A stretch of 64,000 nt of DNA from Rhabdobacter roseus (GTDB taxonomy: Bacteria > Bacteroidota > Bacteroidia > Cytophagales > Spirosomataceae), in contig NZ_JACHGF010000009.1 of assembly GCF_014202275.1 (NCBI RefSeq), positions 62,001-126,000 on the forward strand, written 5' to 3'. The stretch's first letter is position 1. Each line of letters starts with the position of its first letter. Shown piece after piece: positions 1-64,000 of this stretch. A program made the position numbers and the translations under genes. The notes below the pieces were generated by a model, which was not told the origin of the DNA, did not search any database, and saw only the letters and a list, made by a program, of their open reading frames with translations.

Positions 1-62
1 TCTCGTCCACCAGGACTGGAGTCCAGCCGCATGGGGTTGGTTTCATACCGACGATGGGTTGA

Positions 63-860
63 TTATTCCAGCTCGATACGGAATACCGTGCGTTTGGCGC
101 GATGGATCCCCCACAGTACCCGCTTGTTTTTTTCGGTACGGTCCAGGGCGATGCCCTGCCCGGCGATGGGCAAAGGGATGGTGCGCAGGTAGTCCAGCGT
201 ATAGCCGGAGGCGGGTAGCTTCAGTACGTACACTTCCGGATGGTCGTGGCCGGTGATGTACAGCAGCCCATCACGCCCCCAGGTACCTCCCGAATTGCTC
301 ATGGGCGCAAAGCGGTCGAGTATATTTTTGGGGTAGACCCAGGCTTCCAGCTGTCGCCAGTGGCGATCGTATTTAACCAGGCTCGTCCAGCGGCCATCCC
401 GCCCCGCGCTGGCCTGGCGGCCGCTGTACTCGGCAAAGCCCACGTACCAGTACCCGTCCTTTTGGTCCAGCCAGGTGAGCGAGCCGTGCTGGGCAATGCC
501 AAAGCTATGGGTACCCGTGTGGCGCAGGGTACCTACCTCAAAGATTTCGACCGAGCTGGTCATGGGTTGGTCGGGGTAGTTGGAGTTGGCGCAGTAGAGC
601 TTGCCCTTGAGCACCACGCCGCTATTGAGGTGAACAATGCCCTGCTTCGTACCATCCCAGGTAGCTACCAATTCCCCGGAATCCTTCCGGTACTTCCGGA
701 TGGTACTGTTGTTAATCACGTAAAAATGCCGCGCATCCACGGCCACCGCCTGCTTGGCTTCCTCGACCTGAAATTCCCGAATGGTTGATTGCGCAAAAGC
801 CGCCGAAAAAACGAATGGAACCATGAACAAAACAAACAGAAAAGGCACCTGACGATACAT
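63..860 (-). CDS. secreted propeller-like protein of unknown function
   Basis: This 265-residue protein has an N-terminal signal peptide (about residues 1-24, ending FAQ), so it is probably exported to the periplasm or beyond. The mature part has repeated short strands with motifs such as FYVINNSTIRKY and LLYITGHDHPEVYVLKL, which suggest a small beta-propeller or SMP-30-like fold. No catalytic motif was recognised. The gene stands alone. The 62 bases beyond its stop may hold the end of a convergent gene, but nothing there can be supported. Base composition and frequent GTAC motifs match the core genome. The product name is an inference from composition only. Confidence 0.7.
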   Translation of the reverse strand: MYRQVPFLFVLFMVPFVFSAAFAQSTIREFQVEEAKQAVAVDARHFYVINNSTIRKYRKDSGELVATWDGTKQGIVHLNSGVVLKGKLYCANSNYPDQPMTSSVEIFEVGTLRHTGTHSFGIAQHGSLTWLDQKDGYWYVGFAEYSGRQASAGRDGRWTSLVKYDRHWRQLEAWVYPKNILDRFAPMSNSGGTWGRDGLLYITGHDHPEVYVLKLPASGYTLDYLRTIPLPIAGQGIALDRTEKNKRVLWGIHRAKRTVFRIELE

Positions 861-1054
861 AGCAGTTGGAGGAAAGGAAGCGTTTGAGCCCTAAAAGTAC
901 GAAATGCTTCGCGTATGTCTTTTATGAGAAGATGAAGTCGTTTGTTCGCTTTTCATACTAGGCAGTAGTTTCCGATATAGCGGGGTGCCGCCCAGCGGGG
1001 TACATGAAATAGAAAGAATTGCTTTACTCACTTATTGATGCAACCTTGTGCATT

Positions 1055-1207
1055 TCATTTTTCAAGGTCCCTGGCTTTTATTTTCACAATTTTCCCGTCC
1101 TTTGAAAAAACCAGCTCTTTATCCTCTTTGCTCTTTGAAATTACCAGTCTTTTAAAGCTTAACTCCAATCCTGAAATTATCTTTTCTCTTAATTCTTTAT
1201 TATCCAT
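1055..1207 (-). CDS. small 50-residue protein overlapping a zeta-type toxin; possible antitoxin
   Basis: This short frame starts MDNKELREKI and ends KARDLEK. Its ATG lies inside the last codons of the upstream zeta-like gene, with an 8-bp overlap (ATGGATAA holds this start and the toxin stop). Overlap of this kind usually means translational coupling. The product is lysine-rich and hydrophilic, with a likely N-terminal helix and a C-terminal strand region. In epsilon-zeta and PezAT pairs the antitoxin gene usually comes first, so this order is reversed. It may be the antitoxin or an unrelated small partner; no family was recognised. The DNA is AT-rich like the toxin. Confidence 0.6.
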   Translation of the reverse strand: MDNKELREKIISGLELSFKRLVISKSKEDKELVFSKDGKIVKIKARDLEK

Positions 1208-1775
1208 TTGAAATTTCTATTATTCTGTTCCAAATATTTTTATCATGAATTACCATGTTCTCTCCTTGTTGTCCTTCAGCAACAGCTATAAATGGATTCT
1301 CTGAATTATCTATAATCATCCAGTTGTCCACTATAGGAATAAACAGGTCAAGCAAATTTTTAATCCCTTTGTGATACCTTCTCCTTATAACTTGTTCAGG
1401 GATATTATGCCCCCCCTCTTTCACCCTCTCTTTTACTCTTTCTATTGCAAGTTCCTGAGAGTTCAGCCAAAAATACAAAAGGGTGACCTCATATCCATTT
1501 TCTTTAGCCCGTTTTATAGTATTCACGTAACTTCTGGTAGACAAAGTTGTCTCAAAGGCAAAATTAGCTTTTATATTCAATAAGAAATCAATTCTCTGCA
1601 ACATTATCCTTCCAGCTTCTAAAGAAACTTTTTCCGGCTGAAATGGAGAAAGCCCTTTTGCAATTTCATCAGCATTCACAAACTCCTTACAATTCAAAAT
1701 TTCAGGAAGTATGGTATAAGAAGCCGTTGTTTTTCCTGCCCCGTTGCATCCAGAAATTATATAAAGATTTGGCAT
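1200..1775 (-). CDS. zeta toxin family P-loop kinase
   Basis: This 191-residue protein has a Walker A motif GCNGAGKT at residues 9-16, then VNADEIAKGL near 33-42, FETTLS near 74-79 and an arginine-rich stretch RRRYHKGIKNL. That order matches zeta/PezT kinases, which phosphorylate UDP-N-acetylglucosamine and block wall synthesis in characterised members. The length fits a bare kinase domain. A 50-residue frame overlaps its 3' end and may be its partner. The gene is much more AT-rich than the flanking chromosome and lies in a cassette-like island between inverted repeats, which suggests transfer. Activity on UDP-sugars is known for the family, not shown here; a general P-loop kinase is the alternative. 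Confidence 0.8.
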   Translation of the reverse strand: MPNLYIISGCNGAGKTTASYTILPEILNCKEFVNADEIAKGLSPFQPEKVSLEAGRIMLQRIDFLLNIKANFAFETTLSTRSYVNTIKRAKENGYEVTLLYFWLNSQELAIERVKERVKEGGHNIPEQVIRRRYHKGIKNLLDLFIPIVDNWMIIDNSENPFIAVAEGQQGENMVIHDKNIWNRIIEISNG

Positions 1776-1819
1776 TCAGCTTTTATTTTTGACTTAAGAC
1801 ATGATTTTTTCTGCATAAT

Positions 1820-1949
1820 GATAACGTTTTGCAGCTACCCGAAGGGCGGACGAGTCACCACAAATGTTGATTAAATGTACAAAAGTTCCTGTTAGCACAA
1901 ATGTATCTTTAGTGCACAAAACCCCGCCTTTTGGGTAGGTGCTGTTAGC
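1820..1949. repeat. attC-like imperfect inverted repeat between two AT-rich genes
   Basis: The outer ends are ATAAC (1821-1825) and GTTAGC (1944-1949). Inside them CAGCTACCCgaagGGCGG (about 1832-1849) pairs with CCGCC and GGGTAG near 1924-1938. The result is a roughly 130-bp imperfect hairpin with a large loop, similar in layout to an integron attC site. It separates the zeta-toxin cassette from the 173-residue gene. It lacks exact GTTRRRY core boxes, so the attC reading is an analogy. Confidence 0.5.
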
Positions 1950-1966
1950 GGCTGAGCTTCTGTCCT

Positions 1967-2488
1967 TCATTGTTGTTGCTTGATTTCTTCTTGATAAACT
2001 GTAAGCACAAAATTGTCATGCAATTCTTTTTCAAGTCTGTCCGCTTCTGCTATTTCTTCTAGTGTTTCAACTGATTGAAGTTCGTCCCACAAAATTACTT
2101 GGTCGTGATATTTTGATTTCAAATACTCGTCAACTATTTCTTCTGGTCTGTCCGTGTATTTTAACTTGCAACCAAATGGAAGTCTTTCGTGATTTGAATT
2201 AATAAAATTGAAACATAGTTCGCCTGGTTCTTCAAACCACAAATAAAAAGTTAGGTCAATGTCAAGCGAAGATTTGTCGAGTTGGCTTTTATAGTTGTCC
2301 TTTACTTTTTGAATAAACTCTAAAAAGTCAGCCGTTGTCGTTTGAGCAACAATGTCCGATGGAGCTGTCAAAACCCAATGATTGTGTTTAATTTCTTCAT
2401 TTACTTCGTCTGTCTTGTCAGTCAGATATATTGGCTCTGAAATTTGACTTGAAAGGTCGTTAAAGAAGTCTGTTTTATTTGCTGTCAT
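1967..2488 (-). CDS. AT-rich hypothetical protein, 173 residues
   Basis: No family was recognised. The protein is acidic, with no signal peptide or membrane segment. It has a Trp/Phe-rich centre (LTFYLWFEEPGELCFNF) and a charged C-terminal helix (ETLEEIAEADRLEKELHD), and reads like a small soluble alpha/beta protein. It is the first gene after the leader repeat at 2521-2715, read in the same direction, with an attC-like repeat beyond its stop. It therefore occupies the first-cassette position. Composition differs sharply from the core genome and the GTAC motif is absent, which supports horizontal origin. Confidence 0.65.
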   Translation of the reverse strand: MTANKTDFFNDLSSQISEPIYLTDKTDEVNEEIKHNHWVLTAPSDIVAQTTTADFLEFIQKVKDNYKSQLDKSSLDIDLTFYLWFEEPGELCFNFINSNHERLPFGCKLKYTDRPEEIVDEYLKSKYHDQVILWDELQSVETLEEIAEADRLEKELHDNFVLTVYQEEIKQQQ

Positions 2489-2520
2489 TGTTTACAGTGT
2501 GGTCTGTTTTAGCTTTGCAG

Positions 2521-2715
2521 CTAACATCTATGTATGCGTAACATACCTAGTTTCGTGTATATCTCCTGTAGCCGAACCATTTGCAATCGTTTACAAACGA
2601 CTATAGCTGATTTTGATACGTTTCTAACTTTTAGTAGCGTAAAAACGATAAGCAAAAGTACCTGCGGCTGCTTGCCAAATATACCATTTACCCCATCAAA
2701 AGCGTAGCTTCCCGG
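2521..2715 (-). repeat. leader repeat of AT-rich island, copy 1
   Basis: Read on the minus strand, this stretch runs from GAAGCTACGCTTTTG to a terminal GTTAGC. It matches 21504-21693 along nearly its whole length. The most conserved part carries the palindrome CGTTTGTAAACG followed by TGCAAATGGTTCGGCTA and ATACACGAAACTAGGT. It ends about 30 bp before the first gene of the island, so it may supply a promoter, an insertion site, or both. I see no integrase or transposase next to it. Confidence 0.75.
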
Positions 2716-2901
2716 TTTTTTCCTTTTCCTCCCAAAAAGAAAATGTCATCCAATGGTCCATCTCCGGCTGGCTTGGATTGTAAGGGTACCCTAGGTACCT
2801 ATTCGTTGAAGCCAGCGAGTCGCCCCCTCCCCCCCCCAACAACAAAAACGGAGATCACTTTACGCAGTCTCCGTCCAAAGGTACTTTAAAGGTACCTAGC
2901 C

Positions 2902-3222
2902 TTATAGTGCTCCGTCCTTGATTTCGTCCACGATGGCGGGGTCCAGCAGCGTGGAGGTATCGCCGAGGTTGGTGGTATCGCCTTCGGCCACTTTGCGCAG
3001 GATGCGGCGCATGATCTTGCCCGAGCGCGTCTTGAGCAGACCGCTCACAAACTGTACCTTGTCGGGACGGGCAATGGAACCGATCACGCGCGTCACGGTG
3101 GCAGCGATGTCCTTGCGGAACATTTCGGGGTCATCGGGCTTGGTTTCGGTGATGATGTAGGCGTAGATACCCTGCCCTTTGATGCCGTGCGGGTACCCTA
3201 CCACCGCCGACTCCGCCACGCC
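2902..3222 (-). pseudogene. 3' fragment of a second acs (acetyl-CoA synthetase) copy
   Basis: This 321-bp segment aligns without gaps to the last 321 bp of the intact acs gene (4270-4590). I count about 22 base differences but only about four amino-acid changes, among them Pro to Leu at the residue before KTRSGK. The frame is open upstream to 3336, but those extra residues come from unrelated junction DNA with REP palindromes. It has the C-terminal lysine loop only, with no adenylation core, so it cannot make an active enzyme. The excess of silent differences suggests it came from a diverged functional acs rather than from recent local duplication. Confidence 0.85.
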
Positions 3223-3247
3223 ATCCTGATAGTAGTTGAATCTGCCG

Positions 3248-3298
3248 CTGCCGCCGGTTTGCAACCGGTGGCAGGATATAAAGCAAGTCTGTGACTTG
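3248..3298. repeat. pair of REP-like palindromes
   Basis: CTGCC-g-CCGGTT-TGC-AACCGG-t-GGCAG (3248-3274) forms a strong hairpin with a three-base loop. CAAGTC-TGT-GACTTG (3284-3298) follows directly. This paired layout is typical of REP/BIME elements moved by RAYT transposases. It sits at the broken end of the acs fragment. Confidence 0.65.
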
Positions 3299-3506
3299 AC
3301 TAACTGGATGTATTTGTAAACGACGCCCGGGCGCAAAGCAATTTCCGAACGCAGTCACTTTCCCCACTCTGCCTTTCAACCCAACTCCAATGCCAACCTA
3401 ATCGGGCCATCGTCCGAGGAGTCAACCACACAATAAATCCAGAAGCCCGAGTATTGGCTATTTAAAGTGTACCTTGCCACAAACAAACTAAAAGGAAGGA
3501 ACCAAA

Positions 3507-4184
3507 ATGAAATACCAAACCACGATCGGCCCAATTACCAGCGTAGACGAGATTGAGGGCGCCTGGACGAAAGAAGATTACGTAGAATTGCTCAAGCGGT
3601 ATGGTTTTTCTGAGGAGGACTACAAAAACGTGGACCCGAAGGAATTTCTTTACATGGCCATTGCCGACCAAGAGCCTACGGAGGCAGCGGCCATCCTGTT
3701 GGAGTACAAACTATCGGAGTACTTGAACGAGGGGCAGATCAGCCAGATTTCGCACGATATGCAGCTGGATAAAATTTCGGAAGAATATCCCGAAATTCCC
3801 CTGCATCACCCGCTTTTTAACATCAATCAGCTGTTGTACAAAGCCTTTAACGGCAAATTTCCCCACGCCAAAGCCAGCCTCATTGCGTTCGAAACGAAGC
3901 CCGAAAGCGGGGAAGAAATCGCGCTCACCAAAGAATTGGCACTGAAAGCGCTGTCGGGAGGCCTTTCGGACCGCAGCCTACTAAACCGGTTGTTTGCCGA
4001 TCAGCTCGTGGGCAAGGTACCTTTCCCGGAAGCGGATGCCATTGTGTGGGACTTGAAAAGTCGGGGGAATTCGGGCTACCAGCTGATCACCTCCGAATAC
4101 TGGCTGAGCGAGGAGGACTTTACCAGCCAGACCTTTGAAAGTGACGTGGTGGAAAGTAAGGAAAATGTCGATGAGGAGGCATAG
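3507..4184 (+). CDS. hypothetical acidic protein, 225 residues
   Basis: No family was recognised. The protein is soluble and strongly acidic, with no signal peptide. It begins MKYQTTIGPI and ends in a Glu/Asp-rich tail (SKENVDEEA). A purine-rich stretch (AAAGGAAGGAACC) just upstream of the ATG is a plausible ribosome site. The gene lies between the acs 3' fragment and intact acs, convergent with acs and sharing its bidirectional terminator. It may have been carried in with the acs fragment. Confidence 0.7.
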   Translation: MKYQTTIGPITSVDEIEGAWTKEDYVELLKRYGFSEEDYKNVDPKEFLYMAIADQEPTEAAAILLEYKLSEYLNEGQISQISHDMQLDKISEEYPEIPLHHPLFNINQLLYKAFNGKFPHAKASLIAFETKPESGEEIALTKELALKALSGGLSDRSLLNRLFADQLVGKVPFPEADAIVWDLKSRGNSGYQLITSEYWLSEEDFTSQTFESDVVESKENVDEEA

Positions 4185-4235
4185 GCCCGCCTACACCTTG
4201 GGCTTTTAACCCAATTAGGTAAGTTTAGAAAAATC

Positions 4236-4268
4236 GGGGACGCGTTCTGCTACGCGTCCCCAATTTTT
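4236..4268. terminator. bidirectional terminator between the 225-aa gene and acs
   Basis: A perfect 10-bp stem GGGGACGCGT / ACGCGTCCCC with a six-base loop (4236-4261) is followed by ATTTTT on the plus strand and by GATTTTTC on the minus strand. It can end transcription from both convergent genes. Confidence 0.85.
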
Positions 4269-4269
4269 G

Positions 4270-6159
<1,890 letters not shown>

Positions 6160-6242
6160 AGTTAATCAGGGTTAATGAATAGCGATTCTACGATTCCTTC
6201 TAGTAAAACGATCGGCAAATTAAGAAAGATTGACCAATCGCA

Positions 6243-7943
6243 CTAATGATCCGACGCCTCGCCCGCGCCCATCGGCAAGCGGATTTCCTCCACGATCTGC
6301 TGTACTTCTTCCGGGGGCGGAGGCGTGAAATAGCTGATTGCCAACGATACCGCAAAGTTGACCAGCATCGCCACCGAGCCGAAGCCTTCGGGTGAAATGC
6401 CAAACCACCACGCGTCCTGGGTGGGTACGCTGTCGTCCAGCCAGCCCATTTTAAACTTCACCATGTAGTAGAGCATCAGCACGATACCCACTACCATACC
6501 GGCCACGGCTCCTTCTTTGTTCATGCGTTTGGAAAAAATACCCAGGATAATGGCCGGGAAAAACGAAGCCGCCGCCAGCCCGAAGGCCAGCGCCACTACC
6601 GCCGCCACGAAGCCCGGCGGGTGAATGCCAAAGTACCCCGCAATGCACACCGCCACCACCGCCGACAGCCGGGCCGCAATGAGCTCGCCCTTTTCGGTGA
6701 TGTTGGGACGAATCATTTTTTTGATCAAATCGTGCGAGACCGAAGAAGAAATAACCAGCAGCAGCCCCGCCGCCGTGGAGAGCGCCGCCGCCAGCCCACC
6801 CGCCGCCACCAGCGCAATGACCCAGTTGGGCAGCCGGGCAATCTCCGGGTTGGCCAGTACCATGATGTCGTTGTCGATGGTGAGCTCGTTTTGCGCCTTG
6901 TCGGCTACGTACTGGATGCGCCCGTCGCCGTTTTTGTCTTCAAAAGCCAGCAGCCCGGTTTTTTCCCAGTTGCTAAACCAGCCCGGCATGTTGCTGTACG
7001 GCTGGTCGCGGACGGTCTCGATGAGGTTGGTACGGGCAAACACCGAGATGGCCGGGGCTGTGGTGTACAGAATGGCAATAAACAGCAGCGCCAGCCCCGC
7101 CGATTTCCGGGCGTCTTTGACCCGCTTTACCGTAAAAAAGCGCACGATGACGTGCGGCAGCCCCGCCGTCCCGACCATCAGCGCCAGCGTAATGGCAAAG
7201 ACATCGGCCAGGCTTTTGGTACCTTGGGTGTATTCGGTAAAGCCCAGCTCCGTGGAGAGGCCGTCGAGCTTGTCGAGCAGGTAGGTACCCGAGCCGTCGG
7301 CCAGGCGGCTGCCCATGCCCAGCTGCGGAATGGGGTTGCCGGTCATTTGGATGGAAATAAAAATGGCCGGTACCATGAAGGCAAAAATAAGCACGCAGTA
7401 CTGCGCCACCTGGGTGTAGGTGATGCCCTTCATGCCCCCGAGCACGGCGTAAAAGAGCACGATGATCATCCCGATGATGACGCCCGTATTGATGTCGACT
7501 TCCAGAAAGCGGGAAAAAACGACGCCCACGCCGCGCATTTGGCCCGCCACGTAGGTAAATGACACCAGCAGCGCGCAGATCACCGCCACCGACCGGGCGC
7601 TGTTGGAGTAGTAGCGGTCGCCGATGAAGTCAGGTACCGTAAACTTGCCGAACTTGCGCAGGTAGGGGGCCAGCAGCAGCGCCAGCAGCACGTAGCCGCC
7701 GGTCCAGCCCATGAGGTACACGGCACCGTCGTAGCCCATGAAGGAAATCAGCCCGGCCATGGAGATAAACGAGGCCGCCGACATCCAGTCGGCAGCGGTA
7801 GCCATGCCGTTGGCCACGGGCGACACGCCCCCACCGGCTACGTAGAATTCCTTGGTCGAGCCCGCCCGCGACCAGATGGCAATGCCAATGTAGAGGGCAA
7901 AGGTGAGCCCCACGATGATATAGGTCCAGATTTTAACGTCCAT
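6243..7943 (-). CDS. sodium:solute symporter, ActP/VC_2705-like (acetate or related monocarboxylate)
   Basis: This 566-residue inner-membrane protein has about 13 hydrophobic helices. SSS-family features include VSPVANGMATAADWMSAASF near the N-terminus, YVAGQMRGVG, and GTAGLPHVIVRFFTV. A hydrophilic loop (about 335-365) carries DKNGDGR, which resembles an EF-hand. Na+-coupled monocarboxylate uptake is known for the family. The substrate is inferred as acetate because acs lies 83 bp downstream. A DUF4212 small subunit lies 51 bp upstream, as is usual for the two-component VC_2705 subgroup. Confidence 0.92.
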   Translation of the reverse strand: MDVKIWTYIIVGLTFALYIGIAIWSRAGSTKEFYVAGGGVSPVANGMATAADWMSAASFISMAGLISFMGYDGAVYLMGWTGGYVLLALLLAPYLRKFGKFTVPDFIGDRYYSNSARSVAVICALLVSFTYVAGQMRGVGVVFSRFLEVDINTGVIIGMIIVLFYAVLGGMKGITYTQVAQYCVLIFAFMVPAIFISIQMTGNPIPQLGMGSRLADGSGTYLLDKLDGLSTELGFTEYTQGTKSLADVFAITLALMVGTAGLPHVIVRFFTVKRVKDARKSAGLALLFIAILYTTAPAISVFARTNLIETVRDQPYSNMPGWFSNWEKTGLLAFEDKNGDGRIQYVADKAQNELTIDNDIMVLANPEIARLPNWVIALVAAGGLAAALSTAAGLLLVISSSVSHDLIKKMIRPNITEKGELIAARLSAVVAVCIAGYFGIHPPGFVAAVVALAFGLAAASFFPAIILGIFSKRMNKEGAVAGMVVGIVLMLYYMVKFKMGWLDDSVPTQDAWWFGISPEGFGSVAMLVNFAVSLAISYFTPPPPEEVQQIVEEIRLPMGAGEASDH

Positions 7944-7994
7944 GTCAGGATTTAGGAAAGAAAATGAGGTACTTGAAGAAAGGTACTTGGGGAG

Positions 7995-8255
7995 CTATTC
8001 GTCGTAGCCGTACTTTTTGTCGAGCTTGTTCATGAGCCGCACGTAGACGAAAATAAGTACCACAAAAACGTAGATGGAGCCTTGCTGCGCAAACCAGAAG
8101 CCTAGCTTGAATCCGCCCAGCCGAAAGCCGTTGAGGGCATCGGCGAAGAGAATTCCCGCCCCGTAAGAAACCAAAAACCAGATACTTAACAAAATCCCCA
8201 GGTACTTCAGGTTTTCTTTCCAGTACTGGTGGGCTCGTGTTTTATTTTCTTCCAT
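7995..8255 (-). CDS. DUF4212 symporter small subunit
   Basis: This 86-residue protein has two membrane helices (about residues 18-37 and 54-73). It starts with YWKENLKYLGILLSIWF and ends in a positively charged tail (RLMNKLDKKYGYDE). These are hallmarks of DUF4212, which is almost always encoded beside an SSS-family symporter. It is first in the operon with the symporter and acs. It probably helps assemble or stabilise the transporter, but no separate function is established. Confidence 0.92.
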   Translation of the reverse strand: MEENKTRAHQYWKENLKYLGILLSIWFLVSYGAGILFADALNGFRLGGFKLGFWFAQQGSIYVFVVLIFVYVRLMNKLDKKYGYDE

Positions 8256-8337
8256 TGAACAGTAAGGGTAGTAGGATAGGTAGTTAGGATTGGGACTAAA
8301 AGCAAAAAAATCCCGGTAGCTAATGTAGCAGGTTTTC

Positions 8338-8367
8338 TTTGTTTATGCACGAAGGCCCGTATTTTTG
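8338..8367 (+). promoter_or_regulatory. Bacteroidota promoter placing the start site at the ATG (possible leaderless mRNA)
   Basis: TTTG (8338-8341), an 18-base spacer and TATTTTTG (8360-8367) match the -33/-7 consensus TTTG / TAnnTTTG. The start of transcription should fall about 4-6 bases on, at 8371-8373, which is the ATG at 8372. This argues against the longer TTG-initiated frame at 8339. Confidence 0.6.
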
Positions 8368-8371
8368 GTGC

Positions 8372-9571
8372 ATGAATGCCGTTGAGCCTCTTACCGCAGC
8401 CGAGCAGACGTTCATCCGGGAGCACCTCCAGGACGACGCCGCCACGCTGCTCCTGAAAGCCCGCCCCCAGCCCGACCTGGACCTTCGAAAGGTTGTTTTG
8501 CAACTAACCGCCCGGCAAAAGGCCCGCCACAAGCTACCCAGCTGGTACGCCAACGAGCGCCTGCTGTTTCCGCCGCCGCTGTCGGTGGAGCAGGGGTCGT
8601 CGGAGGCTACGGCGCGCTACAAAGCCAGCCTGATGCAGGGCGAGCACCTGATCGACATCACCGGCGGCATGGGCGTAGACTGCTACTACCTCAGCCAGCG
8701 CTTTGCCCAAAGTACTTACCTGGAGCAGCAACCCGAGGTGGCCCACGCGGCCGCCTATAACTTCGGCGTGCTGGGGGCGAGTCGCATCCGGGTACTTGAG
8801 GGCGAAGCCTTGCACCTGCTGGCGCAGCAGTCCCTGCGCGCCGACTGGATCTATGCCGACCCGGCCCGCCGCGACGACCGCCAGCGCAAGGTAGTGCGGC
8901 TGGAAGACTGCACACCCGACCTCATAGCTACCCTCCCTACCCTGCTGCAGCACGCCCCCCGGCTGCTGATCAAGACCTCCCCGCTGCTGGACATCGACCA
9001 CACCGTCCAGGCCCTACCGGGCGTACGGGAAGTACACGTACTAGGGCTGGGCTCGGAGTGCAAAGAGGTACTTTATTGGGTAGAAGCGGAACAGGTACCG
9101 GCGGCGGAGGTACTTATCAACGTAAGGGTACTTCGGTCCGACGGCACGGTAGCTCACGGCTTTGACTTCAGCCGCGCGCAGGAAGCGCAGGCCGAGCCTA
9201 CCTACGGCCCGCCGCTCAGGTACCTGTACGAGCCGCAGGCGGCGGTGCTCAAGGCCGGGGCCTTCAAGTACCTGTCCGTAAAGTACCTACTTACGAAGCT
9301 AGCGCCCAACAGCCATTTTTACAGCTCCGAGCAGCCCGTCGTTGACTTTCCCGGACGTAGTTTTGAGATAAAAGCGGTAGTCAAAGCCGACGCCAAAGAA
9401 ATAGCCCGCCAGGTACCCGGCGGCAAAGCCAACCTCACCGTCCGGAATTTTCCGGGCTCGGTGCAGGAGCTACGCAAGAAATGGCGCTTGCAGGAAGGCG
9501 GAAGTACCTACCTTTTTGCCACCACCCTGGCCGACGGCCACAAGGTAGTGTTGGTCACGGAGAAAATGTAA
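8372..9571 (+). CDS. class I SAM methyltransferase with C-terminal THUMP-like domain
   Basis: This 399-residue protein has a Rossmann methyltransferase core: LIDITGGMGVDCYYL is the SAM-binding loop, and DWIYADPARRD resembles the DPP(Y/F)-type catalytic motif of N-methyltransferases. The C-terminal part (SFEIKAVVKADAKEIARQ, KANLTVRNFP) matches the THUMP-like domain of PG_1098-type proteins. It probably methylates RNA, but the target is unknown. I chose ATG 8372 because the promoter ends only five bases upstream; TTG 8339 and ATG 8345 are in frame but would lie upstream of the transcript start. Confidence 0.85.
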   Translation: MNAVEPLTAAEQTFIREHLQDDAATLLLKARPQPDLDLRKVVLQLTARQKARHKLPSWYANERLLFPPPLSVEQGSSEATARYKASLMQGEHLIDITGGMGVDCYYLSQRFAQSTYLEQQPEVAHAAAYNFGVLGASRIRVLEGEALHLLAQQSLRADWIYADPARRDDRQRKVVRLEDCTPDLIATLPTLLQHAPRLLIKTSPLLDIDHTVQALPGVREVHVLGLGSECKEVLYWVEAEQVPAAEVLINVRVLRSDGTVAHGFDFSRAQEAQAEPTYGPPLRYLYEPQAAVLKAGAFKYLSVKYLLTKLAPNSHFYSSEQPVVDFPGRSFEIKAVVKADAKEIARQVPGGKANLTVRNFPGSVQELRKKWRLQEGGSTYLFATTLADGHKVVLVTEKM

Positions 9572-9598
9572 CAGGTACCTGTAGAAGGTACTTTCATT

Positions 9599-9617
9599 GG
9601 GTACTTTAAAAGTACCC
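9599..9617. terminator. GTAC palindrome between convergent genes
   Basis: GGGTACTTT-A-AAAGTACCC is a perfect 9-bp inverted pair of GTAC octamers between the methyltransferase and GH18 genes. It has no strong T-run, so its role as a terminator is uncertain. It resembles the paired uptake-sequence terminators of other bacteria. Confidence 0.45.
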
Positions 9618-10618
9618 TACTGCCCGCGCTTCACCCGGTCGATGGCGCGCAGGAGCGAGCGTTCGTCGGCCACGTCCAGGCCTATTTCCCAAATCATGAC
9701 GCCGGAGCAGCCGCGCTGCCGGGCCAGGCGGGTCTTGGCCTCGATGGTGTTGATGCCGTTGTAGAACGAACCCTTCCAGAAGTCGTCGTAGGCACTGGCA
9801 CCGTCGGCCAGGAGTTGCTTGTAGCCGGGACCGTACTGGCCAAAACCTTTTTTGGCGTAGAACGGCAGGCCCAGAATGGCCTTGGCGGGCGGCAGGGCGC
9901 GTTCGTTGATCCAGTAGTCGAGGCTCTGCACGGCCAGGGCGTAGGGCGCGTGCGCGGCCAGGTAGTCTTTGCTGTAGTCGTCGTCGTAGGCCATGAGGTT
10001 GATCCAGTCCATCGCTTCAAAGGCCTCTTTCTTCACGCCGTAGCCTTTCTTGCCGTAGGAAATCACGGCCGCCGTCAGTTTTTTGCCGTCGGCGTGCAGC
10101 TGGCGGGCCAGCTCCTGCACCAGGGTTACGTACTGGTCGGCCGAGGGGCTGTCTTCGTCAGGGTACTCCCAGTCCAGATCCACGCCGTCGAGCTCATACT
10201 TCCGCACAAAAGCCAGGGTACTTTTTATGAAAGCGGCTTGGCCCTCGGGCCGCTCGGCCATGCGGTGAAAGCGCGTGTCGTCGCCACCGCCGTCGCCGAT
10301 GCCCCAGCCTCCGATGGAAATAAACACCGACTTGCCGTGGCTGTGCACGTGCTTCACCAGCCTTTTGAGCCGGTCGTCGTCTTTGAGCGGAATGAGCGTG
10401 TCGCCCGAGGGGGCTGGAATGGCAAAGGAGTAGTTGACGTGCGTCAGCCACTCCATCGGCAGGCTTTCGGGCTCGGCCGAGCCCGGCGTGTAGTACCCGA
10501 TCACCTTGAATTCGTCGCCCTGGCGCGAGGTACTTTTTTGATTCCGGGAAGCCGGAGCACAAGCCGCCGCGACCAGTAGCGTAACAAAAACAAGGAGTTG
10601 AACGGGCTTAAACTTCAT
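9617..10618 (-). CDS. GH18 family glycoside hydrolase, lipoprotein
   Basis: This 333-residue protein has a lipobox (LLVAAAC, Cys20), so it should be membrane-anchored. The catalytic GH18 signature DGVDLDWEYP is at residues 144-153, with Glu151 the expected acid/base. The substrate-binding strand SIGGW (101-105) and the later INLMAYD and GVMIWEIG elements also fit. GH18 enzymes cleave chitin or peptidoglycan-type GlcNAc linkages with substrate assistance. No binding module is present, so chitinase, endo-beta-N-acetylglucosaminidase and wall-remodelling roles all remain possible. It appears monocistronic. Confidence 0.93.
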   Translation of the reverse strand: MKFKPVQLLVFVTLLVAAACAPASRNQKSTSRQGDEFKVIGYYTPGSAEPESLPMEWLTHVNYSFAIPAPSGDTLIPLKDDDRLKRLVKHVHSHGKSVFISIGGWGIGDGGGDDTRFHRMAERPEGQAAFIKSTLAFVRKYELDGVDLDWEYPDEDSPSADQYVTLVQELARQLHADGKKLTAAVISYGKKGYGVKKEAFEAMDWINLMAYDDDYSKDYLAAHAPYALAVQSLDYWINERALPPAKAILGLPFYAKKGFGQYGPGYKQLLADGASAYDDFWKGSFYNGINTIEAKTRLARQRGCSGVMIWEIGLDVADERSLLRAIDRVKRGQ

Positions 10619-10683
10619 GATAGGTAATTGAAATAAAGGGTACTTATAAAAAAGGAGTACTTGAATAGGGTACTTTGCATTCC

Positions 10684-11043
10684 TTACAACAAGGTACTTT
10701 GGTAGTGCGACTCGTCAAAACCCAGGGCCAGCACGGTACCGGCTTCGTCTTCAATGAGCGGGCGCTTGATGACCGAGTTCTTTTCGAGCATCAGCTCGGT
10801 GGCTTTTTCGGCGCTGTCAATGCTGGCTTTCTGCGCGTCGGGGAGCTGCCGCCAGGTTGTTCCGGCCCGGTTCACGAGCTTTTCCCAAGGTACCTGCGCC
10901 AGCCAGTTCGTTAGTTTTTCCCGGCTTATGCCTTCCTTTTTGTAATTATGAAAGCGGTAAACTACCCCTTGCTCGTCCAGCCAGTGGAGGGCTTTTTTCA
11001 CCGTGTTGCAATTAGGAATGCCGTAGACCGTAAGCGTTGCCAT
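10684..11043 (-). CDS. ArsC/Spx family protein (YffB-like)
   Basis: This 119-residue protein has the thioredoxin-like ArsC fold. It begins LTVYGIPNCNTVKKAL with a single active-site cysteine (Cys12), where Spx regulators have CxxC. The later KRPLIEDEAG and LALGFDESHY segments are typical. Known relatives are arsenate reductases or YffB-type glutathione-dependent reductases. No arsenic genes lie nearby, so a YffB-like thiol reductase is the more likely reading. Confidence 0.88.
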   Translation of the reverse strand: MATLTVYGIPNCNTVKKALHWLDEQGVVYRFHNYKKEGISREKLTNWLAQVPWEKLVNRAGTTWRQLPDAQKASIDSAEKATELMLEKNSVIKRPLIEDEAGTVLALGFDESHYQSTLL

Positions 11044-11213
11044 CGTTTTTAATTATTATTACAATGATAAGAATCCATTTTAAATATTTTTAAAAACATA
11101 TTTAAAAATATCCTGTTAGGGTACTTTCTACCTTTTCCGTGCAACATTTCTCCAGAAAAATGATCTTTTATAAAAGATTTTTTCTAATCTTTGAATATAA
11201 AAGAAAACGATAC

Positions 11214-11546
11214 ATGGAGAAGATACTATGCCTCGCCCTGCTGCTCGGACTAAGCAGCCTGGCCCACGCCCAGCAAGTACCTCAGGTACCTAAAGTACAG
11301 CCCGCTCCCAAGTACCTGCCCGGCCAGCCCAAAGGAGGTACCCAGCCCAACGACCGTGTGGCCTACGCCGAGCAGGACAACATGCCGATTTTGCTGGTGA
11401 GGCCCGTAGAGCCCATGCCAAACGCCGGTGGCTTGTCGCTGGATACCACCCGCCGCCGCCGCCCGGCCCCGATGCCCAACCCGCTACAACCCAAAGTACC
11501 CCAAAGCCAGCAAACGCCAAAAAGCCAAGAAACGCCGATTCCGTAG
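11214..11546 (+). CDS. small secreted proline-rich protein
   Basis: The chosen start (MEKILCLALLLG) gives 110 residues with a clear signal peptide ending SLAHAQ. The frame is open to ATG 11139, but those residues are Lys/Arg/Phe-rich and come before the signal. The mature protein is rich in Pro, Gln and Lys (QVPQVPKVQPAPKY, RRRRPAPMPNPL) with no folded domain. It may be an unstructured periplasmic or envelope linker protein. No family was recognised. Confidence 0.6.
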   Translation: MEKILCLALLLGLSSLAHAQQVPQVPKVQPAPKYLPGQPKGGTQPNDRVAYAEQDNMPILLVRPVEPMPNAGGLSLDTTRRRRPAPMPNPLQPKVPQSQQTPKSQETPIP

Positions 11547-11599
11547 GTACCTGGGCGTCGTCGCTAAAACCCTGAGCCAGCACAGCCGGTTGTAGGGCT

Positions 11600-12043
11600 A
11601 TGAAACTCACCCTAAGTACCTCCGTGGCCGCGCCGCTGGCCCGCGTCTGGCGGGGCTTCGACGCCACGCTTTTTCAGAAACTCAGTCCGCCATTTCCGCC
11701 GGTGCGGCTGCTGCGCTTCGACGGCAGCCAGCGCGGCGACGTGGTCAGTCTGGAGCTGAATTTCCTCTTCTTCAAGCAACGCTGGATCAGCGAGATCACG
11801 GAGCAGGCCGAAGTACCCGACGAAATCTACTTCGTGGACCAAGGTACCCGGCTGCCGTTTTTTCTGACCTACTGGCGGCACAAGCACCGGCTGATCCGCC
11901 ACGGCCAGGGTACTTTGATCCGGGATGAGATCGAATACCGCACGCCGCTCCGGGTACTTGACTACCTCCTGTACCCGCTCCTGTACGCGCAGTTTGCGTA
12001 CCGAAAACCCATTTACAAAAAAGTATTTGATCCGGAGGGGTAG
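11600..12043 (+). CDS. SRPBCC (START-like) family protein
   Basis: This 147-residue protein begins MKLTLSTSVAAPLARVWRGF, the usual first strand and helix of SRPBCC lipid/ligand-binding cups, followed by WISEITEQ and RDEIEYRTPLRVLD strands. It has no signal peptide. Members bind small hydrophobic ligands or help polyketide or ubiquinone pathways; the ligand here is unknown. Its last 31 bp overlap the 3' end of the convergent symporter gene. Confidence 0.75.
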   Translation: MKLTLSTSVAAPLARVWRGFDATLFQKLSPPFPPVRLLRFDGSQRGDVVSLELNFLFFKQRWISEITEQAEVPDEIYFVDQGTRLPFFLTYWRHKHRLIRHGQGTLIRDEIEYRTPLRVLDYLLYPLLYAQFAYRKPIYKKVFDPEG

Positions 12044-13467
12044 CTGAGCGGCTTAGGCTCATCAGGTTCGAGCAGCTGCGCTACGACATCTTCCTCAGGT
12101 ACCTGGTCCGAACGCTGCATTTTGACATCGTCCAGCTCCCCTTCCCACCGCGCCACCACGGCCGTAGCCAGGCAGTTGCCGATCACGTTCACGGAGGTGC
12201 GGGCCATGTCCATGAGCTCATCGATGCCCATGATCAGCAGCACGGGCCATTCGGGCAGGTTAAAGTTGGCCACCGCTCCGAGCAGGATTACCAGCGTAGC
12301 CCGGGGAATACCCGCCACGCCCTTGCTGGTGAGCATCAGCAGAAACACCATCGCCAGCTGCTGACTGAGCGGAAAATCGTGCCCCGTCGCCTGGGCCACA
12401 AAGATGGTCGCCAGGGCCAGGTAGAGCGTGGAACCATCGAGGTTGAAGCTGTAGCCCGTAGGCATCACAAAGGACACGATCTGGCGCGGCACGCCGAACT
12501 TTTCCATCTTTTCCATGGCCTTGGGCAGGGCCGATTCGGAACTGGTGGTGGCAAAGGCGATCGAGACCGGCTCGGCGATGGTTTTGGCAAATTTGAGCAG
12601 CGGGATGCGGGCGAAGAGCGCCACCGGCACCAACACCAGCCCCAGAAAAGCCAGCAGCGCGCAGTAGAGCGTAGCCAGCAGCATGGCCAGGTTGCGCAGT
12701 ACGTCGATACCCATGTGTCCCACCGTCTCGGCGATGGCCGCCCCAACCCCAATGGGCGCAAAGAGCATCACGATCTTGGTAAATTTGAACATCACCTCGG
12801 CCAGGTTCTCGATGCCTCCTACCAGCTTCTGCTTCCGGTCGTGGGGCAACATAGCCAGGCTCACCCCAAAAATAACGCTGAACACGACGATTTGCAGCAC
12901 CTCTCCGTTGTAGATGGATTTGGCGATGTTTTCCGGAAAGGCGTGGGTGATAATGGCCTGCCAGCTTTGGGGAGCCACCGTGGGGAGCTCACTCTCCAGG
13001 GTAGTGGGAGGAATGATGCCCTCGCCCGGCTTGAACCAATTGGCAAAAAAGAGGCCGATGAACAGGGCAATGGTGGTCACGGCCTCGAAGTACAGCAGCG
13101 ATTTCCAGCCCATGCGGCCCACTTGTTTGAGATCGGAGTGACCGGCAATGCCCGCCACCAGGGTGGCAAAAAGCAGCGGCGCAATGATCGTTTTGATCAT
13201 TTGCAGGAAAATTTTCCGTAAAAACGTGAGCTGGGTAGCCAGGGTGGGGAAATCATAGCCGACCTCGGTGCCGATGAGCATCGCGACCAGGATGGAGGTG
13301 GTCAGATTCTGCCGCAGTAGCGCGTACGCCAGCAGGCCCGTCAGGGCCAGCCAGCGCAATCCCAGCAGCAGGGAGCCGGGCAGCGCGATCAGGTATTCGT
13401 TCAGGACGGTGGCCACCAGCGCTACCGTGATCAGCCCCCCGTTGAGAAGGATCAATTTTTTCTTCAT
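12013..13467 (-). CDS. dicarboxylate/amino acid:cation symporter (DAACS family)
   Basis: This 484-residue inner-membrane transporter has the DAACS signatures ATTSSESALPKAMEKME (the serine-rich HP1 hairpin), VMPTGYSFNLDGSTLY (the NMDGT-like motif, here NLDGS) and ASKGVAGIP-type HP2 (LTSKGVAGIPRATLV). GltP/DctA relatives import glutamate, aspartate or C4-dicarboxylates with H+ or Na+. NLDGS in place of NMDGT is common in the DctA branch, which favours dicarboxylates. A second DAACS gene lies just upstream, but a terminator separates them. The C-terminal tail is longer than usual and acidic (EDVVAQLLEPDEP). Confidence 0.93.
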   Translation of the reverse strand: MKKKLILLNGGLITVALVATVLNEYLIALPGSLLLGLRWLALTGLLAYALLRQNLTTSILVAMLIGTEVGYDFPTLATQLTFLRKIFLQMIKTIIAPLLFATLVAGIAGHSDLKQVGRMGWKSLLYFEAVTTIALFIGLFFANWFKPGEGIIPPTTLESELPTVAPQSWQAIITHAFPENIAKSIYNGEVLQIVVFSVIFGVSLAMLPHDRKQKLVGGIENLAEVMFKFTKIVMLFAPIGVGAAIAETVGHMGIDVLRNLAMLLATLYCALLAFLGLVLVPVALFARIPLLKFAKTIAEPVSIAFATTSSESALPKAMEKMEKFGVPRQIVSFVMPTGYSFNLDGSTLYLALATIFVAQATGHDFPLSQQLAMVFLLMLTSKGVAGIPRATLVILLGAVANFNLPEWPVLLIMGIDELMDMARTSVNVIGNCLATAVVARWEGELDDVKMQRSDQVPEEDVVAQLLEPDEPKPLSYPSGSNTFL

Positions 13468-13510
13468 GTCGTTTCTTTGTAGAGCTTTTTTCTTTCTTGT
13501 AAAGGGTAAA

Positions 13511-13545
13511 CCTAAAAAAAAGCGATGAACAAAAAGTCATCGCTT
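13511..13545 (-). terminator. Rho-independent terminator downstream of the second DAACS gene
   Basis: On the minus strand AAGCGATGA / TCATCGCTT forms a perfect 9-bp stem with an eight-base loop, followed by a run of seven or more T. It ends transcription from 13628-14923, so the next transporter gene must have its own promoter. Confidence 0.88.
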
Positions 13546-13627
13546 GGTTAAACCAACAAAAAATAGTTTCTCTATCTGGCTGTACCTGAGAAAAATAGGA
13601 TCCCTTTAAGAAACAATAGAAAAGATT

Positions 13628-14923
13628 TTACTTAGCAACACCTGCCGGCTGAGTAACGGGCGCCGAAACCTTACCCAGGCTCTTGCCCACGATGATGGCC
13701 ACGGCGGCGTCGCTGGTGATATTGACCACGGTACGGCACATATCCAGCGGCCGGTCGATGGCCAGTATCAGGGCAATTCCGGCCGGATTGACACCGATGG
13801 ATTCCAGCACAATGACAAGCATCAGAATCCCGGCCCCCGGCACGGCGGCCGTCCCGATGGAGGCCAGCAGGGCCGTCAGGACAATGGTGAGCTGCTCGCC
13901 CAGCGTAACCACGTCGCCAAAGGCCTGGGAGATAAATACCGCCGCCACGGCCTGGTAGAGGCTGGTGCCGTCCATGTTGATGGTGGCTCCCACGGGAAGC
14001 ACAAAGGACGTAATCTCTTTCTCGACGCCCATCTGCTCCACGCGCTCCATGGTCACGGGCAAGGTGGCGGCACTCGAGCTGGTGGAGAAGGCCAGCAGCT
14101 GGGCCGGGGCCAGGCCGCGGAAGAAATCGCCGTAGGAAATGCCCCCGAACAACCGCACCAGCGTGGGATAAAACAGGAAGACCATGAGCGCCAGCCCGGC
14201 CAGCACCGTGAAGGCATACGCTCCCAGCGCCTTGAAGACATCCGGCGAGGGCGACTCCGCCACCAGGGCGGCCAGCAGCGCAAACACTCCATAGGGCGCT
14301 ACCAGCATGATGAGGTCGATCATTTTAAGGACTACCTCGTTAACGCCGTCAAAAAAGCGCTTCACGGGCTCGGCTTTTTCCGGATTGATCAGGATGAGCC
14401 CCACGCCAAAAAAGATGACGAAGAAAATGACCTGCAGCATGTTGCCGTTGGAGCTGGCCGCGCCCATGATGTTGTCGGGGATGACGTCCACCAGCGCGCT
14501 CAGGGGGCCGCGGGTTTTGGTTTGATCGGCCTTGGCGATGCTTTGGTCGGCGTTGGCCCCGAAGCTCGCCATGAGCTCGGTACGGGTGGCTTCCTGGATC
14601 AGGTTGCCCGGATTGACCACGTTCACGATCAGGAGCCCGATGGTGATAGCCACGAAGGTGGTGACAAGGTACAGCCCGATGGTGCGGGTACCCAGCCGTG
14701 AGAGCTGCCGGATGTCGTCCAGGTCCGAGACGCCTTTGATGAGGGAAGCAACGATGAGCGGAATGGCGATCAGCTTCAGCAAATTGATAAAGATGGTACC
14801 CCAGGGCTTGATCCAATCCGCCACGAATTCCTTTCCTCCGGCAAACCCGGACAGGAGGTACCCGACGAGCACACCCGCCGCCATGCCGATCAGAATTTGC
14901 CAGTGTAGAGCCAATCGTTTCAT
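13628..14923 (-). CDS. dicarboxylate/amino acid:cation symporter, GltP-like
   Basis: This 431-residue membrane transporter has the HP1 motif FSTSSSAATLPVTMERVE, the sodium/substrate motif GATINMDGTSLY and the HP2 stretch ASIGTAAVPGAGILM. With its arginine in DRPLDMCRTVVNITSD it resembles glutamate/aspartate carriers (GltP, GltPh). The Arg in that helix binds the side-chain carboxylate of acidic amino acids in known structures. The length is standard. It is probably monocistronic and differs clearly in sequence from its neighbour. Confidence 0.94.
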   Translation of the reverse strand: MKRLALHWQILIGMAAGVLVGYLLSGFAGGKEFVADWIKPWGTIFINLLKLIAIPLIVASLIKGVSDLDDIRQLSRLGTRTIGLYLVTTFVAITIGLLIVNVVNPGNLIQEATRTELMASFGANADQSIAKADQTKTRGPLSALVDVIPDNIMGAASSNGNMLQVIFFVIFFGVGLILINPEKAEPVKRFFDGVNEVVLKMIDLIMLVAPYGVFALLAALVAESPSPDVFKALGAYAFTVLAGLALMVFLFYPTLVRLFGGISYGDFFRGLAPAQLLAFSTSSSAATLPVTMERVEQMGVEKEITSFVLPVGATINMDGTSLYQAVAAVFISQAFGDVVTLGEQLTIVLTALLASIGTAAVPGAGILMLVIVLESIGVNPAGIALILAIDRPLDMCRTVVNITSDAAVAIIVGKSLGKVSAPVTQPAGVAK

Positions 14924-15195
14924 ACGTTTCGATTAAGTAGAGTGAGAGTGAATGAATTGAACTGAAAAGATAAATTGCTGAATTTTTTGAATAGCCACGC
15001 CCCGTCGCTGTTCGCAACTTTAAACATAGGCAAAAACTGGCAAACATGCCGCATGAAGCCGCAAACTCATACGAGCGGTTTACTCAATCAAACCGACCAA
15101 TCAGTAAGGCTTTTGTTTTAAGCGGTTGAATATCTGCCGGAATTGCTCTAGCTTTCAGCAGAAAACAGTCTTCTTCTCTAAAATCCTAACTTTGT

Positions 15196-15645
15196 ATGGA
15201 ACCCAAATTGCCCCTCGAAAAAGAACTTGAACCAATTTTTCTGGAAAAATTCCCCGCTTTCCCCGAAGAAGTAAAAGAATTCATTGTTAACTACGGTCCG
15301 TTCCTGATGCTCCTGGGGGCCATCATTACCGCTTTTGGGCTGCTGGCTGCCCTGGGCCTGGGCGGTGTGGCGCTGGGCCTGGGTGCCGCCGCTTACGGAA
15401 GTACCCTCCAGTTTTGGTTGAGCATTGCCCTCACGGGGGTGCAGCTAGTACTTTACTTCATGGCTTTTAGCCCGTTGCGTGCCCGTAAAAGGGAAGGCTG
15501 GAAGCTACTTTACTACGCGTTGCTGCTGGGTTTGCTCAGTAGCTTGATCCAGCTCAGCATTTTTGGGCTGCTCATTGGGGGGCTGGTGGGCTTCTGGGTA
15601 CTTTTCCAGATCCGTGATAAATATAGCTTTCAGATTACGCGCTGA
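15196..15645 (+). CDS. small integral membrane protein, unknown function
   Basis: This 149-residue protein has an acidic N-terminal tail (about 1-35), then four predicted membrane helices (about 33-65, 72-92, 102-122 and 124-140). A Gly/Ala/Leu-rich segment lies at LGLGGVALGLGAAAYG. No family was recognised. TAACTTTG, a -7-like box, ends one base before the ATG. Either the transcript is nearly leaderless or the match is chance, as no -33 partner is visible. A terminator follows. Confidence 0.75.
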   Translation: MEPKLPLEKELEPIFLEKFPAFPEEVKEFIVNYGPFLMLLGAIITAFGLLAALGLGGVALGLGAAAYGSTLQFWLSIALTGVQLVLYFMAFSPLRARKREGWKLLYYALLLGLLSSLIQLSIFGLLIGGLVGFWVLFQIRDKYSFQITR

Positions 15646-15678
15646 TCCCAGCGGGTGTATACGTCTTAATTTTCCCTA

Positions 15679-15705
15679 AAACGAGCGACTCCCGCTCGTT
15701 TTTTG
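15679..15705 (+). terminator. Rho-independent terminator after the small membrane protein
   Basis: AACGAGCG / CGCTCGTT is an 8-bp stem with a five-base loop, followed by TTTTTT. Confidence 0.88.
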
Positions 15706-15852
15706 TTATTTGCCATTTATCCCTACGGGGGGTTATTCATCCGAATTCTGGTTGGCAATCCGGCTAATCCTTTGCAATTTTGGTACATGCAGTGGCTCGG
15801 TAGCGTGCGCCGTGGCCGGGCACAACCCATCTTCCTATTCTAATCTACTCCT

Positions 15853-16767
15853 ATGAACATTCTTGAAACGCATCACATCGTGAAGGAATACGCGCAGCAC
15901 CGTGCCCTCGACGACGTGAGTATTTCCATTCCCAAGGGCTCTATCTTTGGGCTGCTGGGCCCCAACGGCGCCGGAAAAACGTCCCTGATCCGGATCATCA
16001 ACCAGATCACCGGGCCGGATAGCGGCGAGGTACTTTTTGACGGCAAGCCGCTGCACGAGCACCACATCCGGCAGATCGGCTACCTGCCCGAAGAGCGCGG
16101 CCTTTACAAAAAGATGAAGGTGGGCGACCAGCTCCTGTACCTGGCGCGGCTGAAGGGGCTTTCCAAAAACCAGGCCATGGATAAGCTAAAAATATGGTTT
16201 GAGAAGTTTGATATCAAAACCTGGTGGGACAAGAGCGTGTCGGACCTGTCGAAGGGAATGCAGCAGAAGGTTCAGTTTGTGTCTACGGTACTGCACGAGC
16301 CCGACCTCATCATTCTGGACGAACCCTTTTCGGGCTTCGACCCCATCAACGCCAACCTGATCCGGGACGAGATTCTGGAGCTGCGCCAGCGCGGAAGTAC
16401 CATCATTTTTTCGACCCACCGCATGGAAACCGTGGAGGAGCTCTGCGACCAGATCGCCCTCCTCAACCGCTCCAAAAAAGTACTGGACGGGCCCAAGAAA
16501 CAGATCAAGGAGCAATTCAAAACCAATACGTTTTTTGTAGAGCACCAGGGAACTCTGCCGAGCCAGGGAACGATTTACCAGGTACAATCGACGCGCGAAG
16601 TAGAGCCGGGCTACCACCGCTCCCAGCTGCAGCTGCCGCCGGGCCTGACGCCCAACCACCTGTTGCAGGACCTCATCCAGCAAGTGGAGATCCGGGCTTT
16701 TGGCGAAAACATCCCCACCATCAGCGACATCTTCATGCAGGTGGTCAACGAAGTACCCGAAACCTAG
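15853..16767 (+). CDS. ABC transporter ATP-binding protein (DUF4162 C-terminus)
   Basis: This 304-residue ATPase has Walker A GPNGAGKT (36-43), the signature LSKGMQQK near 137, Walker B LIILDEPFSG near 155 and the switch histidine in STHR. Beyond the nucleotide-binding domain is the roughly 90-residue DUF4162 domain typical of Na+/drug-type ABC-2 exporters. It pairs with the permease 60 bp downstream, and together they should form one exporter. The substrate is unknown; NatAB-type sodium or organic-compound export is the closest family role. Confidence 0.94.
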   Translation: MNILETHHIVKEYAQHRALDDVSISIPKGSIFGLLGPNGAGKTSLIRIINQITGPDSGEVLFDGKPLHEHHIRQIGYLPEERGLYKKMKVGDQLLYLARLKGLSKNQAMDKLKIWFEKFDIKTWWDKSVSDLSKGMQQKVQFVSTVLHEPDLIILDEPFSGFDPINANLIRDEILELRQRGSTIIFSTHRMETVEELCDQIALLNRSKKVLDGPKKQIKEQFKTNTFFVEHQGTLPSQGTIYQVQSTREVEPGYHRSQLQLPPGLTPNHLLQDLIQQVEIRAFGENIPTISDIFMQVVNEVPET

Positions 16768-16827
16768 AAGTACCCCCGCTGCGTAGTCCATTCCTTACTC
16801 GATCATCTTTTTTATTAGATATACTTT

Positions 16828-18159
16828 ATGAAAAATATACTACTTGTCCTCCAGCGTGAGTACCTGGTCCGGGTGAAGAAGAAATCCTTCATCATCATGA
16901 CGCTCCTCACGCCGTTTTTGTTTGTGGGCTTCTATGCCGCGGTCATTTGGGTGGCGGTAGGTTCGGTAGAAACCAAAACCGTGCAGGTACTTGACGAAAG
17001 TGGCCTGTTCAGCCAGCAATTCAAGGATTCAAAAACCCTTCGGTTTGAGTACCTGACCAGCTCGCTGGATTCGGCCAAAACCAACCTCCGGCAAAGTAAA
17101 GTCAGTGCCCTGGTGCACATTCCGGACGACATCATGGAGCGGCCCAAAGGGGTGCGGATCTACGCACAAAAAAACGTGAGCCTGGAGCTGAAATCGGAGA
17201 TTGAAAAGGTCATCGAAAAGCAAATTGAAGACATTAAGCTTACCGAGGCGGGTATCACCCGCAAGGTACTGGAAGACTCACGCATCAACGTGAGCTCGCA
17301 GACCATCAGCCTGAGCGAAGAAGGCGAAAAAAGCAGCAGCTCGGGAGCGGCTACGGCCATTGGTGGTATTTGTGCCTTTCTGATCTACATTTCGGTATTT
17401 GTGTACGGTACCCAGGTCATGCGCGGCGTCACCGAAGAAAAAACCAGCCGCATCGTAGAGGTGATTATCTCGTCGGTGAAGCCTTTTCAGCTCATGATGG
17501 GCAAGATCATCGGCGTGGCGCTGGTGGGGCTCACGCAGTTTGTGCTCTGGATTTTCCTCACCATTGCCCTCACGTCGGTGGCCGGCCTCTTCCTCGGCGA
17601 CCGCATGCCCAAAGATCCCAAGCAGATTGAGCAGCAAATGCAGGAAGTACGCAAGGACCTCCCCACGGCGCAGCTGAATCAAAACCAAGGCCCTCAGAAC
17701 CCCGTCAGCGAGGTACTTAGTGCCATGAATAGCCTCAACATTCCGCTCATTCTGGGTTGCTTCCTGTTTTATTACCTGGGGGGGTACTTGCTCTACAGCG
17801 CCCTGTTTGGCGCGGTGGGGGCCGCCGTCGACAACGACTCCGACACGCAGCAGTTCATGCTGCCCATCACGCTGCCCATCATCATGTCGTTTGTGTTTGC
17901 GCAGTTTGTCCTCCGCGACCCCGACGGCAGCCTGGCGTTCTGGACGTCCATCATTCCGTTTACGTCGCCCATTGTTATGATGGTCCGGATACCTTTCGGG
18001 GTGCCCGCCTGGGAGCTGGCTCTCTCGATGGTACTTTTGGTACTGGGCTTCATGGGTACTACCTGGCTGGCGGCGCGCATCTACCGGGTAGGCATTCTGC
18101 TGTACGGCAAGAAAGTTTCGTACAAGGAATTAGCCAAGTGGATTTTCTACAAAGGGTAG
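16828..18159 (+). CDS. ABC-2 type transporter permease (NatB-like)
   Basis: This 443-residue membrane protein has one N-terminal helix (about 20-45), a periplasmic domain of about 135 residues, then five to six C-terminal helices. The conserved stretch VMRGVTEEKTSRIVEVIISSVKPFQLMMGKI is the ABC-2 coupling region (read here in part: GVTEEKTSRIVEVI). This matches the NatB/YhaP layout. It follows its ATPase, probably in one operon. A hydrophilic insert rich in Gln and Lys (about 265-300) lies between helices. Confidence 0.92.
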   Translation: MKNILLVLQREYLVRVKKKSFIIMTLLTPFLFVGFYAAVIWVAVGSVETKTVQVLDESGLFSQQFKDSKTLRFEYLTSSLDSAKTNLRQSKVSALVHIPDDIMERPKGVRIYAQKNVSLELKSEIEKVIEKQIEDIKLTEAGITRKVLEDSRINVSSQTISLSEEGEKSSSSGAATAIGGICAFLIYISVFVYGTQVMRGVTEEKTSRIVEVIISSVKPFQLMMGKIIGVALVGLTQFVLWIFLTIALTSVAGLFLGDRMPKDPKQIEQQMQEVRKDLPTAQLNQNQGPQNPVSEVLSAMNSLNIPLILGCFLFYYLGGYLLYSALFGAVGAAVDNDSDTQQFMLPITLPIIMSFVFAQFVLRDPDGSLAFWTSIIPFTSPIVMMVRIPFGVPAWELALSMVLLVLGFMGTTWLAARIYRVGILLYGKKVSYKELAKWIFYKG

Positions 18160-18216
18160 TTTGGTCTTCCAAAAACAGCCTTCCAAAGTACCTTGCTTTC
18201 TATTCCATTTCGGAGT

Positions 18217-18261
18217 CAAGTACCTCGCCAAACGGTGAGGTACTTGGCTTTAACACTTTTT
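18217..18261 (+). terminator. GTAC-containing hairpin terminator
   Basis: CAAGTACCTCGCC (18217-18229) pairs with GGTGAGGTACTTG across an AAAC loop with one G-T wobble. A weak T-run (CTTTTT, near 18256) follows 9 bases on. It carries an inverted pair of the AAGTACCT octamer. Confidence 0.7.
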
Positions 18262-18276
18262 AAGACCTTCCAAACC

Positions 18277-18305
18277 TTGCCGTTGAGGTTATTTTGCTAA
18301 TTTTG
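18277..18305 (+). promoter_or_regulatory. Bacteroidota -33/-7 promoter of the DUF2723 gene
   Basis: TTG (18277-18279), an 18-base spacer and TAATTTTG (18298-18305) match the Bacteroidota primary sigma consensus. It lies 75 bases upstream of the ATG at 18381. Confidence 0.6.
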
Positions 18306-18380
18306 AGCCGACGATTGATGACATCGCTCCCAAAGTGACCATCCACGCTCATTTGCTTTATACATCTTACACTTATACCA

Positions 18381-21350
18381 ATGACCCGTTTCAACCGTTT
18401 CAACAACCTCTCCGGTTGGATTGTATTCGCGATTGCACTACTAACGTACACCCTTACCATCGAGCCGACGGCCAGTTTCTGGGACTGCGGCGAATTCATT
18501 GCCTGCGCCTTCAAGCTCCAGGTACCTCACCCACCCGGCGCGCCGTTCTTTCTGCTCGTGGGTCGGCTTTTTTCGCTGCTGTCCTTCGGTGACCTTACGC
18601 AGGTAGCGTTCTGGGTCAACATGGTGTCGGTACTGAGCAGTGCGTTCACCATCCTGTTTCTTTTCTGGACCATCACACTGCTGGGCCGGAAAATCATCAA
18701 CAAGCCCGACGCCGACCTCAGCACGTCCGACCTGATTCTGCTCATGGGAGCTGGGGCCGTAGGAGCTTTGGCATACACCTGGTCCGACTCGTTCTGGTTT
18801 TCGGCCGTGGAAGCCGAGGTATACGGCATGTCGTCGTTCTTTACGGCCATTGTCATCTGGGCGGTATTCAAGTGGGAACGCATCACCAACGAAGCCGACG
18901 AAAACCGCTGGCTCATCCTGATCGCCTACCTGGTGGGGCTTTCCATCGGCGTTCACTTGCTCAACCTCGTCACCATTCCGGCCCTGGCGTTGGTATACTA
19001 TTTCAAAAAGTACCCCAATCCCAGCCTCTTCGGCGGCATTTTGTCGTTTGGCGCGGGCTTGGTTGTGCTGGCTATCATCAACTCCGGCATCATCCCCGGC
19101 TTGCCGAGTGTTGCCGGTAAGTTTGAGATTTTCTTCGTCAATTCGCTGGGCCTTCCCTACAAGTCGGGCGTGACGTTCTTCATCATACTGTTCCTGGGAG
19201 CCCTGGTGTGGGGGATTCGCTATTCGCACCAAAAACAAAAAACGGTGCTGAACGTAGCGCTGCTGTCGCTGGCCTTTGTGCTGGTAGGCTACGCCTGCTA
19301 CCTGATGGTACTTGTACGGGCCAACTACAACCCGCCCATCAACGAAAACGACCCCAACGACGTGCTGAGCTTCGTATCGTACCTCAAGCGCGAGCAGTAC
19401 GGCAGCCGTCCGTTGCTGTACGGCCCTACCTTTGTGTCGCGTCCCGTTAGCCAGAAGCGCGGAGCCGCCATGTACCGCAAACAAAACGGCAAGTACGAGA
19501 TCTACGACTACCGCCCCGAGTACGAATACGAGCCCAACGCCAACATTCTGCTGCCGCGGATGTACAGTACCCAGCAAAACCACGTGCAGCTCTACCGCCA
19601 GATGACCGGCCTGGTAGAAGGCCAGAAACCCACCATGGCCCAAAACCTGGGCTTTATGTTCTCGTACCAGATCGGCCACATGTACTGGCGCTACTTCCTC
19701 TGGAACTTCGTGGGGCGCGAAAGCGACGAAGAGGGCGCGGGCAACCTCCTGCCGTGGAGTGCCAGCAAAGACTACCCCTCCAAGATTGCCATTAACAAAG
19801 CCCATAATAATTTTTACATGCTGCCCTTCATCCTGGGTCTGCTCGGGATCGTGGCCCAGTACTTCCGCCGCCGCCGCGACCTCCTCATCCTGGGGCTGCT
19901 GTTTTTCCTGACGGGCATTGCGCTGGTCATCTACCTCAACTCACCGCCTACCGAGCCCCGCGAGCGTGACTACATCTACGTTGGGTCGTTTTACATCTTC
20001 TGCATGTGGATCGGCTTTGGGGTACTTTCCATCGCCGACGGTCTCGGTCGCTTCGTGAAAAATGGTACCGCCCGCGCCGGACTGGCCACGGCCCTGGCCC
20101 TCGTAGTACCCATTCTGATGGGTGCCAAAGGCTGGGATAACCACGACCGCAGCAACCGCTACCATTCGGTAGACTTTGCCAAAAACCTGCTCAATTCCTG
20201 CGCCCCCAACGCCATTATTTTCACGGGCGGCGACAACGATACCTTCCCCCTCTGGTATGTCCAAGAGGTAGAGGGCTTCCGTACCGACGTCCGGGTGTGT
20301 AACCTGAGCCTGCTCGGTACCGACTGGTACATCAGCCAGATGAAGCGCCAGACCTACGAGTCGGAGCCGCTGCCCATTTCGCTGGAAAAAGAAAACTACA
20401 TCTTCGGCAAAAACGACATCGTGCCTTTCTACGAGATTCCGGGCGTGCGCAACGGCATCAACCTGAAAGAGTACCTAGCGCTGGTGAAGCAGGAGAATCG
20501 GGCCATTCAGGTACCCCTCACGAGCGGCGATATGACCTCCATCCTGCCGTCGTCGGTCCTGTTCCTGCCCGTAGATGTGGAAGCCGTGCGGAGCATGAAT
20601 ATCCTCAAGCCCGACCTGGTGCCTTTCCTGCGCGACTCCATCAGCTGGACCATCGGCAAGAACGATCTCTTCAAGTCGGATCTGATCATGCTGGACCTGA
20701 TCGCGACCAACGACTGGAAACGCCCGATCTACTTCTCGTCAACGCTCGTGGCCTCCAACTACCTCAGCCTGAAGGAGTACATGCAACTCGAAGGCTACGC
20801 CTACCGCCTGCTGCCCGTACGGGTACCTAACGCCACCGACGGCTACGTGAACACGGACATCATGTATGACAACCTCATGAACAAGATGTTCTGGCGGGAG
20901 CTCGACAACCCCAACGTCTACTACGACAACACCTACCTGGGCTCGCCGGTGTTTACGGCCCGCATTGCGTTCATGCGGCTCGTAGGCCAGCTCATTGCCG
21001 AGGGCAAAACCGAAGAAGCCAAGAAAGCGCTCCAGAAAAGTCTGGCCACCATGCCCGACAAGAGCATCCCGTACGACCAGATCTCGGCCAACTTCATCCG
21101 GCCGCTCTTTGAGCTCGGCGAAAACAAGCAGGCCCTGCAGATTGCCGAAACCATGGCCAAGCGCGCCGACGAAAACCTGACGTTCTTCCGCCAGACGGGC
21201 ATCGGCAACCAGCGCGATACCAACACCGACCTGTACATCCTGCAAACCATCGTGATGGCCTGCCGGGACTCCAACCAGACGGAGGCGACCACCAAGTTCG
21301 ACGCCATTTTCCAGAAGCACATCGCGGGCTTCAACGTCATGGGGCAGTAG
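18381..21350 (+). CDS. DUF2723 multi-spanning membrane protein (glycosyltransferase-like)
   Basis: This 989-residue protein has about 12 membrane helices in its N-terminal 580 residues, then a soluble C-terminal region. The N-terminal motif TASFWDCGEFIACAFKLQVPHPPGAPFF is characteristic of DUF2723 (visible as WDCGEFI and HPPGAPF). The fold is related to GT-C protein mannosyltransferases. The later GGDNDTFPLWYVQEV segment is also conserved in Bacteroidota members. It probably moves a sugar from a lipid carrier at the membrane, perhaps in protein O-glycosylation; this is inference. The C-terminal tail has TPR-like helices (EEAKKALQKSLATMP). Confidence 0.9.
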   Translation: MTRFNRFNNLSGWIVFAIALLTYTLTIEPTASFWDCGEFIACAFKLQVPHPPGAPFFLLVGRLFSLLSFGDLTQVAFWVNMVSVLSSAFTILFLFWTITLLGRKIINKPDADLSTSDLILLMGAGAVGALAYTWSDSFWFSAVEAEVYGMSSFFTAIVIWAVFKWERITNEADENRWLILIAYLVGLSIGVHLLNLVTIPALALVYYFKKYPNPSLFGGILSFGAGLVVLAIINSGIIPGLPSVAGKFEIFFVNSLGLPYKSGVTFFIILFLGALVWGIRYSHQKQKTVLNVALLSLAFVLVGYACYLMVLVRANYNPPINENDPNDVLSFVSYLKREQYGSRPLLYGPTFVSRPVSQKRGAAMYRKQNGKYEIYDYRPEYEYEPNANILLPRMYSTQQNHVQLYRQMTGLVEGQKPTMAQNLGFMFSYQIGHMYWRYFLWNFVGRESDEEGAGNLLPWSASKDYPSKIAINKAHNNFYMLPFILGLLGIVAQYFRRRRDLLILGLLFFLTGIALVIYLNSPPTEPRERDYIYVGSFYIFCMWIGFGVLSIADGLGRFVKNGTARAGLATALALVVPILMGAKGWDNHDRSNRYHSVDFAKNLLNSCAPNAIIFTGGDNDTFPLWYVQEVEGFRTDVRVCNLSLLGTDWYISQMKRQTYESEPLPISLEKENYIFGKNDIVPFYEIPGVRNGINLKEYLALVKQENRAIQVPLTSGDMTSILPSSVLFLPVDVEAVRSMNILKPDLVPFLRDSISWTIGKNDLFKSDLIMLDLIATNDWKRPIYFSSTLVASNYLSLKEYMQLEGYAYRLLPVRVPNATDGYVNTDIMYDNLMNKMFWRELDNPNVYYDNTYLGSPVFTARIAFMRLVGQLIAEGKTEEAKKALQKSLATMPDKSIPYDQISANFIRPLFELGENKQALQIAETMAKRADENLTFFRQTGIGNQRDTNTDLYILQTIVMACRDSNQTEATTKFDAIFQKHIAGFNVMGQ

Positions 21351-21375
21351 GTACCTAAAGTACCCCTCACCAAAC

Positions 21376-21416
21376 AAAAAAGCCGGAACCGCCCCAGGGG
21401 TAGTTCCGGCTTTTTT
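21376..21416 (+). terminator. Rho-independent terminator after the DUF2723 gene
   Basis: GCCGGAAC / GTTCCGGC, flanked by A6 and T6, forms a strong stem-loop that works on both strands. Confidence 0.9.
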
Positions 21417-21503
21417 CGTACTTTTAAAAGTTCCCAACTCAGCAGGGCAAGACAGGCACGGGCCGTTGAATGGAATTTTCTTTTCTTCTTGAAAAAGAGA
21501 AGG

Positions 21504-21693
21504 CCTGGAAGCTACGCTTTTGGTGGGAGAATGGAATATTTGGTGAGAGTGTGTAGGTACTTTGGCTTATAGGCTTTACGCTGCTATAAGTTATGTAAGC
21601 ATCAAAATCAATTGTAGTCGTTTGTAAACGTTTGCAAATGGTTCGGCTATAGCGGATATACACGAAACTAGGTTCGTTTATACAAATGTTATG
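21504..21693 (+). repeat. leader repeat of AT-rich island, copy 2
   Basis: This plus-strand copy of the 2521-2715 repeat runs from CCTGGAAGCTACGCTTTTG to ATGTTATG. It shares the palindrome CGTTTGTAAACG, TGCAAATGGTTCGGCTA and ATACACGAAACTAGGT. It ends about 25 bp before the ATPase gene. In both copies the next genes run away from the leader. Confidence 0.75.
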
Positions 21694-21718
21694 TAGCATT
21701 AATAAATTACAAATCTAA

Positions 21719-23335
21719 ATGAAAATAAAACTACCAACTAAAAAAGGGATTCCAAATACAAACCCTGAAATAGATTTCGAACAATTAGTTATAATAGGAG
21801 CAAATGGTTCAGGTAAAACTAGATTTGGAGCAAAGATTGAAGAAGATAATCATTTAAAAACACATAGAATCTCTGCACAAAAATCCTTATCAATCCCAAA
21901 GTTGGTTAGGCCTACATCCTTAGAAGTTGCTAGAAATGAGTTTTTTATTGGCTCCAATCATCCTCAGCAGAATGTAAATGAAGCTTTGAGTTACAAAAAA
22001 AGTAACCGTTGGGGAGATAATTTTAATACACACTTATTAAATGATTATGAAAAGTTATTAGTCTTGCTGCATACAGAAGAATATGAAACTCTTTCAGACT
22101 CTAAAGAAAAGAACATCCTTTCTCCGATAACAAAAATAGATACTGTAAAATCAATTTGGGAGAAAGTGCTTCCACACCGAAAATTAAAAATAAAATCTGG
22201 TGTTATAGAAACTTACCCGACTGGTCAAGAGGATAATAAATATAATGCTTCGGAGATGAGCGATGGAGAAAGAGTTATCTTTTACTTAATAGGTGAAGTA
22301 ATTTGTTCTCCTGAAAAATCAATGATAATCATTGATGAGCCCGAGATGCATATTCATAAATCACTAGTTAAAACCTTATTTGACCTAATAGAAATAGAAA
22401 GGCCTGACTGTTCATTTATTTATCTGACACATGATATAGACTTTGCATTTACAAGGCAAAATGCGGCTAAAATTTGGGCGAAAGCTTATGAAGGAAATAG
22501 TATTTGGGATTATGAGATTCTAGAAGGTGATATGCCTATTCCTGAACAACTTTATTTAGAAGTTTTAGGAAGTCGAAAACCTGTAATTTTTCTAGAAGGG
22601 GACAATAGCAGCATTGACTATGAAATATATGAGCATGTCTTTCCAACTTATACACTTAAACCATTAGGTAGTTGTGAAAAGGTTATTCAATCTGTAAAGT
22701 CATTTAATGAGCAAAAGGGGTTCCATCATATTGATTCATTTGGGATTATCGACCGAGACAGGCGTCAAGTTGATGATATAGTTAAATTGAATTCAAAAGG
22801 AGTTTGGGTATTAGATGTAGCTGAAGCTGAGAATTTACTCCTAATCGAGGATATAGTTAAAGCAGTGGCAAGCCATATGGGCAGAGATGCAAATGATGTT
22901 TTCGACCAAGTTAAAAGAAATTTGATTTCATTCTTTTCTGACCAAATGGAAGCTCAAATTTTATTGCATTTTAAAGAGTCTTTAAGAAAGAAGTTTCTAT
23001 CACTGACTAATTTTACTAAAAAAAATTTAGATGATGTTTTACCAGAATTAAATACAATGTATCAATCTATTGACAAGCAAAACTTATTTGAAAACATAAA
23101 GCTAGATTTTGAGAAAGCGGCATCAACACAAAACTATGATTCCATATTACAGTTATTTAATCTTAAAAATGCTTTAATTCCTGCCTCAAAAGTTTGTGAT
23201 TTGACTGGTATTAGAAATAAGGAAGAATATAAAAGATTAGTAATAACTATTTTAAAAAGAAAAGACATAGTTAGTGAGCAAATAAGCAAAGGGATTGACT
23301 TGAAAATTATAAAAACGCTACATAACAATAGCTAA
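21719..23335 (+). CDS. AAA ATPase fused to a TOPRIM/DUF4435 domain, candidate anti-phage protein
   Basis: Residues 1-285 form an ABC/AAA_15-type ATPase: Walker A GANGSGKT (27-34), signature-like MSDGER (180-185), Walker B IIIDEPEMHIH (Asp206, Glu207) and a switch histidine (LTHD, His238). Residues 286-400 look like a DUF4435 TOPRIM domain, with FLEGD (Glu293), IIDRDRR (Asp345, Asp347) and DVAEAENLL. The same two domains are split between AriA and AriB in PARIS, and are related to OLD nucleases. Fused forms are known. A defence role is inferred. The gene is AT-rich, carries no GTAC motif, and its stop lies inside an attC-like repeat. Confidence 0.85.
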   Translation: MKIKLPTKKGIPNTNPEIDFEQLVIIGANGSGKTRFGAKIEEDNHLKTHRISAQKSLSIPKLVRPTSLEVARNEFFIGSNHPQQNVNEALSYKKSNRWGDNFNTHLLNDYEKLLVLLHTEEYETLSDSKEKNILSPITKIDTVKSIWEKVLPHRKLKIKSGVIETYPTGQEDNKYNASEMSDGERVIFYLIGEVICSPEKSMIIIDEPEMHIHKSLVKTLFDLIEIERPDCSFIYLTHDIDFAFTRQNAAKIWAKAYEGNSIWDYEILEGDMPIPEQLYLEVLGSRKPVIFLEGDNSSIDYEIYEHVFPTYTLKPLGSCEKVIQSVKSFNEQKGFHHIDSFGIIDRDRRQVDDIVKLNSKGVWVLDVAEAENLLLIEDIVKAVASHMGRDANDVFDQVKRNLISFFSDQMEAQILLHFKESLRKKFLSLTNFTKKNLDDVLPELNTMYQSIDKQNLFENIKLDFEKAASTQNYDSILQLFNLKNALIPASKVCDLTGIRNKEEYKRLVITILKRKDIVSEQISKGIDLKIIKTLHNNS

Positions 23336-23370
23336 AAATCATTAAAACGCTTTTTAGCCCAACCGTTATG
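23321..23370. repeat. compact attC-like repeat at cassette junction
   Basis: CATAAC (23321-23326) and GTTATG (23365-23370) are perfect inverted ends. Inside, GCTAAAAA (23331-23338) pairs with TTTTTAGC (23351-23358). The stop codon of the ATPase gene lies in the left stem. The right half (CTTTTTAGCC..AACCGTTATG..CAGTTTAA..AATCGACAA) recurs at 24300-24355. Confidence 0.6.
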
Positions 23371-23395
23371 GGGCAGTTTAAAATCGACAACGACA

Positions 23396-24184
23396 ATGAG
23401 AAAACCATTTAAAATAGGACAGAAAGAATACAAATTCAAAAAAGATGCAATTACGCATTATCGAACTATTTTAAATTCTTACGACTTTGGACAATCACTA
23501 AATGCTTCCGATTATGACGACCTTATTGACTTATTGGATTATGACTATTTTAATTATTTAGCTGAACTTGAAACGGCTGATGAAAATAGTGAAGAAGAAG
23601 AAATAAGTAATGAAGATGAAAGTGAAGTAGGTAATGAAAACAATGAAGCGGAAATATCAATTGAAGATATAAAAATCGCAAGAGTTCAGTTTAATACTAA
23701 ATGTTTTGAAATTTTTTACAGCGACAAAACAAGTGTATATATTTCATACCTGATGATAATAAATAACACTAAATACACTCCTGAAAAATTATTTTATGTA
23801 GCTTGTAGAAACTCTATTCACGATGATATTAAAACAGTAAAACAAGAGTATTTTGACAAAAATTCAGTGAAAGGGCAAGTTAAATGTCAAGAAACTGGAA
23901 TACTATCAAAATGGACTGAATTAGCCGTTGACCACAGACAGCCAAACACATTTTCGGTTATAGTTGACAGGTTTAAAGAAGTAAATAGAGTTGAATTGAA
24001 TTTGATTAAATATATTTCAAACGACCAAAATCATATAATTTTTAAAGACGATACTTGGACAGGACAATTTAGAAAGTATCATATGGAAAAGGCAAGTTTG
24101 AGAATTGTTCGAACAGAATGTAATTCAAGTAGAACTGGTTTAGCGAGACTTAAACGAACATCAAAAGACTTAATAATCAAATGA
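23396..24184 (+). CDS. DUF3223-like protein, possible HNH-type nuclease
   Basis: This 262-residue AT-rich gene has a DCL/DUF3223-like N-terminus (FKIGQKEYKFKKDAITHYR), then an acidic linker (SEEEEISNEDESE, about 65-95). The C-terminal part has VKCQETG, ELAVDHRQPNTFSV and later RTECNSSR. The Cys, Asp-His and Asn spacing resembles a degenerate HNH fold, so nuclease activity is possible but not shown. It is a cassette between two attC-like repeats. It is not coupled to the ATPase upstream: about 60 bp of repeat separate them. Confidence 0.7.
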   Translation: MRKPFKIGQKEYKFKKDAITHYRTILNSYDFGQSLNASDYDDLIDLLDYDYFNYLAELETADENSEEEEISNEDESEVGNENNEAEISIEDIKIARVQFNTKCFEIFYSDKTSVYISYLMIINNTKYTPEKLFYVACRNSIHDDIKTVKQEYFDKNSVKGQVKCQETGILSKWTELAVDHRQPNTFSVIVDRFKEVNRVELNLIKYISNDQNHIIFKDDTWTGQFRKYHMEKASLRIVRTECNSSRTGLARLKRTSKDLIIK

Positions 24185-24195
24185 AAAACCGACCC

Positions 24196-24325
24196 CATAA
24201 CAGGCGTTTGGCAAAAAAGCGGGTTCAGTGCTTAAATGAAGTTTTGTACTTCGTTTCTAGTCCAGTACTGAAAGAAAGTTTAGTACTTCGAAATCCGCTT
24301 CTTAGCCAAGCCCCGAACCGTTATG
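24196..24325. repeat. attC-like inverted repeat, long form
   Basis: The ends are CATAAC (24196-24201) and GTTATG (24320-24325). GGCGTTTGGC and AAGCGG near the left end face CCGCTTCTTAGCCAAG near the right end. The roughly 130-bp span has a loop holding several GTAC/AGTACT motifs. It separates the DUF3223-like and PAP2-like genes. The frame at 24181-24462 runs through it and is not a gene. Confidence 0.6.
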
Positions 24326-24361
24326 CGATCAGCTTAATGAGAATCGACAAATTCCAAAAAA

Positions 24362-24937
24362 ATGAATTTAAAATTAGCAAAAATACTATCTACAATTGGC
24401 CATCCACTTTTGACAATCCCTACTTCTATAATAATTGCACTTTTCAATTACGAAGACTTTGATAATGCCGCCATAGTTTCTATTTTGGTAATGGTTTGTG
24501 TGATTCTTCCCCTCTCAATAAAAATGTATAAAGGCTCAAAAAGAGGCACTTACACCAACTTTGATATTTCTGATAAAGCCCAACGACAATCTTGGTACAT
24601 ATTTGTCTTGTTTTTGCTATTAATTATTACTGTGATCTTTTTTATCACAAATCAATCACAAGTAGTAAAGTGGAATGCACTCTTTTTCTTTCTTCTTTTA
24701 CTTATCTCAAAGTTTTTAAACTATTATATTAAAAGTTCATTACACGTCTCCTTAAATATTTTCTTAACATTTTTGATTATACCTATTAGTCTAATGCTTG
24801 GGATTATATTTTTATTTTTTATATTCTTTATTTCGTGGTCAAGAATTGTTTTGAAAAGACACACTGAAAAAGAAGTAATTTATGGATGGATAGTTGGACT
24901 GCTTATTGGTTTTTTATCTTTTGCAACCACATTTTGA
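24362..24937 (+). CDS. PAP2-like integral membrane protein, degenerate phosphatase motif
   Basis: This 191-residue protein is very hydrophobic, with about six helices. KSSLHVS stands where the second PAP2 motif (PSGH) is expected, and SWSRIVLKRHTEKEVIYG resembles the third (SRxxxxxHxxxD) with Glu for Asp. The first motif (KxxxxxxRP) is not clear; NFDISDKAQRQ is the nearest. PAP2 enzymes remove phosphate from undecaprenyl or other lipid pyrophosphates. Loss of residues may mean a changed or absent activity. The gene is AT-rich and the last of this island's recognisable cassettes. Confidence 0.65.
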   Translation: MNLKLAKILSTIGHPLLTIPTSIIIALFNYEDFDNAAIVSILVMVCVILPLSIKMYKGSKRGTYTNFDISDKAQRQSWYIFVLFLLLIITVIFFITNQSQVVKWNALFFFLLLLISKFLNYYIKSSLHVSLNIFLTFLIIPISLMLGIIFLFFIFFISWSRIVLKRHTEKEVIYGWIVGLLIGFLSFATTF

Positions 24938-25588
24938 TATTCATAACAATTCTTTAAAAATAAAAATTACACATATACAGTTCCAAAGCAACTTAATGAT
25001 GGAATTATAATTAGCAATCACTCAGTTATTGATAAAGGGCTTTCTTATAAAAATACTGAAGGCATGTTAGGATTATAAATCTATTCAAGACACCTCGTTT
25101 GAAACCCCGAATGGGGCGGTAGTAGTGCATGGTGTCACCCCATTCGGGGTTCTGCCAGTTTTGAATTCCTATTATTTCTATAAACATGGCACCCTTTCAG
25201 GGTTGCTCTTTTTATAAGTAAAACCTGATCCATGAATTGAATTACAAAGACCAAATGGCTACAAAAGGTTTACTCGTGGTCAGAAGAAAGTACCTCGGTA
25301 CTTTGCCAGATCATGCCTGCAAAGGCGTTACATCATTTATGGAGAAAAAGTAAGTACCCTGGCGAATAGCCCACCGCGTGGTCGTATCGACCGTAGAACC
25401 GTATGATTCCGCTGGAATCAGCGGTAGGCCTGGCTCGGCTTTGGGCTATAACGTGGGATTCCTCCGGAATCTTGAAAGACCGACATGAGGTACTTTACCT
25501 GCCATTTCAAGCCTCAATAGCGCTTTTCTGTTGGTACCTATTCTGGCTACTTTGTAGAGAGGTGAGAAATACCACGCTTCTCGCTTGA
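24938..25588. repeat. gene-free stretch with several REP-like palindromes
   Basis: No gene is supported here. The first part (to about 25080) is AT-rich remnant DNA with CATAAC just after the PAP2-like gene. Then come ACCCCGAATGGGG / CCCCATTCGGGGT (25104-25150, 13-bp perfect stem), ACCCT-TTC-AGGGT (25191-25203), GATTCC-GCT-GGAATC (25405-25419) and GATTCC-TCC-GGAATC (25457-25471). Three of these have three-base loops, as REPs moved by RAYT enzymes often do. The frame 25403-25588 is composed of these repeats. Confidence 0.65.
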
Positions 25589-26155
25589 TCAGCCGCCAAC
25601 CGCGTACCGCATCGCCACTACCCCATTCGCAAACCGGCGCTCCTCGATCAGCGTAAGGCTAGCCGGCCAATGGGCCGGAAAAAACCGCTTGCCGCCCCCG
25701 ACCACCACGGGAAAAAGTATCAGCTGCATTTCATCGACCAGCCCGGCCCGCAAAGCCTGCGCCGCGAGCTCCGGACCGGCTACGGCGAGGTCTTGCTCCG
25801 CGCTGGCTTTGAGTAAGCGAACCGCCTCGGGATCAAACGTCCGCTCCAGGCGCGTCCGGGCGCTGGTAGGCGCGGCCAACGTCCGGGAGTAAACGATCTT
25901 TTCGGCGGCTTGCCACTGACGAGCCCACTCCAGCACGAGCTTCGGCTGGTTGGGTACCTGGTGGGCGGTCTCCCAATATACCATCGTTTCGTACATTTTC
26001 CTGCCGTAGAGGTAGGTACTTATCGAAGCCCCCAGCTCATTGACGTAGGTATGTACCTCGTCGTCGTCGGGTGTAGCCCAGCCAAATTGACCGCGTTCAT
26101 CTTCTGTGTAGCCGTCCAGTGACGTGAGCATCAAATAAATCAACTTGGCTGCCAT
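25589..26155 (-). CDS. dihydrofolate reductase family protein (RibD C-terminal domain)
   Basis: This 188-residue protein begins LIYLMLTSLDGYTED, the usual first strand and loop of RibD-C/DHFR-like proteins. YLYGRKMYETMVYWE is the family's conserved helix, and LAVAGPELAAQALRAGLVDE is the NADPH-binding segment. Family members reduce pteridine-like or other small substrates with NADPH, but most are uncharacterised. It has no partner genes nearby. Confidence 0.88.
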   Translation of the reverse strand: MAAKLIYLMLTSLDGYTEDERGQFGWATPDDDEVHTYVNELGASISTYLYGRKMYETMVYWETAHQVPNQPKLVLEWARQWQAAEKIVYSRTLAAPTSARTRLERTFDPEAVRLLKASAEQDLAVAGPELAAQALRAGLVDEMQLILFPVVVGGGKRFFPAHWPASLTLIEERRFANGVVAMRYAVGG

Positions 26156-26294
26156 GTTTCCGCTCGTGTTCTCCTAGATTATCCAAATGTACTTTGATTA
26201 GTACAAAGGTACCTATTGAACAACCGAACCGGATAGGGCAAATCCGGCAGAATGAGGGGGTACTTGCGTCAGGTTGTATTTTAGGCAATTCGGA

Positions 26295-27248
26295 TCAAGG
26301 CTTTTCATGCGCCGTCTTTTCGGTTGAACGCCGGAACAGCTTGCTGCCCAGACCTATCACTTGGGCTATGATCGCCCCCAATACGGTACCGCCTAGCGCT
26401 AGCACCAGCACTTTTACCAGCCAGCCAAGCACCGGTATATCCTCCAGGGAATGCGTCAGCGACTCCAGCGGATGGTGCAAAAAGGGCAGCCCATGCGCAA
26501 TGATCTCCGCCCCTACCCACAGCATGGCCGCAGTACCTATATACCCCAATACGACCAGGAACGTGGGCATCGACTTCACTAGCCCGCGCCCAATCTTCCG
26601 GGTAAGGGGCCTGAATCGCTCCTGCGCCATGTGCACGCCCAGATCATCCGCTTTCACGATCAGAGCCACAAAGCCATATACAGCCAAGGTGATAAAGATG
26701 GCTACCACAACCAGCACCACAATCTGGTTAGCCAACGGGCTTTGGGTTACCGTGGCGTAGGCAATGGCCATGATCTCTGCCGACAGGATAAAGTCGGTTC
26801 GCACCGCACTGCCCACGCGTTCTTTCTCCAGCTCCTGAGGGGTAATGACCTTCAGGTCTTCCGGGGGGCCGTCAGCGGCGACGTGGGCCGACTTGCTAAA
26901 CAGGGAATGTACTTTTTCGTAGCCCTCAAAGCACAGGTAGGCCCCGCCTACCATGAGCAGGTACGGGATAACACCGGGCGCAAAGTACCCCAGCAGCAGG
27001 GCCGCCGGGCCTAAGTAAAGCACCTTGTTGATGAGCGACTTTTTCGCAATCTGATAAATAATGGAGACTTCGCGCTTGGGATCCAGGCCCACCACGTACT
27101 TGGGTGTGACCGCCGTATCATCGATCACGATGCCGGACACCTTACCCGTTGTTTTAGCCACCTGCGTCGGAACATCGTCCAGACTGGCGGCACTGGCTTT
27201 CACCAGGGCGGCCACATCATCCAAAAGGGCGAGAAGACCTGTCGCCAT
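26295..27248 (-). CDS. DUF808 family membrane protein (YedI-like)
   Basis: This 317-residue protein starts MATGLLALLDDVAALVKASAASLDD, the hallmark N-terminus of DUF808, then GIVIDDTAVTPKYVVGL. About six membrane helices follow, including LYLGPAALLLGYFAPG and GGAYLCFEGYEKV. Function is unknown in all members. It appears monocistronic. Confidence 0.9.
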   Translation of the reverse strand: MATGLLALLDDVAALVKASAASLDDVPTQVAKTTGKVSGIVIDDTAVTPKYVVGLDPKREVSIIYQIAKKSLINKVLYLGPAALLLGYFAPGVIPYLLMVGGAYLCFEGYEKVHSLFSKSAHVAADGPPEDLKVITPQELEKERVGSAVRTDFILSAEIMAIAYATVTQSPLANQIVVLVVVAIFITLAVYGFVALIVKADDLGVHMAQERFRPLTRKIGRGLVKSMPTFLVVLGYIGTAAMLWVGAEIIAHGLPFLHHPLESLTHSLEDIPVLGWLVKVLVLALGGTVLGAIIAQVIGLGSKLFRRSTEKTAHEKP

Positions 27249-27606
27249 GATAGAGCGTTTCGTTTAAAGTTGAATTAAGATCCTGCGGCTACTGCAAAAA
27301 AAGGCCTCTGCACTCTTTTCCAGAATCCTAAATGTAGGCCAAAGATGTGAAATTATCACGCGAGGTTCACGTAAAGTAAAAAAAAATCGAAGGGTGGGCG
27401 CAGGAGTACTCCCGGTGAAGGAAAACCGGGAGCCGACACTCTGTTTTTACAGCTTGATGGGTACCGCCACAGTGCCCGTTAAAAAGAAAGAAGGTACCTC
27501 TGCTACCAAGCCATAAAGCGATGCGTAGCTAGCAGGCAGGTACCTTGCAAAGTAGTACAGAATGTACTGGGAAGGTAGGTTTAAGAAGCTGCTTTTTATG
27601 CTCTCC
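27249..27606. other. intergenic stretch of 358 bp
   Basis: A hairpin CTCCCGGT / ACCGGGAG (27409-27432, eight-base loop) could end transcription from the FAD oxidoreductase, but its T-run is 20 bases further on. The minus-strand frame 27447-27641 ends in FFLTGTVAVPIKL, which looks like a last beta-barrel strand. It may be the remnant of an outer-membrane gene, at low confidence. No intact gene is seen. Confidence 0.4.
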
Positions 27607-29634
27607 TTAATGGATTCGTTCGAACCGAAAGGCGTCCGCAACGACTACCCCATCTGCCGCCTGATTGCTCACCGTGATCGAACCCCGGTAGCCTTTCTCA
27701 AATTGAAAGGTACCCAACTCGATCCATTGTCCGCCCTGATCCCGCTGGTTAACGGTCAACGGCTTCTTTCCGGCAGCATGTTCAATGGTCAGGGGTGTAT
27801 TCGTGGCAAAACCCGGGCCCAGTGGCCACCAGCCATACACCTTGTACTTCCCCGCTTCGGGAAGGTAGGGGCGGTAGACAAGGGAGGAAGGCGCTGATTG
27901 TGGACTGGACAGGTAGGTAATGGCATGGCGGGCCATCAGGGGGTTTTCCGAGCTGTTCCAGGTACCCGTTCGATCCACAAACCGGCGCATGTCGTCATCT
28001 ACCACCACGGAATTGCCCTGGCCAAATATCCCGTTTGGATTTTCTTCAAAACTCAGGACCTGCCGTTGCTCCCGCAGCTTTTTCTGAAGAACGGCGATGT
28101 CGACGTGTTGCACCGCCACCTGCTGCTTGGTGGCCAGGGCCGCCGCCACGCCCGATGCGTGCCCCAGGGCCATGTACTGCGGCTCCATGCGCACCGAGGC
28201 AAACGCCAGGCTGGAACTCGACACACAGACGGGCACCAGCAGGTTGGTGCAGTTTTCGTACCGGGGCACCAGAGCCCGGTAGGGAATCTGGTAGGGTGAC
28301 ACCGGGATGGAAAGGTACCCTTCGTTGATGGTTTCGGCCAGAAGCTCCGGAAACCGCGAAACCAGGTGGTAAGTACGCTGGGTGTGCCGAACGTCGATGT
28401 TGTACGAACCCATTGCCACGGCGTCGTATTTGAGCGTGTCTCGCAGCAGATCATGCTGGGTCATGATGTACTCGCCCCGCATACGGCGGGCTTCCCGCAC
28501 GTACAACTGGTGCGGCCAGTGGCCGGTGTCCTCAAACTCATCCTTGCACAGTCCCCACTGCTGCGCCTGCTTTCGGACCGGCTCGGGTACCTCCGGATCG
28601 TTGGCAATAAAATACAGCAGCCCGTGGGTATATCGCAGGTGATCGTTCCATATCTTATCCCGGAGGGCATAGTCGGCATCGGGATAGGCCCAGTTAGTGC
28701 CGTCGTAGAGATTGGTGGAAATGGGACCCGCCGAGTTGATTTCCGCTTTTTGGTTGGGGAGGTTGATGCTGGCCCTGAACACCCCGGTTTCGGCCAGGGT
28801 CGTGGGCTGGCGCACTTTAAGGTACCTCCGGAGCAGCTCGTAGCGCGTGGAATCATAGCCAACCGGACGGGTGATGGGAATGCGGTTTTCTGGCTTGTTG
28901 GTCATGATCACCCGGAAGCAATACGCCTGCACGGCACTGTCGGCCTCCCCAAAGCCGACCTGCGGCCTGGCATTGATCAGCGGTAGTAATTCACCGTTCT
29001 TTCCATTCACGAAAGGGGAAACGGGCAAGGGGAAATTATGCTTGTCGGGGTAAAAAGGTTGCCGTCCGGCCCAGGATTCGCCGTAATCGCTGATGCCTTC
29101 GCGCCCGATGGCGTAGCCCACCCCGGCCCGGGCCATCAGATCCCCTTCGTAGCTGGCATCAATGAACACAGCGGCCGTCAGCTTAACGCCCGACAGGAGT
29201 TGCAGGCCGGTGATTTTCCGCCCCTCTTTTTGCACGGATTTGACCCGGTCGCCGTACCGGACGCTTACGCCGGTCTCCTTGAGCCAGTCGCGCAGGATTT
29301 TTTCGCCGAGGGTAGGTTCCGGTCCACGCCAGAAAAAAACCGGCTTTTGGTAGGCTTTGGCCACGCGCTCATAAAATTCCAGCGCCAGCCCGCCTATTAC
29401 CGCCCGGTCGCCGTAGTCGGTGTGGGAAAGTCCTCCGGTCACCATGCCCCCCAGGTGCCGTCCGGGCTCCACTAGCAGTACGGAAGCTCCTTCGCGGGCA
29501 GCGGCAATGGCGGCCGTAACGCCCCCCGCCGTACCCCCGTACACGAGGACGTCAACCGTGGGTGCCGATTGTGAAAAGACAAATAGAGGTACCATAACCA
29601 GAAACGAGGACAGGCACTGAACGAAGGTCTTCAT
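27607..29634 (-). CDS. secreted FAD-dependent oxidoreductase with golvesin-like C-terminus
   Basis: This 675-residue protein has a signal peptide (about 1-23, ending VFSQS) and an FAD Rossmann start VLVYGGTAGGVTAAIAAAREG (first half shown as GGTAGGVTAAIAA). HLGGMVTGGLSHTDYG follows, as in Bacteroidota FAD oxidoreductases often found with polysaccharide-use genes. Residues from about 555 on (YRPYLPEAGKYKVYGWWP, GSITVSNQA) match the golvesin/xanthan-lyase accessory domain. ATG 29634 was chosen over GTG 29643 because the signal peptide begins there. The substrate is unknown. Confidence 0.85.
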   Translation of the reverse strand: MKTFVQCLSSFLVMVPLFVFSQSAPTVDVLVYGGTAGGVTAAIAAAREGASVLLVEPGRHLGGMVTGGLSHTDYGDRAVIGGLALEFYERVAKAYQKPVFFWRGPEPTLGEKILRDWLKETGVSVRYGDRVKSVQKEGRKITGLQLLSGVKLTAAVFIDASYEGDLMARAGVGYAIGREGISDYGESWAGRQPFYPDKHNFPLPVSPFVNGKNGELLPLINARPQVGFGEADSAVQAYCFRVIMTNKPENRIPITRPVGYDSTRYELLRRYLKVRQPTTLAETGVFRASINLPNQKAEINSAGPISTNLYDGTNWAYPDADYALRDKIWNDHLRYTHGLLYFIANDPEVPEPVRKQAQQWGLCKDEFEDTGHWPHQLYVREARRMRGEYIMTQHDLLRDTLKYDAVAMGSYNIDVRHTQRTYHLVSRFPELLAETINEGYLSIPVSPYQIPYRALVPRYENCTNLLVPVCVSSSSLAFASVRMEPQYMALGHASGVAAALATKQQVAVQHVDIAVLQKKLREQRQVLSFEENPNGIFGQGNSVVVDDDMRRFVDRTGTWNSSENPLMARHAITYLSSPQSAPSSLVYRPYLPEAGKYKVYGWWPLGPGFATNTPLTIEHAAGKKPLTVNQRDQGGQWIELGTFQFEKGYRGSITVSNQAADGVVVADAFRFERIH

Positions 29635-29643
29635 CACACACAC

Positions 29644-30232
29644 AAGAAGTTAAATTTACATAGAACTAACATAAGTTACTTTTTTACTCTACCGGGCATC
29701 AGCAGCCAGGCTTTTGAACCAGGGCCGTAGGATGTCCCGCTCCCGCCGGGGAGTCAGAAACCGTACATTGCACACCTACCTGGGCGCTTGACGGCCAACC
29801 GAAGTTCCGACCTGATCCGTGATAAAAGGTACCTCAAAAAAAGGCGCTTTTCCGCCCCGGCGGTACCCCTACCTTAGTATACCTTTAAAACAGCTTCTAA
29901 GACTATGCCCCTACCCATTCAACCACATCATACCATGTGGTTTGGTACAACCTTAGAAAGCCTACGGAACGCAAACGCCCTCGCAGGGTAGTTGTGTAAA
30001 TCCTTATTGAATACGCAGCAAGTCTCTTTTAAACTACTTTCATCCGGTCTTGATCCTTTTCTGGAGGTACCTCTTCCGTTACGAATTTTGTTGAATTGTG
30101 AATAATCTACTTTTTCTACTCTTCGGCAGCAACATAGTACCCGCTTTCTACGTATTAGTGGGTTAGAAAACAGATGCTCTCACGACAGTACCCTGATAAT
30201 ACCTTCTACTTCATCTAAACTAGCTAATCAGT
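29644..30232. other. intergenic stretch of about 590 bp
   Basis: No gene is supported. On the minus strand near 29690-29780 a short frame ends RFLTPRRERDILRPWFKSL followed by ADAR and a stop, but it has an in-frame stop 27 codons upstream. It may be the tail of a lost gene. The rest is mixed sequence with scattered GTAC motifs, and should contain promoters for the S41 peptidase gene and the FAD oxidoreductase. Confidence 0.4.
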
Positions 30233-31708
30233 ATGTATCTCTCTGGAAAACGTGGCCTGGCTGCCCTGGCACTGCTCTTTGGGCTTTTGGCAAGCTGCCA
30301 AAAAAATGAAATCGATCCAACTCCTGACACTTCCCTCACCGACTCTACCTCCACCAGCCAAAGCGGGCGCAACTACAGCGCCGTCAATGCCTGGGTGTAC
30401 GAGGTCATGAACGACGCCTACTACTGGTACCGCCAACTACCCGCGCAGGCCAGCCTCGATGCCTCGCAAAGCCCCTTCGACTACTTCGAAAAACTGGTGT
30501 ACGAACCCCAAACCCTCGACCGCTTCTCGGGCCTTACCGACGACATCGACGCCCTGCAGTCGGAGTTTGACGGCGTCAGCAAAATCTTCGGGATCAGCTA
30601 CGTGCTGGCTTTTACCGACGAGAGCCAGTCGAACATCGGCGCTTTTTTGAGCTACGTGGTGAAGGGAAGTCCGGCCGACCTAGCGGGCCTCAAGCGCGGC
30701 GACGTGATTCTTTGGGTCAACGGCCAGCCGCTCACGGCCGCCAACTACGCTTCGCTGCTGGGCAGCAACGAAACGCTTTCGTTCACGCTAGGTACTTTGC
30801 AGGGAACTACCCTCGTGGCCAACACCCAACGTACCTTCACCGTCAGCAAAGCCGTAGTGACCGAAGACCCGGTGGCCTTCTCGACCGTCATTGACAAGTC
30901 GGCCTACGGCAAGAAGATCGGGTACTTGCTCTACACGCAGTTTATCCCCGGCCTGGAGGGTGGCGACGCCCAAAAGTACGACAACGAGCTGCGGCAGGTC
31001 TTTGCCAACTTTAAAAGCCAGGGCGTCAATGAGCTGGTGCTGGACCTACGCCTCAACGGCGGCGGGTACATCAGCTCGGCCAATACGCTGGCATCGCTGA
31101 TCGTCAAAAATGCCACGGCCTCGTCGGTATTTTATAAAGAAGAATGGAACGACAAGTACACGGCCTACTGGCAGCGCAGCGGCGGCACCAACGCCCTGAG
31201 CTACCCGTTTCAGAACGAGCCCAACAACATCGGAAGCCAGCTCGAGCGGGTATTTGTGCTTACCTCCAACGGCACAGCCTCGGCCAGCGAGCTGGTGATC
31301 AACGGCCTGACGCCCTACATGAACGTAGTGACGGTGGGTGAAAATACCTACGGCAAAAACCTCTTCGGCACGCTCATCGACGACGAGCAGAACCGCTGGA
31401 AGTGGGGCCTTTACGTGATGCTGGGCCGCACCGTCAACGCCAGGGGGCAGTCGGACTACGGTACCGTAAATGGCCTGACGCCCACGCACTACCTGGAAGA
31501 TACGGCCATTCCCTTCCAAGCCTTTGGCGACGAAAACGAGACGCTCCTCCGCAAGGTACTTGACGTGATGGGCGTGCCCACCGGTACTACCGCCCGCCTG
31601 GCCGCTACCAGGCAAGTAAGCACCCTAAGTACCCAGCACTGGAAAGACAACCTCCAGGAGCGCGACAAACGGATGATCAAAGCGAAGGGATTTAAGGTAC
31701 TTCCGTAG
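30233..31708 (+). CDS. S41 family C-terminal processing peptidase, lipoprotein
   Basis: This 491-residue protein has a lipobox LLASC (Cys22), so it is anchored in an envelope membrane. It has a helical N-terminal cap (residues 45-110), a PDZ domain (about 125-200, with VVKGSPADLAGLKRGDVIL), then the S41 protease core. LVLDLRLNGGGY precedes the catalytic serine in TSNGTASASE, and the expected lysine lies in NTYGKN. Family members cleave unfolded or tagged proteins from their C-termini. It appears monocistronic, followed by a strong terminator. Confidence 0.93.
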   Translation: MYLSGKRGLAALALLFGLLASCQKNEIDPTPDTSLTDSTSTSQSGRNYSAVNAWVYEVMNDAYYWYRQLPAQASLDASQSPFDYFEKLVYEPQTLDRFSGLTDDIDALQSEFDGVSKIFGISYVLAFTDESQSNIGAFLSYVVKGSPADLAGLKRGDVILWVNGQPLTAANYASLLGSNETLSFTLGTLQGTTLVANTQRTFTVSKAVVTEDPVAFSTVIDKSAYGKKIGYLLYTQFIPGLEGGDAQKYDNELRQVFANFKSQGVNELVLDLRLNGGGYISSANTLASLIVKNATASSVFYKEEWNDKYTAYWQRSGGTNALSYPFQNEPNNIGSQLERVFVLTSNGTASASELVINGLTPYMNVVTVGENTYGKNLFGTLIDDEQNRWKWGLYVMLGRTVNARGQSDYGTVNGLTPTHYLEDTAIPFQAFGDENETLLRKVLDVMGVPTGTTARLAATRQVSTLSTQHWKDNLQERDKRMIKAKGFKVLP

Positions 31709-31741
31709 AAGTACCCTTGGGAGAAGATGCAAAAAACAAAA

Positions 31742-31771
31742 CCCCCGAGCCTAACGGCCTCGGGGGTTTTT
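31742..31771. terminator. bidirectional terminator between S41 peptidase and dnaJ
   Basis: CCCCCGAG / CTCGGGGG with a nine-base loop is followed by TTTTT on the plus strand and by a T-rich stretch on the minus strand, serving both convergent genes. Confidence 0.88.
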
Positions 31772-31792
31772 AGTGACTTAGCGATCGGGCGA

Positions 31793-32959
31793 TCAATGAA
31801 AGAAGTCTTTCATTTTATCAAAAAACCCTTTTTCGTTCTTACCCGGCTTGGGTTGGAAGTTGGGGGAATGGCGAAGCGACTCGAGCGTGGCGCGTTCGTC
31901 GGACGACAGCTGCTGCGGCGTCCAGACGCTTATGTGGACCAGCTGGTCGCCGCGTCCGTAGCCGTTCAGGTCTTTGATTCCTTTGCCTTTCAGGCGCAGG
32001 ATTTTGCCCGCCTGGGTACCCGGCTCGATGCTAATCCGCGCTTTGCCGTCGATGGTCGGAATTTCCGTGGCCGTACCGAGGGCGGCGTCCACAAAGCTCA
32101 GGTGCATGTCAAACACCACGTTGTTGCCGTCGCGTTTCAGGTGCGGGTCTTCCTCTTCTTCGATCACGATCAGCAGGTCACCGGCCACGCCACCGCGGGC
32201 GGGTACGTTGCCTTTGCCGCTCATGGAGAGCTGCATACCGTCAGCCACGCCCCCGGGAATGTTGAGCGAAATGAGGTCGTCCTGGAGCTGGCGTCCTTCA
32301 CCGGCGCACACTTCGCAGCGCTCGCTGATGATCTTGCCGTCGCCGTTACAGGTAGGGCACGTACTGGTAGAGACCATCTGGCCCAGCATGGTACTTACCA
32401 CCTTCCGGACCTGGCCCTGCCCGTTGCAGGTAGTACAGGTGGTGAGGGAAGTACCGTTTTTGGCGCCGTTGCCGCCGCAGGTACCGCAGGCTACGTGTCG
32501 CTTTACCTTGATCTTCTTCTCTACGCCGTTGGCAACTTCGTGCAGGTCCAACTTGAGCTTAATGCGTAGGTCAGAACCCCGGCGCACGCGCCGGCCGCCC
32601 CCGTTGCCACCCCGGCCAAAAATATCGCCGAAGGGACTGCTGTCACCGAAAATATCACCGAACTGCGAGAAGATGTCTTCCATCGTGAAACCACCGGCTC
32701 CATAGCCACCCGCTCCGGCTCCGGCCGCTCCACCTACCCCGGCGTGGCCAAACTGGTCGTAGCGGCGGCGCTTGTCTTCGTCGCTCAGGATGCTGTAGGC
32801 CTCGGCGGCCTCCTTAAATTTGTCCTCGGCCGTCGGGTCATCGGGGTTTTTATCGGGGTGAAACTTGATCGCCAGCTTCCGGTAGGCTTTCTTGATGTCC
32901 TCGACCGGCGCACCGCGATCCACCCCTAGTACTTCGTAATAATCTCTTTTCTTTGCCAT
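31793..32959 (-). CDS. dnaJ: chaperone protein DnaJ
   Basis: This 388-residue co-chaperone stimulates DnaK ATPase. It has a J domain (about 1-70, with the HPD motif in FHPDKNPDD), a Gly/Phe-rich linker, and four zinc-binding CxxCxGxG repeats ([32 protein letters not shown]). The C-terminal substrate-binding domains follow. Length and order are standard for type I DnaJ. It lies 82 bp downstream of grpE, probably in one operon. Confidence 0.98.
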
Positions 32960-33041
32960 TATGGTTGAGTCGACAACTGACTCTGGTTAGCCAGCAGTTC
33001 TTGGTATAATTCAATAGAAATCGCTTGGGCCCAGCCCAATA

Positions 33042-33617
33042 CTAGGCTCCCACTATCACTTTGGCGTAGCGAAGTACCTTATCGTTGAGGTAGTATCCTT
33101 TCTCGACTTCATCAATCACTTTTCCTTTCAGATCGTCCGAAGGGGCCGGAAACTGCGTCACCGACTCGTGCAACTCGGCGTCGAATACCTCGCCCTTGGC
33201 GGCCATGGGTTTGAGGCCTTTGCCTTCCAGGGTTTTGAAAAATTTATGGGCTACCAGCTCCACGCCTTCCTTGATCGGTTGTAGCTCGGAGGTACTTTCG
33301 AAAGACTGCAAGGCGCGCTCAAAATCATCGACGATGGGAAGAATGGTCCGCATCAGGTCGGCGTTGGCATTGGCAATCAAATCTATTTTTTCGCGGGCCG
33401 TACGGCGACGAAAGTTTTCAAAATCGGCGTACAGTCGTAGGTACTTTTCTTTCATTTCGGCCAGCTCGGCCTTCAACGCTTCCGTTTCATCCACGGCTGC
33501 CGCTGGAGTTTCTTCGGTAGCCGCTACGGCTGGCTCCTGCGCCTCGTTGTCAGTATTTTTATTAATTTCCGGCTCCTCGGCGCTTGCTTCCGCTTGATGT
33601 TGTGTATTTTCCGACAT
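33042..33617 (-). CDS. grpE: nucleotide exchange factor GrpE
   Basis: This 191-residue protein releases ADP from DnaK. It has an acidic, disordered N-terminus (about 1-45), a long coiled-coil helix (ALKAELAEMKEKYLRLYADFENF, seen here in part as LYADFENFRRRT), and a C-terminal beta domain with HESVTQFP and VEKGYYLNDKVLRYAKVIV. TAATTTTG (minus strand, 33660-33667) is a -7-like box 43 bases upstream. dnaJ follows; dnaK is not in this window. Confidence 0.97.
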   Translation of the reverse strand: MSENTQHQAEASAEEPEINKNTDNEAQEPAVAATEETPAAAVDETEALKAELAEMKEKYLRLYADFENFRRRTAREKIDLIANANADLMRTILPIVDDFERALQSFESTSELQPIKEGVELVAHKFFKTLEGKGLKPMAAKGEVFDAELHESVTQFPAPSDDLKGKVIDEVEKGYYLNDKVLRYAKVIVGA

Positions 33618-33757
33618 AATTTTCTTGTACTTTACTGATTTTTACCAGCCATTCATGCGCAAAATTACTTTGCCAGCTCCTAAATACTGACAAGATGGCA
33701 CTCAAAGTACCTGCCTTCTGGCAAATTCATGATACGATTGGGTACTTTGAAGAATAA

Positions 33758-35128
33758 CTATACCGACGCCAGGCTCTCTTCCCAAAGCGGGCATTCCACC
33801 GTCATGGTGGTACCTTGGCTGTGGTCGCTCTGAATCCTGAAGGTACCTCCCAGCAGTTGGGCCCGTTGCTGAATGCTGATGAGGCCGTTTCCGTGAAAAC
33901 GCCCATCCGGGTCGAAGCCCTGTCCGTCGTCCTGTACGGTCAGTTTAAGGCCATCCGGAATGGGCGACAGGCGTACGTACACGTTTTGGGCTCCGGCGTG
34001 GCGCAGTACGTTGTGCAGTAGCTCCTTGTAGATCAGGTAAAGCTCACGCCGGGCCGCGGAAGGAACCAGAAATTGGCTTTCTTCCACCACAAAGTGTAGC
34101 TGAGTGGGATGGTGCACAAACAAATCGTGGGCGGTTTCGCGCAGGCGATAGGCAAAATGATCGGCTGAGTCGTGGGCAGAGTGCAGGCTCCACACAATCT
34201 CCCGCATTACCTTGATTACTTTTCGGGCCATTTCGCTGATCTGCCCCAGCGAATGCCGGGTCAGGGCCGGGTCGGTGGGAAGCTGGTTGATGGCTGCCTG
34301 GCTCAGCATACTAATCCCCGCCAAATCGGCCCCCAGTTCGTCGTGGAGGTCGCGGGCAATATCGTCCCGGATGCGAAGCAGCCGCTGTTGCTTAAGCTTG
34401 TTTTCCTGTAGCTGCTCGATGAGCTCCTCCTGAAACCTGATTTTTTCGCGTTCATTCTTCTGATTTTCCAGCGACATCCCCAGCGAAAAGCAAAGTACCT
34501 CCGCCACTACTCCCAGCTCCATGTAGAACACCGGGTAGCTCAGGGGGCTGTCGGCCGAGCGGGTAAAAATACTCGGAATGTAATTGATGGAAAGCGCTAC
34601 CACACACCCCAGTACAAAGAACAAAGTACCCACAATAAAGTAGGAGACTACCGGCTGCCGCAGGCGCAGAATGCGGGGTACCACCACCAGCGCGCCCAGG
34701 GCCAGGATGCTCCGGAAAAATGTGTAGCTGAGGCTCTTGACTTCGTCGGAAGTAGGAAACGTAAACAGCAGGCAGTCGGCCAGCGTTTCAATAGCCAGCA
34801 GCACGATCATCCCCCGGATGATGCGGTAGCTGAAAGGATCGCGCGCTTTGATGCCAATGAGCTGAATAGCAAAGCTGATGTACATCACGAAGGCCAGCGA
34901 CTCCAGGAGCGTAATCGGGAAGTTGGTACCGGGCAGGTAGTTGGCCCGCTGGTAGTCGAGGTCGTTGAGGTAAAAAGTCAGCGTCACGCAGACGATGTAG
35001 AGGGCATATTGCCAGTAGATGGCTTTGCGCAATTGCAGATAGCTCAGCAGCGCGTACAGAGCCATCATGTACAGCATGCCGTCCAGAAAAATCCGTAGCG
35101 CCGGATAAGCGTTCAACTCGCCTTGCAT
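33758..35128 (-). CDS. membrane sensor histidine kinase, HisKA_3 type (7TM N-terminus)
   Basis: This 456-residue protein has about seven membrane helices (residues 12-218, 7TMR-DISM-like but without the extracellular domain), then a short coiled coil. The HisKA_3 motif ARDLHDELGADLAGI contains the phospho-accepting His262. An HATPase domain with ELLHNVLRHAGA and DDGQGFD follows. These kinases usually work with NarL/LuxR-type regulators, but none is next to it, so it is an orphan here. The signal is unknown. Confidence 0.9.
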   Translation of the reverse strand: MQGELNAYPALRIFLDGMLYMMALYALLSYLQLRKAIYWQYALYIVCVTLTFYLNDLDYQRANYLPGTNFPITLLESLAFVMYISFAIQLIGIKARDPFSYRIIRGMIVLLAIETLADCLLFTFPTSDEVKSLSYTFFRSILALGALVVVPRILRLRQPVVSYFIVGTLFFVLGCVVALSINYIPSIFTRSADSPLSYPVFYMELGVVAEVLCFSLGMSLENQKNEREKIRFQEELIEQLQENKLKQQRLLRIRDDIARDLHDELGADLAGISMLSQAAINQLPTDPALTRHSLGQISEMARKVIKVMREIVWSLHSAHDSADHFAYRLRETAHDLFVHHPTQLHFVVEESQFLVPSAARRELYLIYKELLHNVLRHAGAQNVYVRLSPIPDGLKLTVQDDGQGFDPDGRFHGNGLISIQQRAQLLGGTFRIQSDHSQGTTMTVECPLWEESLASV

Positions 35129-35265
35129 AGTTCAGGTTTACCTACTTCCATTCCGTAAAATAAAGAGAGTGAGCACACATTCGCAACAGGAATTTATCAT
35201 TCTGTCGTTATGAGTGTACCACTTCCCGCCTAAGGGTAGTAACTTTACCTTTTTGTAGTACCTAC

Positions 35266-36210
35266 ATGACCACCGACGACCTCATACGCCAGGAACGCTC
35301 CGCGCTCATTAAGGCCAAAGCCACCGAGCTGGGTTTTGACTTTTGCGGCATTGCCCAGGCCGATTTCCTGGAAGAGGAAGCGCCGCGGCTGGAAGAATGG
35401 CTACGCCGCAACTACCACGGCCAGATGGCCTACATGGCCAACTACTTCGACAAGCGCCTCGACCCGCGCCAGCTCGTGGACGGCGCACGGTCGGTGATCT
35501 CGGTACTGCTCAACTACTACCCCGAGCAGCGCCGTCCCGAAGGCGCCGACGACTACAAGCTCTCGAAATACGCCTACGGCACTGACTACCATTACGTGCT
35601 GAAAGACAAGCTCAAAGTGCTGCTCGCCCACATTCAGGCCGAGATCGGGGACGTATACGGGCGGGCGTTTGTGGACTCGGCACCCGTCATGGACAAAGCT
35701 TGGGCCGCCCGCAGCGGGCTGGGCTGGGTAGGCAAGCACTCCAACCTCCTCAACCGCAGCATGGGTAGTTTTTTCTTTATTGCCGAGCTCATCGTGGACC
35801 TCGACCTGGCCCCCGACGGCCCCATGGCCGACTACTGCGGTACCTGCACCCGCTGCGTAGACGCCTGCCCTACCGACGCCATCACCGAGCCCTACGTGGT
35901 AGACGGCAGCAAATGCATCAGCTACTTTACCATTGAGCTCAAGGAGGCGATCCCGACGGAGGTGAAAGGAAAATTTGAGAATTGGGTTTTTGGCTGCGAC
36001 ATCTGCCAGGACGTATGCCCCTGGAATCGCTTCGCCCGCCCGCACCACACGCCGGCCTTTGCCCTTTCGCCCGAGCTCCAGCAGCTCACCAACCGCGACT
36101 GGGAGGAAATTACCGAGGAAGTATTTCGGGAGCTATTTCGGCGCTCACCCGTAAAGCGTACCAAGCTGGAAGGCCTGAAACGTAACGTTGGTTTTGTAAA
36201 AGACGAATAA
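35266..36210 (+). CDS. queG: epoxyqueuosine reductase QueG
   Basis: This 314-residue cytoplasmic enzyme makes the last step of queuosine formation in tRNA, reducing epoxyqueuosine with cobalamin and two [4Fe-4S] clusters. The clusters are held by [12 protein letters not shown] and [11 protein letters not shown]. The N-terminal [18 protein letters not shown] and [15 protein letters not shown] motifs are typical. TAACTTTA lies about 20 bases upstream of the ATG and may be a -7 box. No other queuosine genes are nearby. Confidence 0.96.
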
Positions 36211-36303
36211 GGAAATTTTTTCTCGGAAAAGTACCTTGGCAACGCAGAATTAGTTACATTAGTACTTCAACCGGTTTCTTATCTTTTTCTAACGCTCTTT
36301 CTT

Positions 36304-36723
36304 ATGAAAACGCTAACGATCAGTCATCGGGCGGTACTGCTTTGCATCATTTTGGGGCAAGTCATCCCGGCGCTTTGGTACACGCTTTTTTCCGAGCCCT
36401 GGATGGCGACGAGTGGCATCTCCCTGGCCGACGTCGAAGCCAACCCCAGCCCTGTGCCGTACATGGTGAGCATCCTGACCACGGCCGCGGTAGCCTATAC
36501 GTTGGCGTGGCTTTTCACCAAGATCCCGGTCACTTCGGCGGGACAGGGCGCGGCCACCGGGCTGTGGCTGGGTACCGTCTTCGTGCTGCTGGAAACCCTC
36601 GTCAAGGACATGTTCTCGTTTCGGGAGCTCACCTTATCCCTCATCAACGGCGGCGTGAGCGTAGTGGTGTACACCGTGATCGGGCTGATCCTGGGGGCGT
36701 GGCGCAAGTACGTGTATGTTTGA
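36304..36723 (+). CDS. four-helix membrane protein, DUF1761-like
   Basis: This 139-residue protein has four predicted helices (about 10-30, 52-72, 82-102 and 112-132). Its N-terminal VLLCIILGQVIPALWYTLFSEPW resembles DUF1761, which has a conserved Trp-Tyr stretch between helix 1 and a short periplasmic loop. Function is unknown in the family. The gene lies between queG and a universal stress gene without obvious coupling to either. Confidence 0.65.
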   Translation: MKTLTISHRAVLLCIILGQVIPALWYTLFSEPWMATSGISLADVEANPSPVPYMVSILTTAAVAYTLAWLFTKIPVTSAGQGAATGLWLGTVFVLLETLVKDMFSFRELTLSLINGGVSVVVYTVIGLILGAWRKYVYV

Positions 36724-36873
36724 GGCCGGCCAGGTACTTTGGAGTGGCAGCGGGCACGTTGGCATGATTATTATTCTACTCCTCGCATGACTTATTTCAT
36801 GTATTGGTAATACAACGAACTAAGGATTATGACTTAATTTGCTCCCAAATCATGCTTAACCCTTGACCTACCC

Positions 36874-37704
36874 ATGAAAAAAATCCTGGTTCCCATAGAT
36901 TTCTCCGAAAATGCCGACCGCGCCCTGGCCGCGGCCAAGCTGGTGGCCGACCAAGAAAGTACCCAGCTGCTGATTCTGCACGCGTACCAGCCCTACATCC
37001 CGGACATGACGGTGCCATCGGCGGTGGGGGTACCTCCCATCTCCCCCGAAACCGAGGAGGCTTTCCAGCATCGCCTGGATGAGTACGTAGCCGAAACCCG
37101 CCAGCAGGGCTACCAGGCCGAGGGTATCTGGGCCATTGGCGGCATTCATCCGTCGGTCTTTGAGGCCATTGAGCAGCACCAGCCCGACCTGGTGGTACTG
37201 GGCCGCACGGGTACGGGCGGTTTTCTGGACAAGCTCATCGGCAGCTCGGCTACGCGCATTGCGCTGGACGCCCCCTGCCCCGTGCTGGTAGTGCCGCCCT
37301 ACGCGCTCCCCAAAGCGTTTAAAGAAGTAGTATACGCCACCCAGCTCGAATACGACGAAAACCACATCATCCGGCGGGTACTTCCCATCGTGAACCGGCT
37401 GGGCGCGCGCCTCACGTTCCTGAAGGTAGATTCGTCCACGCAGCCCAACATCCAGCCCGACCAGCAGTACATCCACCAGATCCAGACCGAGTTTGCTATC
37501 CCGACCCAGGATTTCGTGCTGCGCGAAGCCGACTCGGTGCGGGCGGGTATCGAAGCCTACTGCGACGAGGTACAGGCCGACCTGCTCATCATGGCCTCGC
37601 GCGAGCGCGGCTTCATCGAAGCATTTATCACCAACCCCAGCGTCACCAAAAAACTGGTGGTCGATACCCACATTCCGCTGCTGGTATTTCATATTAGAGA
37701 CTAG
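36874..37704 (+). CDS. universal stress protein, two UspA domains
   Basis: This 276-residue protein has two UspA domains in tandem (about 1-150 and 151-276). The first begins KKILVPIDFSENADRALAAA and ends with the nucleotide-loop-like GRTGTGGFLDKLIGSSATRI. The second ends MASRERGFIEAFITNPSVTKKLV. The G-2x-G-9x-G(S/T) ATP-binding pattern is clear in the first domain only. These proteins help survival in stress. It is followed by a terminator. Confidence 0.92.
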   Translation: MKKILVPIDFSENADRALAAAKLVADQESTQLLILHAYQPYIPDMTVPSAVGVPPISPETEEAFQHRLDEYVAETRQQGYQAEGIWAIGGIHPSVFEAIEQHQPDLVVLGRTGTGGFLDKLIGSSATRIALDAPCPVLVVPPYALPKAFKEVVYATQLEYDENHIIRRVLPIVNRLGARLTFLKVDSSTQPNIQPDQQYIHQIQTEFAIPTQDFVLREADSVRAGIEAYCDEVQADLLIMASRERGFIEAFITNPSVTKKLVVDTHIPLLVFHIRD

Positions 37705-37717
37705 GTACCCCGCTATA

Positions 37718-37760
37718 CCAAAGGCCCGGCTGCTGCATTGCAACCGGGCCTTTGGCTTTT
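37718..37760 (+). terminator. Rho-independent terminator after the universal stress gene
   Basis: CCAAAGGCCCGG / CCGGGCCTTTGG is a perfect 12-bp stem with a 14-base loop, followed by CTTTTC. Confidence 0.85.
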
Positions 37761-37782
37761 CTGATAGGTACCTTTTTGCGTT

Positions 37783-38079
37783 CTACCGGGCCGTGTTAAC
37801 CACTTGTCCGGCTTTGGTCACGAGCGTTGGAGCGCTCAGCTCCGTGGTCCTTTTGTCGCAGGGTTTGTAAATAGCCCCGGTAGCAAAATCCACGATGAGG
37901 CTGGGCAGGAAAATGATGATGTCGGCCAGAAGAGCACCTACCCGTACTTCCCGCTGGGGCTCTCCAGGAGCTGGTTTGGTCTTTTGACATTCCGTTACCG
38001 GCCCCCCAAAAATGGTTGCACAACCCGACAAAGAGGCGGCCATCAGTACCGCCAGCCCATACACTGCCATTTTTTTCAT
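37783..38079 (-). CDS. small lipoprotein, YceK-like
   Basis: This 98-residue protein has a lipobox (AASLSGCATIFGG, Cys20), so it is probably an outer- or inner-membrane lipoprotein. It has a hydrophobic stretch ALLADIIIFLPSLIVDFATGAIY, which matches YceK-type proteins (part shown: FLPSLIVDFATGAIY), and a further cysteine (YKPCDK). Function is unknown. Confidence 0.78.
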   Translation of the reverse strand: MKKMAVYGLAVLMAASLSGCATIFGGPVTECQKTKPAPGEPQREVRVGALLADIIIFLPSLIVDFATGAIYKPCDKRTTELSAPTLVTKAGQVVNTAR

Positions 38080-38278
38080 AAGTAGAAAGAAAAGAGTTTA
38101 CTAAAAGTTACGTGCGCAATATACCCGCTTCCGGCGAGTTTTGGCGTGCTGTTTTGTATCTTTTTTATCGGCAGCCTTCGTTTTGAAAAAGCACTTCCCT
38201 AAGGATCAGGCCGTAGAAAATAGCCACCGGTGCGGTTTTTGCTTCCTCGTTTTTTTGGCAATGAGCTGGCAGGACACC

Positions 38279-39544
38279 TTACTTTTCAAATTGACGAGCG
38301 TAGTCCCCTACATGAATCAACGGAATGTGGGCCGTATAACGACTGTTGATATGCTTGATGAGCTCGTTGGCAATGACCGCGTGGCCAATGGCTGAGGGGT
38401 GCAACCCATCGGAGGAAAAGAAATTGCCCGTACGGAAGCTAGGGTCAATTCGGTAACCGTCGTCCGTAGTATAAGTATTGCTCATCACTTGTTTATAAAG
38501 CCCGTGCAGGTCAAACACCGAAGCGCCGTATTCACTGGCCCACGTACGAATCAATCCGTTGTAGAAATCAATGCAAAAGCCTTGTACACTGTTAGCAGGA
38601 AAAAACTGAAAGTAAGGAAGATCACGTACTTCGGGCACGGTCAGCAGAATTGCCCTTGCTCCCATTCTTTCGGCCAGCATTTTATGCGGGTAAACTCCAT
38701 TATTGATAAAATGGTAATCCGTTTGGATACTTTGCGGCTGGTAAAAGCCTAGGTAGTCTGTGAAGCCAAATTCCAGCAGGCTAATGTCGTACGATAACTG
38801 ACCGGCTAATTTCAAGACAGATACCTCCGCTATTTCTTCATCAGCCGGTAGGAGCCGCATCAGGAAAGGCATACTCATCGATTCTGAACCGTTGTTCTGA
38901 ATGCGCTCGGCAGCTTTATTCGGTTGTGCATACACTCCGGAGTAATTTAAGTATGGCAAAGCCAGGTTTGTCGATGCCGCCGGTACTTTCTGAAATCTAA
39001 GTGGGCTGTCACTAATCTGAGCCAGATTATTAGTTATCTTTTTGTACTGCGGTTTTCCGGCGGTGTTGGCCAAAACCAGGTAGCCCGTTCCGTTGCTCAT
39101 GGAAGGCGGAAAAGCCCCTACATTGTACTCTTTAAGACCCATCTGGTGGGCTACCAAAGAAGGAAAGGCCGTTAGCTGGCCTTGGCGAAAGAGCCCACCG
39201 TCGCGAAAACCGGCTGAAATAGAAGTACCTATTGTCAATAAAATCGGCTCCCGGCCATTGCTGACCGGAAGGGTACCCCAGCGGGTGGGTGATGCCTCAA
39301 TCCCGGGCAAGTGAGGATCGGACTTGGGAGCCAAGGCTTCTTCACTCACCAGCAGTTGATTAAAAAGGAGGCCGTACAGGGATTGATCCATCGCCATGCC
39401 CAGCGGTGCGTTTGATGATGTATCGGCCAGTTGCTCGGCCAGCTGGGGCGCTATGTCATCTACGTGTTTGCTGCGATGACAGGCTACTAACAGGAAATAC
39501 CCTGCCAGCAGAAACAAATAGGACTTTTTACACGTAGATTTCAT
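38279..39544 (-). CDS. SGNH/GDSL-type hydrolase, lipoprotein
   Basis: This 421-residue protein has a lipobox (LLVAC, Cys22), so I chose ATG 39544 over the longer frame from 39616. The GDSL-like block is LLTIGTSISAGFRDG, with the catalytic serine in GTS, and the final Asp-His pair is in DGLHPSAIGH. A further block with LLEFGFTDYLG holds Gly/Asp rather than the usual GxND. SGNH enzymes hydrolyse esters of lipids or sugars. The gene is less GC-rich than its neighbours and may be recent. The substrate is unknown. Confidence 0.8.
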   Translation of the reverse strand: MKSTCKKSYLFLLAGYFLLVACHRSKHVDDIAPQLAEQLADTSSNAPLGMAMDQSLYGLLFNQLLVSEEALAPKSDPHLPGIEASPTRWGTLPVSNGREPILLTIGTSISAGFRDGGLFRQGQLTAFPSLVAHQMGLKEYNVGAFPPSMSNGTGYLVLANTAGKPQYKKITNNLAQISDSPLRFQKVPAASTNLALPYLNYSGVYAQPNKAAERIQNNGSESMSMPFLMRLLPADEEIAEVSVLKLAGQLSYDISLLEFGFTDYLGFYQPQSIQTDYHFINNGVYPHKMLAERMGARAILLTVPEVRDLPYFQFFPANSVQGFCIDFYNGLIRTWASEYGASVFDLHGLYKQVMSNTYTTDDGYRIDPSFRTGNFFSSDGLHPSAIGHAVIANELIKHINSRYTAHIPLIHVGDYARQFEK

Positions 39545-39666
39545 GCTACTCTTATTTTTAAAGTGGATACGTGCTTTTGTTAACAAAAGGCAATCAAATA
39601 TATAAAAAAAACACAATACTATCTTTTTTTATTACTTTCCCAAGAGTACCTAGCTCAAACTACCTC

Positions 39667-40755
39667 ATGTCGCGACGCCGAAATCGTAGTAAACGTAAAA
39701 ACCTGCTGACTTCACCCGGTACCCTCACCTACGTAGGGCCCGAAATTGAGCTCCACACCCACCTCAAGCGGGTGCGGTACAACGAGCATTTTCAGGAAGA
39801 GAAAATCATCCATAACCTAACCGCCTTCACCGAGCCGGATCACCCCAGCGGTAAGCAGCCCCACGTCACCTGGCTCGACGTGGACGGCATTCACGAGCCG
39901 AAGGTCATCGAGCAGGTGGGGCAGTACTACCGGCTTCACCCCCTGCTGCTCGAGGACATCATGAACACCGAACAAAAACCGAAGGTAGAAGCCTACGACG
40001 ACCAGCGGCTCTTCGTAACGCTCAAGATGCTGCACCTGGATAACCCGAATACGCTGGATCTGAACTTCGAGCACGTGAGCTTTGTGCTGGGGCCCAGGTA
40101 CCTGCTGTCGTTTCAGGAAGAGCGCACCGGCGACATCTTCGTGCCCGTGATCGAGCGACTGAAAGCGTCCGTGGGCAAAACCCGCCGCCACGGTGCCGAC
40201 TACTTGCTCTTTGCGCTGATGGACGTAGTGGTGGATAATTACTTTCTGATTCTGGAAAAATTTGGCGAGCAGCTCGACGCCCTCGAAGATAGCATCATCA
40301 GCGGCGCGGGCCAGGAATCGCTCAGCGAGCTTTATACCCTCAAGCGCGAGCTTACCTTTGCCCGGCGGCTGATCTGGCCCCTGCGCGACATCATCAACCA
40401 GCTCATCCGCGACGATAGTCCGCTCATTTCTCCGCAGGTACTTCCCTACTTCCGCGACCTCTACGACCACTCCATGCAGGCCATCGAAACCATCGACGCC
40501 TACCGCGAGCTCGTGGCCAGCCTCGTGGAGGTACATCTCTCCACCCTCAGCAACCGCATGAACGAGGTCATGAAAACGCTCACGATCTTCTCGGCCATTT
40601 TCATGCCGCTTACCTTCATCGTGGGCGTCTACGGCATGAACTTCGACTACATGCCCGAGCTGCGCGCCCGCTACGGGTACTTTGTGGTTTGGGGCGTGAT
40701 GGTGGCCATCACCATTGGGCTGGCCAGGTACTTTAAGTGGAAAAAATGGATGTAG
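39667..40755 (+). CDS. corA: magnesium/cobalt transporter CorA
   Basis: This 362-residue protein forms a pentameric Mg2+/Co2+ channel. It has a long cytoplasmic N-terminal domain, then two C-terminal helices. The signature YGMNFDYMPE follows the first helix (IFSAIFMPLTFIVGV). ATG 39667 (MSRRRNRSKRK) was chosen over the frame from 39571, whose extra residues come from AT-rich upstream DNA. It is divergent from the SGNH gene. Confidence 0.95.
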   Translation: MSRRRNRSKRKNLLTSPGTLTYVGPEIELHTHLKRVRYNEHFQEEKIIHNLTAFTEPDHPSGKQPHVTWLDVDGIHEPKVIEQVGQYYRLHPLLLEDIMNTEQKPKVEAYDDQRLFVTLKMLHLDNPNTLDLNFEHVSFVLGPRYLLSFQEERTGDIFVPVIERLKASVGKTRRHGADYLLFALMDVVVDNYFLILEKFGEQLDALEDSIISGAGQESLSELYTLKRELTFARRLIWPLRDIINQLIRDDSPLISPQVLPYFRDLYDHSMQAIETIDAYRELVASLVEVHLSTLSNRMNEVMKTLTIFSAIFMPLTFIVGVYGMNFDYMPELRARYGYFVVWGVMVAITIGLARYFKWKKWM

Positions 40756-40811
40756 GAAAGGTATATAATTTCCTACTTTTGTCCTCAGAAAGACATTCAT
40801 CAAGTACCCCC

Positions 40812-43283
40812 ATGAGTCTGATCGAAACACCCCCTTCCCACCTCGCCACCACCGCCCGGTACTTACTCACCGACAGCCGCCAGCTGACCTTCCCCGAGCA
40901 AAGTATTTTTTTTGCCATCCGGGGCGAGCGGCACGACGGCCACCACTACCTGCCCGAGCTCTACCAGCGCGGCCTGCGGGAATTTGTGGTGGAAGAAAGC
41001 GCCCTCACGCCCGAGCTCGAAGCGCAGATCGCCGCCTGGCCCCACGCCCGCGTGTGGGTAGTACCCAGCAGCCTGCGCGCCCTGCAGCAGGTTGCTACGC
41101 AGCATCGAAAACGCTTTGACCTGCCGGTGGTGGGCATCACGGGCAGCAACGGCAAAACCATCGTGAAGGAGTGGCTGGCGCAGCTGCTCGCCCCCAGCGA
41201 GCGTGTGGCGGCCAGCCCCAAAAGCTACAACTCGCAGGTGGGGGTACCTTTGTCGGTCTGGACGCTGAGCGAGCAGCACACCGTGGCGCTCTTCGAGGCG
41301 GGGATTTCGCGCCCGCACGAGATGGAGTACCTCCAGCCCATCATTCGGCCCACGGTGGGTATTTTTACTAACATCGGTACGGCGCACGCCGAGGGTTTTC
41401 GGAGTTTGAAACAAAAAATTACCGAAAAACTGCGCCTTTTCACGAAAGTGGAAACGCTCATCTACCGCACCGACTACCCCGAGATCGACGAAGAAGTACG
41501 GCTCATTCTGCGGCCCGTCAACCCGGCTTTGCGGCTGCTCACCTGGGGTACTTCCGCGCCCGCCGAGGTAGCGGTAAAGTACCTCCCGCAGGCGGCGGGT
41601 ACTTCCATCGTGCTGGCAGGTACCTTGGGCGAGCATACCTTCGAGACCCACTTCCGCGACGAAGCCTCGCTCGAAAACCTGACGCACGGGCTGGTATTTC
41701 TGCTCAACCACGGCCTGGCGCCCGACGAAATTCAGCGGCGGATCGCCCGGCTACGGCCTGTCTCCATGCGGCTGGAGCTCAAAGAAGGTACCTACCGCAG
41801 CTACGTCATCGACGACACTTACAACAACGACCTGCAAGGCCTCACCATGGCGCTGAACTTCCTGGCCCAGCAGGAGCAACGCAGCCGCAAAGTGGTGGTG
41901 CTTTCGGATGTGCTGCAAACGGGGCAGTCGCAGGACGTCCTGTACCAAACCCTGGCTGAGCTGCTGCGCGAAAAGGGCGTGCAACGGCTCATTGGCGTGG
42001 GGCCGGAGCTGACGCGTCAGGCGGCGCGTTTTGGGGATTTGCAAAGTACCTTCTACCCCGACACGGCCACGCTGCTGCGCGAATTTCCCTTTTCCACCCT
42101 CACCGACAGCGTCATTCTGGTCAAAGGAGCACGCCCGTTTTCGTTCGAGCAGATCGTGAACCGGCTGCAGCAAAAAGTACACAAAACGGTGCTGGAAATA
42201 AACCTGGATGCCCTTACGCATAACCTCAACTACTACCGGCAAAAGGCCGGTACCGGCACCAAAATCATGGCGATGGTGAAGGCCTTTGCCTACGGCAGCG
42301 GCAGCGCCGAGGTAGCCAACCTGCTGCAGTTTCATCGGGTAGACTACCTGGCCGTGGCCTACGCCGACGAGGGCGTGAGCCTGCGGCAAAACGGCATTAC
42401 GCTGCCCATCATGGTCATGAACCCCACGCGGCCGGCCTTCGAGACGCTCGTTCAGTACAACCTGGAGCCCGAGCTGTACAGTCCGCGGATCTTTACCGAC
42501 TGGCTGGAGTTCGTGGCGACGCAAAGCAAGCCCGATAAAGTACCCGCCGTGCACCTAAAGCTGGATACGGGCATGCACCGCCTCGGCTTCGTACCCACCG
42601 ACTACTCCTGGCTCATCGGGCAGCTAAGTAGCCCATCGGCTCCACGCGTGGCGTCGGCGTTTAGTCACCTGGCTGGGGCCGACGAAGGCGAGCACAACGC
42701 TTTTTCGCGCCTGCAGTACCAGCGCTTTCTGGAAGGTACCCAACTCATCGAGCAGGCGCTGGGGTACCCGGTGATCAAGCACATCCTGAATTCGGCGGGG
42801 ATCGTACGTTTTCCCGAACACCGCCTCGACCTGGTGCGGCTGGGCATTGGCCTCTACGGCGTCGAAGCTACCGGCACGGAGCAGCGGTTTTTGCAAAACG
42901 TAGGTACCTTGAAAACGGTTATTTCCCAGATCAAGCAGGTACCCGCGGGCGAGACGATCGGCTACAGTCGGCGGGGCCGCCTCGAACGCGACTCGGTGAT
43001 AGGTACTTTGGCCATTGGCTACGCCGACGGCTACGACCGCCGCCTGGGCAACGGCACGGGGCAGGTATGGGTAAACGGTACTTTGTGCCCCACCGTGGGC
43101 AATGTGTGCATGGACATGACGATGGTGGACCTGACCGGGGCTACCGCCCAGGAGGGCGACGAGGTGGTAGTCTTTGGCCCGCAGGTACCTATCACCGACA
43201 TGGCTCAGCGCCTCCAAACCATCCCCTACGAGCTCCTGACCGGCCTCAGCGAGCGCGTCAAGCGGGTGTTTTTTAAAGAATGA
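40812..43283 (+). CDS. bifunctional MurF ligase / alanine racemase
   Basis: This 823-residue fusion is typical of Bacteroidota. Residues 1 to about 455 are MurF, which joins D-Ala-D-Ala to UDP-MurNAc-tripeptide, with ATP motif GITGSNGKT. The rest is alanine racemase: KTVLEINLDALTHNLNYY starts the PLP barrel, and the PLP-binding lysine is in MAMVKAFAYGSGS. The catalytic Tyr is probably in IGYSRRG. One chain thus supplies D-Ala and ligates its dipeptide. ATG 40812 was chosen; TACTTTTG (40774-40781) may be its -7 box. corA lies 56 bp upstream. Confidence 0.95.
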   Translation: MSLIETPPSHLATTARYLLTDSRQLTFPEQSIFFAIRGERHDGHHYLPELYQRGLREFVVEESALTPELEAQIAAWPHARVWVVPSSLRALQQVATQHRKRFDLPVVGITGSNGKTIVKEWLAQLLAPSERVAASPKSYNSQVGVPLSVWTLSEQHTVALFEAGISRPHEMEYLQPIIRPTVGIFTNIGTAHAEGFRSLKQKITEKLRLFTKVETLIYRTDYPEIDEEVRLILRPVNPALRLLTWGTSAPAEVAVKYLPQAAGTSIVLAGTLGEHTFETHFRDEASLENLTHGLVFLLNHGLAPDEIQRRIARLRPVSMRLELKEGTYRSYVIDDTYNNDLQGLTMALNFLAQQEQRSRKVVVLSDVLQTGQSQDVLYQTLAELLREKGVQRLIGVGPELTRQAARFGDLQSTFYPDTATLLREFPFSTLTDSVILVKGARPFSFEQIVNRLQQKVHKTVLEINLDALTHNLNYYRQKAGTGTKIMAMVKAFAYGSGSAEVANLLQFHRVDYLAVAYADEGVSLRQNGITLPIMVMNPTRPAFETLVQYNLEPELYSPRIFTDWLEFVATQSKPDKVPAVHLKLDTGMHRLGFVPTDYSWLIGQLSSPSAPRVASAFSHLAGADEGEHNAFSRLQYQRFLEGTQLIEQALGYPVIKHILNSAGIVRFPEHRLDLVRLGIGLYGVEATGTEQRFLQNVGTLKTVISQIKQVPAGETIGYSRRGRLERDSVIGTLAIGYADGYDRRLGNGTGQVWVNGTLCPTVGNVCMDMTMVDLTGATAQEGDEVVVFGPQVPITDMAQRLQTIPYELLTGLSERVKRVFFKE

Positions 43284-43286
43284 TGG

Positions 43287-43334
43287 TTCGCGTTTGAAAC
43301 GCGATACTCCCGGAATTCGCGTTTGAAACGCGAA
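43287..43334. repeat. two REP palindromes upstream of the DUF6157 gene
   Basis: TTCGCGTTTGAAACGCGA (43287-43304) and TTCGCGTTTGAAACGCGAA (43316-43334) are near-identical hairpins with a short loop. The same stem recurs on both sides of the RAYT gene. Confidence 0.85.
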
Positions 43335-43348
43335 CTAACTTTACGACC

Positions 43349-43747
43349 ATGAGCTACCTCAACACCTTCATCAAAGTTTCCGAAGACTGCCCCGTGCTGG
43401 AAAGTGAAGTACCTGCCACCAAAGGCGATAAAAAGCCCGCGCACTTGGTTCAGTACGAGCTTCTGACGCAGCAGCCCTACCACTACGATCATGACGACCT
43501 CGTGTTCGAGGTATTCGCCATCCAGAAAGACGTCGCCGAGCCGGAGCGGGAAGAAGCCCGCCGGGTACTTTTATCCAAAGGCCAACCCTGCCTGCGGGCC
43601 TCGGCCCTGGTCAAGCGCTACGGCTTCGGCGCGCACTACAACGATGCGGGAAAAATCGCGCTTTACCCCAGGGAATCAACCGCGTATCAGGATTTTGTAA
43701 ACGACCCGGCGGTGAAGAAACTCAACGGCATGAAGACCAAACGGTAG
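43349..43747 (+). CDS. DUF6157 family protein
   Basis: This 132-residue soluble protein begins MSYLNTFIKVSEDCPV and has HLVQYELLTQQPYHY and LVKRYGFGAHYNDAGKIALY, matching DUF6157. Its function is unknown. TAACTTTA ends five bases before the ATG, so the transcript may be nearly leaderless. It sits between REP palindromes and the RAYT gene. Confidence 0.82.
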   Translation: MSYLNTFIKVSEDCPVLESEVPATKGDKKPAHLVQYELLTQQPYHYDHDDLVFEVFAIQKDVAEPEREEARRVLLSKGQPCLRASALVKRYGFGAHYNDAGKIALYPRESTAYQDFVNDPAVKKLNGMKTKR

Positions 43748-43777
43748 TACGGGCTCGTTTTGTGGTAGTTGTGCTAG

Positions 43778-43822
43778 TTCGCGTTTGACCGATCGTTCCC
43801 GAGCGCGGCGTTTTTAACGCGC
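43778..43822. repeat. imperfect REP pair upstream of the RAYT gene
   Basis: TTCGCGTTTGACC (from 43778) is a partial REP, followed by GCGTT-TTT-AACGC (43808-43820). They resemble the 43287-43334 palindromes. Confidence 0.55.
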
Positions 43823-43845
43823 TAAAACCAAACAAAACCAGATAG

Positions 43846-44394
43846 ATGTCCCAAGACCGCTACGTAGTCCAGGATCAGCACATGGTACATTTTCTCACCA
43901 TGACCGTCATCCATTGGATTGATGTGTTTACGCGACCCGTTTACAAGCACATCATTTGTGATTCGTTGAACTACTGCGTTCGGGAAAAAGGCCTGGTACT
44001 TTTCGGCTGGGTACTTATGAGCAACCACCTGCATCTGATTGCCCGCGTGGATGAGCCGCACACGATGACGGCCTTTCTGCGGGATTTTAAGAAATTTACT
44101 TCCAAAGCCATCGTAGCGGCCATCGAAAGTACCCCCGAAAGCCGTCGGCTCTGGTTGCTGGACAAATTTTCATTTGAAGCCCGACGTACCCACCGGGCTG
44201 AGCAGTTCAAAGTATGGCAGGACGGGAACCACGCCATCCTGCTGGAAAGCCAAAAATTCCTCTTGCAAAAACTACACTATCTGCACGACAATCCGGTACG
44301 GCAGGAGCTGGTGGCCAATCCCGAAGAGTACCTTTACAGCAGTGCCCCGGACTACGCCGGGCGAAAAGGGTTGGTACAAGTCGAGCTGATTTGA
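43846..44394 (+). CDS. REP-associated tyrosine transposase (RAYT, Y1/IS200-like)
   Basis: This 182-residue protein has the HUH motif HLH (residues 61-63) in GWVLMSNHLHLIARV and the conserved helix LRDFKKFTSKAIVAAIE. It ends LHYLHDNPVRQELVANPEEYLYSSAPDY. RAYT enzymes nick and move REP hairpins as single strands. Matching palindromes lie on both sides, as expected for an active or recently active unit. The helix that often carries the catalytic Tyr (FKxYTS) reads FKKFTS here, so the catalytic tyrosine would have to lie elsewhere or be lost. Confidence 0.93.
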   Translation: MSQDRYVVQDQHMVHFLTMTVIHWIDVFTRPVYKHIICDSLNYCVREKGLVLFGWVLMSNHLHLIARVDEPHTMTAFLRDFKKFTSKAIVAAIESTPESRRLWLLDKFSFEARRTHRAEQFKVWQDGNHAILLESQKFLLQKLHYLHDNPVRQELVANPEEYLYSSAPDYAGRKGLVQVELI

Positions 44395-44435
44395 GCTTTT
44401 TTATACTGCGCGATGCAATCGCTTGGCTCGGGGGA

Positions 44436-44502
44436 GTTCGCGTTGCAAACGCGAACGATCGGTCAACTATCGATTGCAAACGCGAACTATCAATTTCAAA
44501 CG
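44436..44502. repeat. REP palindromes downstream of the RAYT gene
   Basis: GTTCGCGTT-GCA-AACGCGAAC (44436-44456) is a perfect 9-bp stem with a three-base loop. Half-copies follow: ATTGCAAACGCGAAC and ATTTCAAACGCAAAC. They match the REPs upstream of the RAYT gene. Confidence 0.85.
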
Positions 44503-44597
44503 CAAACCAGCCTCTCCTTCAATAAAGAAAGTACGGATAAATTTACCCGTACTTTGCTTCCAATATCCAACCTATTAGTCAATCTCCGTCAAGTACC

Positions 44598-47147
44598 TTA
44601 GTTAGCCTCGCCACCGCTCTTGACGTCATCGTTCCGCACCGACTTCGTCCGTTTTTTCTCCACGAAGCTCATTTTACCAATCTTGTAGCTAAAGGTAGCC
44701 TTGATGTTCTGGTTATAGATGTTATTGACACTCACCTGCGTAAACAGCGGCGACGTCAGGGTACTTTGCATTTTCATGCCGCCGAAGAAGTTCTCCGCCG
44801 CCAGCCCCAGGCTACCTTTTTTGTTATTAAACTCCTTGCGGAAGCCCAGCGAGTACATACCCATACCACTTTGCGAGCCCTGTAGTTGCACGCGGTTGCC
44901 GCGGTAGCCACCAAAAGCCTGAATCCCCCAGCCGTTGGGTAGCTGCAGCTGCGACTGGAGGCGTCCTCCTACTACCCAGCCCGCGTTGCTGACGGGTACC
45001 GACAACCCGCTCAGGTCCTGCTGCAGGCCTTCGAGGTAGTTGTAGAAGATATCTACGCCCCCGTTGAGCGTCCACTTGGAGGTCAAGTACACGTTCCCGA
45101 ATACGTTGGCGCCCACGGCCTGCTCCTGCCCGATGTTCTCCCAGGTCGTGACGATGGCGCCCAGCAGCGTGTCCGACGGCATGGCGATGCGCGTGATGCC
45201 GTTGTTGGTCTGGCGGCCAAAGAGCGACACGTTCAGGTACGTTTTCTTGAAATTGGTGCTCAGGCTCAGCTCCAGGTTGTCGGTCAGTTCGGGGCGCAGG
45301 CTCGGGTTCCCGATGTTGATATTCTGCGTGTTGGCCGCGTTGAAATTCGGGTTGAGCTGCTGTAGTCCCGGCCGCTGAATCCGCTTGTTGTAAGCCAGCT
45401 TGATGGTTGAGCTTTGGCTCAGGCTTTTGGAAATATTCAAGCTGGGTACCAGGTTGGCGTAGGCCGGAATGGCGATGTCGGCGTTCTGGTCGTAGGCGCT
45501 GATGCTCGTGTACTCGTAGCGCGAGCCCAGCTTAAAAGTGTACTTATTGGCCGTGGCGTAGGTGTACGACAAGTACCCTGCGCCGATATTCTGGCTGTAA
45601 TTCAGAAAGCCCGAAGGGTTGGTCACGTCCGAAGCAAAGAGGCCCGTTGGTCCGGCGGTTTGGTACTCAAAATCGCTATTGACCTGGCGAAAAATCCCCT
45701 TCACGCCCACCTCCAGCTGCTGCCGCTTGCCGATGGGGTGCACGTAGTCGGTCTGGAGTGTTACTTCCTGGTTCAGGTTGCCGTTGATGTTGCGCTGGCG
45801 GCTGGAGAGGCTCCCGCCTTCGCTCAGGATGTCGGCGTCGAAGTTATTGGTAAGGTTACTCACGCTGTAGAGCGTCGACACCGACCACTCCTGCCCCGGT
45901 TTGTAGGTACGGAGGTAGTCGAGGTTGAAGTCCACGGAATTGGACAAATCGCGGCTGTCTACGTTGCGGTAGGAAGTACCGCTCAGCACGTTATTGCGGA
46001 AAATATTCGTTGTAAAATCCTGGTCGCGGGAGAAGTTGCGCTTGCCGAAGTTGACACCCGCCGTGATCGACTGGTTTTTCCCCAAATCATAATCGAAGCC
46101 CAGGTTATACCGACCAAAAAGGCCGTTGTCGAAGGCGTCGGCGGTTTGGCGCGTCAGGACCGAAGTACCCTCCTGCAAGGTTGTTTGGTCCAGCGTTACG
46201 AAGGCTTTGTTGTAAAAAGCGCGTCCATTACCCCCCAGCGTAATGCCGAGCTTCCCCTTACGGTAGCTACCGTTCAGGCCCAGGTTGGAGCCGCGCAAGC
46301 CCACGCCCGTATCCAGGCTGAGCGTCAGGCCCTGGAGCGTCGATTTCTTGGTAATGATATTGATAATACCGCCCGAGCCTTCGGCGTCGTACTTGGCCGA
46401 GGGCGAGGTGATTACCTCCACGGATTTGATCAGGTCGGCCGGGATCATCCGGAGCGCGTCGGCGATGCTGCTGGCCACGATGGTAGACGGCTTGTTGTTG
46501 ATGAGTACCCGGACGTTGGAAGTACCCCGCAGGCTCACGTTGCCGTCGAGATCCACCGACAGCATGGGTACTTTGCGCAGGATGTCGGCCGCGTCGCCAC
46601 CCTGCGAGGTCATGTCCTTTTCGGCGTTGTACACCAGGCGGTCCACCTTTTCCTCGATCAGCGGTTTTTCGCCCGTCACGGTGACGGCCTCCAGCTGGAT
46701 TTCGTTCACCGACAGCTTCACCACGCCCACATCCAGGTCTTTGCCTTTTTCAATTTTGATGGGACCAAGTACCTTGTCGTGGTAGCCAATGAAGGTGATC
46801 AGCAGACGGTAGGTACCTTCCGGTACGCGGGTTAGGGAGAATTTCCCCTTCTCGTCGGCCACGGTACCGTCGATGGGCTTGCTGGTAGCAAGATCCACGA
46901 GCGCAATGGTAGCGTACTCAACGGCTTGGGTCAGGGACGAGTCTACCACGTAGCCCGTGATCTTGGAGTTGCCCTTGGGCGTCGTCATTTCGAAGTTCGT
47001 GGGCGCTGGGTCAGCGGCCCGCGAAGGCCGCCCGTTGCCGTCGCCCGAGCGAGGGGGGCCGCCGGGGCCACCAGGAAACTGCGCCAGGGCCAGCGGCGCT
47101 GCCACTACGAGGAGTAGCAAGCTGAGGAGGTATCCGTTTTTTTTCAT
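44598..47147 (-). CDS. outer-membrane beta-barrel protein, TonB-receptor-like
   Basis: This 849-residue protein has a signal peptide (ending LALAQ), a Gly/Pro-rich linker, then a carboxypeptidase-regulatory-like domain (KITGYVVDSSLTQAVEYATI region, about 60-150). A plug-like domain follows (ADILRKVPMLSVDLDGNVSL, shown in part as DILRKVPMLSVD), then a long barrel of the OMP_b-brl_3 type. ATG 47147 was chosen over the longer frame from 47225 because of the signal peptide. Such proteins import ligands or act in surface functions; no SusD partner is adjacent. The divergent two-component pair may sense its state, which is a guess. Confidence 0.9.
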   Translation of the reverse strand: MKKNGYLLSLLLLVVAAPLALAQFPGGPGGPPRSGDGNGRPSRAADPAPTNFEMTTPKGNSKITGYVVDSSLTQAVEYATIALVDLATSKPIDGTVADEKGKFSLTRVPEGTYRLLITFIGYHDKVLGPIKIEKGKDLDVGVVKLSVNEIQLEAVTVTGEKPLIEEKVDRLVYNAEKDMTSQGGDAADILRKVPMLSVDLDGNVSLRGTSNVRVLINNKPSTIVASSIADALRMIPADLIKSVEVITSPSAKYDAEGSGGIINIITKKSTLQGLTLSLDTGVGLRGSNLGLNGSYRKGKLGITLGGNGRAFYNKAFVTLDQTTLQEGTSVLTRQTADAFDNGLFGRYNLGFDYDLGKNQSITAGVNFGKRNFSRDQDFTTNIFRNNVLSGTSYRNVDSRDLSNSVDFNLDYLRTYKPGQEWSVSTLYSVSNLTNNFDADILSEGGSLSSRQRNINGNLNQEVTLQTDYVHPIGKRQQLEVGVKGIFRQVNSDFEYQTAGPTGLFASDVTNPSGFLNYSQNIGAGYLSYTYATANKYTFKLGSRYEYTSISAYDQNADIAIPAYANLVPSLNISKSLSQSSTIKLAYNKRIQRPGLQQLNPNFNAANTQNINIGNPSLRPELTDNLELSLSTNFKKTYLNVSLFGRQTNNGITRIAMPSDTLLGAIVTTWENIGQEQAVGANVFGNVYLTSKWTLNGGVDIFYNYLEGLQQDLSGLSVPVSNAGWVVGGRLQSQLQLPNGWGIQAFGGYRGNRVQLQGSQSGMGMYSLGFRKEFNNKKGSLGLAAENFFGGMKMQSTLTSPLFTQVSVNNIYNQNIKATFSYKIGKMSFVEKKRTKSVRNDDVKSGGEAN

Positions 47148-47498
47148 GGTATTGATTCGATGTTGGTGTTCTAGAGTTTTTCCCTTGTATCGGCGGTCGG
47201 GCGGACAGCCGAAAAAGTACCCCAAAGCAACACTCCCTTTTTATTCTTTTTTCAGGAAATAGACCGTCCGGCGCTTTGGCTCGACGATTCGCCCAAGTAC
47301 TCGACTTTCCGGACGTATAGAAAAAACCAGCCAACTGAAAGAGCCCATGGGCCGAGTTGTCGAAAAGGCCGCCCCGCTGGGGTACTTTGGCGGAGAAAGA
47401 CTTGCAAAGTACCCCCGACATTGCGGAGATTTGGTACCTTTATCGAAAGTACCTCCCTGACCAACCCAGGTACCTTCGCGACCTGACTCACTACCGCT

Positions 47499-48542
47499 AT
47501 GGCCTTGCCCACGCAGCGCAAACGTATCTTCCTGCTGCACCTTTCGTTCTGGTGCCTGTACTTCTCGTTCTTTTTGTACCAGATCACCTCCGTGCGGCCC
47601 GGCCACGTCGTAGACCTCCAACGCGCTTTCTGGGACGCCCTCACGCACGTGCTTTTCATGGCACTCATTGCCTACGTCAACTACTTCTACTTTCTGCCGC
47701 GTTTTTTGGCCCACAAAAAGGCAGGCAGGTACCTGCTCGAATTCATCGGGCCGCTGGTGCTGCTCATTGGGTTAAATATCGCGGTGAAACGGCTCATTTA
47801 CGGAGGTACCTCGCTGCCCGCGGCGAGCTTTCTTTATACCAGTCGTTTTGTGGTGCAGCACGTCATCAGTACCCTGTTTATTGTGGCTTTTATAAGTACC
47901 CTGAAGCTCGCTGAGGGCTGGTTTGAGTTGGAAGCCAACAAAAAAGAAATCGAAAACGAGCGACTGAACGCCGAGCTGCGCTTCCTGAAAGCCCAGATCA
48001 ATCCGCATTTTTTGTTCAATACCCTCAACAACCTTTACTACCTGGCCTTTACGCAGTCGCCCAATACCACGGAGGTCATCGCCAAGCTCTCGCAGATGAT
48101 GCGCTACATGATTCACGACTCCAACCACCCCAAGGTACCTTTGAGCAAGGAAATCGAGTACATGCAAAACTACATCAGCCTTGAGCAGCTCCGGCTCAAC
48201 AACCAAATCCCGATTGGCTTTGAGGTACTGGGCAACCCCAGCCAGGTACTCATCGTACCGTTTATTTTTATTACCTTTCTGGAAAATGCGTTTAAACACG
48301 GCGTGAGTAATAACTTTGCCGAAGCCTGGGTAAACGTCCGGATCGAGATCGAAGGTACCCAATGTACCTACCGGGTCGAGAACAGCAAACTACCCGCCGC
48401 CGACGCCCTGGGGGAAAAATCGGGCATTGGCCTGCAAAACCTGGAGCGGCGCCTGCAGCTGAGCTACCCGCACCAGCACGAGCTCCGGATCGAAGACACG
48501 CCCGAGCTTTATAGCGTACAACTGACCTTAAGCCTGGAATGA
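47499..48542 (+). CDS. LytS-type sensor histidine kinase (His_kinase/PF06580)
   Basis: This 347-residue protein has four membrane helices (about 8-30, 45-68, 78-97 and 118-137), then a coiled coil. The kinase motif LKAQINPHFLFNTLNNLYYL holds the phospho-accepting His170. The HATPase region has FLENAFKHGV and GIGLQNLERRL. It forms a two-component system with the LytTR regulator that overlaps it by four bases (ATGA). The signal is unknown. Confidence 0.94.
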   Translation: MALPTQRKRIFLLHLSFWCLYFSFFLYQITSVRPGHVVDLQRAFWDALTHVLFMALIAYVNYFYFLPRFLAHKKAGRYLLEFIGPLVLLIGLNIAVKRLIYGGTSLPAASFLYTSRFVVQHVISTLFIVAFISTLKLAEGWFELEANKKEIENERLNAELRFLKAQINPHFLFNTLNNLYYLAFTQSPNTTEVIAKLSQMMRYMIHDSNHPKVPLSKEIEYMQNYISLEQLRLNNQIPIGFEVLGNPSQVLIVPFIFITFLENAFKHGVSNNFAEAWVNVRIEIEGTQCTYRVENSKLPAADALGEKSGIGLQNLERRLQLSYPHQHELRIEDTPELYSVQLTLSLE

Positions 48543-49276
48543 GCTACACCTGCCTGATTGTGGAAGACGAGCCGCTGGCGCGGAGCCTCATGGAGCAGTA
48601 CGTGCAGAAAGTACCCGACCTGCGCCTAGTGCAGGCCTGCGCCAGCCCCCTGGTAGCCATCGAGGTACTTCGGCAAACGCCCGTTGACATGCTGTTTCTG
48701 GACATCAACATGCCCGAGATTACGGGGATTACGCTGCTCAAAATCCTGCAAAAAAAGCCGCTCGTGGTACTCACTACCGCCTACTCCGACTACGCCCTGG
48801 AAGGCTACGAGCTCGACGTGGCCGACTACCTCCTTAAGCCCATTACGTTTGAGCGCTTCCTGAAGGCCATTGAGAAAGTGACGCAGCGGCTAAGTAGCTC
48901 ACGCGGCCCCGCCCCCGACAAAAGTACCAAGCCTGAAAACGGCGCGTCAGCTTTTATTTTTGTCAAAGACGGTACCAAGCTCGTGAAGGTACGGCTTAGC
49001 GACATCCGCTACATCGAAGGCCTGAAAGACTACGTGGGGATTTACACGAAAGAGAAGAAAATCGTGACCCTGCAAACCCTCAAAGCGCTGGAAACGCAGC
49101 TGCCCGAGGAGCAGTTTATCCGGATTCATAATTCGTACATCGTGGCCTTCGATGCCATCGACGCCATTGACAAAGAGAAAGTCCAGATCGGGAGTATCTT
49201 TTTGCCCATCAGCGACACCTACCGCAAGTCCTTCAAGGAATTTATCGACCGTCACCACCTGGGCAGCAGCTACTGA
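48539..49276 (+). CDS. LytTR family response regulator
   Basis: This 245-residue protein has a receiver domain (about 1-120) with acidic DE residues at 10-11, phospho-accepting Asp55 (MLFLDINMPE) and Lys in LLKP. A LytTR DNA-binding domain (about 140-240) has VKVRLSDIRYIEGLKDYV and FIRIHNSYIV. It is translationally coupled to the kinase. LytTR regulators bind direct repeats near promoters; the divergent outer-membrane gene is a candidate target. Confidence 0.95.
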   Translation: MSYTCLIVEDEPLARSLMEQYVQKVPDLRLVQACASPLVAIEVLRQTPVDMLFLDINMPEITGITLLKILQKKPLVVLTTAYSDYALEGYELDVADYLLKPITFERFLKAIEKVTQRLSSSRGPAPDKSTKPENGASAFIFVKDGTKLVKVRLSDIRYIEGLKDYVGIYTKEKKIVTLQTLKALETQLPEEQFIRIHNSYIVAFDAIDAIDKEKVQIGSIFLPISDTYRKSFKEFIDRHHLGSSY

Positions 49277-49360
49277 GGGGTACTTGAGCAGGGGGTAGTT
49301 TGGAGGTACTTTTTAGTAAGCCCCGTTGTTCTTTCTTTCCAACCTATATTCCTATTAAAA

Positions 49361-49392
49361 TGATAAAGCCCGACTTAGGTCAGGCTTTATCA
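49361..49392. terminator. bidirectional terminator after the LytTR regulator
   Basis: TGATAAAGCC-c-GAC pairs with GTC-a-GGCTTTATCA across a TTAG loop. Flanking A- and T-rich stretches let it serve both convergent genes. Confidence 0.75.
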
Positions 49393-49409
49393 AAAAACGT
49401 TTTTGAGTA

Positions 49410-49925
49410 CTAATTGATTTTATCATATACGAGCTTCATCGTATGCTCGCCGGAGATTGAGTTCAAATTGACCTGGACAGAAATAGACTTTCCCTCATTG
49501 ATCAACTTCCAAACCTCTGTTATTTTTATTTCTGTTTCTTCCCCATCATTCATATCAAATCTTTTAACCGATTTAACAGTCATCGTTTCGCCATCGTCTG
49601 ACCACCTTGCGGCAGACTTCTCCCTTGGGGTCCCGACAAGAGTTACTTCACTCGCCTTACCGTCGAAGGTTAGTTTTTCTTGTCTTGCAACCAGCGTACC
49701 GTCATGAAACGCGCTTGCGACTTCTACAGTTAGAAAATCCGCATGTCCGGCTATTTTCATTGTTTCAGACAATACATGATCTTCCTCTGCGAAAATACAA
49801 ACAGGAAACTGTGTAATTTCACTTTTCAACGCATTCAACTTCCACTCACCGGAAAAGTTGGCCCGATCTGCGGTCATGCTTGATAATGTAAAGAACGCAG
49901 CGGTCAACAAGAGCACCGACTTCAT
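49410..49925 (-). CDS. secreted lipocalin-like protein, unknown function
   Basis: ATG 49925 (MKSVLLLTAAFFTLSS) gives 171 residues with a likely signal peptide; ATG 49964 adds 13 residues. The mature part begins NFSGEWKLNALKSE, a pattern common in lipocalin-like and DUF-type beta-barrel proteins. Alternating strands such as TEIKITEVWKLINEGKSISV follow. Ligand and role are unknown. Base composition is lower in GC than neighbouring core genes. Confidence 0.7.
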   Translation of the reverse strand: MKSVLLLTAAFFTLSSMTADRANFSGEWKLNALKSEITQFPVCIFAEEDHVLSETMKIAGHADFLTVEVASAFHDGTLVARQEKLTFDGKASEVTLVGTPREKSAARWSDDGETMTVKSVKRFDMNDGEETEIKITEVWKLINEGKSISVQVNLNSISGEHTMKLVYDKIN

Positions 49926-50025
49926 ACCTGCAAATTTTGTAACAATTTTTTGGCCGTAGCTCATAAATAATGGCTTTAAAGGTTTAATATTTCAACTTTT
50001 TACTTGATCGGTTAATCCCAATTTT

Positions 50026-51039
50026 TCAACATCCTCCATATCTGGGTATGGCATAAATCACGTTGCCCGAAACATATAAATTAAAGACCTTCTCTTCTAG
50101 GGAAGGAAGGATCAGTTTCCACGTTTTTCCCTGGTCGGATGATCTAAAAATGCCGGTAGGATGACCACAAAAGAGGTACTCACCACTCTGAACAATGGAG
50201 GCAATGAAAAGGCTTGCCGGAAGGTCCTCGTCAATGGACTGCCACGTTTTACCGCCGTCGTAGGAAGTCCGCACCCTTCTGGTTTCTGACTCGGTATTAC
50301 AAGTGATGGCCGCGAATCCGCCCTTGATGCGTTCAATAGCAATGCCTACCCCGCCCTCACTAATCACCAAATTCCAGTTTTCTCCCGCATCGGTCGATCG
50401 GATGATTCCCTCCTGGCTCGTCGCCAGAAGTACCCCGTTTGACTCTACCACTTTCATGACCCAGCCTCCGGTATGGACTTGCTTCCAATCTTTTCCACGG
50501 TTTGTGGATTTAAAAAGGCCCCGGTCGGAGCCGACGAAAACGGTACCTTTAAACGTTTCAAAAACGGTACGTACCTGTGTCTCCTGTAAATTCGTGAACA
50601 TGGGCAACCAGGCACTTGTTGCGTTTATTTTTTGTAAGAAGTACCCTCCGTAATTGTAGGCAAATAGCCCAGTTTTACCCGGAGCGAGGCTGCTAGGTAC
50701 CTCAGGGGAAATTTCTTTTTCCCAAAAAGGAGTTGTGGAATTGGGTTTACTGCGATAGATCCCATTTTCAGCACGTACATAGAGCTCATTGTCTTTTTCA
50801 ACGAAACCATCCCTCTGAATACCATCCGCCTGCAAATGTACGGGCAGCCCTTCGCTGATGTCCTGCCAGGTCTGTCCGCCATCGGTGGACTTAAAAATGA
50901 TGTTTGCAGCTACGGTCTTATCACTTTTTTGCTTTTGCTGACTATCCGGGAGAGGAGCTGACTGTAGACTTTCTAAAGCGTGATCGCTGGCCAATGGGAA
51001 CTGAAAAAAGAGCAAAAAAGCAAGGTTATGGATTTTCAT
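50026..51039 (-). CDS. exported BNR-repeat/propeller protein
   Basis: This 337-residue protein has an N-terminal hydrophobic segment, likely a signal peptide. At least four BNR/Asp-box-like repeats follow: FKSTDGGQTW, FKSTNRGKDW, IRSTDAGENW and FRSSDQGKTW. These form a beta-propeller in sialidases and VPS10/Ycf48-like proteins. No catalytic residues for a sialidase were seen, so a binding or assembly role is more likely. It is divergent from the winged-helix regulator. Confidence 0.85.
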   Translation of the reverse strand: MKIHNLAFLLFFQFPLASDHALESLQSAPLPDSQQKQKSDKTVAANIIFKSTDGGQTWQDISEGLPVHLQADGIQRDGFVEKDNELYVRAENGIYRSKPNSTTPFWEKEISPEVPSSLAPGKTGLFAYNYGGYFLQKINATSAWLPMFTNLQETQVRTVFETFKGTVFVGSDRGLFKSTNRGKDWKQVHTGGWVMKVVESNGVLLATSQEGIIRSTDAGENWNLVISEGGVGIAIERIKGGFAAITCNTESETRRVRTSYDGGKTWQSIDEDLPASLFIASIVQSGEYLFCGHPTGIFRSSDQGKTWKLILPSLEEKVFNLYVSGNVIYAIPRYGGC

Positions 51040-51151
51040 GACTAAAATTGGTTTGGTGAAATAATAGCGTAAAATTGTTTTAACTTCACATAGCCAAATG
51101 TAGGTGCCTGCGTGGCCACTCTTTGTAAATCAATCGTAAAAAGAAATGTAA

Positions 51152-52294
51152 ATGCGTGTAAATTCTGCTTTTACTGGCTTTTTCACCAACCGGTTGGCGG
51201 TGGGGTCTGGCCTTGTGATGGTGTTGCTTGCGGTTGTTTTTAGCGCCTCATCGTTCACTGAACTACCCGACCGCGACGTACGGGCGAAGCAAGTGAACCT
51301 CATCATCCGCCAAACGGGCCATCGGTTGCTGCTACAGGCCGGTGACTCAACCTCCCGGGTATTGCCCGTTACCGAGAGTAAGGAAGGTACCTTTCTGCTC
51401 CGGTTCGAAAAAGAATTCGTTTTTAACCACGACTCCCTCCTGGCGCTGTCCCAGGGCTTACTTCCCAAAACACAGTTCCCTTCGGGTTACACCGTTACGG
51501 TACATGATTGCCTGAAAGGCGGCATCGTTTATGGCTTTCAGGTAAATAATACCTCACCAGACATCCTGGCTTGCACGGGCAGAAGCCAGCCCCCAGGTTG
51601 TTACACCATTGAATTTGCCTTTCCGGATTTTTATGAGAATACAAAACAGAAAAAAGCTGACAGCGACCCGCTGATGGAATCAGTGAAGGTAGATTCTCAG
51701 GGAGCCAATCCAACACTAGAAGAAGCAAAAACGACAACCTTTAACTATACCAACAGCCAGCGGGCTAAGGAGCTTAAATCAGTTAGAGCGGACACTGAGG
51801 AAGTCAATCCAACTCCTGAAGCATTAAAACCGACAGCTTTTGGCTACCCATTCATCAATGTGGTTTTTAGCGGTATTCTGGTGTTGCTGGGTGTTACCTT
51901 GCTGATTGGGCGTTTTGGGAAAATTGTAAAACCCGCGCCCGAGCAGAATCACAACCACACCATCACAAAGGAGTCGGCTCCGGAATTGGCTGCGCTCGGA
52001 AAATTTTTATTCAATGTAAAGGGGCAGCGCTTGCTTTTGGGAAGCGAGATGATAAGTCTCACCGACAAAGAATGCCAGGTTCTGCGATTGCTTCACCAAA
52101 ACTTCGGGGAACTGATCCCCCGCGAAACGCTGATGCAGGAAGTCTGGATCAACGAGGGGGTCATCACCGGTCGCAGCCTAGACATGTTTGTATCGAAACT
52201 TCGAAAGAAATTAAGCCTTGATCCTGAGCTCAGAATCACGAATATTCACGGGAAGGGGTATAAGTTGGAAATACCTGAAAAACAGATTATTTAA
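51152..52294 (+). CDS. membrane-anchored winged-helix regulator
   Basis: This 380-residue protein has an N-terminal helix (about 17-37), a periplasmic domain (about 38-235), a second helix (about 236-255) and a C-terminal OmpR-type winged-helix domain (about 288-376, with LTDKECQVLRLL and RSLDMFVSKLRKKL). It has no receiver domain, so it may sense directly through its periplasmic part. That part has an internal duplication: residues 177-199 and 210-232 share SV-x-D-x(5)-NPT-x(2)-A-x(2)-T-x-F-x-Y. The adjacent BNR protein may be its target. Related ToxR proteins have the DNA-binding domain at the other end. Confidence 0.83.
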   Translation: MRVNSAFTGFFTNRLAVGSGLVMVLLAVVFSASSFTELPDRDVRAKQVNLIIRQTGHRLLLQAGDSTSRVLPVTESKEGTFLLRFEKEFVFNHDSLLALSQGLLPKTQFPSGYTVTVHDCLKGGIVYGFQVNNTSPDILACTGRSQPPGCYTIEFAFPDFYENTKQKKADSDPLMESVKVDSQGANPTLEEAKTTTFNYTNSQRAKELKSVRADTEEVNPTPEALKPTAFGYPFINVVFSGILVLLGVTLLIGRFGKIVKPAPEQNHNHTITKESAPELAALGKFLFNVKGQRLLLGSEMISLTDKECQVLRLLHQNFGELIPRETLMQEVWINEGVITGRSLDMFVSKLRKKLSLDPELRITNIHGKGYKLEIPEKQII

Positions 52295-52354
52295 AATCCA
52301 AAGCGTTTGTCGCTGCCCCTTGTCTTGGCTCGTGCGTTTTTTTTCAAGCTAACC

Positions 52355-52399
52355 CCGATTTCCAATCGGCGGTTGCCTCCACTCGCGTTTCCAACGCGA
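52355..52399. repeat. REP pair in a 270-bp gene-free gap
   Basis: CCGATT-TCC-AATCGG (52355-52369) and TCGCGTT-TCC-AACGCGA (52383-52399) have identical TCC loops. The second matches the stem of the RAYT-flanking REPs about 8 kb away. Confidence 0.75.
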
Positions 52400-52567
52400 A
52401 TGCACAGCGACAAAGTACCCCAGGCTACACGTCGTTCGGGGTACTTGGCCGTAGGCTCGTCTATGAGAGTGAGTAGATTCCGGCGGGGAGGTACTTACTT
52501 TAAAAATATCCGTCCGTTGGCAGCGTTTATCAAACTACGTAATTAACCTCTTCTAAAACAATAACGA

Positions 52568-53101
52568 ATGAACCGTAGAGAAGCCGTTCAGAAAATCACC
52601 TTCCTGATGGGAGGTATGCTTTCGGCCCCCGTCATGGCGGGTATCTTGGGCGAAAAGCTCAACGCCGGTCCCAGCCTCCAGATTACGGCCGAGCAGGAAG
52701 CCCTGCTGGCTGAAGTGGCCGACGTCATTATCCCTACTACCAGTACCCCCGGAGCCAAGGCCGCCGGGGCCGAGCAGTTCATCATCCGCGTCCTGCGCGA
52801 CTGCTACCCCCTGGCCGACCAGGAAAAATTCTACACGAGCCTAACCCAGCTCAACACCGACAGCAAAGGTACCTTTGGGAAAAGCTTCACGGAGCTCGAC
52901 GCCGCCCAGAAAAACCAGCTGGTAAAACAACTCACCACCAAAGACACGGCCTTTTTCCGCCGCCTCAAGGAGCTCACTGTGACGGGCTACTTTACCTCCG
53001 AGATCGGTGCTACGCAGGCGCTGGAGTACCTGCCCGTGCCCGGCCGGTTCGAGGCGTGTATTCCGTACAAACCCGGCCAGAAAGCCTGGGCGCTGGGCTA
53101 A
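52568..53101 (+). CDS. gluconate 2-dehydrogenase subunit 3 family protein
   Basis: This 177-residue protein starts MNRREAVQKITFLMGG, a leader with two arginines that may be a Tat-like signal without a full consensus. The core has LLAEVADVIIPTTSTPGAKAAG and the conserved acid/Gly pattern of the GMC small subunit. It lies 53 bp upstream of a GMC oxidoreductase, so the two probably form one dehydrogenase complex in the periplasm. The substrate is unknown. Confidence 0.92.
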   Translation: MNRREAVQKITFLMGGMLSAPVMAGILGEKLNAGPSLQITAEQEALLAEVADVIIPTTSTPGAKAAGAEQFIIRVLRDCYPLADQEKFYTSLTQLNTDSKGTFGKSFTELDAAQKNQLVKQLTTKDTAFFRRLKELTVTGYFTSEIGATQALEYLPVPGRFEACIPYKPGQKAWALG

Positions 53102-53154
53102 AAGTACCCCTACTTATTCTCTCTCTATCTGTCATTTAAAGATTCCCAAGCATT

Positions 53155-54870
53155 ATGTCGTATTTAAATATTGATGCCGTCAAGGACATGACCTACGACG
53201 CCATCGTGGTGGGCTCGGGCGTGTCGGGTGGCTGGGCCGCCAAGGAACTCACCGAAAAGGGCCTCAAGGTACTTATGCTGGAGCGCGGCAAGCAGCTCGA
53301 ACACGTCACGGGCTACGAAAATGCCCTGAAAGCGCCCTGGCAAATGCAGTACAATGGCCGCCTCACCGAAGTGCAAAAGGAAACGCACCCCAAGCTCTCG
53401 CGCGACTACCCCTACAACGAAATGACCGAGAAGTACTGGATGAACGACTCGGACTCCCTCTACAAGGAAGAAAAACGCTTCGACTGGTTCCGGCCCAACA
53501 TCGTGGGCGGCAAGTCGATCATGTGGGGGCGGCAAACGTACCGCTGGAGCGACATCGACTTTGAGGCCAACGCCAAGGAAGGCATTGCGGTGGACTGGCC
53601 CATTCGGTACAAAGACATTGCGCCCTGGTACAGCTACGTAGAAAAACACGTGGGGATTTCGGGCGAGAAGCTGGGCCTGCCCCAACTACCCGACAGCGAG
53701 TTTTTGCCGCCGATGGAGATGTTTTGCGTGGAGAAAGAAGTACGGAAACGCATCGAGAAAAACTTTCCCGGCCGGGTGATGACCATCGGGCGCGTGGCCA
53801 ACCTCTCGGCCGCCGGAAAAGCCCAGACGGGCATCGGGCGGGCCGCCTGCCAGTACCGCAACCAGTGCTCGCTGGGTTGCCCCTACGGCGCGTACTTCAG
53901 CACGCAGTCGTGTACCTTGCCGCCCGCCGCCAAGACGGGCCGTCTGACGCTCCGTCCCGACTCGATGGTGACCAACGTGCTCTACGACAAAGACAAACAA
54001 AAAGCCACCGGCGTGCGCGTGGTGGACGCCGTCACGCTCGAAACGCGCGAGTACCTGGCCTCACTGATTTTTGTGTGTGCCAGTACGCTGGGCTCGACCG
54101 CCCTGCTGCTGAACTCCACCTCCGACCGCTTCCCCAACGGGCTGGGCAACGACTCGGGGCAGCTCGGCCACAACCTCATGGACCACCACTTCCGCACGGG
54201 AGCCAGCGGCGAGTGGGAAGGCGACCTCGACAAGTACTACTACGGCCGCCGCGCCAACGGGATCTACGTACCGCGCTACCGCAACATCGGCAACGACAAG
54301 CGTGACTACCTGCGGGGCTTTGGCTACCAGGGCCGCGGCAGCCGCGAAAACTGGCAGCGCGGCATCGCCGAGCTCAGCTTTGGAGTAGACTTCAAGGAGG
54401 AAATGACCACGCCCGGCGGCTGGCAAATGGGCCTGGGTGGCTTCGGCGAAACCCTGCCCTACTACGAAAACCGCATGTACCTCGACAAAACCGAGAAAGA
54501 CAAATGGGGCATGCCGCTGGTGGTATTCGACGCCGACCTGCGCGAAAACGAACATAAGATGCGGGTGGATATGAAGAACGACGCCGCCGAAATGCTCGAA
54601 GCTGCGGGCCTCAAAAATGTTCGGACCAACGACCGGGGCTCGTACCTGGGCATGGCCATCCACGAGATGGGTACCGCCCGCATGGGCCGCGATCCCAAAA
54701 CGTCGGTGCTCAACGGCAACAACCAGGTACATGCCGTCAAGAACGTATTCGTGACCGACGGGGCCTGCATGACCTCTGCCTCCTGCGTGAACCCTTCACT
54801 GACCTACATGGCCCTGACGGCCCGCGCCGCCGACTTCGCCGTGAAAGAGCTCAATAAGAAGAATTTGTAA
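53155..54870 (+). CDS. GMC family oxidoreductase
   Basis: This 571-residue FAD enzyme has the dinucleotide fold GSGVSGGWAAKEL (22-34). It has a cysteine-rich stretch with GIGRAACQYRNQCSLGCPYGA, a GMC C-terminal region with AIHEMGTARMG, and SASCVNPSLTYMALTARA near the end. It oxidises alcohols or sugars, passing electrons on via the small subunit encoded upstream or a cytochrome not in view. No signal peptide is visible; export by piggyback on the small subunit is possible. Confidence 0.93.
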   Translation: MSYLNIDAVKDMTYDAIVVGSGVSGGWAAKELTEKGLKVLMLERGKQLEHVTGYENALKAPWQMQYNGRLTEVQKETHPKLSRDYPYNEMTEKYWMNDSDSLYKEEKRFDWFRPNIVGGKSIMWGRQTYRWSDIDFEANAKEGIAVDWPIRYKDIAPWYSYVEKHVGISGEKLGLPQLPDSEFLPPMEMFCVEKEVRKRIEKNFPGRVMTIGRVANLSAAGKAQTGIGRAACQYRNQCSLGCPYGAYFSTQSCTLPPAAKTGRLTLRPDSMVTNVLYDKDKQKATGVRVVDAVTLETREYLASLIFVCASTLGSTALLLNSTSDRFPNGLGNDSGQLGHNLMDHHFRTGASGEWEGDLDKYYYGRRANGIYVPRYRNIGNDKRDYLRGFGYQGRGSRENWQRGIAELSFGVDFKEEMTTPGGWQMGLGGFGETLPYYENRMYLDKTEKDKWGMPLVVFDADLRENEHKMRVDMKNDAAEMLEAAGLKNVRTNDRGSYLGMAIHEMGTARMGRDPKTSVLNGNNQVHAVKNVFVTDGACMTSASCVNPSLTYMALTARAADFAVKELNKKNL

Positions 54871-54888
54871 ATCAGCCTTTTTTTATCC

Positions 54889-54924
54889 CGGAGGTTTATC
54901 GCAAGGTAAGCCTCCGTTTTTTTT
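54889..54924 (+). terminator. Rho-independent terminator after the GMC gene
   Basis: CGGAGG / CCTCCG, extended by TTA / TAA inside, has an eight-base loop and a run of eight T. Confidence 0.85.
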
Positions 54925-54956
54925 CTGATCCACTTTCGTTTTAGCAACTACCTACG

Positions 54957-55832
54957 ATGAAAAAAACAACTACCCTGTTTCTCTGCTTGCTAGGGCTCTG
55001 CGCCTACGCCCAGCCCAGCCAGCTCAAAGAAAGCCTGACGATTAAAAGTACCACCCTGGGCAAGGACGTGAAGTACAGCATCTACCTGCCCGCGGGCTAC
55101 GAGCAGTCCAACCGAGGCTACCCGATCTTGTACCTGCTCCACGGCTACTCCGACGACGAAACCGGCTGGACGCAGTTTGGCGAGGCCGACCGCCTGGCCG
55201 ACGAAGCCATCGGGAGCGGGAAGGCCGCGCCGATGATCATCGCCATGCCCGACGGCGGCGTGAGCTGGTACATCAACAGCGCCGACGGCAAGCAGAAGTA
55301 CGAGGATTTTTTCATCAACGAATTCATACCCCACATTGAAAAAACCTACCGCGTGCGGGCCCAGAAACGCTACCGGGCCATTGCGGGGCTTTCGATGGGT
55401 GGCTACGGTACCCTCGTCATGGCCCTCAAGCACCCCGACCTCTTTGCCGCCGCCGCCCCGCTGAGCGCGGGGGTACTTACCGACGACGAACTGGTGGCCT
55501 CGCCCGACGACAACTGGAACCGGGTTTTCGCGCTTCCCTACGGCAAAGACCTGAAAGGAAAAGACCGGCTTTCGGAGCACTACTACCGCAACTCTCCGCT
55601 CAAAATGGTGGCCACTGCCAACGTAGAAGACCTTAAGAAGGTACGCTACTACATCGACTGCGGCGACGACGACTTCCTCATCAAAGGCAACATGGCGCTG
55701 CACGCCGCCCTGATCGACCAGAAAATCCCGCACGAATTTCGCGTTCGCGACGGCGGCCACACCTGGACCTACTGGCGCACGGCCCTGCCCGAGGTACTTT
55801 CGTTTGTAAGCGACAGCTTTCACCAGAAGTAA
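54957..55832 (+). CDS. secreted esterase (esterase D / feruloyl esterase-like)
   Basis: This 291-residue alpha/beta-hydrolase has a signal peptide (ending AYAQ). YLLHGYSDDETGW forms the oxyanion region, the nucleophile is Ser146 in GLSMGGYG, and the His is in DGGHTWTYW. It resembles the esterase/antigen-85 family, which cleaves esters of sugars or hydroxycinnamates. It is preceded and followed by terminators, so it is probably monocistronic. Confidence 0.92.
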   Translation: MKKTTTLFLCLLGLCAYAQPSQLKESLTIKSTTLGKDVKYSIYLPAGYEQSNRGYPILYLLHGYSDDETGWTQFGEADRLADEAIGSGKAAPMIIAMPDGGVSWYINSADGKQKYEDFFINEFIPHIEKTYRVRAQKRYRAIAGLSMGGYGTLVMALKHPDLFAAAAPLSAGVLTDDELVASPDDNWNRVFALPYGKDLKGKDRLSEHYYRNSPLKMVATANVEDLKKVRYYIDCGDDDFLIKGNMALHAALIDQKIPHEFRVRDGGHTWTYWRTALPEVLSFVSDSFHQK

Positions 55833-55870
55833 GGTACCTATTGAAATAAATAATAAAGTACCCCTTATAA

Positions 55871-55909
55871 CGCCAAGTACCTCCGAAGGTCGTTCGGAGG
55901 TACTTGGCG
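55871..55909. terminator. perfect 17-bp GTAC hairpin terminator
   Basis: A perfect 17-bp stem (55871-55887 with 55893-55909, loop GGTCG) begins CGCCAAGTACCTCCGAA, holding AAGTACCT on one arm and AGGTACTT on the other. A T-rich stretch (TATGGTTTTTATTTT) follows. It separates the convergent esterase and amtB genes. Confidence 0.88.
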
Positions 55910-55928
55910 TATGGTTTTTATTTTAAGA

Positions 55929-57170
55929 CTAAATCGTATTGTAAACCGTTTCGCCGTGCTCGTAGATGTCGAGACCTTCCTCTTCCACGCGCTGCGACTC
56001 GCGCAGGCCGACGGTCATTTTGATGGCACCGAACAGCAGGAACGAAGCGGCTAGTACCCACGCCATGGTGGCAAATACCCCAATGGCCTGCACGCCCAGC
56101 TGCGCAAAGCCGCCACCATTGAGCAGTCCGCCTTCGGTAGCAAATACCCCCACCAGCAAGGTACCTACGGCTCCGCAGATGCCGTGTACCGAAACTGCTC
56201 CGACGGGATCATCGACTTTCAGCGTACGCTCCACAAATTCCAGGGCAAATACCAGCACCACGCCAGAGATGGCTCCGATGATGGCCGCACTTCCCAGCGA
56301 AACCGCCGCACAACCCGCCGTGATGCCTACCAGTCCGCCCAGGGCACCGTTGAGCGTAATGCTCAGTGAAGGACGCTTGTAGCGCATCCAGGAAATGATC
56401 ATAGAAGCCAGCGCTCCCGCCGCGGCGGCCAGGTTGGTGGTGGCAAAGATGTGCGAAATCGCCAGGGCGTTGTCCTTGCCGGAAGCCGCCAGCTGTGAGC
56501 CGGGGTTGAACCCAAACCAGCCCAGCCACAGAATGAATACCCCCAGCGCCCCCAGTACCAGGTTGTGGCCCGGAATAGCCTTGGGCTTGCCGTTGACGTA
56601 CTTGCCTATACGAGGGCCCAGCAGCGCCGCTCCTACCAGGGCCGCCCAGCCGCCTACGGAGTGTACTACCGTTGAACCGGCGAAGTCGATGAAGCCCATT
56701 TCTGACAGCCAGCCCCCGCCCCAGGTCCAGTGGCCCGAGATGGGATAAATCACCAGCGTGATCACAAGGCTGTAGATCAGGTAAGCCCCGAAGCGGGTCC
56801 GCTCGGCCATCGCTCCTGATACAATGGTGGCCGCCGTGGCGGCAAATACCGTCTGGAACATCAGCTTCGTGACCTCCGGAATGCCGTCTATGGTTTCGGG
56901 ACCATAAAAAAGGTTGATACTGCCAATGAAGCCCGCGATGTCTTCTCCAAACATGATGCTGTAACCCAGCGCCCAGAAAGCCAGCGACCCTACGGCAAAG
57001 TCCATCATGTTTTTCATGAGAATATTGGCGGCGTTTTTGGAGCGGGTAAATCCGACCTCCACCAGGGCGAAGCCCGCCTGCATGAACATAACCAAACACG
57101 TAGCGATCAGTACCCACATGTTATCGATGGACATAGCGATGTCACTTACGGTTGTAGAAATATCTTCCAT
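55929..57170 (-). CDS. amtB: ammonium transporter
   Basis: This 413-residue membrane protein has 11 or more helices. The Amt motifs GFALVEVGFTRSKNAANILMKN (part shown: RSKNAANIL) and VHSVGGWAALVGA are visible, with the pore His pair in VHSVGG and in VHGICGAVG. It conducts ammonium or ammonia. It lies 60 bp downstream of the P-II gene and probably shares its operon. There is no N-terminal signal extension. Confidence 0.97.
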   Translation of the reverse strand: MEDISTTVSDIAMSIDNMWVLIATCLVMFMQAGFALVEVGFTRSKNAANILMKNMMDFAVGSLAFWALGYSIMFGEDIAGFIGSINLFYGPETIDGIPEVTKLMFQTVFAATAATIVSGAMAERTRFGAYLIYSLVITLVIYPISGHWTWGGGWLSEMGFIDFAGSTVVHSVGGWAALVGAALLGPRIGKYVNGKPKAIPGHNLVLGALGVFILWLGWFGFNPGSQLAASGKDNALAISHIFATTNLAAAAGALASMIISWMRYKRPSLSITLNGALGGLVGITAGCAAVSLGSAAIIGAISGVVLVFALEFVERTLKVDDPVGAVSVHGICGAVGTLLVGVFATEGGLLNGGGFAQLGVQAIGVFATMAWVLAASFLLFGAIKMTVGLRESQRVEEEGLDIYEHGETVYNTI

Positions 57171-57230
57171 ATTTAGAATTCGTTGTAAATCTAGAGTTAG
57201 GTGTTGTATAGGGATTGGATCAGATCATCA

Positions 57231-57569
57231 TCAATTCAGGGCGGCCGAGCCTTCTTCCGACGTTCGGATCTTGATGGCCTTCTCGATGTCCGAGATGAAT
57301 ATTTTACCATCGCCGATCTCGCCCGTTTTGGCCGAGGCCATGATGGCTTTGATGGCGGGCTCCACAAACTGATCCTGGCAATAGAACACCACCATGATCC
57401 GCTCAATAACGCTGGTGTCGTACACAATGCCCCGGTACGATCTCTCCTCTACCGCTTTGCCTACTCCGCGTACTTCCCAGTAGCTGAGAAAGTCGATCCC
57501 GGCGTCGTGTAAGGCCGCCTGCATCTCGGTAAATTTGGTTTTCCTAATAATTGCTTCTACTCTTTTCAT
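57231..57569 (-). CDS. P-II family nitrogen regulatory protein
   Basis: This 112-residue protein has the P-II fold with TGEIGDGKIFI and AIKIRTSEEGS, the second and third ATP-binding loops. The T-loop (residues 35-57) is atypical: GVGKAVEERSYRGIVYD has Ala where Gln39 usually binds 2-oxoglutarate, and it is one residue shorter. The tyrosine equivalent to Tyr51 is present. It precedes amtB, so it probably controls that channel. The gene symbol (glnB or glnK) is left open. Confidence 0.93.
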   Translation of the reverse strand: MKRVEAIIRKTKFTEMQAALHDAGIDFLSYWEVRGVGKAVEERSYRGIVYDTSVIERIMVVFYCQDQFVEPAIKAIMASAKTGEIGDGKIFISDIEKAIKIRTSEEGSAALN

Positions 57570-57966
57570 ACTGCAAGAGGGATTTAGTTTAGTTAGGTTT
57601 TAGTGATGCTTCGTCAGGCCCGATACGACCCAAAAATAACTAGGTCGTTCTGGTGAACTGACGATTTAACCCCTAAAAAAGTACAAATAATAATTCCAAC
57701 AAAATTATCTATTGCAATTAGTTATAAAATCAATATAAATAGCTAATTAATTATATTAATACATTATATCATACCACATTTGATCCAATTAGTAAAATAT
57801 TACTCGGAATTGAGCATAGTTAAAAATAACTATACGCTTACTTTGGAATAGTAGCTAAGCGGGTGCAACTCTCCACGATTCAGCACGGGCAAAGCCTCCG
57901 CCGGGCCCGATTCAAGGTACCTTCCAACGGCGTGATGCTGGGGTACTTGAGCCGGGTCTAAAACCA
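57570..57966. other. intergenic stretch with an AT-rich core
   Basis: About 57660-57850 is very AT-rich and lies upstream of glnB-amtB on the minus strand. It includes TAATTTTG-like boxes (minus strand, near 57700), so it may carry the operon's promoter. No gene was found. Confidence 0.4.
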
Positions 57967-58141
57967 GGAAGCGGGGGGGGGGGGGCGGGCCGCGGCGGGG
58001 GGGGGGTGGGACGCCCCGGCGAACCCCCCCAAAACCCCCCGGCCGGGGCGCTGATAAAAGCCCCGCGGGGGGGGGGGGGGTGTCCTTTCGCCGGGGTCAC
58101 AACCCCCCCCCCCCGGGGCCCCCCCCCCCCCCCCCGCTTCC
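57967..58141. other. G/C homopolymer block, possible assembly artefact
   Basis: The block is nearly all G or C runs: 13 G (57973-57985) on the left and 17 C (58119-58135) on the right, with shorter runs between. The ends, GGAAGC and GCTTCC, are inverted. It may be a real large hairpin or a low-quality consensus. No coding potential is credible. Confidence 0.8.
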
Positions 58142-58168
58142 GCACTATGTATGTTGTTCGGTAGGTAC

Positions 58169-59668
58169 CTAGATGGCCTCCAGAATCCGCTCGATGGCGA
58201 CCTCGTAACCAATCTTCTCTTTCAGCGCACTTATGGCCACGCGCTCCTGCTCCATGGTGTCGCGGTGACGGATCGTCACGGTGTCGTCTTCCATGGTTTG
58301 GTAGTCTACGGCAATGCAGTAGGGCGTCCCGATCAGGTCCTGGCGGGTGTAGCGCTTGCCAATGGCCGCGTTGTCGTCGTAGACCGTCCGGAACGACGAC
58401 TTCAGCGAGCCGACAATCGCCTGGGCTTTTTCGGCCAGTCCGTCCTTTTTCACCAGGGGTAGTACGGCGGCTTTGATAGGAGCCAGCGCCGGGTGCAGCT
58501 TCAGGTAGGTACGTTCTTTGGCGGTCTCGCCTTCGCCCGTTAGCTCACGGGTATAGGCGTGGCAGAAGGTAGCCAGGAAGAGCCGGTCGGCCCCGACGGA
58601 AGTTTCCACCACGTACGGGATGTAGTTGCCGAAGGGCTTGCCGTTTTCGTCGAGGTCGGCGTCGAAGTACTGCTGTTTCTTTTTGGAGAGCTCCTGGTGG
58701 TTGCGCAGGTCGAAGTCGGTCCGGGAGTGGATACCCTCGATTTCGCGAAACCCAAACGGAAACGCAAACTCAATATCCACGGCGGCGTTGGCGTAGTGGG
58801 CCAGCTTTTCGTGGTCGTGGTACTGGAGCTTGGCCGCGGGCAAACCAATGGCCTGGTGAAACTTCATGCGCTGCTCTTTCCAGCTTTCGTACCAGGTCAT
58901 TTCGGTACCGGGCCGTACAAAAAACTGCATCTCCATTTGCTCGAACTCCCGCATCCGGAACGTAAACTGCCGCGCCACGATCTCGTTGCGGAAGGCTTTG
59001 CCGATCTGCGCAATGCCGAAAGGTACCTTCATGCGGCCGCTCTTTTGTACATTGAGGAAATTGACAAAAATCCCCTGCGCCGTCTCGGGCCGCAGGTAGA
59101 TCAGGCTGGAGTCCTCGGCTACGGAGCCCACCTGGGTGCTAAACATGAGGTTGAACTGCCGTACTTCGGTCCAGTTGGAAGTACCCGACACCGGGCAGGT
59201 GATGTTCTCGGCAATGATCAGTTCCCGCACGCCCACCAGGTCTTCGCTGCTCAGCAGGCGGCCCATTTCCAGCAGCAGGTTCTGGGCTTTCTCGGCCTCC
59301 CCGGCGGCGGCGTACTGCTCGGCTTTGCCTTCCAGCAACTGGTCGGCGCGGTAGCGTTTTTTGGAATCTTTGTTGTCGATCATCGGGTCGTTGAAGCCGT
59401 CGACGTGCCCCGAGGCCTTCCAGGTGAGCGGGTGCATGAATATGGCCGCGTCGATGCCCACGATGTTGTCGTGGAGCTGCGTCATGGCTTTCCACCAGGC
59501 CGCTTTCAGGTTATTTTTGAGCTCTACGCCGTTTTGGCCGTAGTCGTATACGGCTTGGAGGCCGTCGTAAATTTCGGAAGAAGGGAATACAAAACCGTAC
59601 TCTTTGGCGTGGCCGATGATGTCTTGCAGGGAGGGGCCGTCGAGGCGGTTATCAGGTACTTGGCTCAT
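58169..59668 (-). CDS. glyS: glycyl-tRNA synthetase
   Basis: This 499-residue class II enzyme attaches glycine to tRNA-Gly. It is the single-chain dimeric type: motif 2 is seen in FRNEIVARQFTFRMREFEQME and motif 3 near the C-terminus. The N-terminal FVFPSSEIYDGLQAVYDYG is typical. It has no partner subunit gene. Upstream lies the vapBC locus, divergent. Confidence 0.96.
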   Translation of the reverse strand: MSQVPDNRLDGPSLQDIIGHAKEYGFVFPSSEIYDGLQAVYDYGQNGVELKNNLKAAWWKAMTQLHDNIVGIDAAIFMHPLTWKASGHVDGFNDPMIDNKDSKKRYRADQLLEGKAEQYAAAGEAEKAQNLLLEMGRLLSSEDLVGVRELIIAENITCPVSGTSNWTEVRQFNLMFSTQVGSVAEDSSLIYLRPETAQGIFVNFLNVQKSGRMKVPFGIAQIGKAFRNEIVARQFTFRMREFEQMEMQFFVRPGTEMTWYESWKEQRMKFHQAIGLPAAKLQYHDHEKLAHYANAAVDIEFAFPFGFREIEGIHSRTDFDLRNHQELSKKKQQYFDADLDENGKPFGNYIPYVVETSVGADRLFLATFCHAYTRELTGEGETAKERTYLKLHPALAPIKAAVLPLVKKDGLAEKAQAIVGSLKSSFRTVYDDNAAIGKRYTRQDLIGTPYCIAVDYQTMEDDTVTIRHRDTMEQERVAISALKEKIGYEVAIERILEAI

Positions 59669-59791
59669 GGATGATCAGTTAATAGTCAACAGGCAATTGG
59701 TCTTAGTCTCAGTGTACTACCCCTAGGGGTAGCGAACGGGCGCAAAATTAGACAATTTGCCCGCAACCCGGAGGCATGTGTATAAATTTTA

Positions 59792-59799
59792 TAAATTTG
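59792..59799 (+). promoter_or_regulatory. -7 box and AT-rich operator of vapBC
   Basis: TAAATTTG matches TAnnTTTG and lies 22 bases before the vapB ATG. The overlapping TATAAATTTTATA near 59781-59793 is a near-palindrome, as expected for a VapB-VapC operator. No clear -33 box was found. Confidence 0.5.
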
Positions 59800-59821
59800 T
59801 GTGTAAATAAAGCAAAAGCCC

Positions 59822-60031
59822 ATGCGAACGAACGTAGATATAGACGAAGAAAAGATTGAGAAGATCCGCCGGATGAATCGTAATCTTAAAACGAAGAAAG
59901 ATATCATTAATAAAGCCTTGGATGAATTCATCGCTTCCATGCACCGGCAGAGCCTGCTTTCGCTGCGTGGCAAAGTAGAATGGGAGGGAGATATTAATGC
60001 CTGGAGGACACAAGATGTTAAAGATATTTGA
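59822..60031 (+). CDS. VapB-type antitoxin
   Basis: This 69-residue protein has an N-terminal ribbon-helix-helix-like or DUF2191 fold: MRTNVDIDEEKIEKIRRM, then KKDIINKALDEFIASMHR. The C-terminal tail (LRGKVEWEGDINAWRTQD) should wrap around and inhibit VapC. It overlaps vapC by 17 bases. It probably represses its own operon. Confidence 0.9.
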   Translation: MRTNVDIDEEKIEKIRRMNRNLKTKKDIINKALDEFIASMHRQSLLSLRGKVEWEGDINAWRTQDVKDI

Positions 60032-60419
60032 TAGCACGATCTGGATTGACTACTTCCGTGGCATCCAGAATGACAAAACGGATCACCTGGCTTTCTGCAT
60101 TGATCAGAATTCTGTCGCGATGCTGGGTGTGATAGTACAGGAAGTACTACAGGGGGTTAAAAATGATACCCAATACGAGCTTATCAAAGACAATCTACTG
60201 CATTTACCGGCCCTGCCTGACCCCACCGTAGAAACCTATGCCGAGGCCGCCCAACTGTACCGAAGCCTGCGCAAAAAAGGCCTGACCATCCGCAAGCCCA
60301 ACGACTGCCTCATTGCCTACTACGCTTTGCACTTCGGCGTGGAGCTTTGCCATAACGACAGCGACTTCGAGCTCATGGCCGCCCACACGCAGCTACGCAT
60401 CTGGAAACCCACGAGCTGA
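60015..60419 (+). CDS. VapC-type PIN domain toxin ribonuclease
   Basis: This 134-residue PIN protein begins MLKIFDSTIWIDYFRG, with the first catalytic Asp in FDST. Further acidic residues are in VIVQEVLQG, KPNDCLIAYYAL and HNDSDFELMA. ATG 60015 was chosen over 59997 because TGGAGGA lies seven bases upstream. VapC toxins cleave tRNA or rRNA. The stop TGA directly abuts the next gene's ATG, so the three may be one transcript. Confidence 0.92.
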   Translation: MLKIFDSTIWIDYFRGIQNDKTDHLAFCIDQNSVAMLGVIVQEVLQGVKNDTQYELIKDNLLHLPALPDPTVETYAEAAQLYRSLRKKGLTIRKPNDCLIAYYALHFGVELCHNDSDFELMAAHTQLRIWKPTS

Positions 60420-61394
60420 ATGCTGCGCCACCTCCTATACCGCCTCCAGGATTTCTTCGGCCTTTCGCCCAAGGAAGCGCGCAGTGCTCTGATACTCATG
60501 GTGCTGAGCCTGGCTCTGATCGTGACACCTTCGCTTTTTCGGCAGTGGGTACTTCCGCGGCTAGGTACCTCCGGCCCGTCCGTAAGTCCGCAGCGCCTCG
60601 ACAGCCTCGTGGCCGAGCTGGAAGCCCAGGCAGCCAGTGCCCCGGCGGGTACCTCCGCCCCGGAAGGTACTTCCCGAGCCAGCGCCACAGCGCGGCCGGT
60701 ACGGCTGTTTGCCTTTGACCCCAACCACGCCACGCCCGATCAGCTGCAGGAGCTGGGAATTCCGCGCTTTCTGGCGCTGCGCATCGACAACTACCGGCAA
60801 AAAGGCGGCCGGTTTCGGAAAAAGGAAGACTTACTTCGCATCTATGATTTCCCCGCTGAGCTCTATAAGCGCCTGGAGCCGTACATGGTCCTGAACGAAG
60901 TACCTGCCCGCCAAGTACCTCCGCCCTCCTACTCCCGCGAAGAAAGTACCCCTGCCACACCACCCGCCTCCAGGGTACCTGGCCGCCCGGCCCTGGTACC
61001 TTTTGACATCAATACCGCCGACACCACCCAGCTCATCCGGCTGCGGGGCATCGGAAGTACCCTTTCGCTGCGTATCGTGCGGTTTCGGGACGCGCTTGGT
61101 GGTTTTTACTCGCCTGCCCAGTACGCCGAGGTATACGGCCTGGACTCGCTGGCGCTCGCCGAGCTGCACCGCTACGCGCTGGTGCAAAGTACCCCTCAGC
61201 AACTAAACATCAATACCGCCACGGCCCAGGAGTTGGCGCGCCACCCCTACCTGCGCAACCGTCGCCTCAACGAGATTCTGGTGCGCTACCGCGAGCAGCA
61301 CGGACGGTACCAGTCGGCGGAAGATTTGAAGAAAATAAAAATATTGGACGAAAACACGCTCCAGAAGATAGCACCCTACCTGACTTACGACTAA
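60420..61394 (+). CDS. helix-hairpin-helix (ComEA-like) membrane protein
   Basis: This 324-residue protein has one N-terminal membrane helix (about 20-42), then a Ser/Ala/Pro-rich linker. Three helix-hairpin-helix units follow: FDPNHATPDQLQELGIP, FDINTADTTQLIRLRGIG and LNINTATAQELARHPYL. ComEA-type proteins bind DNA during uptake, so a role in DNA uptake or repair is possible. It directly follows vapC without a gap; this may be chance or the gene may belong to the same operon. Confidence 0.88.
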   Translation: MLRHLLYRLQDFFGLSPKEARSALILMVLSLALIVTPSLFRQWVLPRLGTSGPSVSPQRLDSLVAELEAQAASAPAGTSAPEGTSRASATARPVRLFAFDPNHATPDQLQELGIPRFLALRIDNYRQKGGRFRKKEDLLRIYDFPAELYKRLEPYMVLNEVPARQVPPPSYSREESTPATPPASRVPGRPALVPFDINTADTTQLIRLRGIGSTLSLRIVRFRDALGGFYSPAQYAEVYGLDSLALAELHRYALVQSTPQQLNINTATAQELARHPYLRNRRLNEILVRYREQHGRYQSAEDLKKIKILDENTLQKIAPYLTYD

Positions 61395-61402
61395 AAAAGA
61401 AA

Positions 61403-61427
61403 ATCGGACAATACCCTATCGTCCGAT
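61403..61427 (-). terminator. terminator after the LOG-family gene
   Basis: ATCGGAC / GTCCGAT forms a 7-bp stem; on the minus strand it is followed by TTTTCTTTTTT. Confidence 0.7.
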
Positions 61428-61468
61428 CCGCTCTTAACCAGCATCAAGTACCTTTCCGGAAGCGCCGC

Positions 61469-62242
61469 CTAGAAGTTGGGCTTGAGGAGGTACTTGGAAT
61501 AAAACTCATCGATGACCCGCACGGCCTCGTCGGGCGTGTCGACCACGCTGAATAGCTTCAGGTCTTCGGGATTGATGTTCCGCTCTTCGCTCAGCATGGT
61601 GTTTTTGATCCAGTCGATGAGCCCCGCCCAGTAGGTTTTTCCCACGAGTATGATCGGAAAGCGTCCGATCTTTTTGGTCTGGATCAGCGTGAGGGCTTCA
61701 AAAAGCTCATCGAGGGTACCGAAGCCGCCCGGCAGTACGATAAAACCCTGCGAGTACTTCACGAACATCACTTTTCGCACAAAAAAGAAATCGAAGTTGA
61801 TGTTTTTGTCCGGATCAATGTAAATGTTGCTGTGCTGCTCAAAGGGTAGTTGAATGTTCAGCCCCACCGACCGGCCGCCCTGCTCGTAGGCACCTTTGTT
61901 ACCGGCTTCCATGATCCCCGGCCCGCCGCCCGTAATGACGCCGTAGCCGTGGCGCACCAGCTTGGCCGCTATCTCTTCGGCCACAACGTAGTAGGGGTTG
62001 TCGGGCAAGGTACGGGCCGAGCCAAAAATGGATACGCAGGGGCCGATCTTGGCCAGCTTATCGAAGCCTTCCACGAATTCGGCCATGACCTTGAAAATAA
62101 CCCAGGAGTCGGAGCTCTTGATTTCACTCCAGTTCCGATCCTGGAATGCCTCTTTGATCCGCTCTTCGTCTTCGGGAATGGCGGGGTTAAGGAGAGATAC
62201 ATCTATCGTTTCGGGACCTGTTTTTTCTAATTCTTCGTTCAT
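61469..62242 (-). CDS. LOG family protein (TIGR00730)
   Basis: This 257-residue Rossmann-like protein has GGGPGIMEAGNKGA (about 106-119) and LPGGFGTLDELFEAL (about 170-184), the PGGxGTxxE motif of LOG enzymes. Those studied release free bases from nucleoside 5'-monophosphates (cytokinin activation in plants). Bacterial roles are mostly unclear. It is convergent with the helix-hairpin-helix gene. Confidence 0.93.
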   Translation of the reverse strand: MNEELEKTGPETIDVSLLNPAIPEDEERIKEAFQDRNWSEIKSSDSWVIFKVMAEFVEGFDKLAKIGPCVSIFGSARTLPDNPYYVVAEEIAAKLVRHGYGVITGGGPGIMEAGNKGAYEQGGRSVGLNIQLPFEQHSNIYIDPDKNINFDFFFVRKVMFVKYSQGFIVLPGGFGTLDELFEALTLIQTKKIGRFPIILVGKTYWAGLIDWIKNTMLSEERNINPEDLKLFSVVDTPDEAVRVIDEFYSKYLLKPNF

Positions 62243-62375
62243 ATTTAAAAAAATGGTTTTTAGTACTAACTCCCGAGCTGTTACCTTTGTGAAGCCAGGT
62301 CACCGAAAGTAGGATATTACTAACGCTCCCGGCCCCTATGTTGTTACAACTACGGTTTAATTTAACAAAAAAGCA

Positions 62376-62807
62376 ATGAAAAAGATTGCCATCGGTGCCG
62401 ATCATGCTGGCTACCCCTATAAACAACCCATTACCGAGTGGCTGGAACAAAACGGCTACGAAGTGACCGACTACGGTACCCACAGTACCGACTCCGCCGA
62501 CTACCCCGACTTTGCGCATCCGGTAGCGAGTGCCGTAGAGAACGGCGAATTTGAAAACGCGATACTGCTGTGTGGCAGCGGCCAGGGCGTGTGTATTACG
62601 GCCAACAAGCACCAGGGCATCCGGGCGGCGTTGGTGTGGGATGTACCCTTGGCGGCCCTGACGCGCCAGCACAACAACGCCAACATCATCTGCCTGCCGG
62701 TGCGGTTTATTGAGCTGGAAAAGGCCCTGGCCAGCGTGGAGCTTTTCCTGAATACGGAGTTTGAGGGCGGCCGCCACCAAACGCGCGTGAGCAAGATTGC
62801 TTGCTGA
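62376..62807 (+). CDS. rpiB: ribose 5-phosphate isomerase B
   Basis: This 143-residue cytoplasmic enzyme interconverts ribose 5-phosphate and ribulose 5-phosphate. KIAIGADHAGYPYK starts the fold, and the active-site Cys is in LLCGSGQGVCITANK. The length is standard for RpiB/LacAB. It stands alone between the LOG gene and a convergent membrane gene. Confidence 0.96.
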   Translation: MKKIAIGADHAGYPYKQPITEWLEQNGYEVTDYGTHSTDSADYPDFAHPVASAVENGEFENAILLCGSGQGVCITANKHQGIRAALVWDVPLAALTRQHNNANIICLPVRFIELEKALASVELFLNTEFEGGRHQTRVSKIAC

Positions 62808-62831
62808 AGGGTACTTGGGCCGCGGGCATAA

Positions 62832-62863
62832 GCCCAGGTACTTTGGCGCCAAAGTACCTGGGC
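62832..62863. repeat. perfect 32-bp palindrome with paired GTAC octamers
   Basis: The half-site GCCCAGGTACTTTGGC is followed at once by its exact inverse. It lies between convergent rpiB and the DUF6427-like gene, and could act as a terminator for both or as a protein-binding site. Confidence 0.75.
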
Positions 62864-62924
62864 CCTGCCTGCTTGGCCGAAGCCGAAGGTACCTTGGCGC
62901 TCGGAAAAGCAAGGGTACTTTGGG

Positions 62925-64000
62925 TTATTCCTTGTACTTATTTTCGTAGATCCCCTTCCAGGGGCTGGAATGGTAGCGCTTTTTGAGGATAGGTACCCGC
63001 TCGAAGAGCGTGGGCATGATGTTTTGTTTGTCAATGACGTAGTCGGGCGGATCTTGCCGAAAATTATCGTAGATGTGGATCACGCTGTCGAAGTTATCGA
63101 GGTTTTCGAGGTCGTAGCGGGCCAGGTCCCAGTTGAGGTAGGGCGTAGCTGTGATGTTATTGATGTACTCTCCCTCATCTTCTCCCAGTACCAAAATGCG
63201 CTTCCCCTGAATTTCTTGGGGCAGCAGGGCCGACTTAGCCCGCAGGTTCTCCAGCCGCCCCAGCGTCACGCCCGGTAGCCAGCCCATGAGCCCCTGGTAC
63301 TGAATCAGCAGAATACCTCCGGCTACGCCCAGAAAAAGCAACTCGGCGCGCCACTGCTGTTTGAAGCTCTGAAAGTACCAGGAAATAAAAAAAGCCGCCG
63401 CCGGGATAAACACCACAAACTGCATGGGTGCCAGGTACTGCATGAGAGGAATGGTGAGTACGGCCACGATAAACCAGATGGCCATGATCTGCTGGATGCG
63501 CGACTGGTAGTTGACGAAGCGTGCGTGGGTGAACATCCGCATGAACCCAAGTACCCCCACCACCAGCGGCAGCAGCAGCGATACCAGCAGGGACGAAAAG
63601 TCGTTGAGGTTGTACTGCTTGACCTGAAACACCGACGTGAGCAAGTTGCGGTTGAGGCTATCGATGCCTTCGTTCAGGTAGAAGTAAAGTACCACCATCA
63701 GCAGCGGAAATACCGAGCCAAAGAAGCCCAGCAGGTGGTGCCGGAAGGTAGCTCCGCTGTAAAAAAGCAGCGACAAAAAACCCCAAATCATAAAAAGGGA
63801 CGCCGGCAGGTAGAAAAGCGTAGCCATTCCTATGTAAAAGCCCATCTCAAAAACCTCGTTGGTGATCTGGCGGCGGCTCAGCATCTTTACCAGCGTACCA
63901 AAAGCCAGCAGCAGGAAAGTCGTGGCCATGAGCATGGGCGAGAGGGTGGATAAATCAAAAGAAATATTGAGTAGCAGGGCGTATATGGCTCCCGGTATGA
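62925..64000 (-). CDS. multi-spanning membrane protein, DUF6427-like; 5' end beyond the window
   Basis: The frame stays open past the first visible Met (63935) to the window edge, adding IPGAIYALLLNISFDLSTL, which is hydrophobic and probably coding. At least seven helices follow, then a soluble C-terminal region (KRILVLGEDEGEYINNITATP) and a basic tail. It resembles Bacteroidota DUF6427 proteins; function is unknown. It is the last gene of the window and truncated at its N-terminus. Confidence 0.75.
   Translation of the reverse strand, partial: IPGAIYALLLNISFDLSTLSPMLMATTFLLLAFGTLVKMLSRRQITNEVFEMGFYIGMATLFYLPASLFMIWGFLSLLFYSGATFRHHLLGFFGSVFPLLMVVLYFYLNEGIDSLNRNLLTSVFQVKQYNLNDFSSLLVSLLLPLVVGVLGFMRMFTHARFVNYQSRIQQIMAIWFIVAVLTIPLMQYLAPMQFVVFIPAAAFFISWYFQSFKQQWRAELLFLGVAGGILLIQYQGLMGWLPGVTLGRLENLRAKSALLPQEIQGKRILVLGEDEGEYINNITATPYLNWDLARYDLENLDNFDSVIHIYDNFRQDPPDYVIDKQNIMPTLFERVPILKKRYHSSPWKGIYENKYKE

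Follow-up and report, generated by a model that had tools for sequence, protein, structure and literature searches.

Dispersed attI-like leaders in Rhabdobacter roseus point to a distinct integron lineage in Bacteroidota

We found that a repeat present twice in a 64,000-nt stretch of the 6.9-Mb Rhabdobacter roseus genome (contig C9:62001-126000, G000; hereafter the window) is very probably an attI site together with about 200 nt of upstream sequence, and that it belongs to a set of dispersed, integrase-less platforms of an integron-like system (probability about 0.87). We read the system as an integron lineage of its own, with attI platforms scattered through the genome; its activity we infer from sequence. 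Inserted units begin TTRNNNNNN, and in many of them the end box is an exact reverse complement of the unit's start, with a covarying hairpin terminating in CGTT behind it.

Two leaders in opposite orientation open AT-rich cassettes in the window

A first-pass annotation had reported that a leader at 2521-2715 (–) recurs in opposite orientation at 21504-21693 (+). When the window was compared with itself, we found this inverted repeat at 2540-2693 and 21525-21678 (154 nt, 80% identity), and nucleotide alignment lengthened it to about 215 nt (~2545-2758 and ~21460-21673); CGTTTGTAAACG is present in both copies. Leader copy 1 (2525-2756, –) and leader copy 2 (21462-21688, +) each consist of a type-B attI and its upstream block, and both stop at the common 3' edge of this multi-copy repeat, G^TT. 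Copy 1 ends ATAGATG^TTAGC with the G at 2525 and copy 2 ends ACAAATG^TTATG with the G at 21688; the crossover would fall between 2525 and 2524 in the former and between 21688 and 21689 in the latter. The endings GTTAGC and GTTATG given in the annotation are correct, whereas the AT-rich genes lie slightly further away than the 25-30 bp it gave, the first ORFs starting 31-37 nt beyond the leader ends (21719 + and 2488 –). GC content drops from 0.52-0.57 in the leader to 0.32-0.36 beyond the junctions.

Promoters of Bacteroidetes have a –33/–7 consensus. We considered a promoter in the leader from conserved TATATTTG/TACTTTTG elements but do not claim one, because the spacing of these elements is off that consensus. 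Rfam gave zero matches in the window and three array loci.

Behind copy 1, cassette 1a (1826-2524, –) encodes a 173-aa protein without a Pfam match (1967-2488, –); its start GTTAGCTGC and end box GCCGCTAAC pair with one mismatch, and its attC hairpin (1815-1954, –) is a covariance model match (C9:63816-63955, E 1e-12). Cassette 1b (1055-1825, –) encodes a Zeta-toxin-like protein (1200-1775, –; Pfam Zeta_toxin, E 5e-12) and holds a small downstream ORF (1055-1207, –). Behind copy 2, cassette 2a (21689-23365, +) encodes a fused AriAB-like protein of the PARIS defence type (21719-23335, +; PADLOC AriAB, E 3e-137). The start of cassette 2a, GTTATGTAGC, is exactly complementary to the R'' box GCTACATAAC 1638 nt away, and this box (23317-23326) opens a short-form attC (23317-23374, +) that continues through a hairpin to R' GTTATGGGG from 23365. 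Cassette 2b (23366-24320, +) encodes a HamC-like protein (23396-24184, +; PADLOC HamC2, E 1.5e-29), its start and end box GTTATGGGG/CCCCATAAC obey the complementarity rule described below, and it closes with an attC hairpin at 24191-24329 (+; covariance model match C9:86192-86329, E 2e-14). Cassette 2c (24321-25030, +) encodes a membrane protein with a weak PAP2 match (24362-24937, +). We searched for an attC at the far ends of cassettes 1b and 2c and found none.

The cassette cargo contains defence genes: the fused AriAB of the PARIS type, the HamC-like protein and an Old/GajA-like AAA-TOPRIM protein (L050 9415-11271). A REP-like palindrome, CCCCATTCGGGGTT, lies near the ends of cassette arrays (window 25036-25226, L018 4060-4251, L021 7068-7217; 81-91% identical). 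Elsewhere in the window, at 57967-58141, almost homopolymeric G-rich and C-rich arms of 49 nt stand 77 nt apart.

The leader belongs to a genome-wide family of probable docking sites

Searching with the plus-strand copy gave 17 matches within the R. roseus genome, at E values between 7e-101 and 3e-4, plus one further, weak match in 38 relatives; by these E values the recurrence is far beyond chance. The other copies are 71-90% identical to the query and have in common an upstream block, a palindrome, a dyad (ATATACACGAA, a short spacer, TTCGTATAT), about six bases and then G. In nearly all copies homology ends at the same G^TT, a few being degenerate there, and from TT onwards the sequence differs in nearly every copy. 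GC content beyond the junction usually falls from 0.5-0.6 to about 0.35, and an ORF on the same strand starts 22-63 nt past the junction in 10 of the 14 leaders listed, with genes that differ among leaders.

The leader of the window is of the attI type that we call B. A type-A attI pattern has seven matches in the genome, one of them beside a recombinase on C18, and a reversed type-A control pattern has none in 149 genomes. About two dozen such probable docking sites lie around the chromosome.

Leaders often sit behind the ends of core genes. Behind leader copy 1 there is a duplicated acs 3' end (2902-3222, –) with 93-94% identity to the original gene (4270-6159, –; matching part 4270-4590). 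A coaD-like fragment, named by eye, is duplicated with an attI site three times in C23 (L018), and a dinB-like end, also named by eye, is duplicated behind type-A sites in C10 (L267 3869-4403, L268 3658-4212). Segmental duplication would be the simplest account of where the dispersed leaders came from.

Cassette starts are complementary to the box that opens their own hairpin

An excised integron circle contains one attC, whose two R boxes pair. Since the two R boxes of one attC pair, the start of an integrated cassette should complement the box that opens its own 3' hairpin. We looked for this at 17 leaders (16 search matches and the copy on C24), asking for an exact 9-nt partner followed by C within 3 kb. 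We found that 9 of the 17 leaders obey the rule, as compared to 4 of 272 cross-controls in which starts were tried behind other leaders; with 8 nt the figures are 10/17 and 6/272. Eight junctions fail the 9-nt rule. The rule is also seen in additional arrays. This complementarity between start and R'' is, at the level of sequence, the attI-cassette-attC signature of an integron, and the annotation's suggestion that the repeat is an integron-like attI or cassette leader is borne out by the 17 leaders, the different AT-rich genes behind them and the junctions that obey attI/attC complementarity. A leader with no variable cassettes behind it, which would have spoken against that suggestion, describes at most a few degenerate or unresolved copies.

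In a wider search of 80 named loci, mostly more distant, 21 have rule-obeying cassettes downstream of the integrase (50 sites, against 2 in shuffled sequence). A further 32 rule-obeying sites lie upstream of the integrase, so some of these loci have their arrays on the other side, or none. In the flavobacterial loci L131, L147 and L184 such cassettes are upstream, not downstream, of an integrase-like gene; these loci may represent a related system with another arrangement.

To describe the hairpin, we derived a consensus from 32 sites of the 118-nt class, which has 16 pairs, 15 of them covarying with both sides changed and pairing kept; the sites had been picked for complementary R boxes and for pairing energy at the hairpin ends, and this stem filter inflates the paired counts somewhat. 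Measured from R box to R box, hairpins fall into length classes of 117-119 nt (40/67) and 178-184 nt (18/67). The loops have an internal period near 18.5 nt in the attC sites of A2 and related loci. A period of 21 nt, guessed from the two length classes, proved wrong, the autocorrelation peaking at 19, 37 and 56 nt.

A recombinase adjoins a type-A attI, and a remnant of a second adjoins type B

The annotation had seen no integrase, which holds for its view but not for the genome: an intact one, lacking the insert that defines IntI, is on C18, and of the integrase proper to the leader family a 3' remnant is left, on C24. The gene on C18 (int1) encodes a 373-aa tyrosine recombinase and overlaps the end of an ssb gene; it is directly upstream of, and codirectional with, a type-A attI and a cassette array. 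We inspected 21 recombinase loci, C18 and 20 from relatives. By inspection, an attI-like site with G^TT lies behind at least 17 of the 21 recombinases, mostly as CGTATAT-N6-G^TT and in some cases as a variant, and rule-obeying cassettes follow downstream in 15, with several others stopping at contig ends.

Among 12 places in the genome with PF00589, only C24 was identified besides C18 as belonging to the system. There, a 3' fragment of int2, 63-71% identical to a larger int2 type, runs into a type-B attI. Thus the leader of the window is probably the attI of int2, and the resident C18 enzyme is the predicted cognate of type A, not type B.

We also observed that ssb adjoins the integrase in most close homologs and in several int2 loci (L050 6705-7046; L083-L096; L077, L079-L082), and not in distant ones; the count lists C18 as 'elsewhere' merely owing to the overlap of the two genes. 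It is possible that this ssb is a dedicated partner of the integrase. An assignment of the N-terminal region as a HARP-like domain was dropped, as it came from one sub-cut-off match in one int2, and a model of the region alone had a pLDDT of 49.

Hairpin-type attC sites are widespread in Bacteroidota

To survey attC sites, we used a covariance model of the hairpin (R1). The R. roseus genome has about 36 sites with E below 0.001, and in a set of relatives with one genome per species there are matches in 100 of 149 genomes, as compared to canonical IntI in one genome out of at least 90 sampled from the class Bacteroidia. Of the 70 genomes with an integrase match, 60 have sites, as do 40 of the 79 without one (odds ratio 5.9, p 5e-6, kinship ignored), and sites are found in 19 of 20 genomes with close integrase homologs. 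The link is not strict, since attC sites are also present in about half of those relatives that have no close integrase match. The annotation had proposed listing leader copies and the genes after them, which yielded the 17 leaders and their different AT-rich genes, and seeking a tyrosine recombinase of matching distribution; one was found next to an attI and an array of its own, and its distribution is correlated with that of attC.

Related integrases are present in named genera such as Runella, Spirosoma, Dyadobacter, Parapedobacter, Pedobacter, Flavobacterium and Maribacter. On a plasmid of Chryseobacterium sp. SNU WT5 (L103), several small genes, all on one strand, follow a related integrase that is 43% identical. 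The viral contigs searched gave only more distant recombinases (35-49% identical).

A restriction of R1-type attC to the class Bacteroidia did not hold, as other classes of the phylum also have it; in the four checked loci there that hold an integrase, it is the system's own integrase that stands alongside. Canonical IntI above cut-off is common in those other classes (105/395 genomes). An earlier survey described integrons as very rare in Bacteroidetes, with integrase-only elements reported first and then a complete Salinibacter integron (PMC9024848).

Relation to IntI integrons and alternative explanations

Much of the anatomy is that of sedentary chromosomal integrons (IntI/attI/attC): an attI beside a tyrosine recombinase, same-strand cassette arrays with a G^TT junction, imperfect hairpin attC sites with complementary R''/R' boxes, and an SPLD-type C-terminus. 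Foldseek ranks the integron integrase 2a3v first, and most arrays in the genome have no adjoining integrase, as in CALINs (attC clusters without an integrase). An ordinary IntI integron, or CALIN debris of the known family, could produce this picture, but we regard it as very unlikely. The IntI-specific insert, or additional domain, is absent in 24/24 int1/int2 proteins and present in 11/11 IntI compared, and the 2a3v alignment splits at the region of the insert. The C18 protein scores 164.8 bits against TIGR02249, below the curated integron-integrase cut-off of 265 bits, and no match above that cut-off was found anywhere in the genome. The attC core is GTTR with freely varying following bases, and only 6 of 57 sites match GTTRRRY and 3 of 57 RYYYAAC. 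The integrase here is codirectional with the array and often next to ssb, there are many dispersed attI without an integrase, and, unlike CALINs, the arrays open with an attI leader and their attC type is not canonical. In a tree of 38 sequences, IntI (91/94) and the Bacteroidota proteins (89/90) are sisters apart from the Xer proteins used, with a thin outgroup and a long-branch warning. Both systems occur together in two genomes, G164 and G444, and there each has a separate attC type: the hairpin model gives no match in the canonical IntI regions (L306, L307), and the R1 arrays (L295, L300) lie beside an int1/int2-like protein. This separation is the best evidence that there are two distinct systems. 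Because the defining feature was tested and is absent, we do not place the system in the IntI-defined integron family.

Movement of these genes by chromosomal XerC/XerD, in the manner of dif modules, is likewise very unlikely. Xer homologs are present in the genome, the core of the leader forms a dyad like those at sites of tyrosine recombinases, and the recombinase shares with XerA/XerC/XerD the catalytic fold and the lack of an IntI insert, a XerA-like protein being the best PDB sequence match of the C18 enzyme; NCBI model NF040815 labels proteins of this kind as site-specific tyrosine recombinase/integron integrase. However, attI lies directly behind int1 in most homologs, attC content tracks int1/int2, and the proteins differ from Xer in having an SPLD-type C-terminus, an extension at the N-terminus and linkage to attI and arrays, and they stand apart from E. 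coli XerC/XerD in the tree; the array anatomy, with hairpins between genes, is unlike that of Xer dif modules (pdif). It is just as hard to see the leader as the terminus of a transposon or MITE by which the neighbouring genes were spread. A short repeat with many dispersed copies, some with duplicated flanks, would suit such an element, but the far ends of the two window islands have no leader-like or shared repeat of at least 40 nt, the edge lies at G^TT and the inserts are accounted for by the cassette rule. A different question is whether the type-B leaders are relics, with cassettes that came while int2 was present and platforms that are now dead. This would be a special case of the attI reading and does not compete with it, and we hold it only tentatively, at somewhat less than even odds. 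The reduction of int2 to a 3' remnant, the divergence among leader copies and the junctions that no longer fit the 9-nt rule favor it, whereas more than half of the junctions remain exact across all 9 nt, and type B might be a substrate of the C18 enzyme.

Proposed mechanism and significance

According to the attI reading, the recombinase would bind the attI dyad and the folded single strand of the cassette hairpin (attC) and would cut between G and TT, so that cassettes could be inserted or excised as circles. It may act in trans on dispersed sites, and cassette genes would be read from the leader side. The cognate enzyme of type B is probably the larger int2 type. Since all that is left of int2 is a 3' fragment, joined on C24 to a type-B attI, the type-B platforms may today depend on the C18 enzyme, or may be relics.

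Taken together, these data suggest that a second integron lineage is likely to exist across the phylum, with its own integrase type (without the IntI insert and often with a dedicated ssb), a separate attC family and numerous scattered attI operated in trans, and that current integron finders miss it. No description of the system was found in the literature, with preprints and most subscription papers lying outside the search. According to Messier and Roy, as cited in PMC2426708, integron recombination requires the IntI insert; if the present system is active, the insert would not be needed to recombine hairpin sites of this kind. Many attI in one genome would break the one-platform model of integrons, and, if active, the system would give Bacteroidota a large, apparently uncatalogued means of gene capture that carries anti-phage defence genes.
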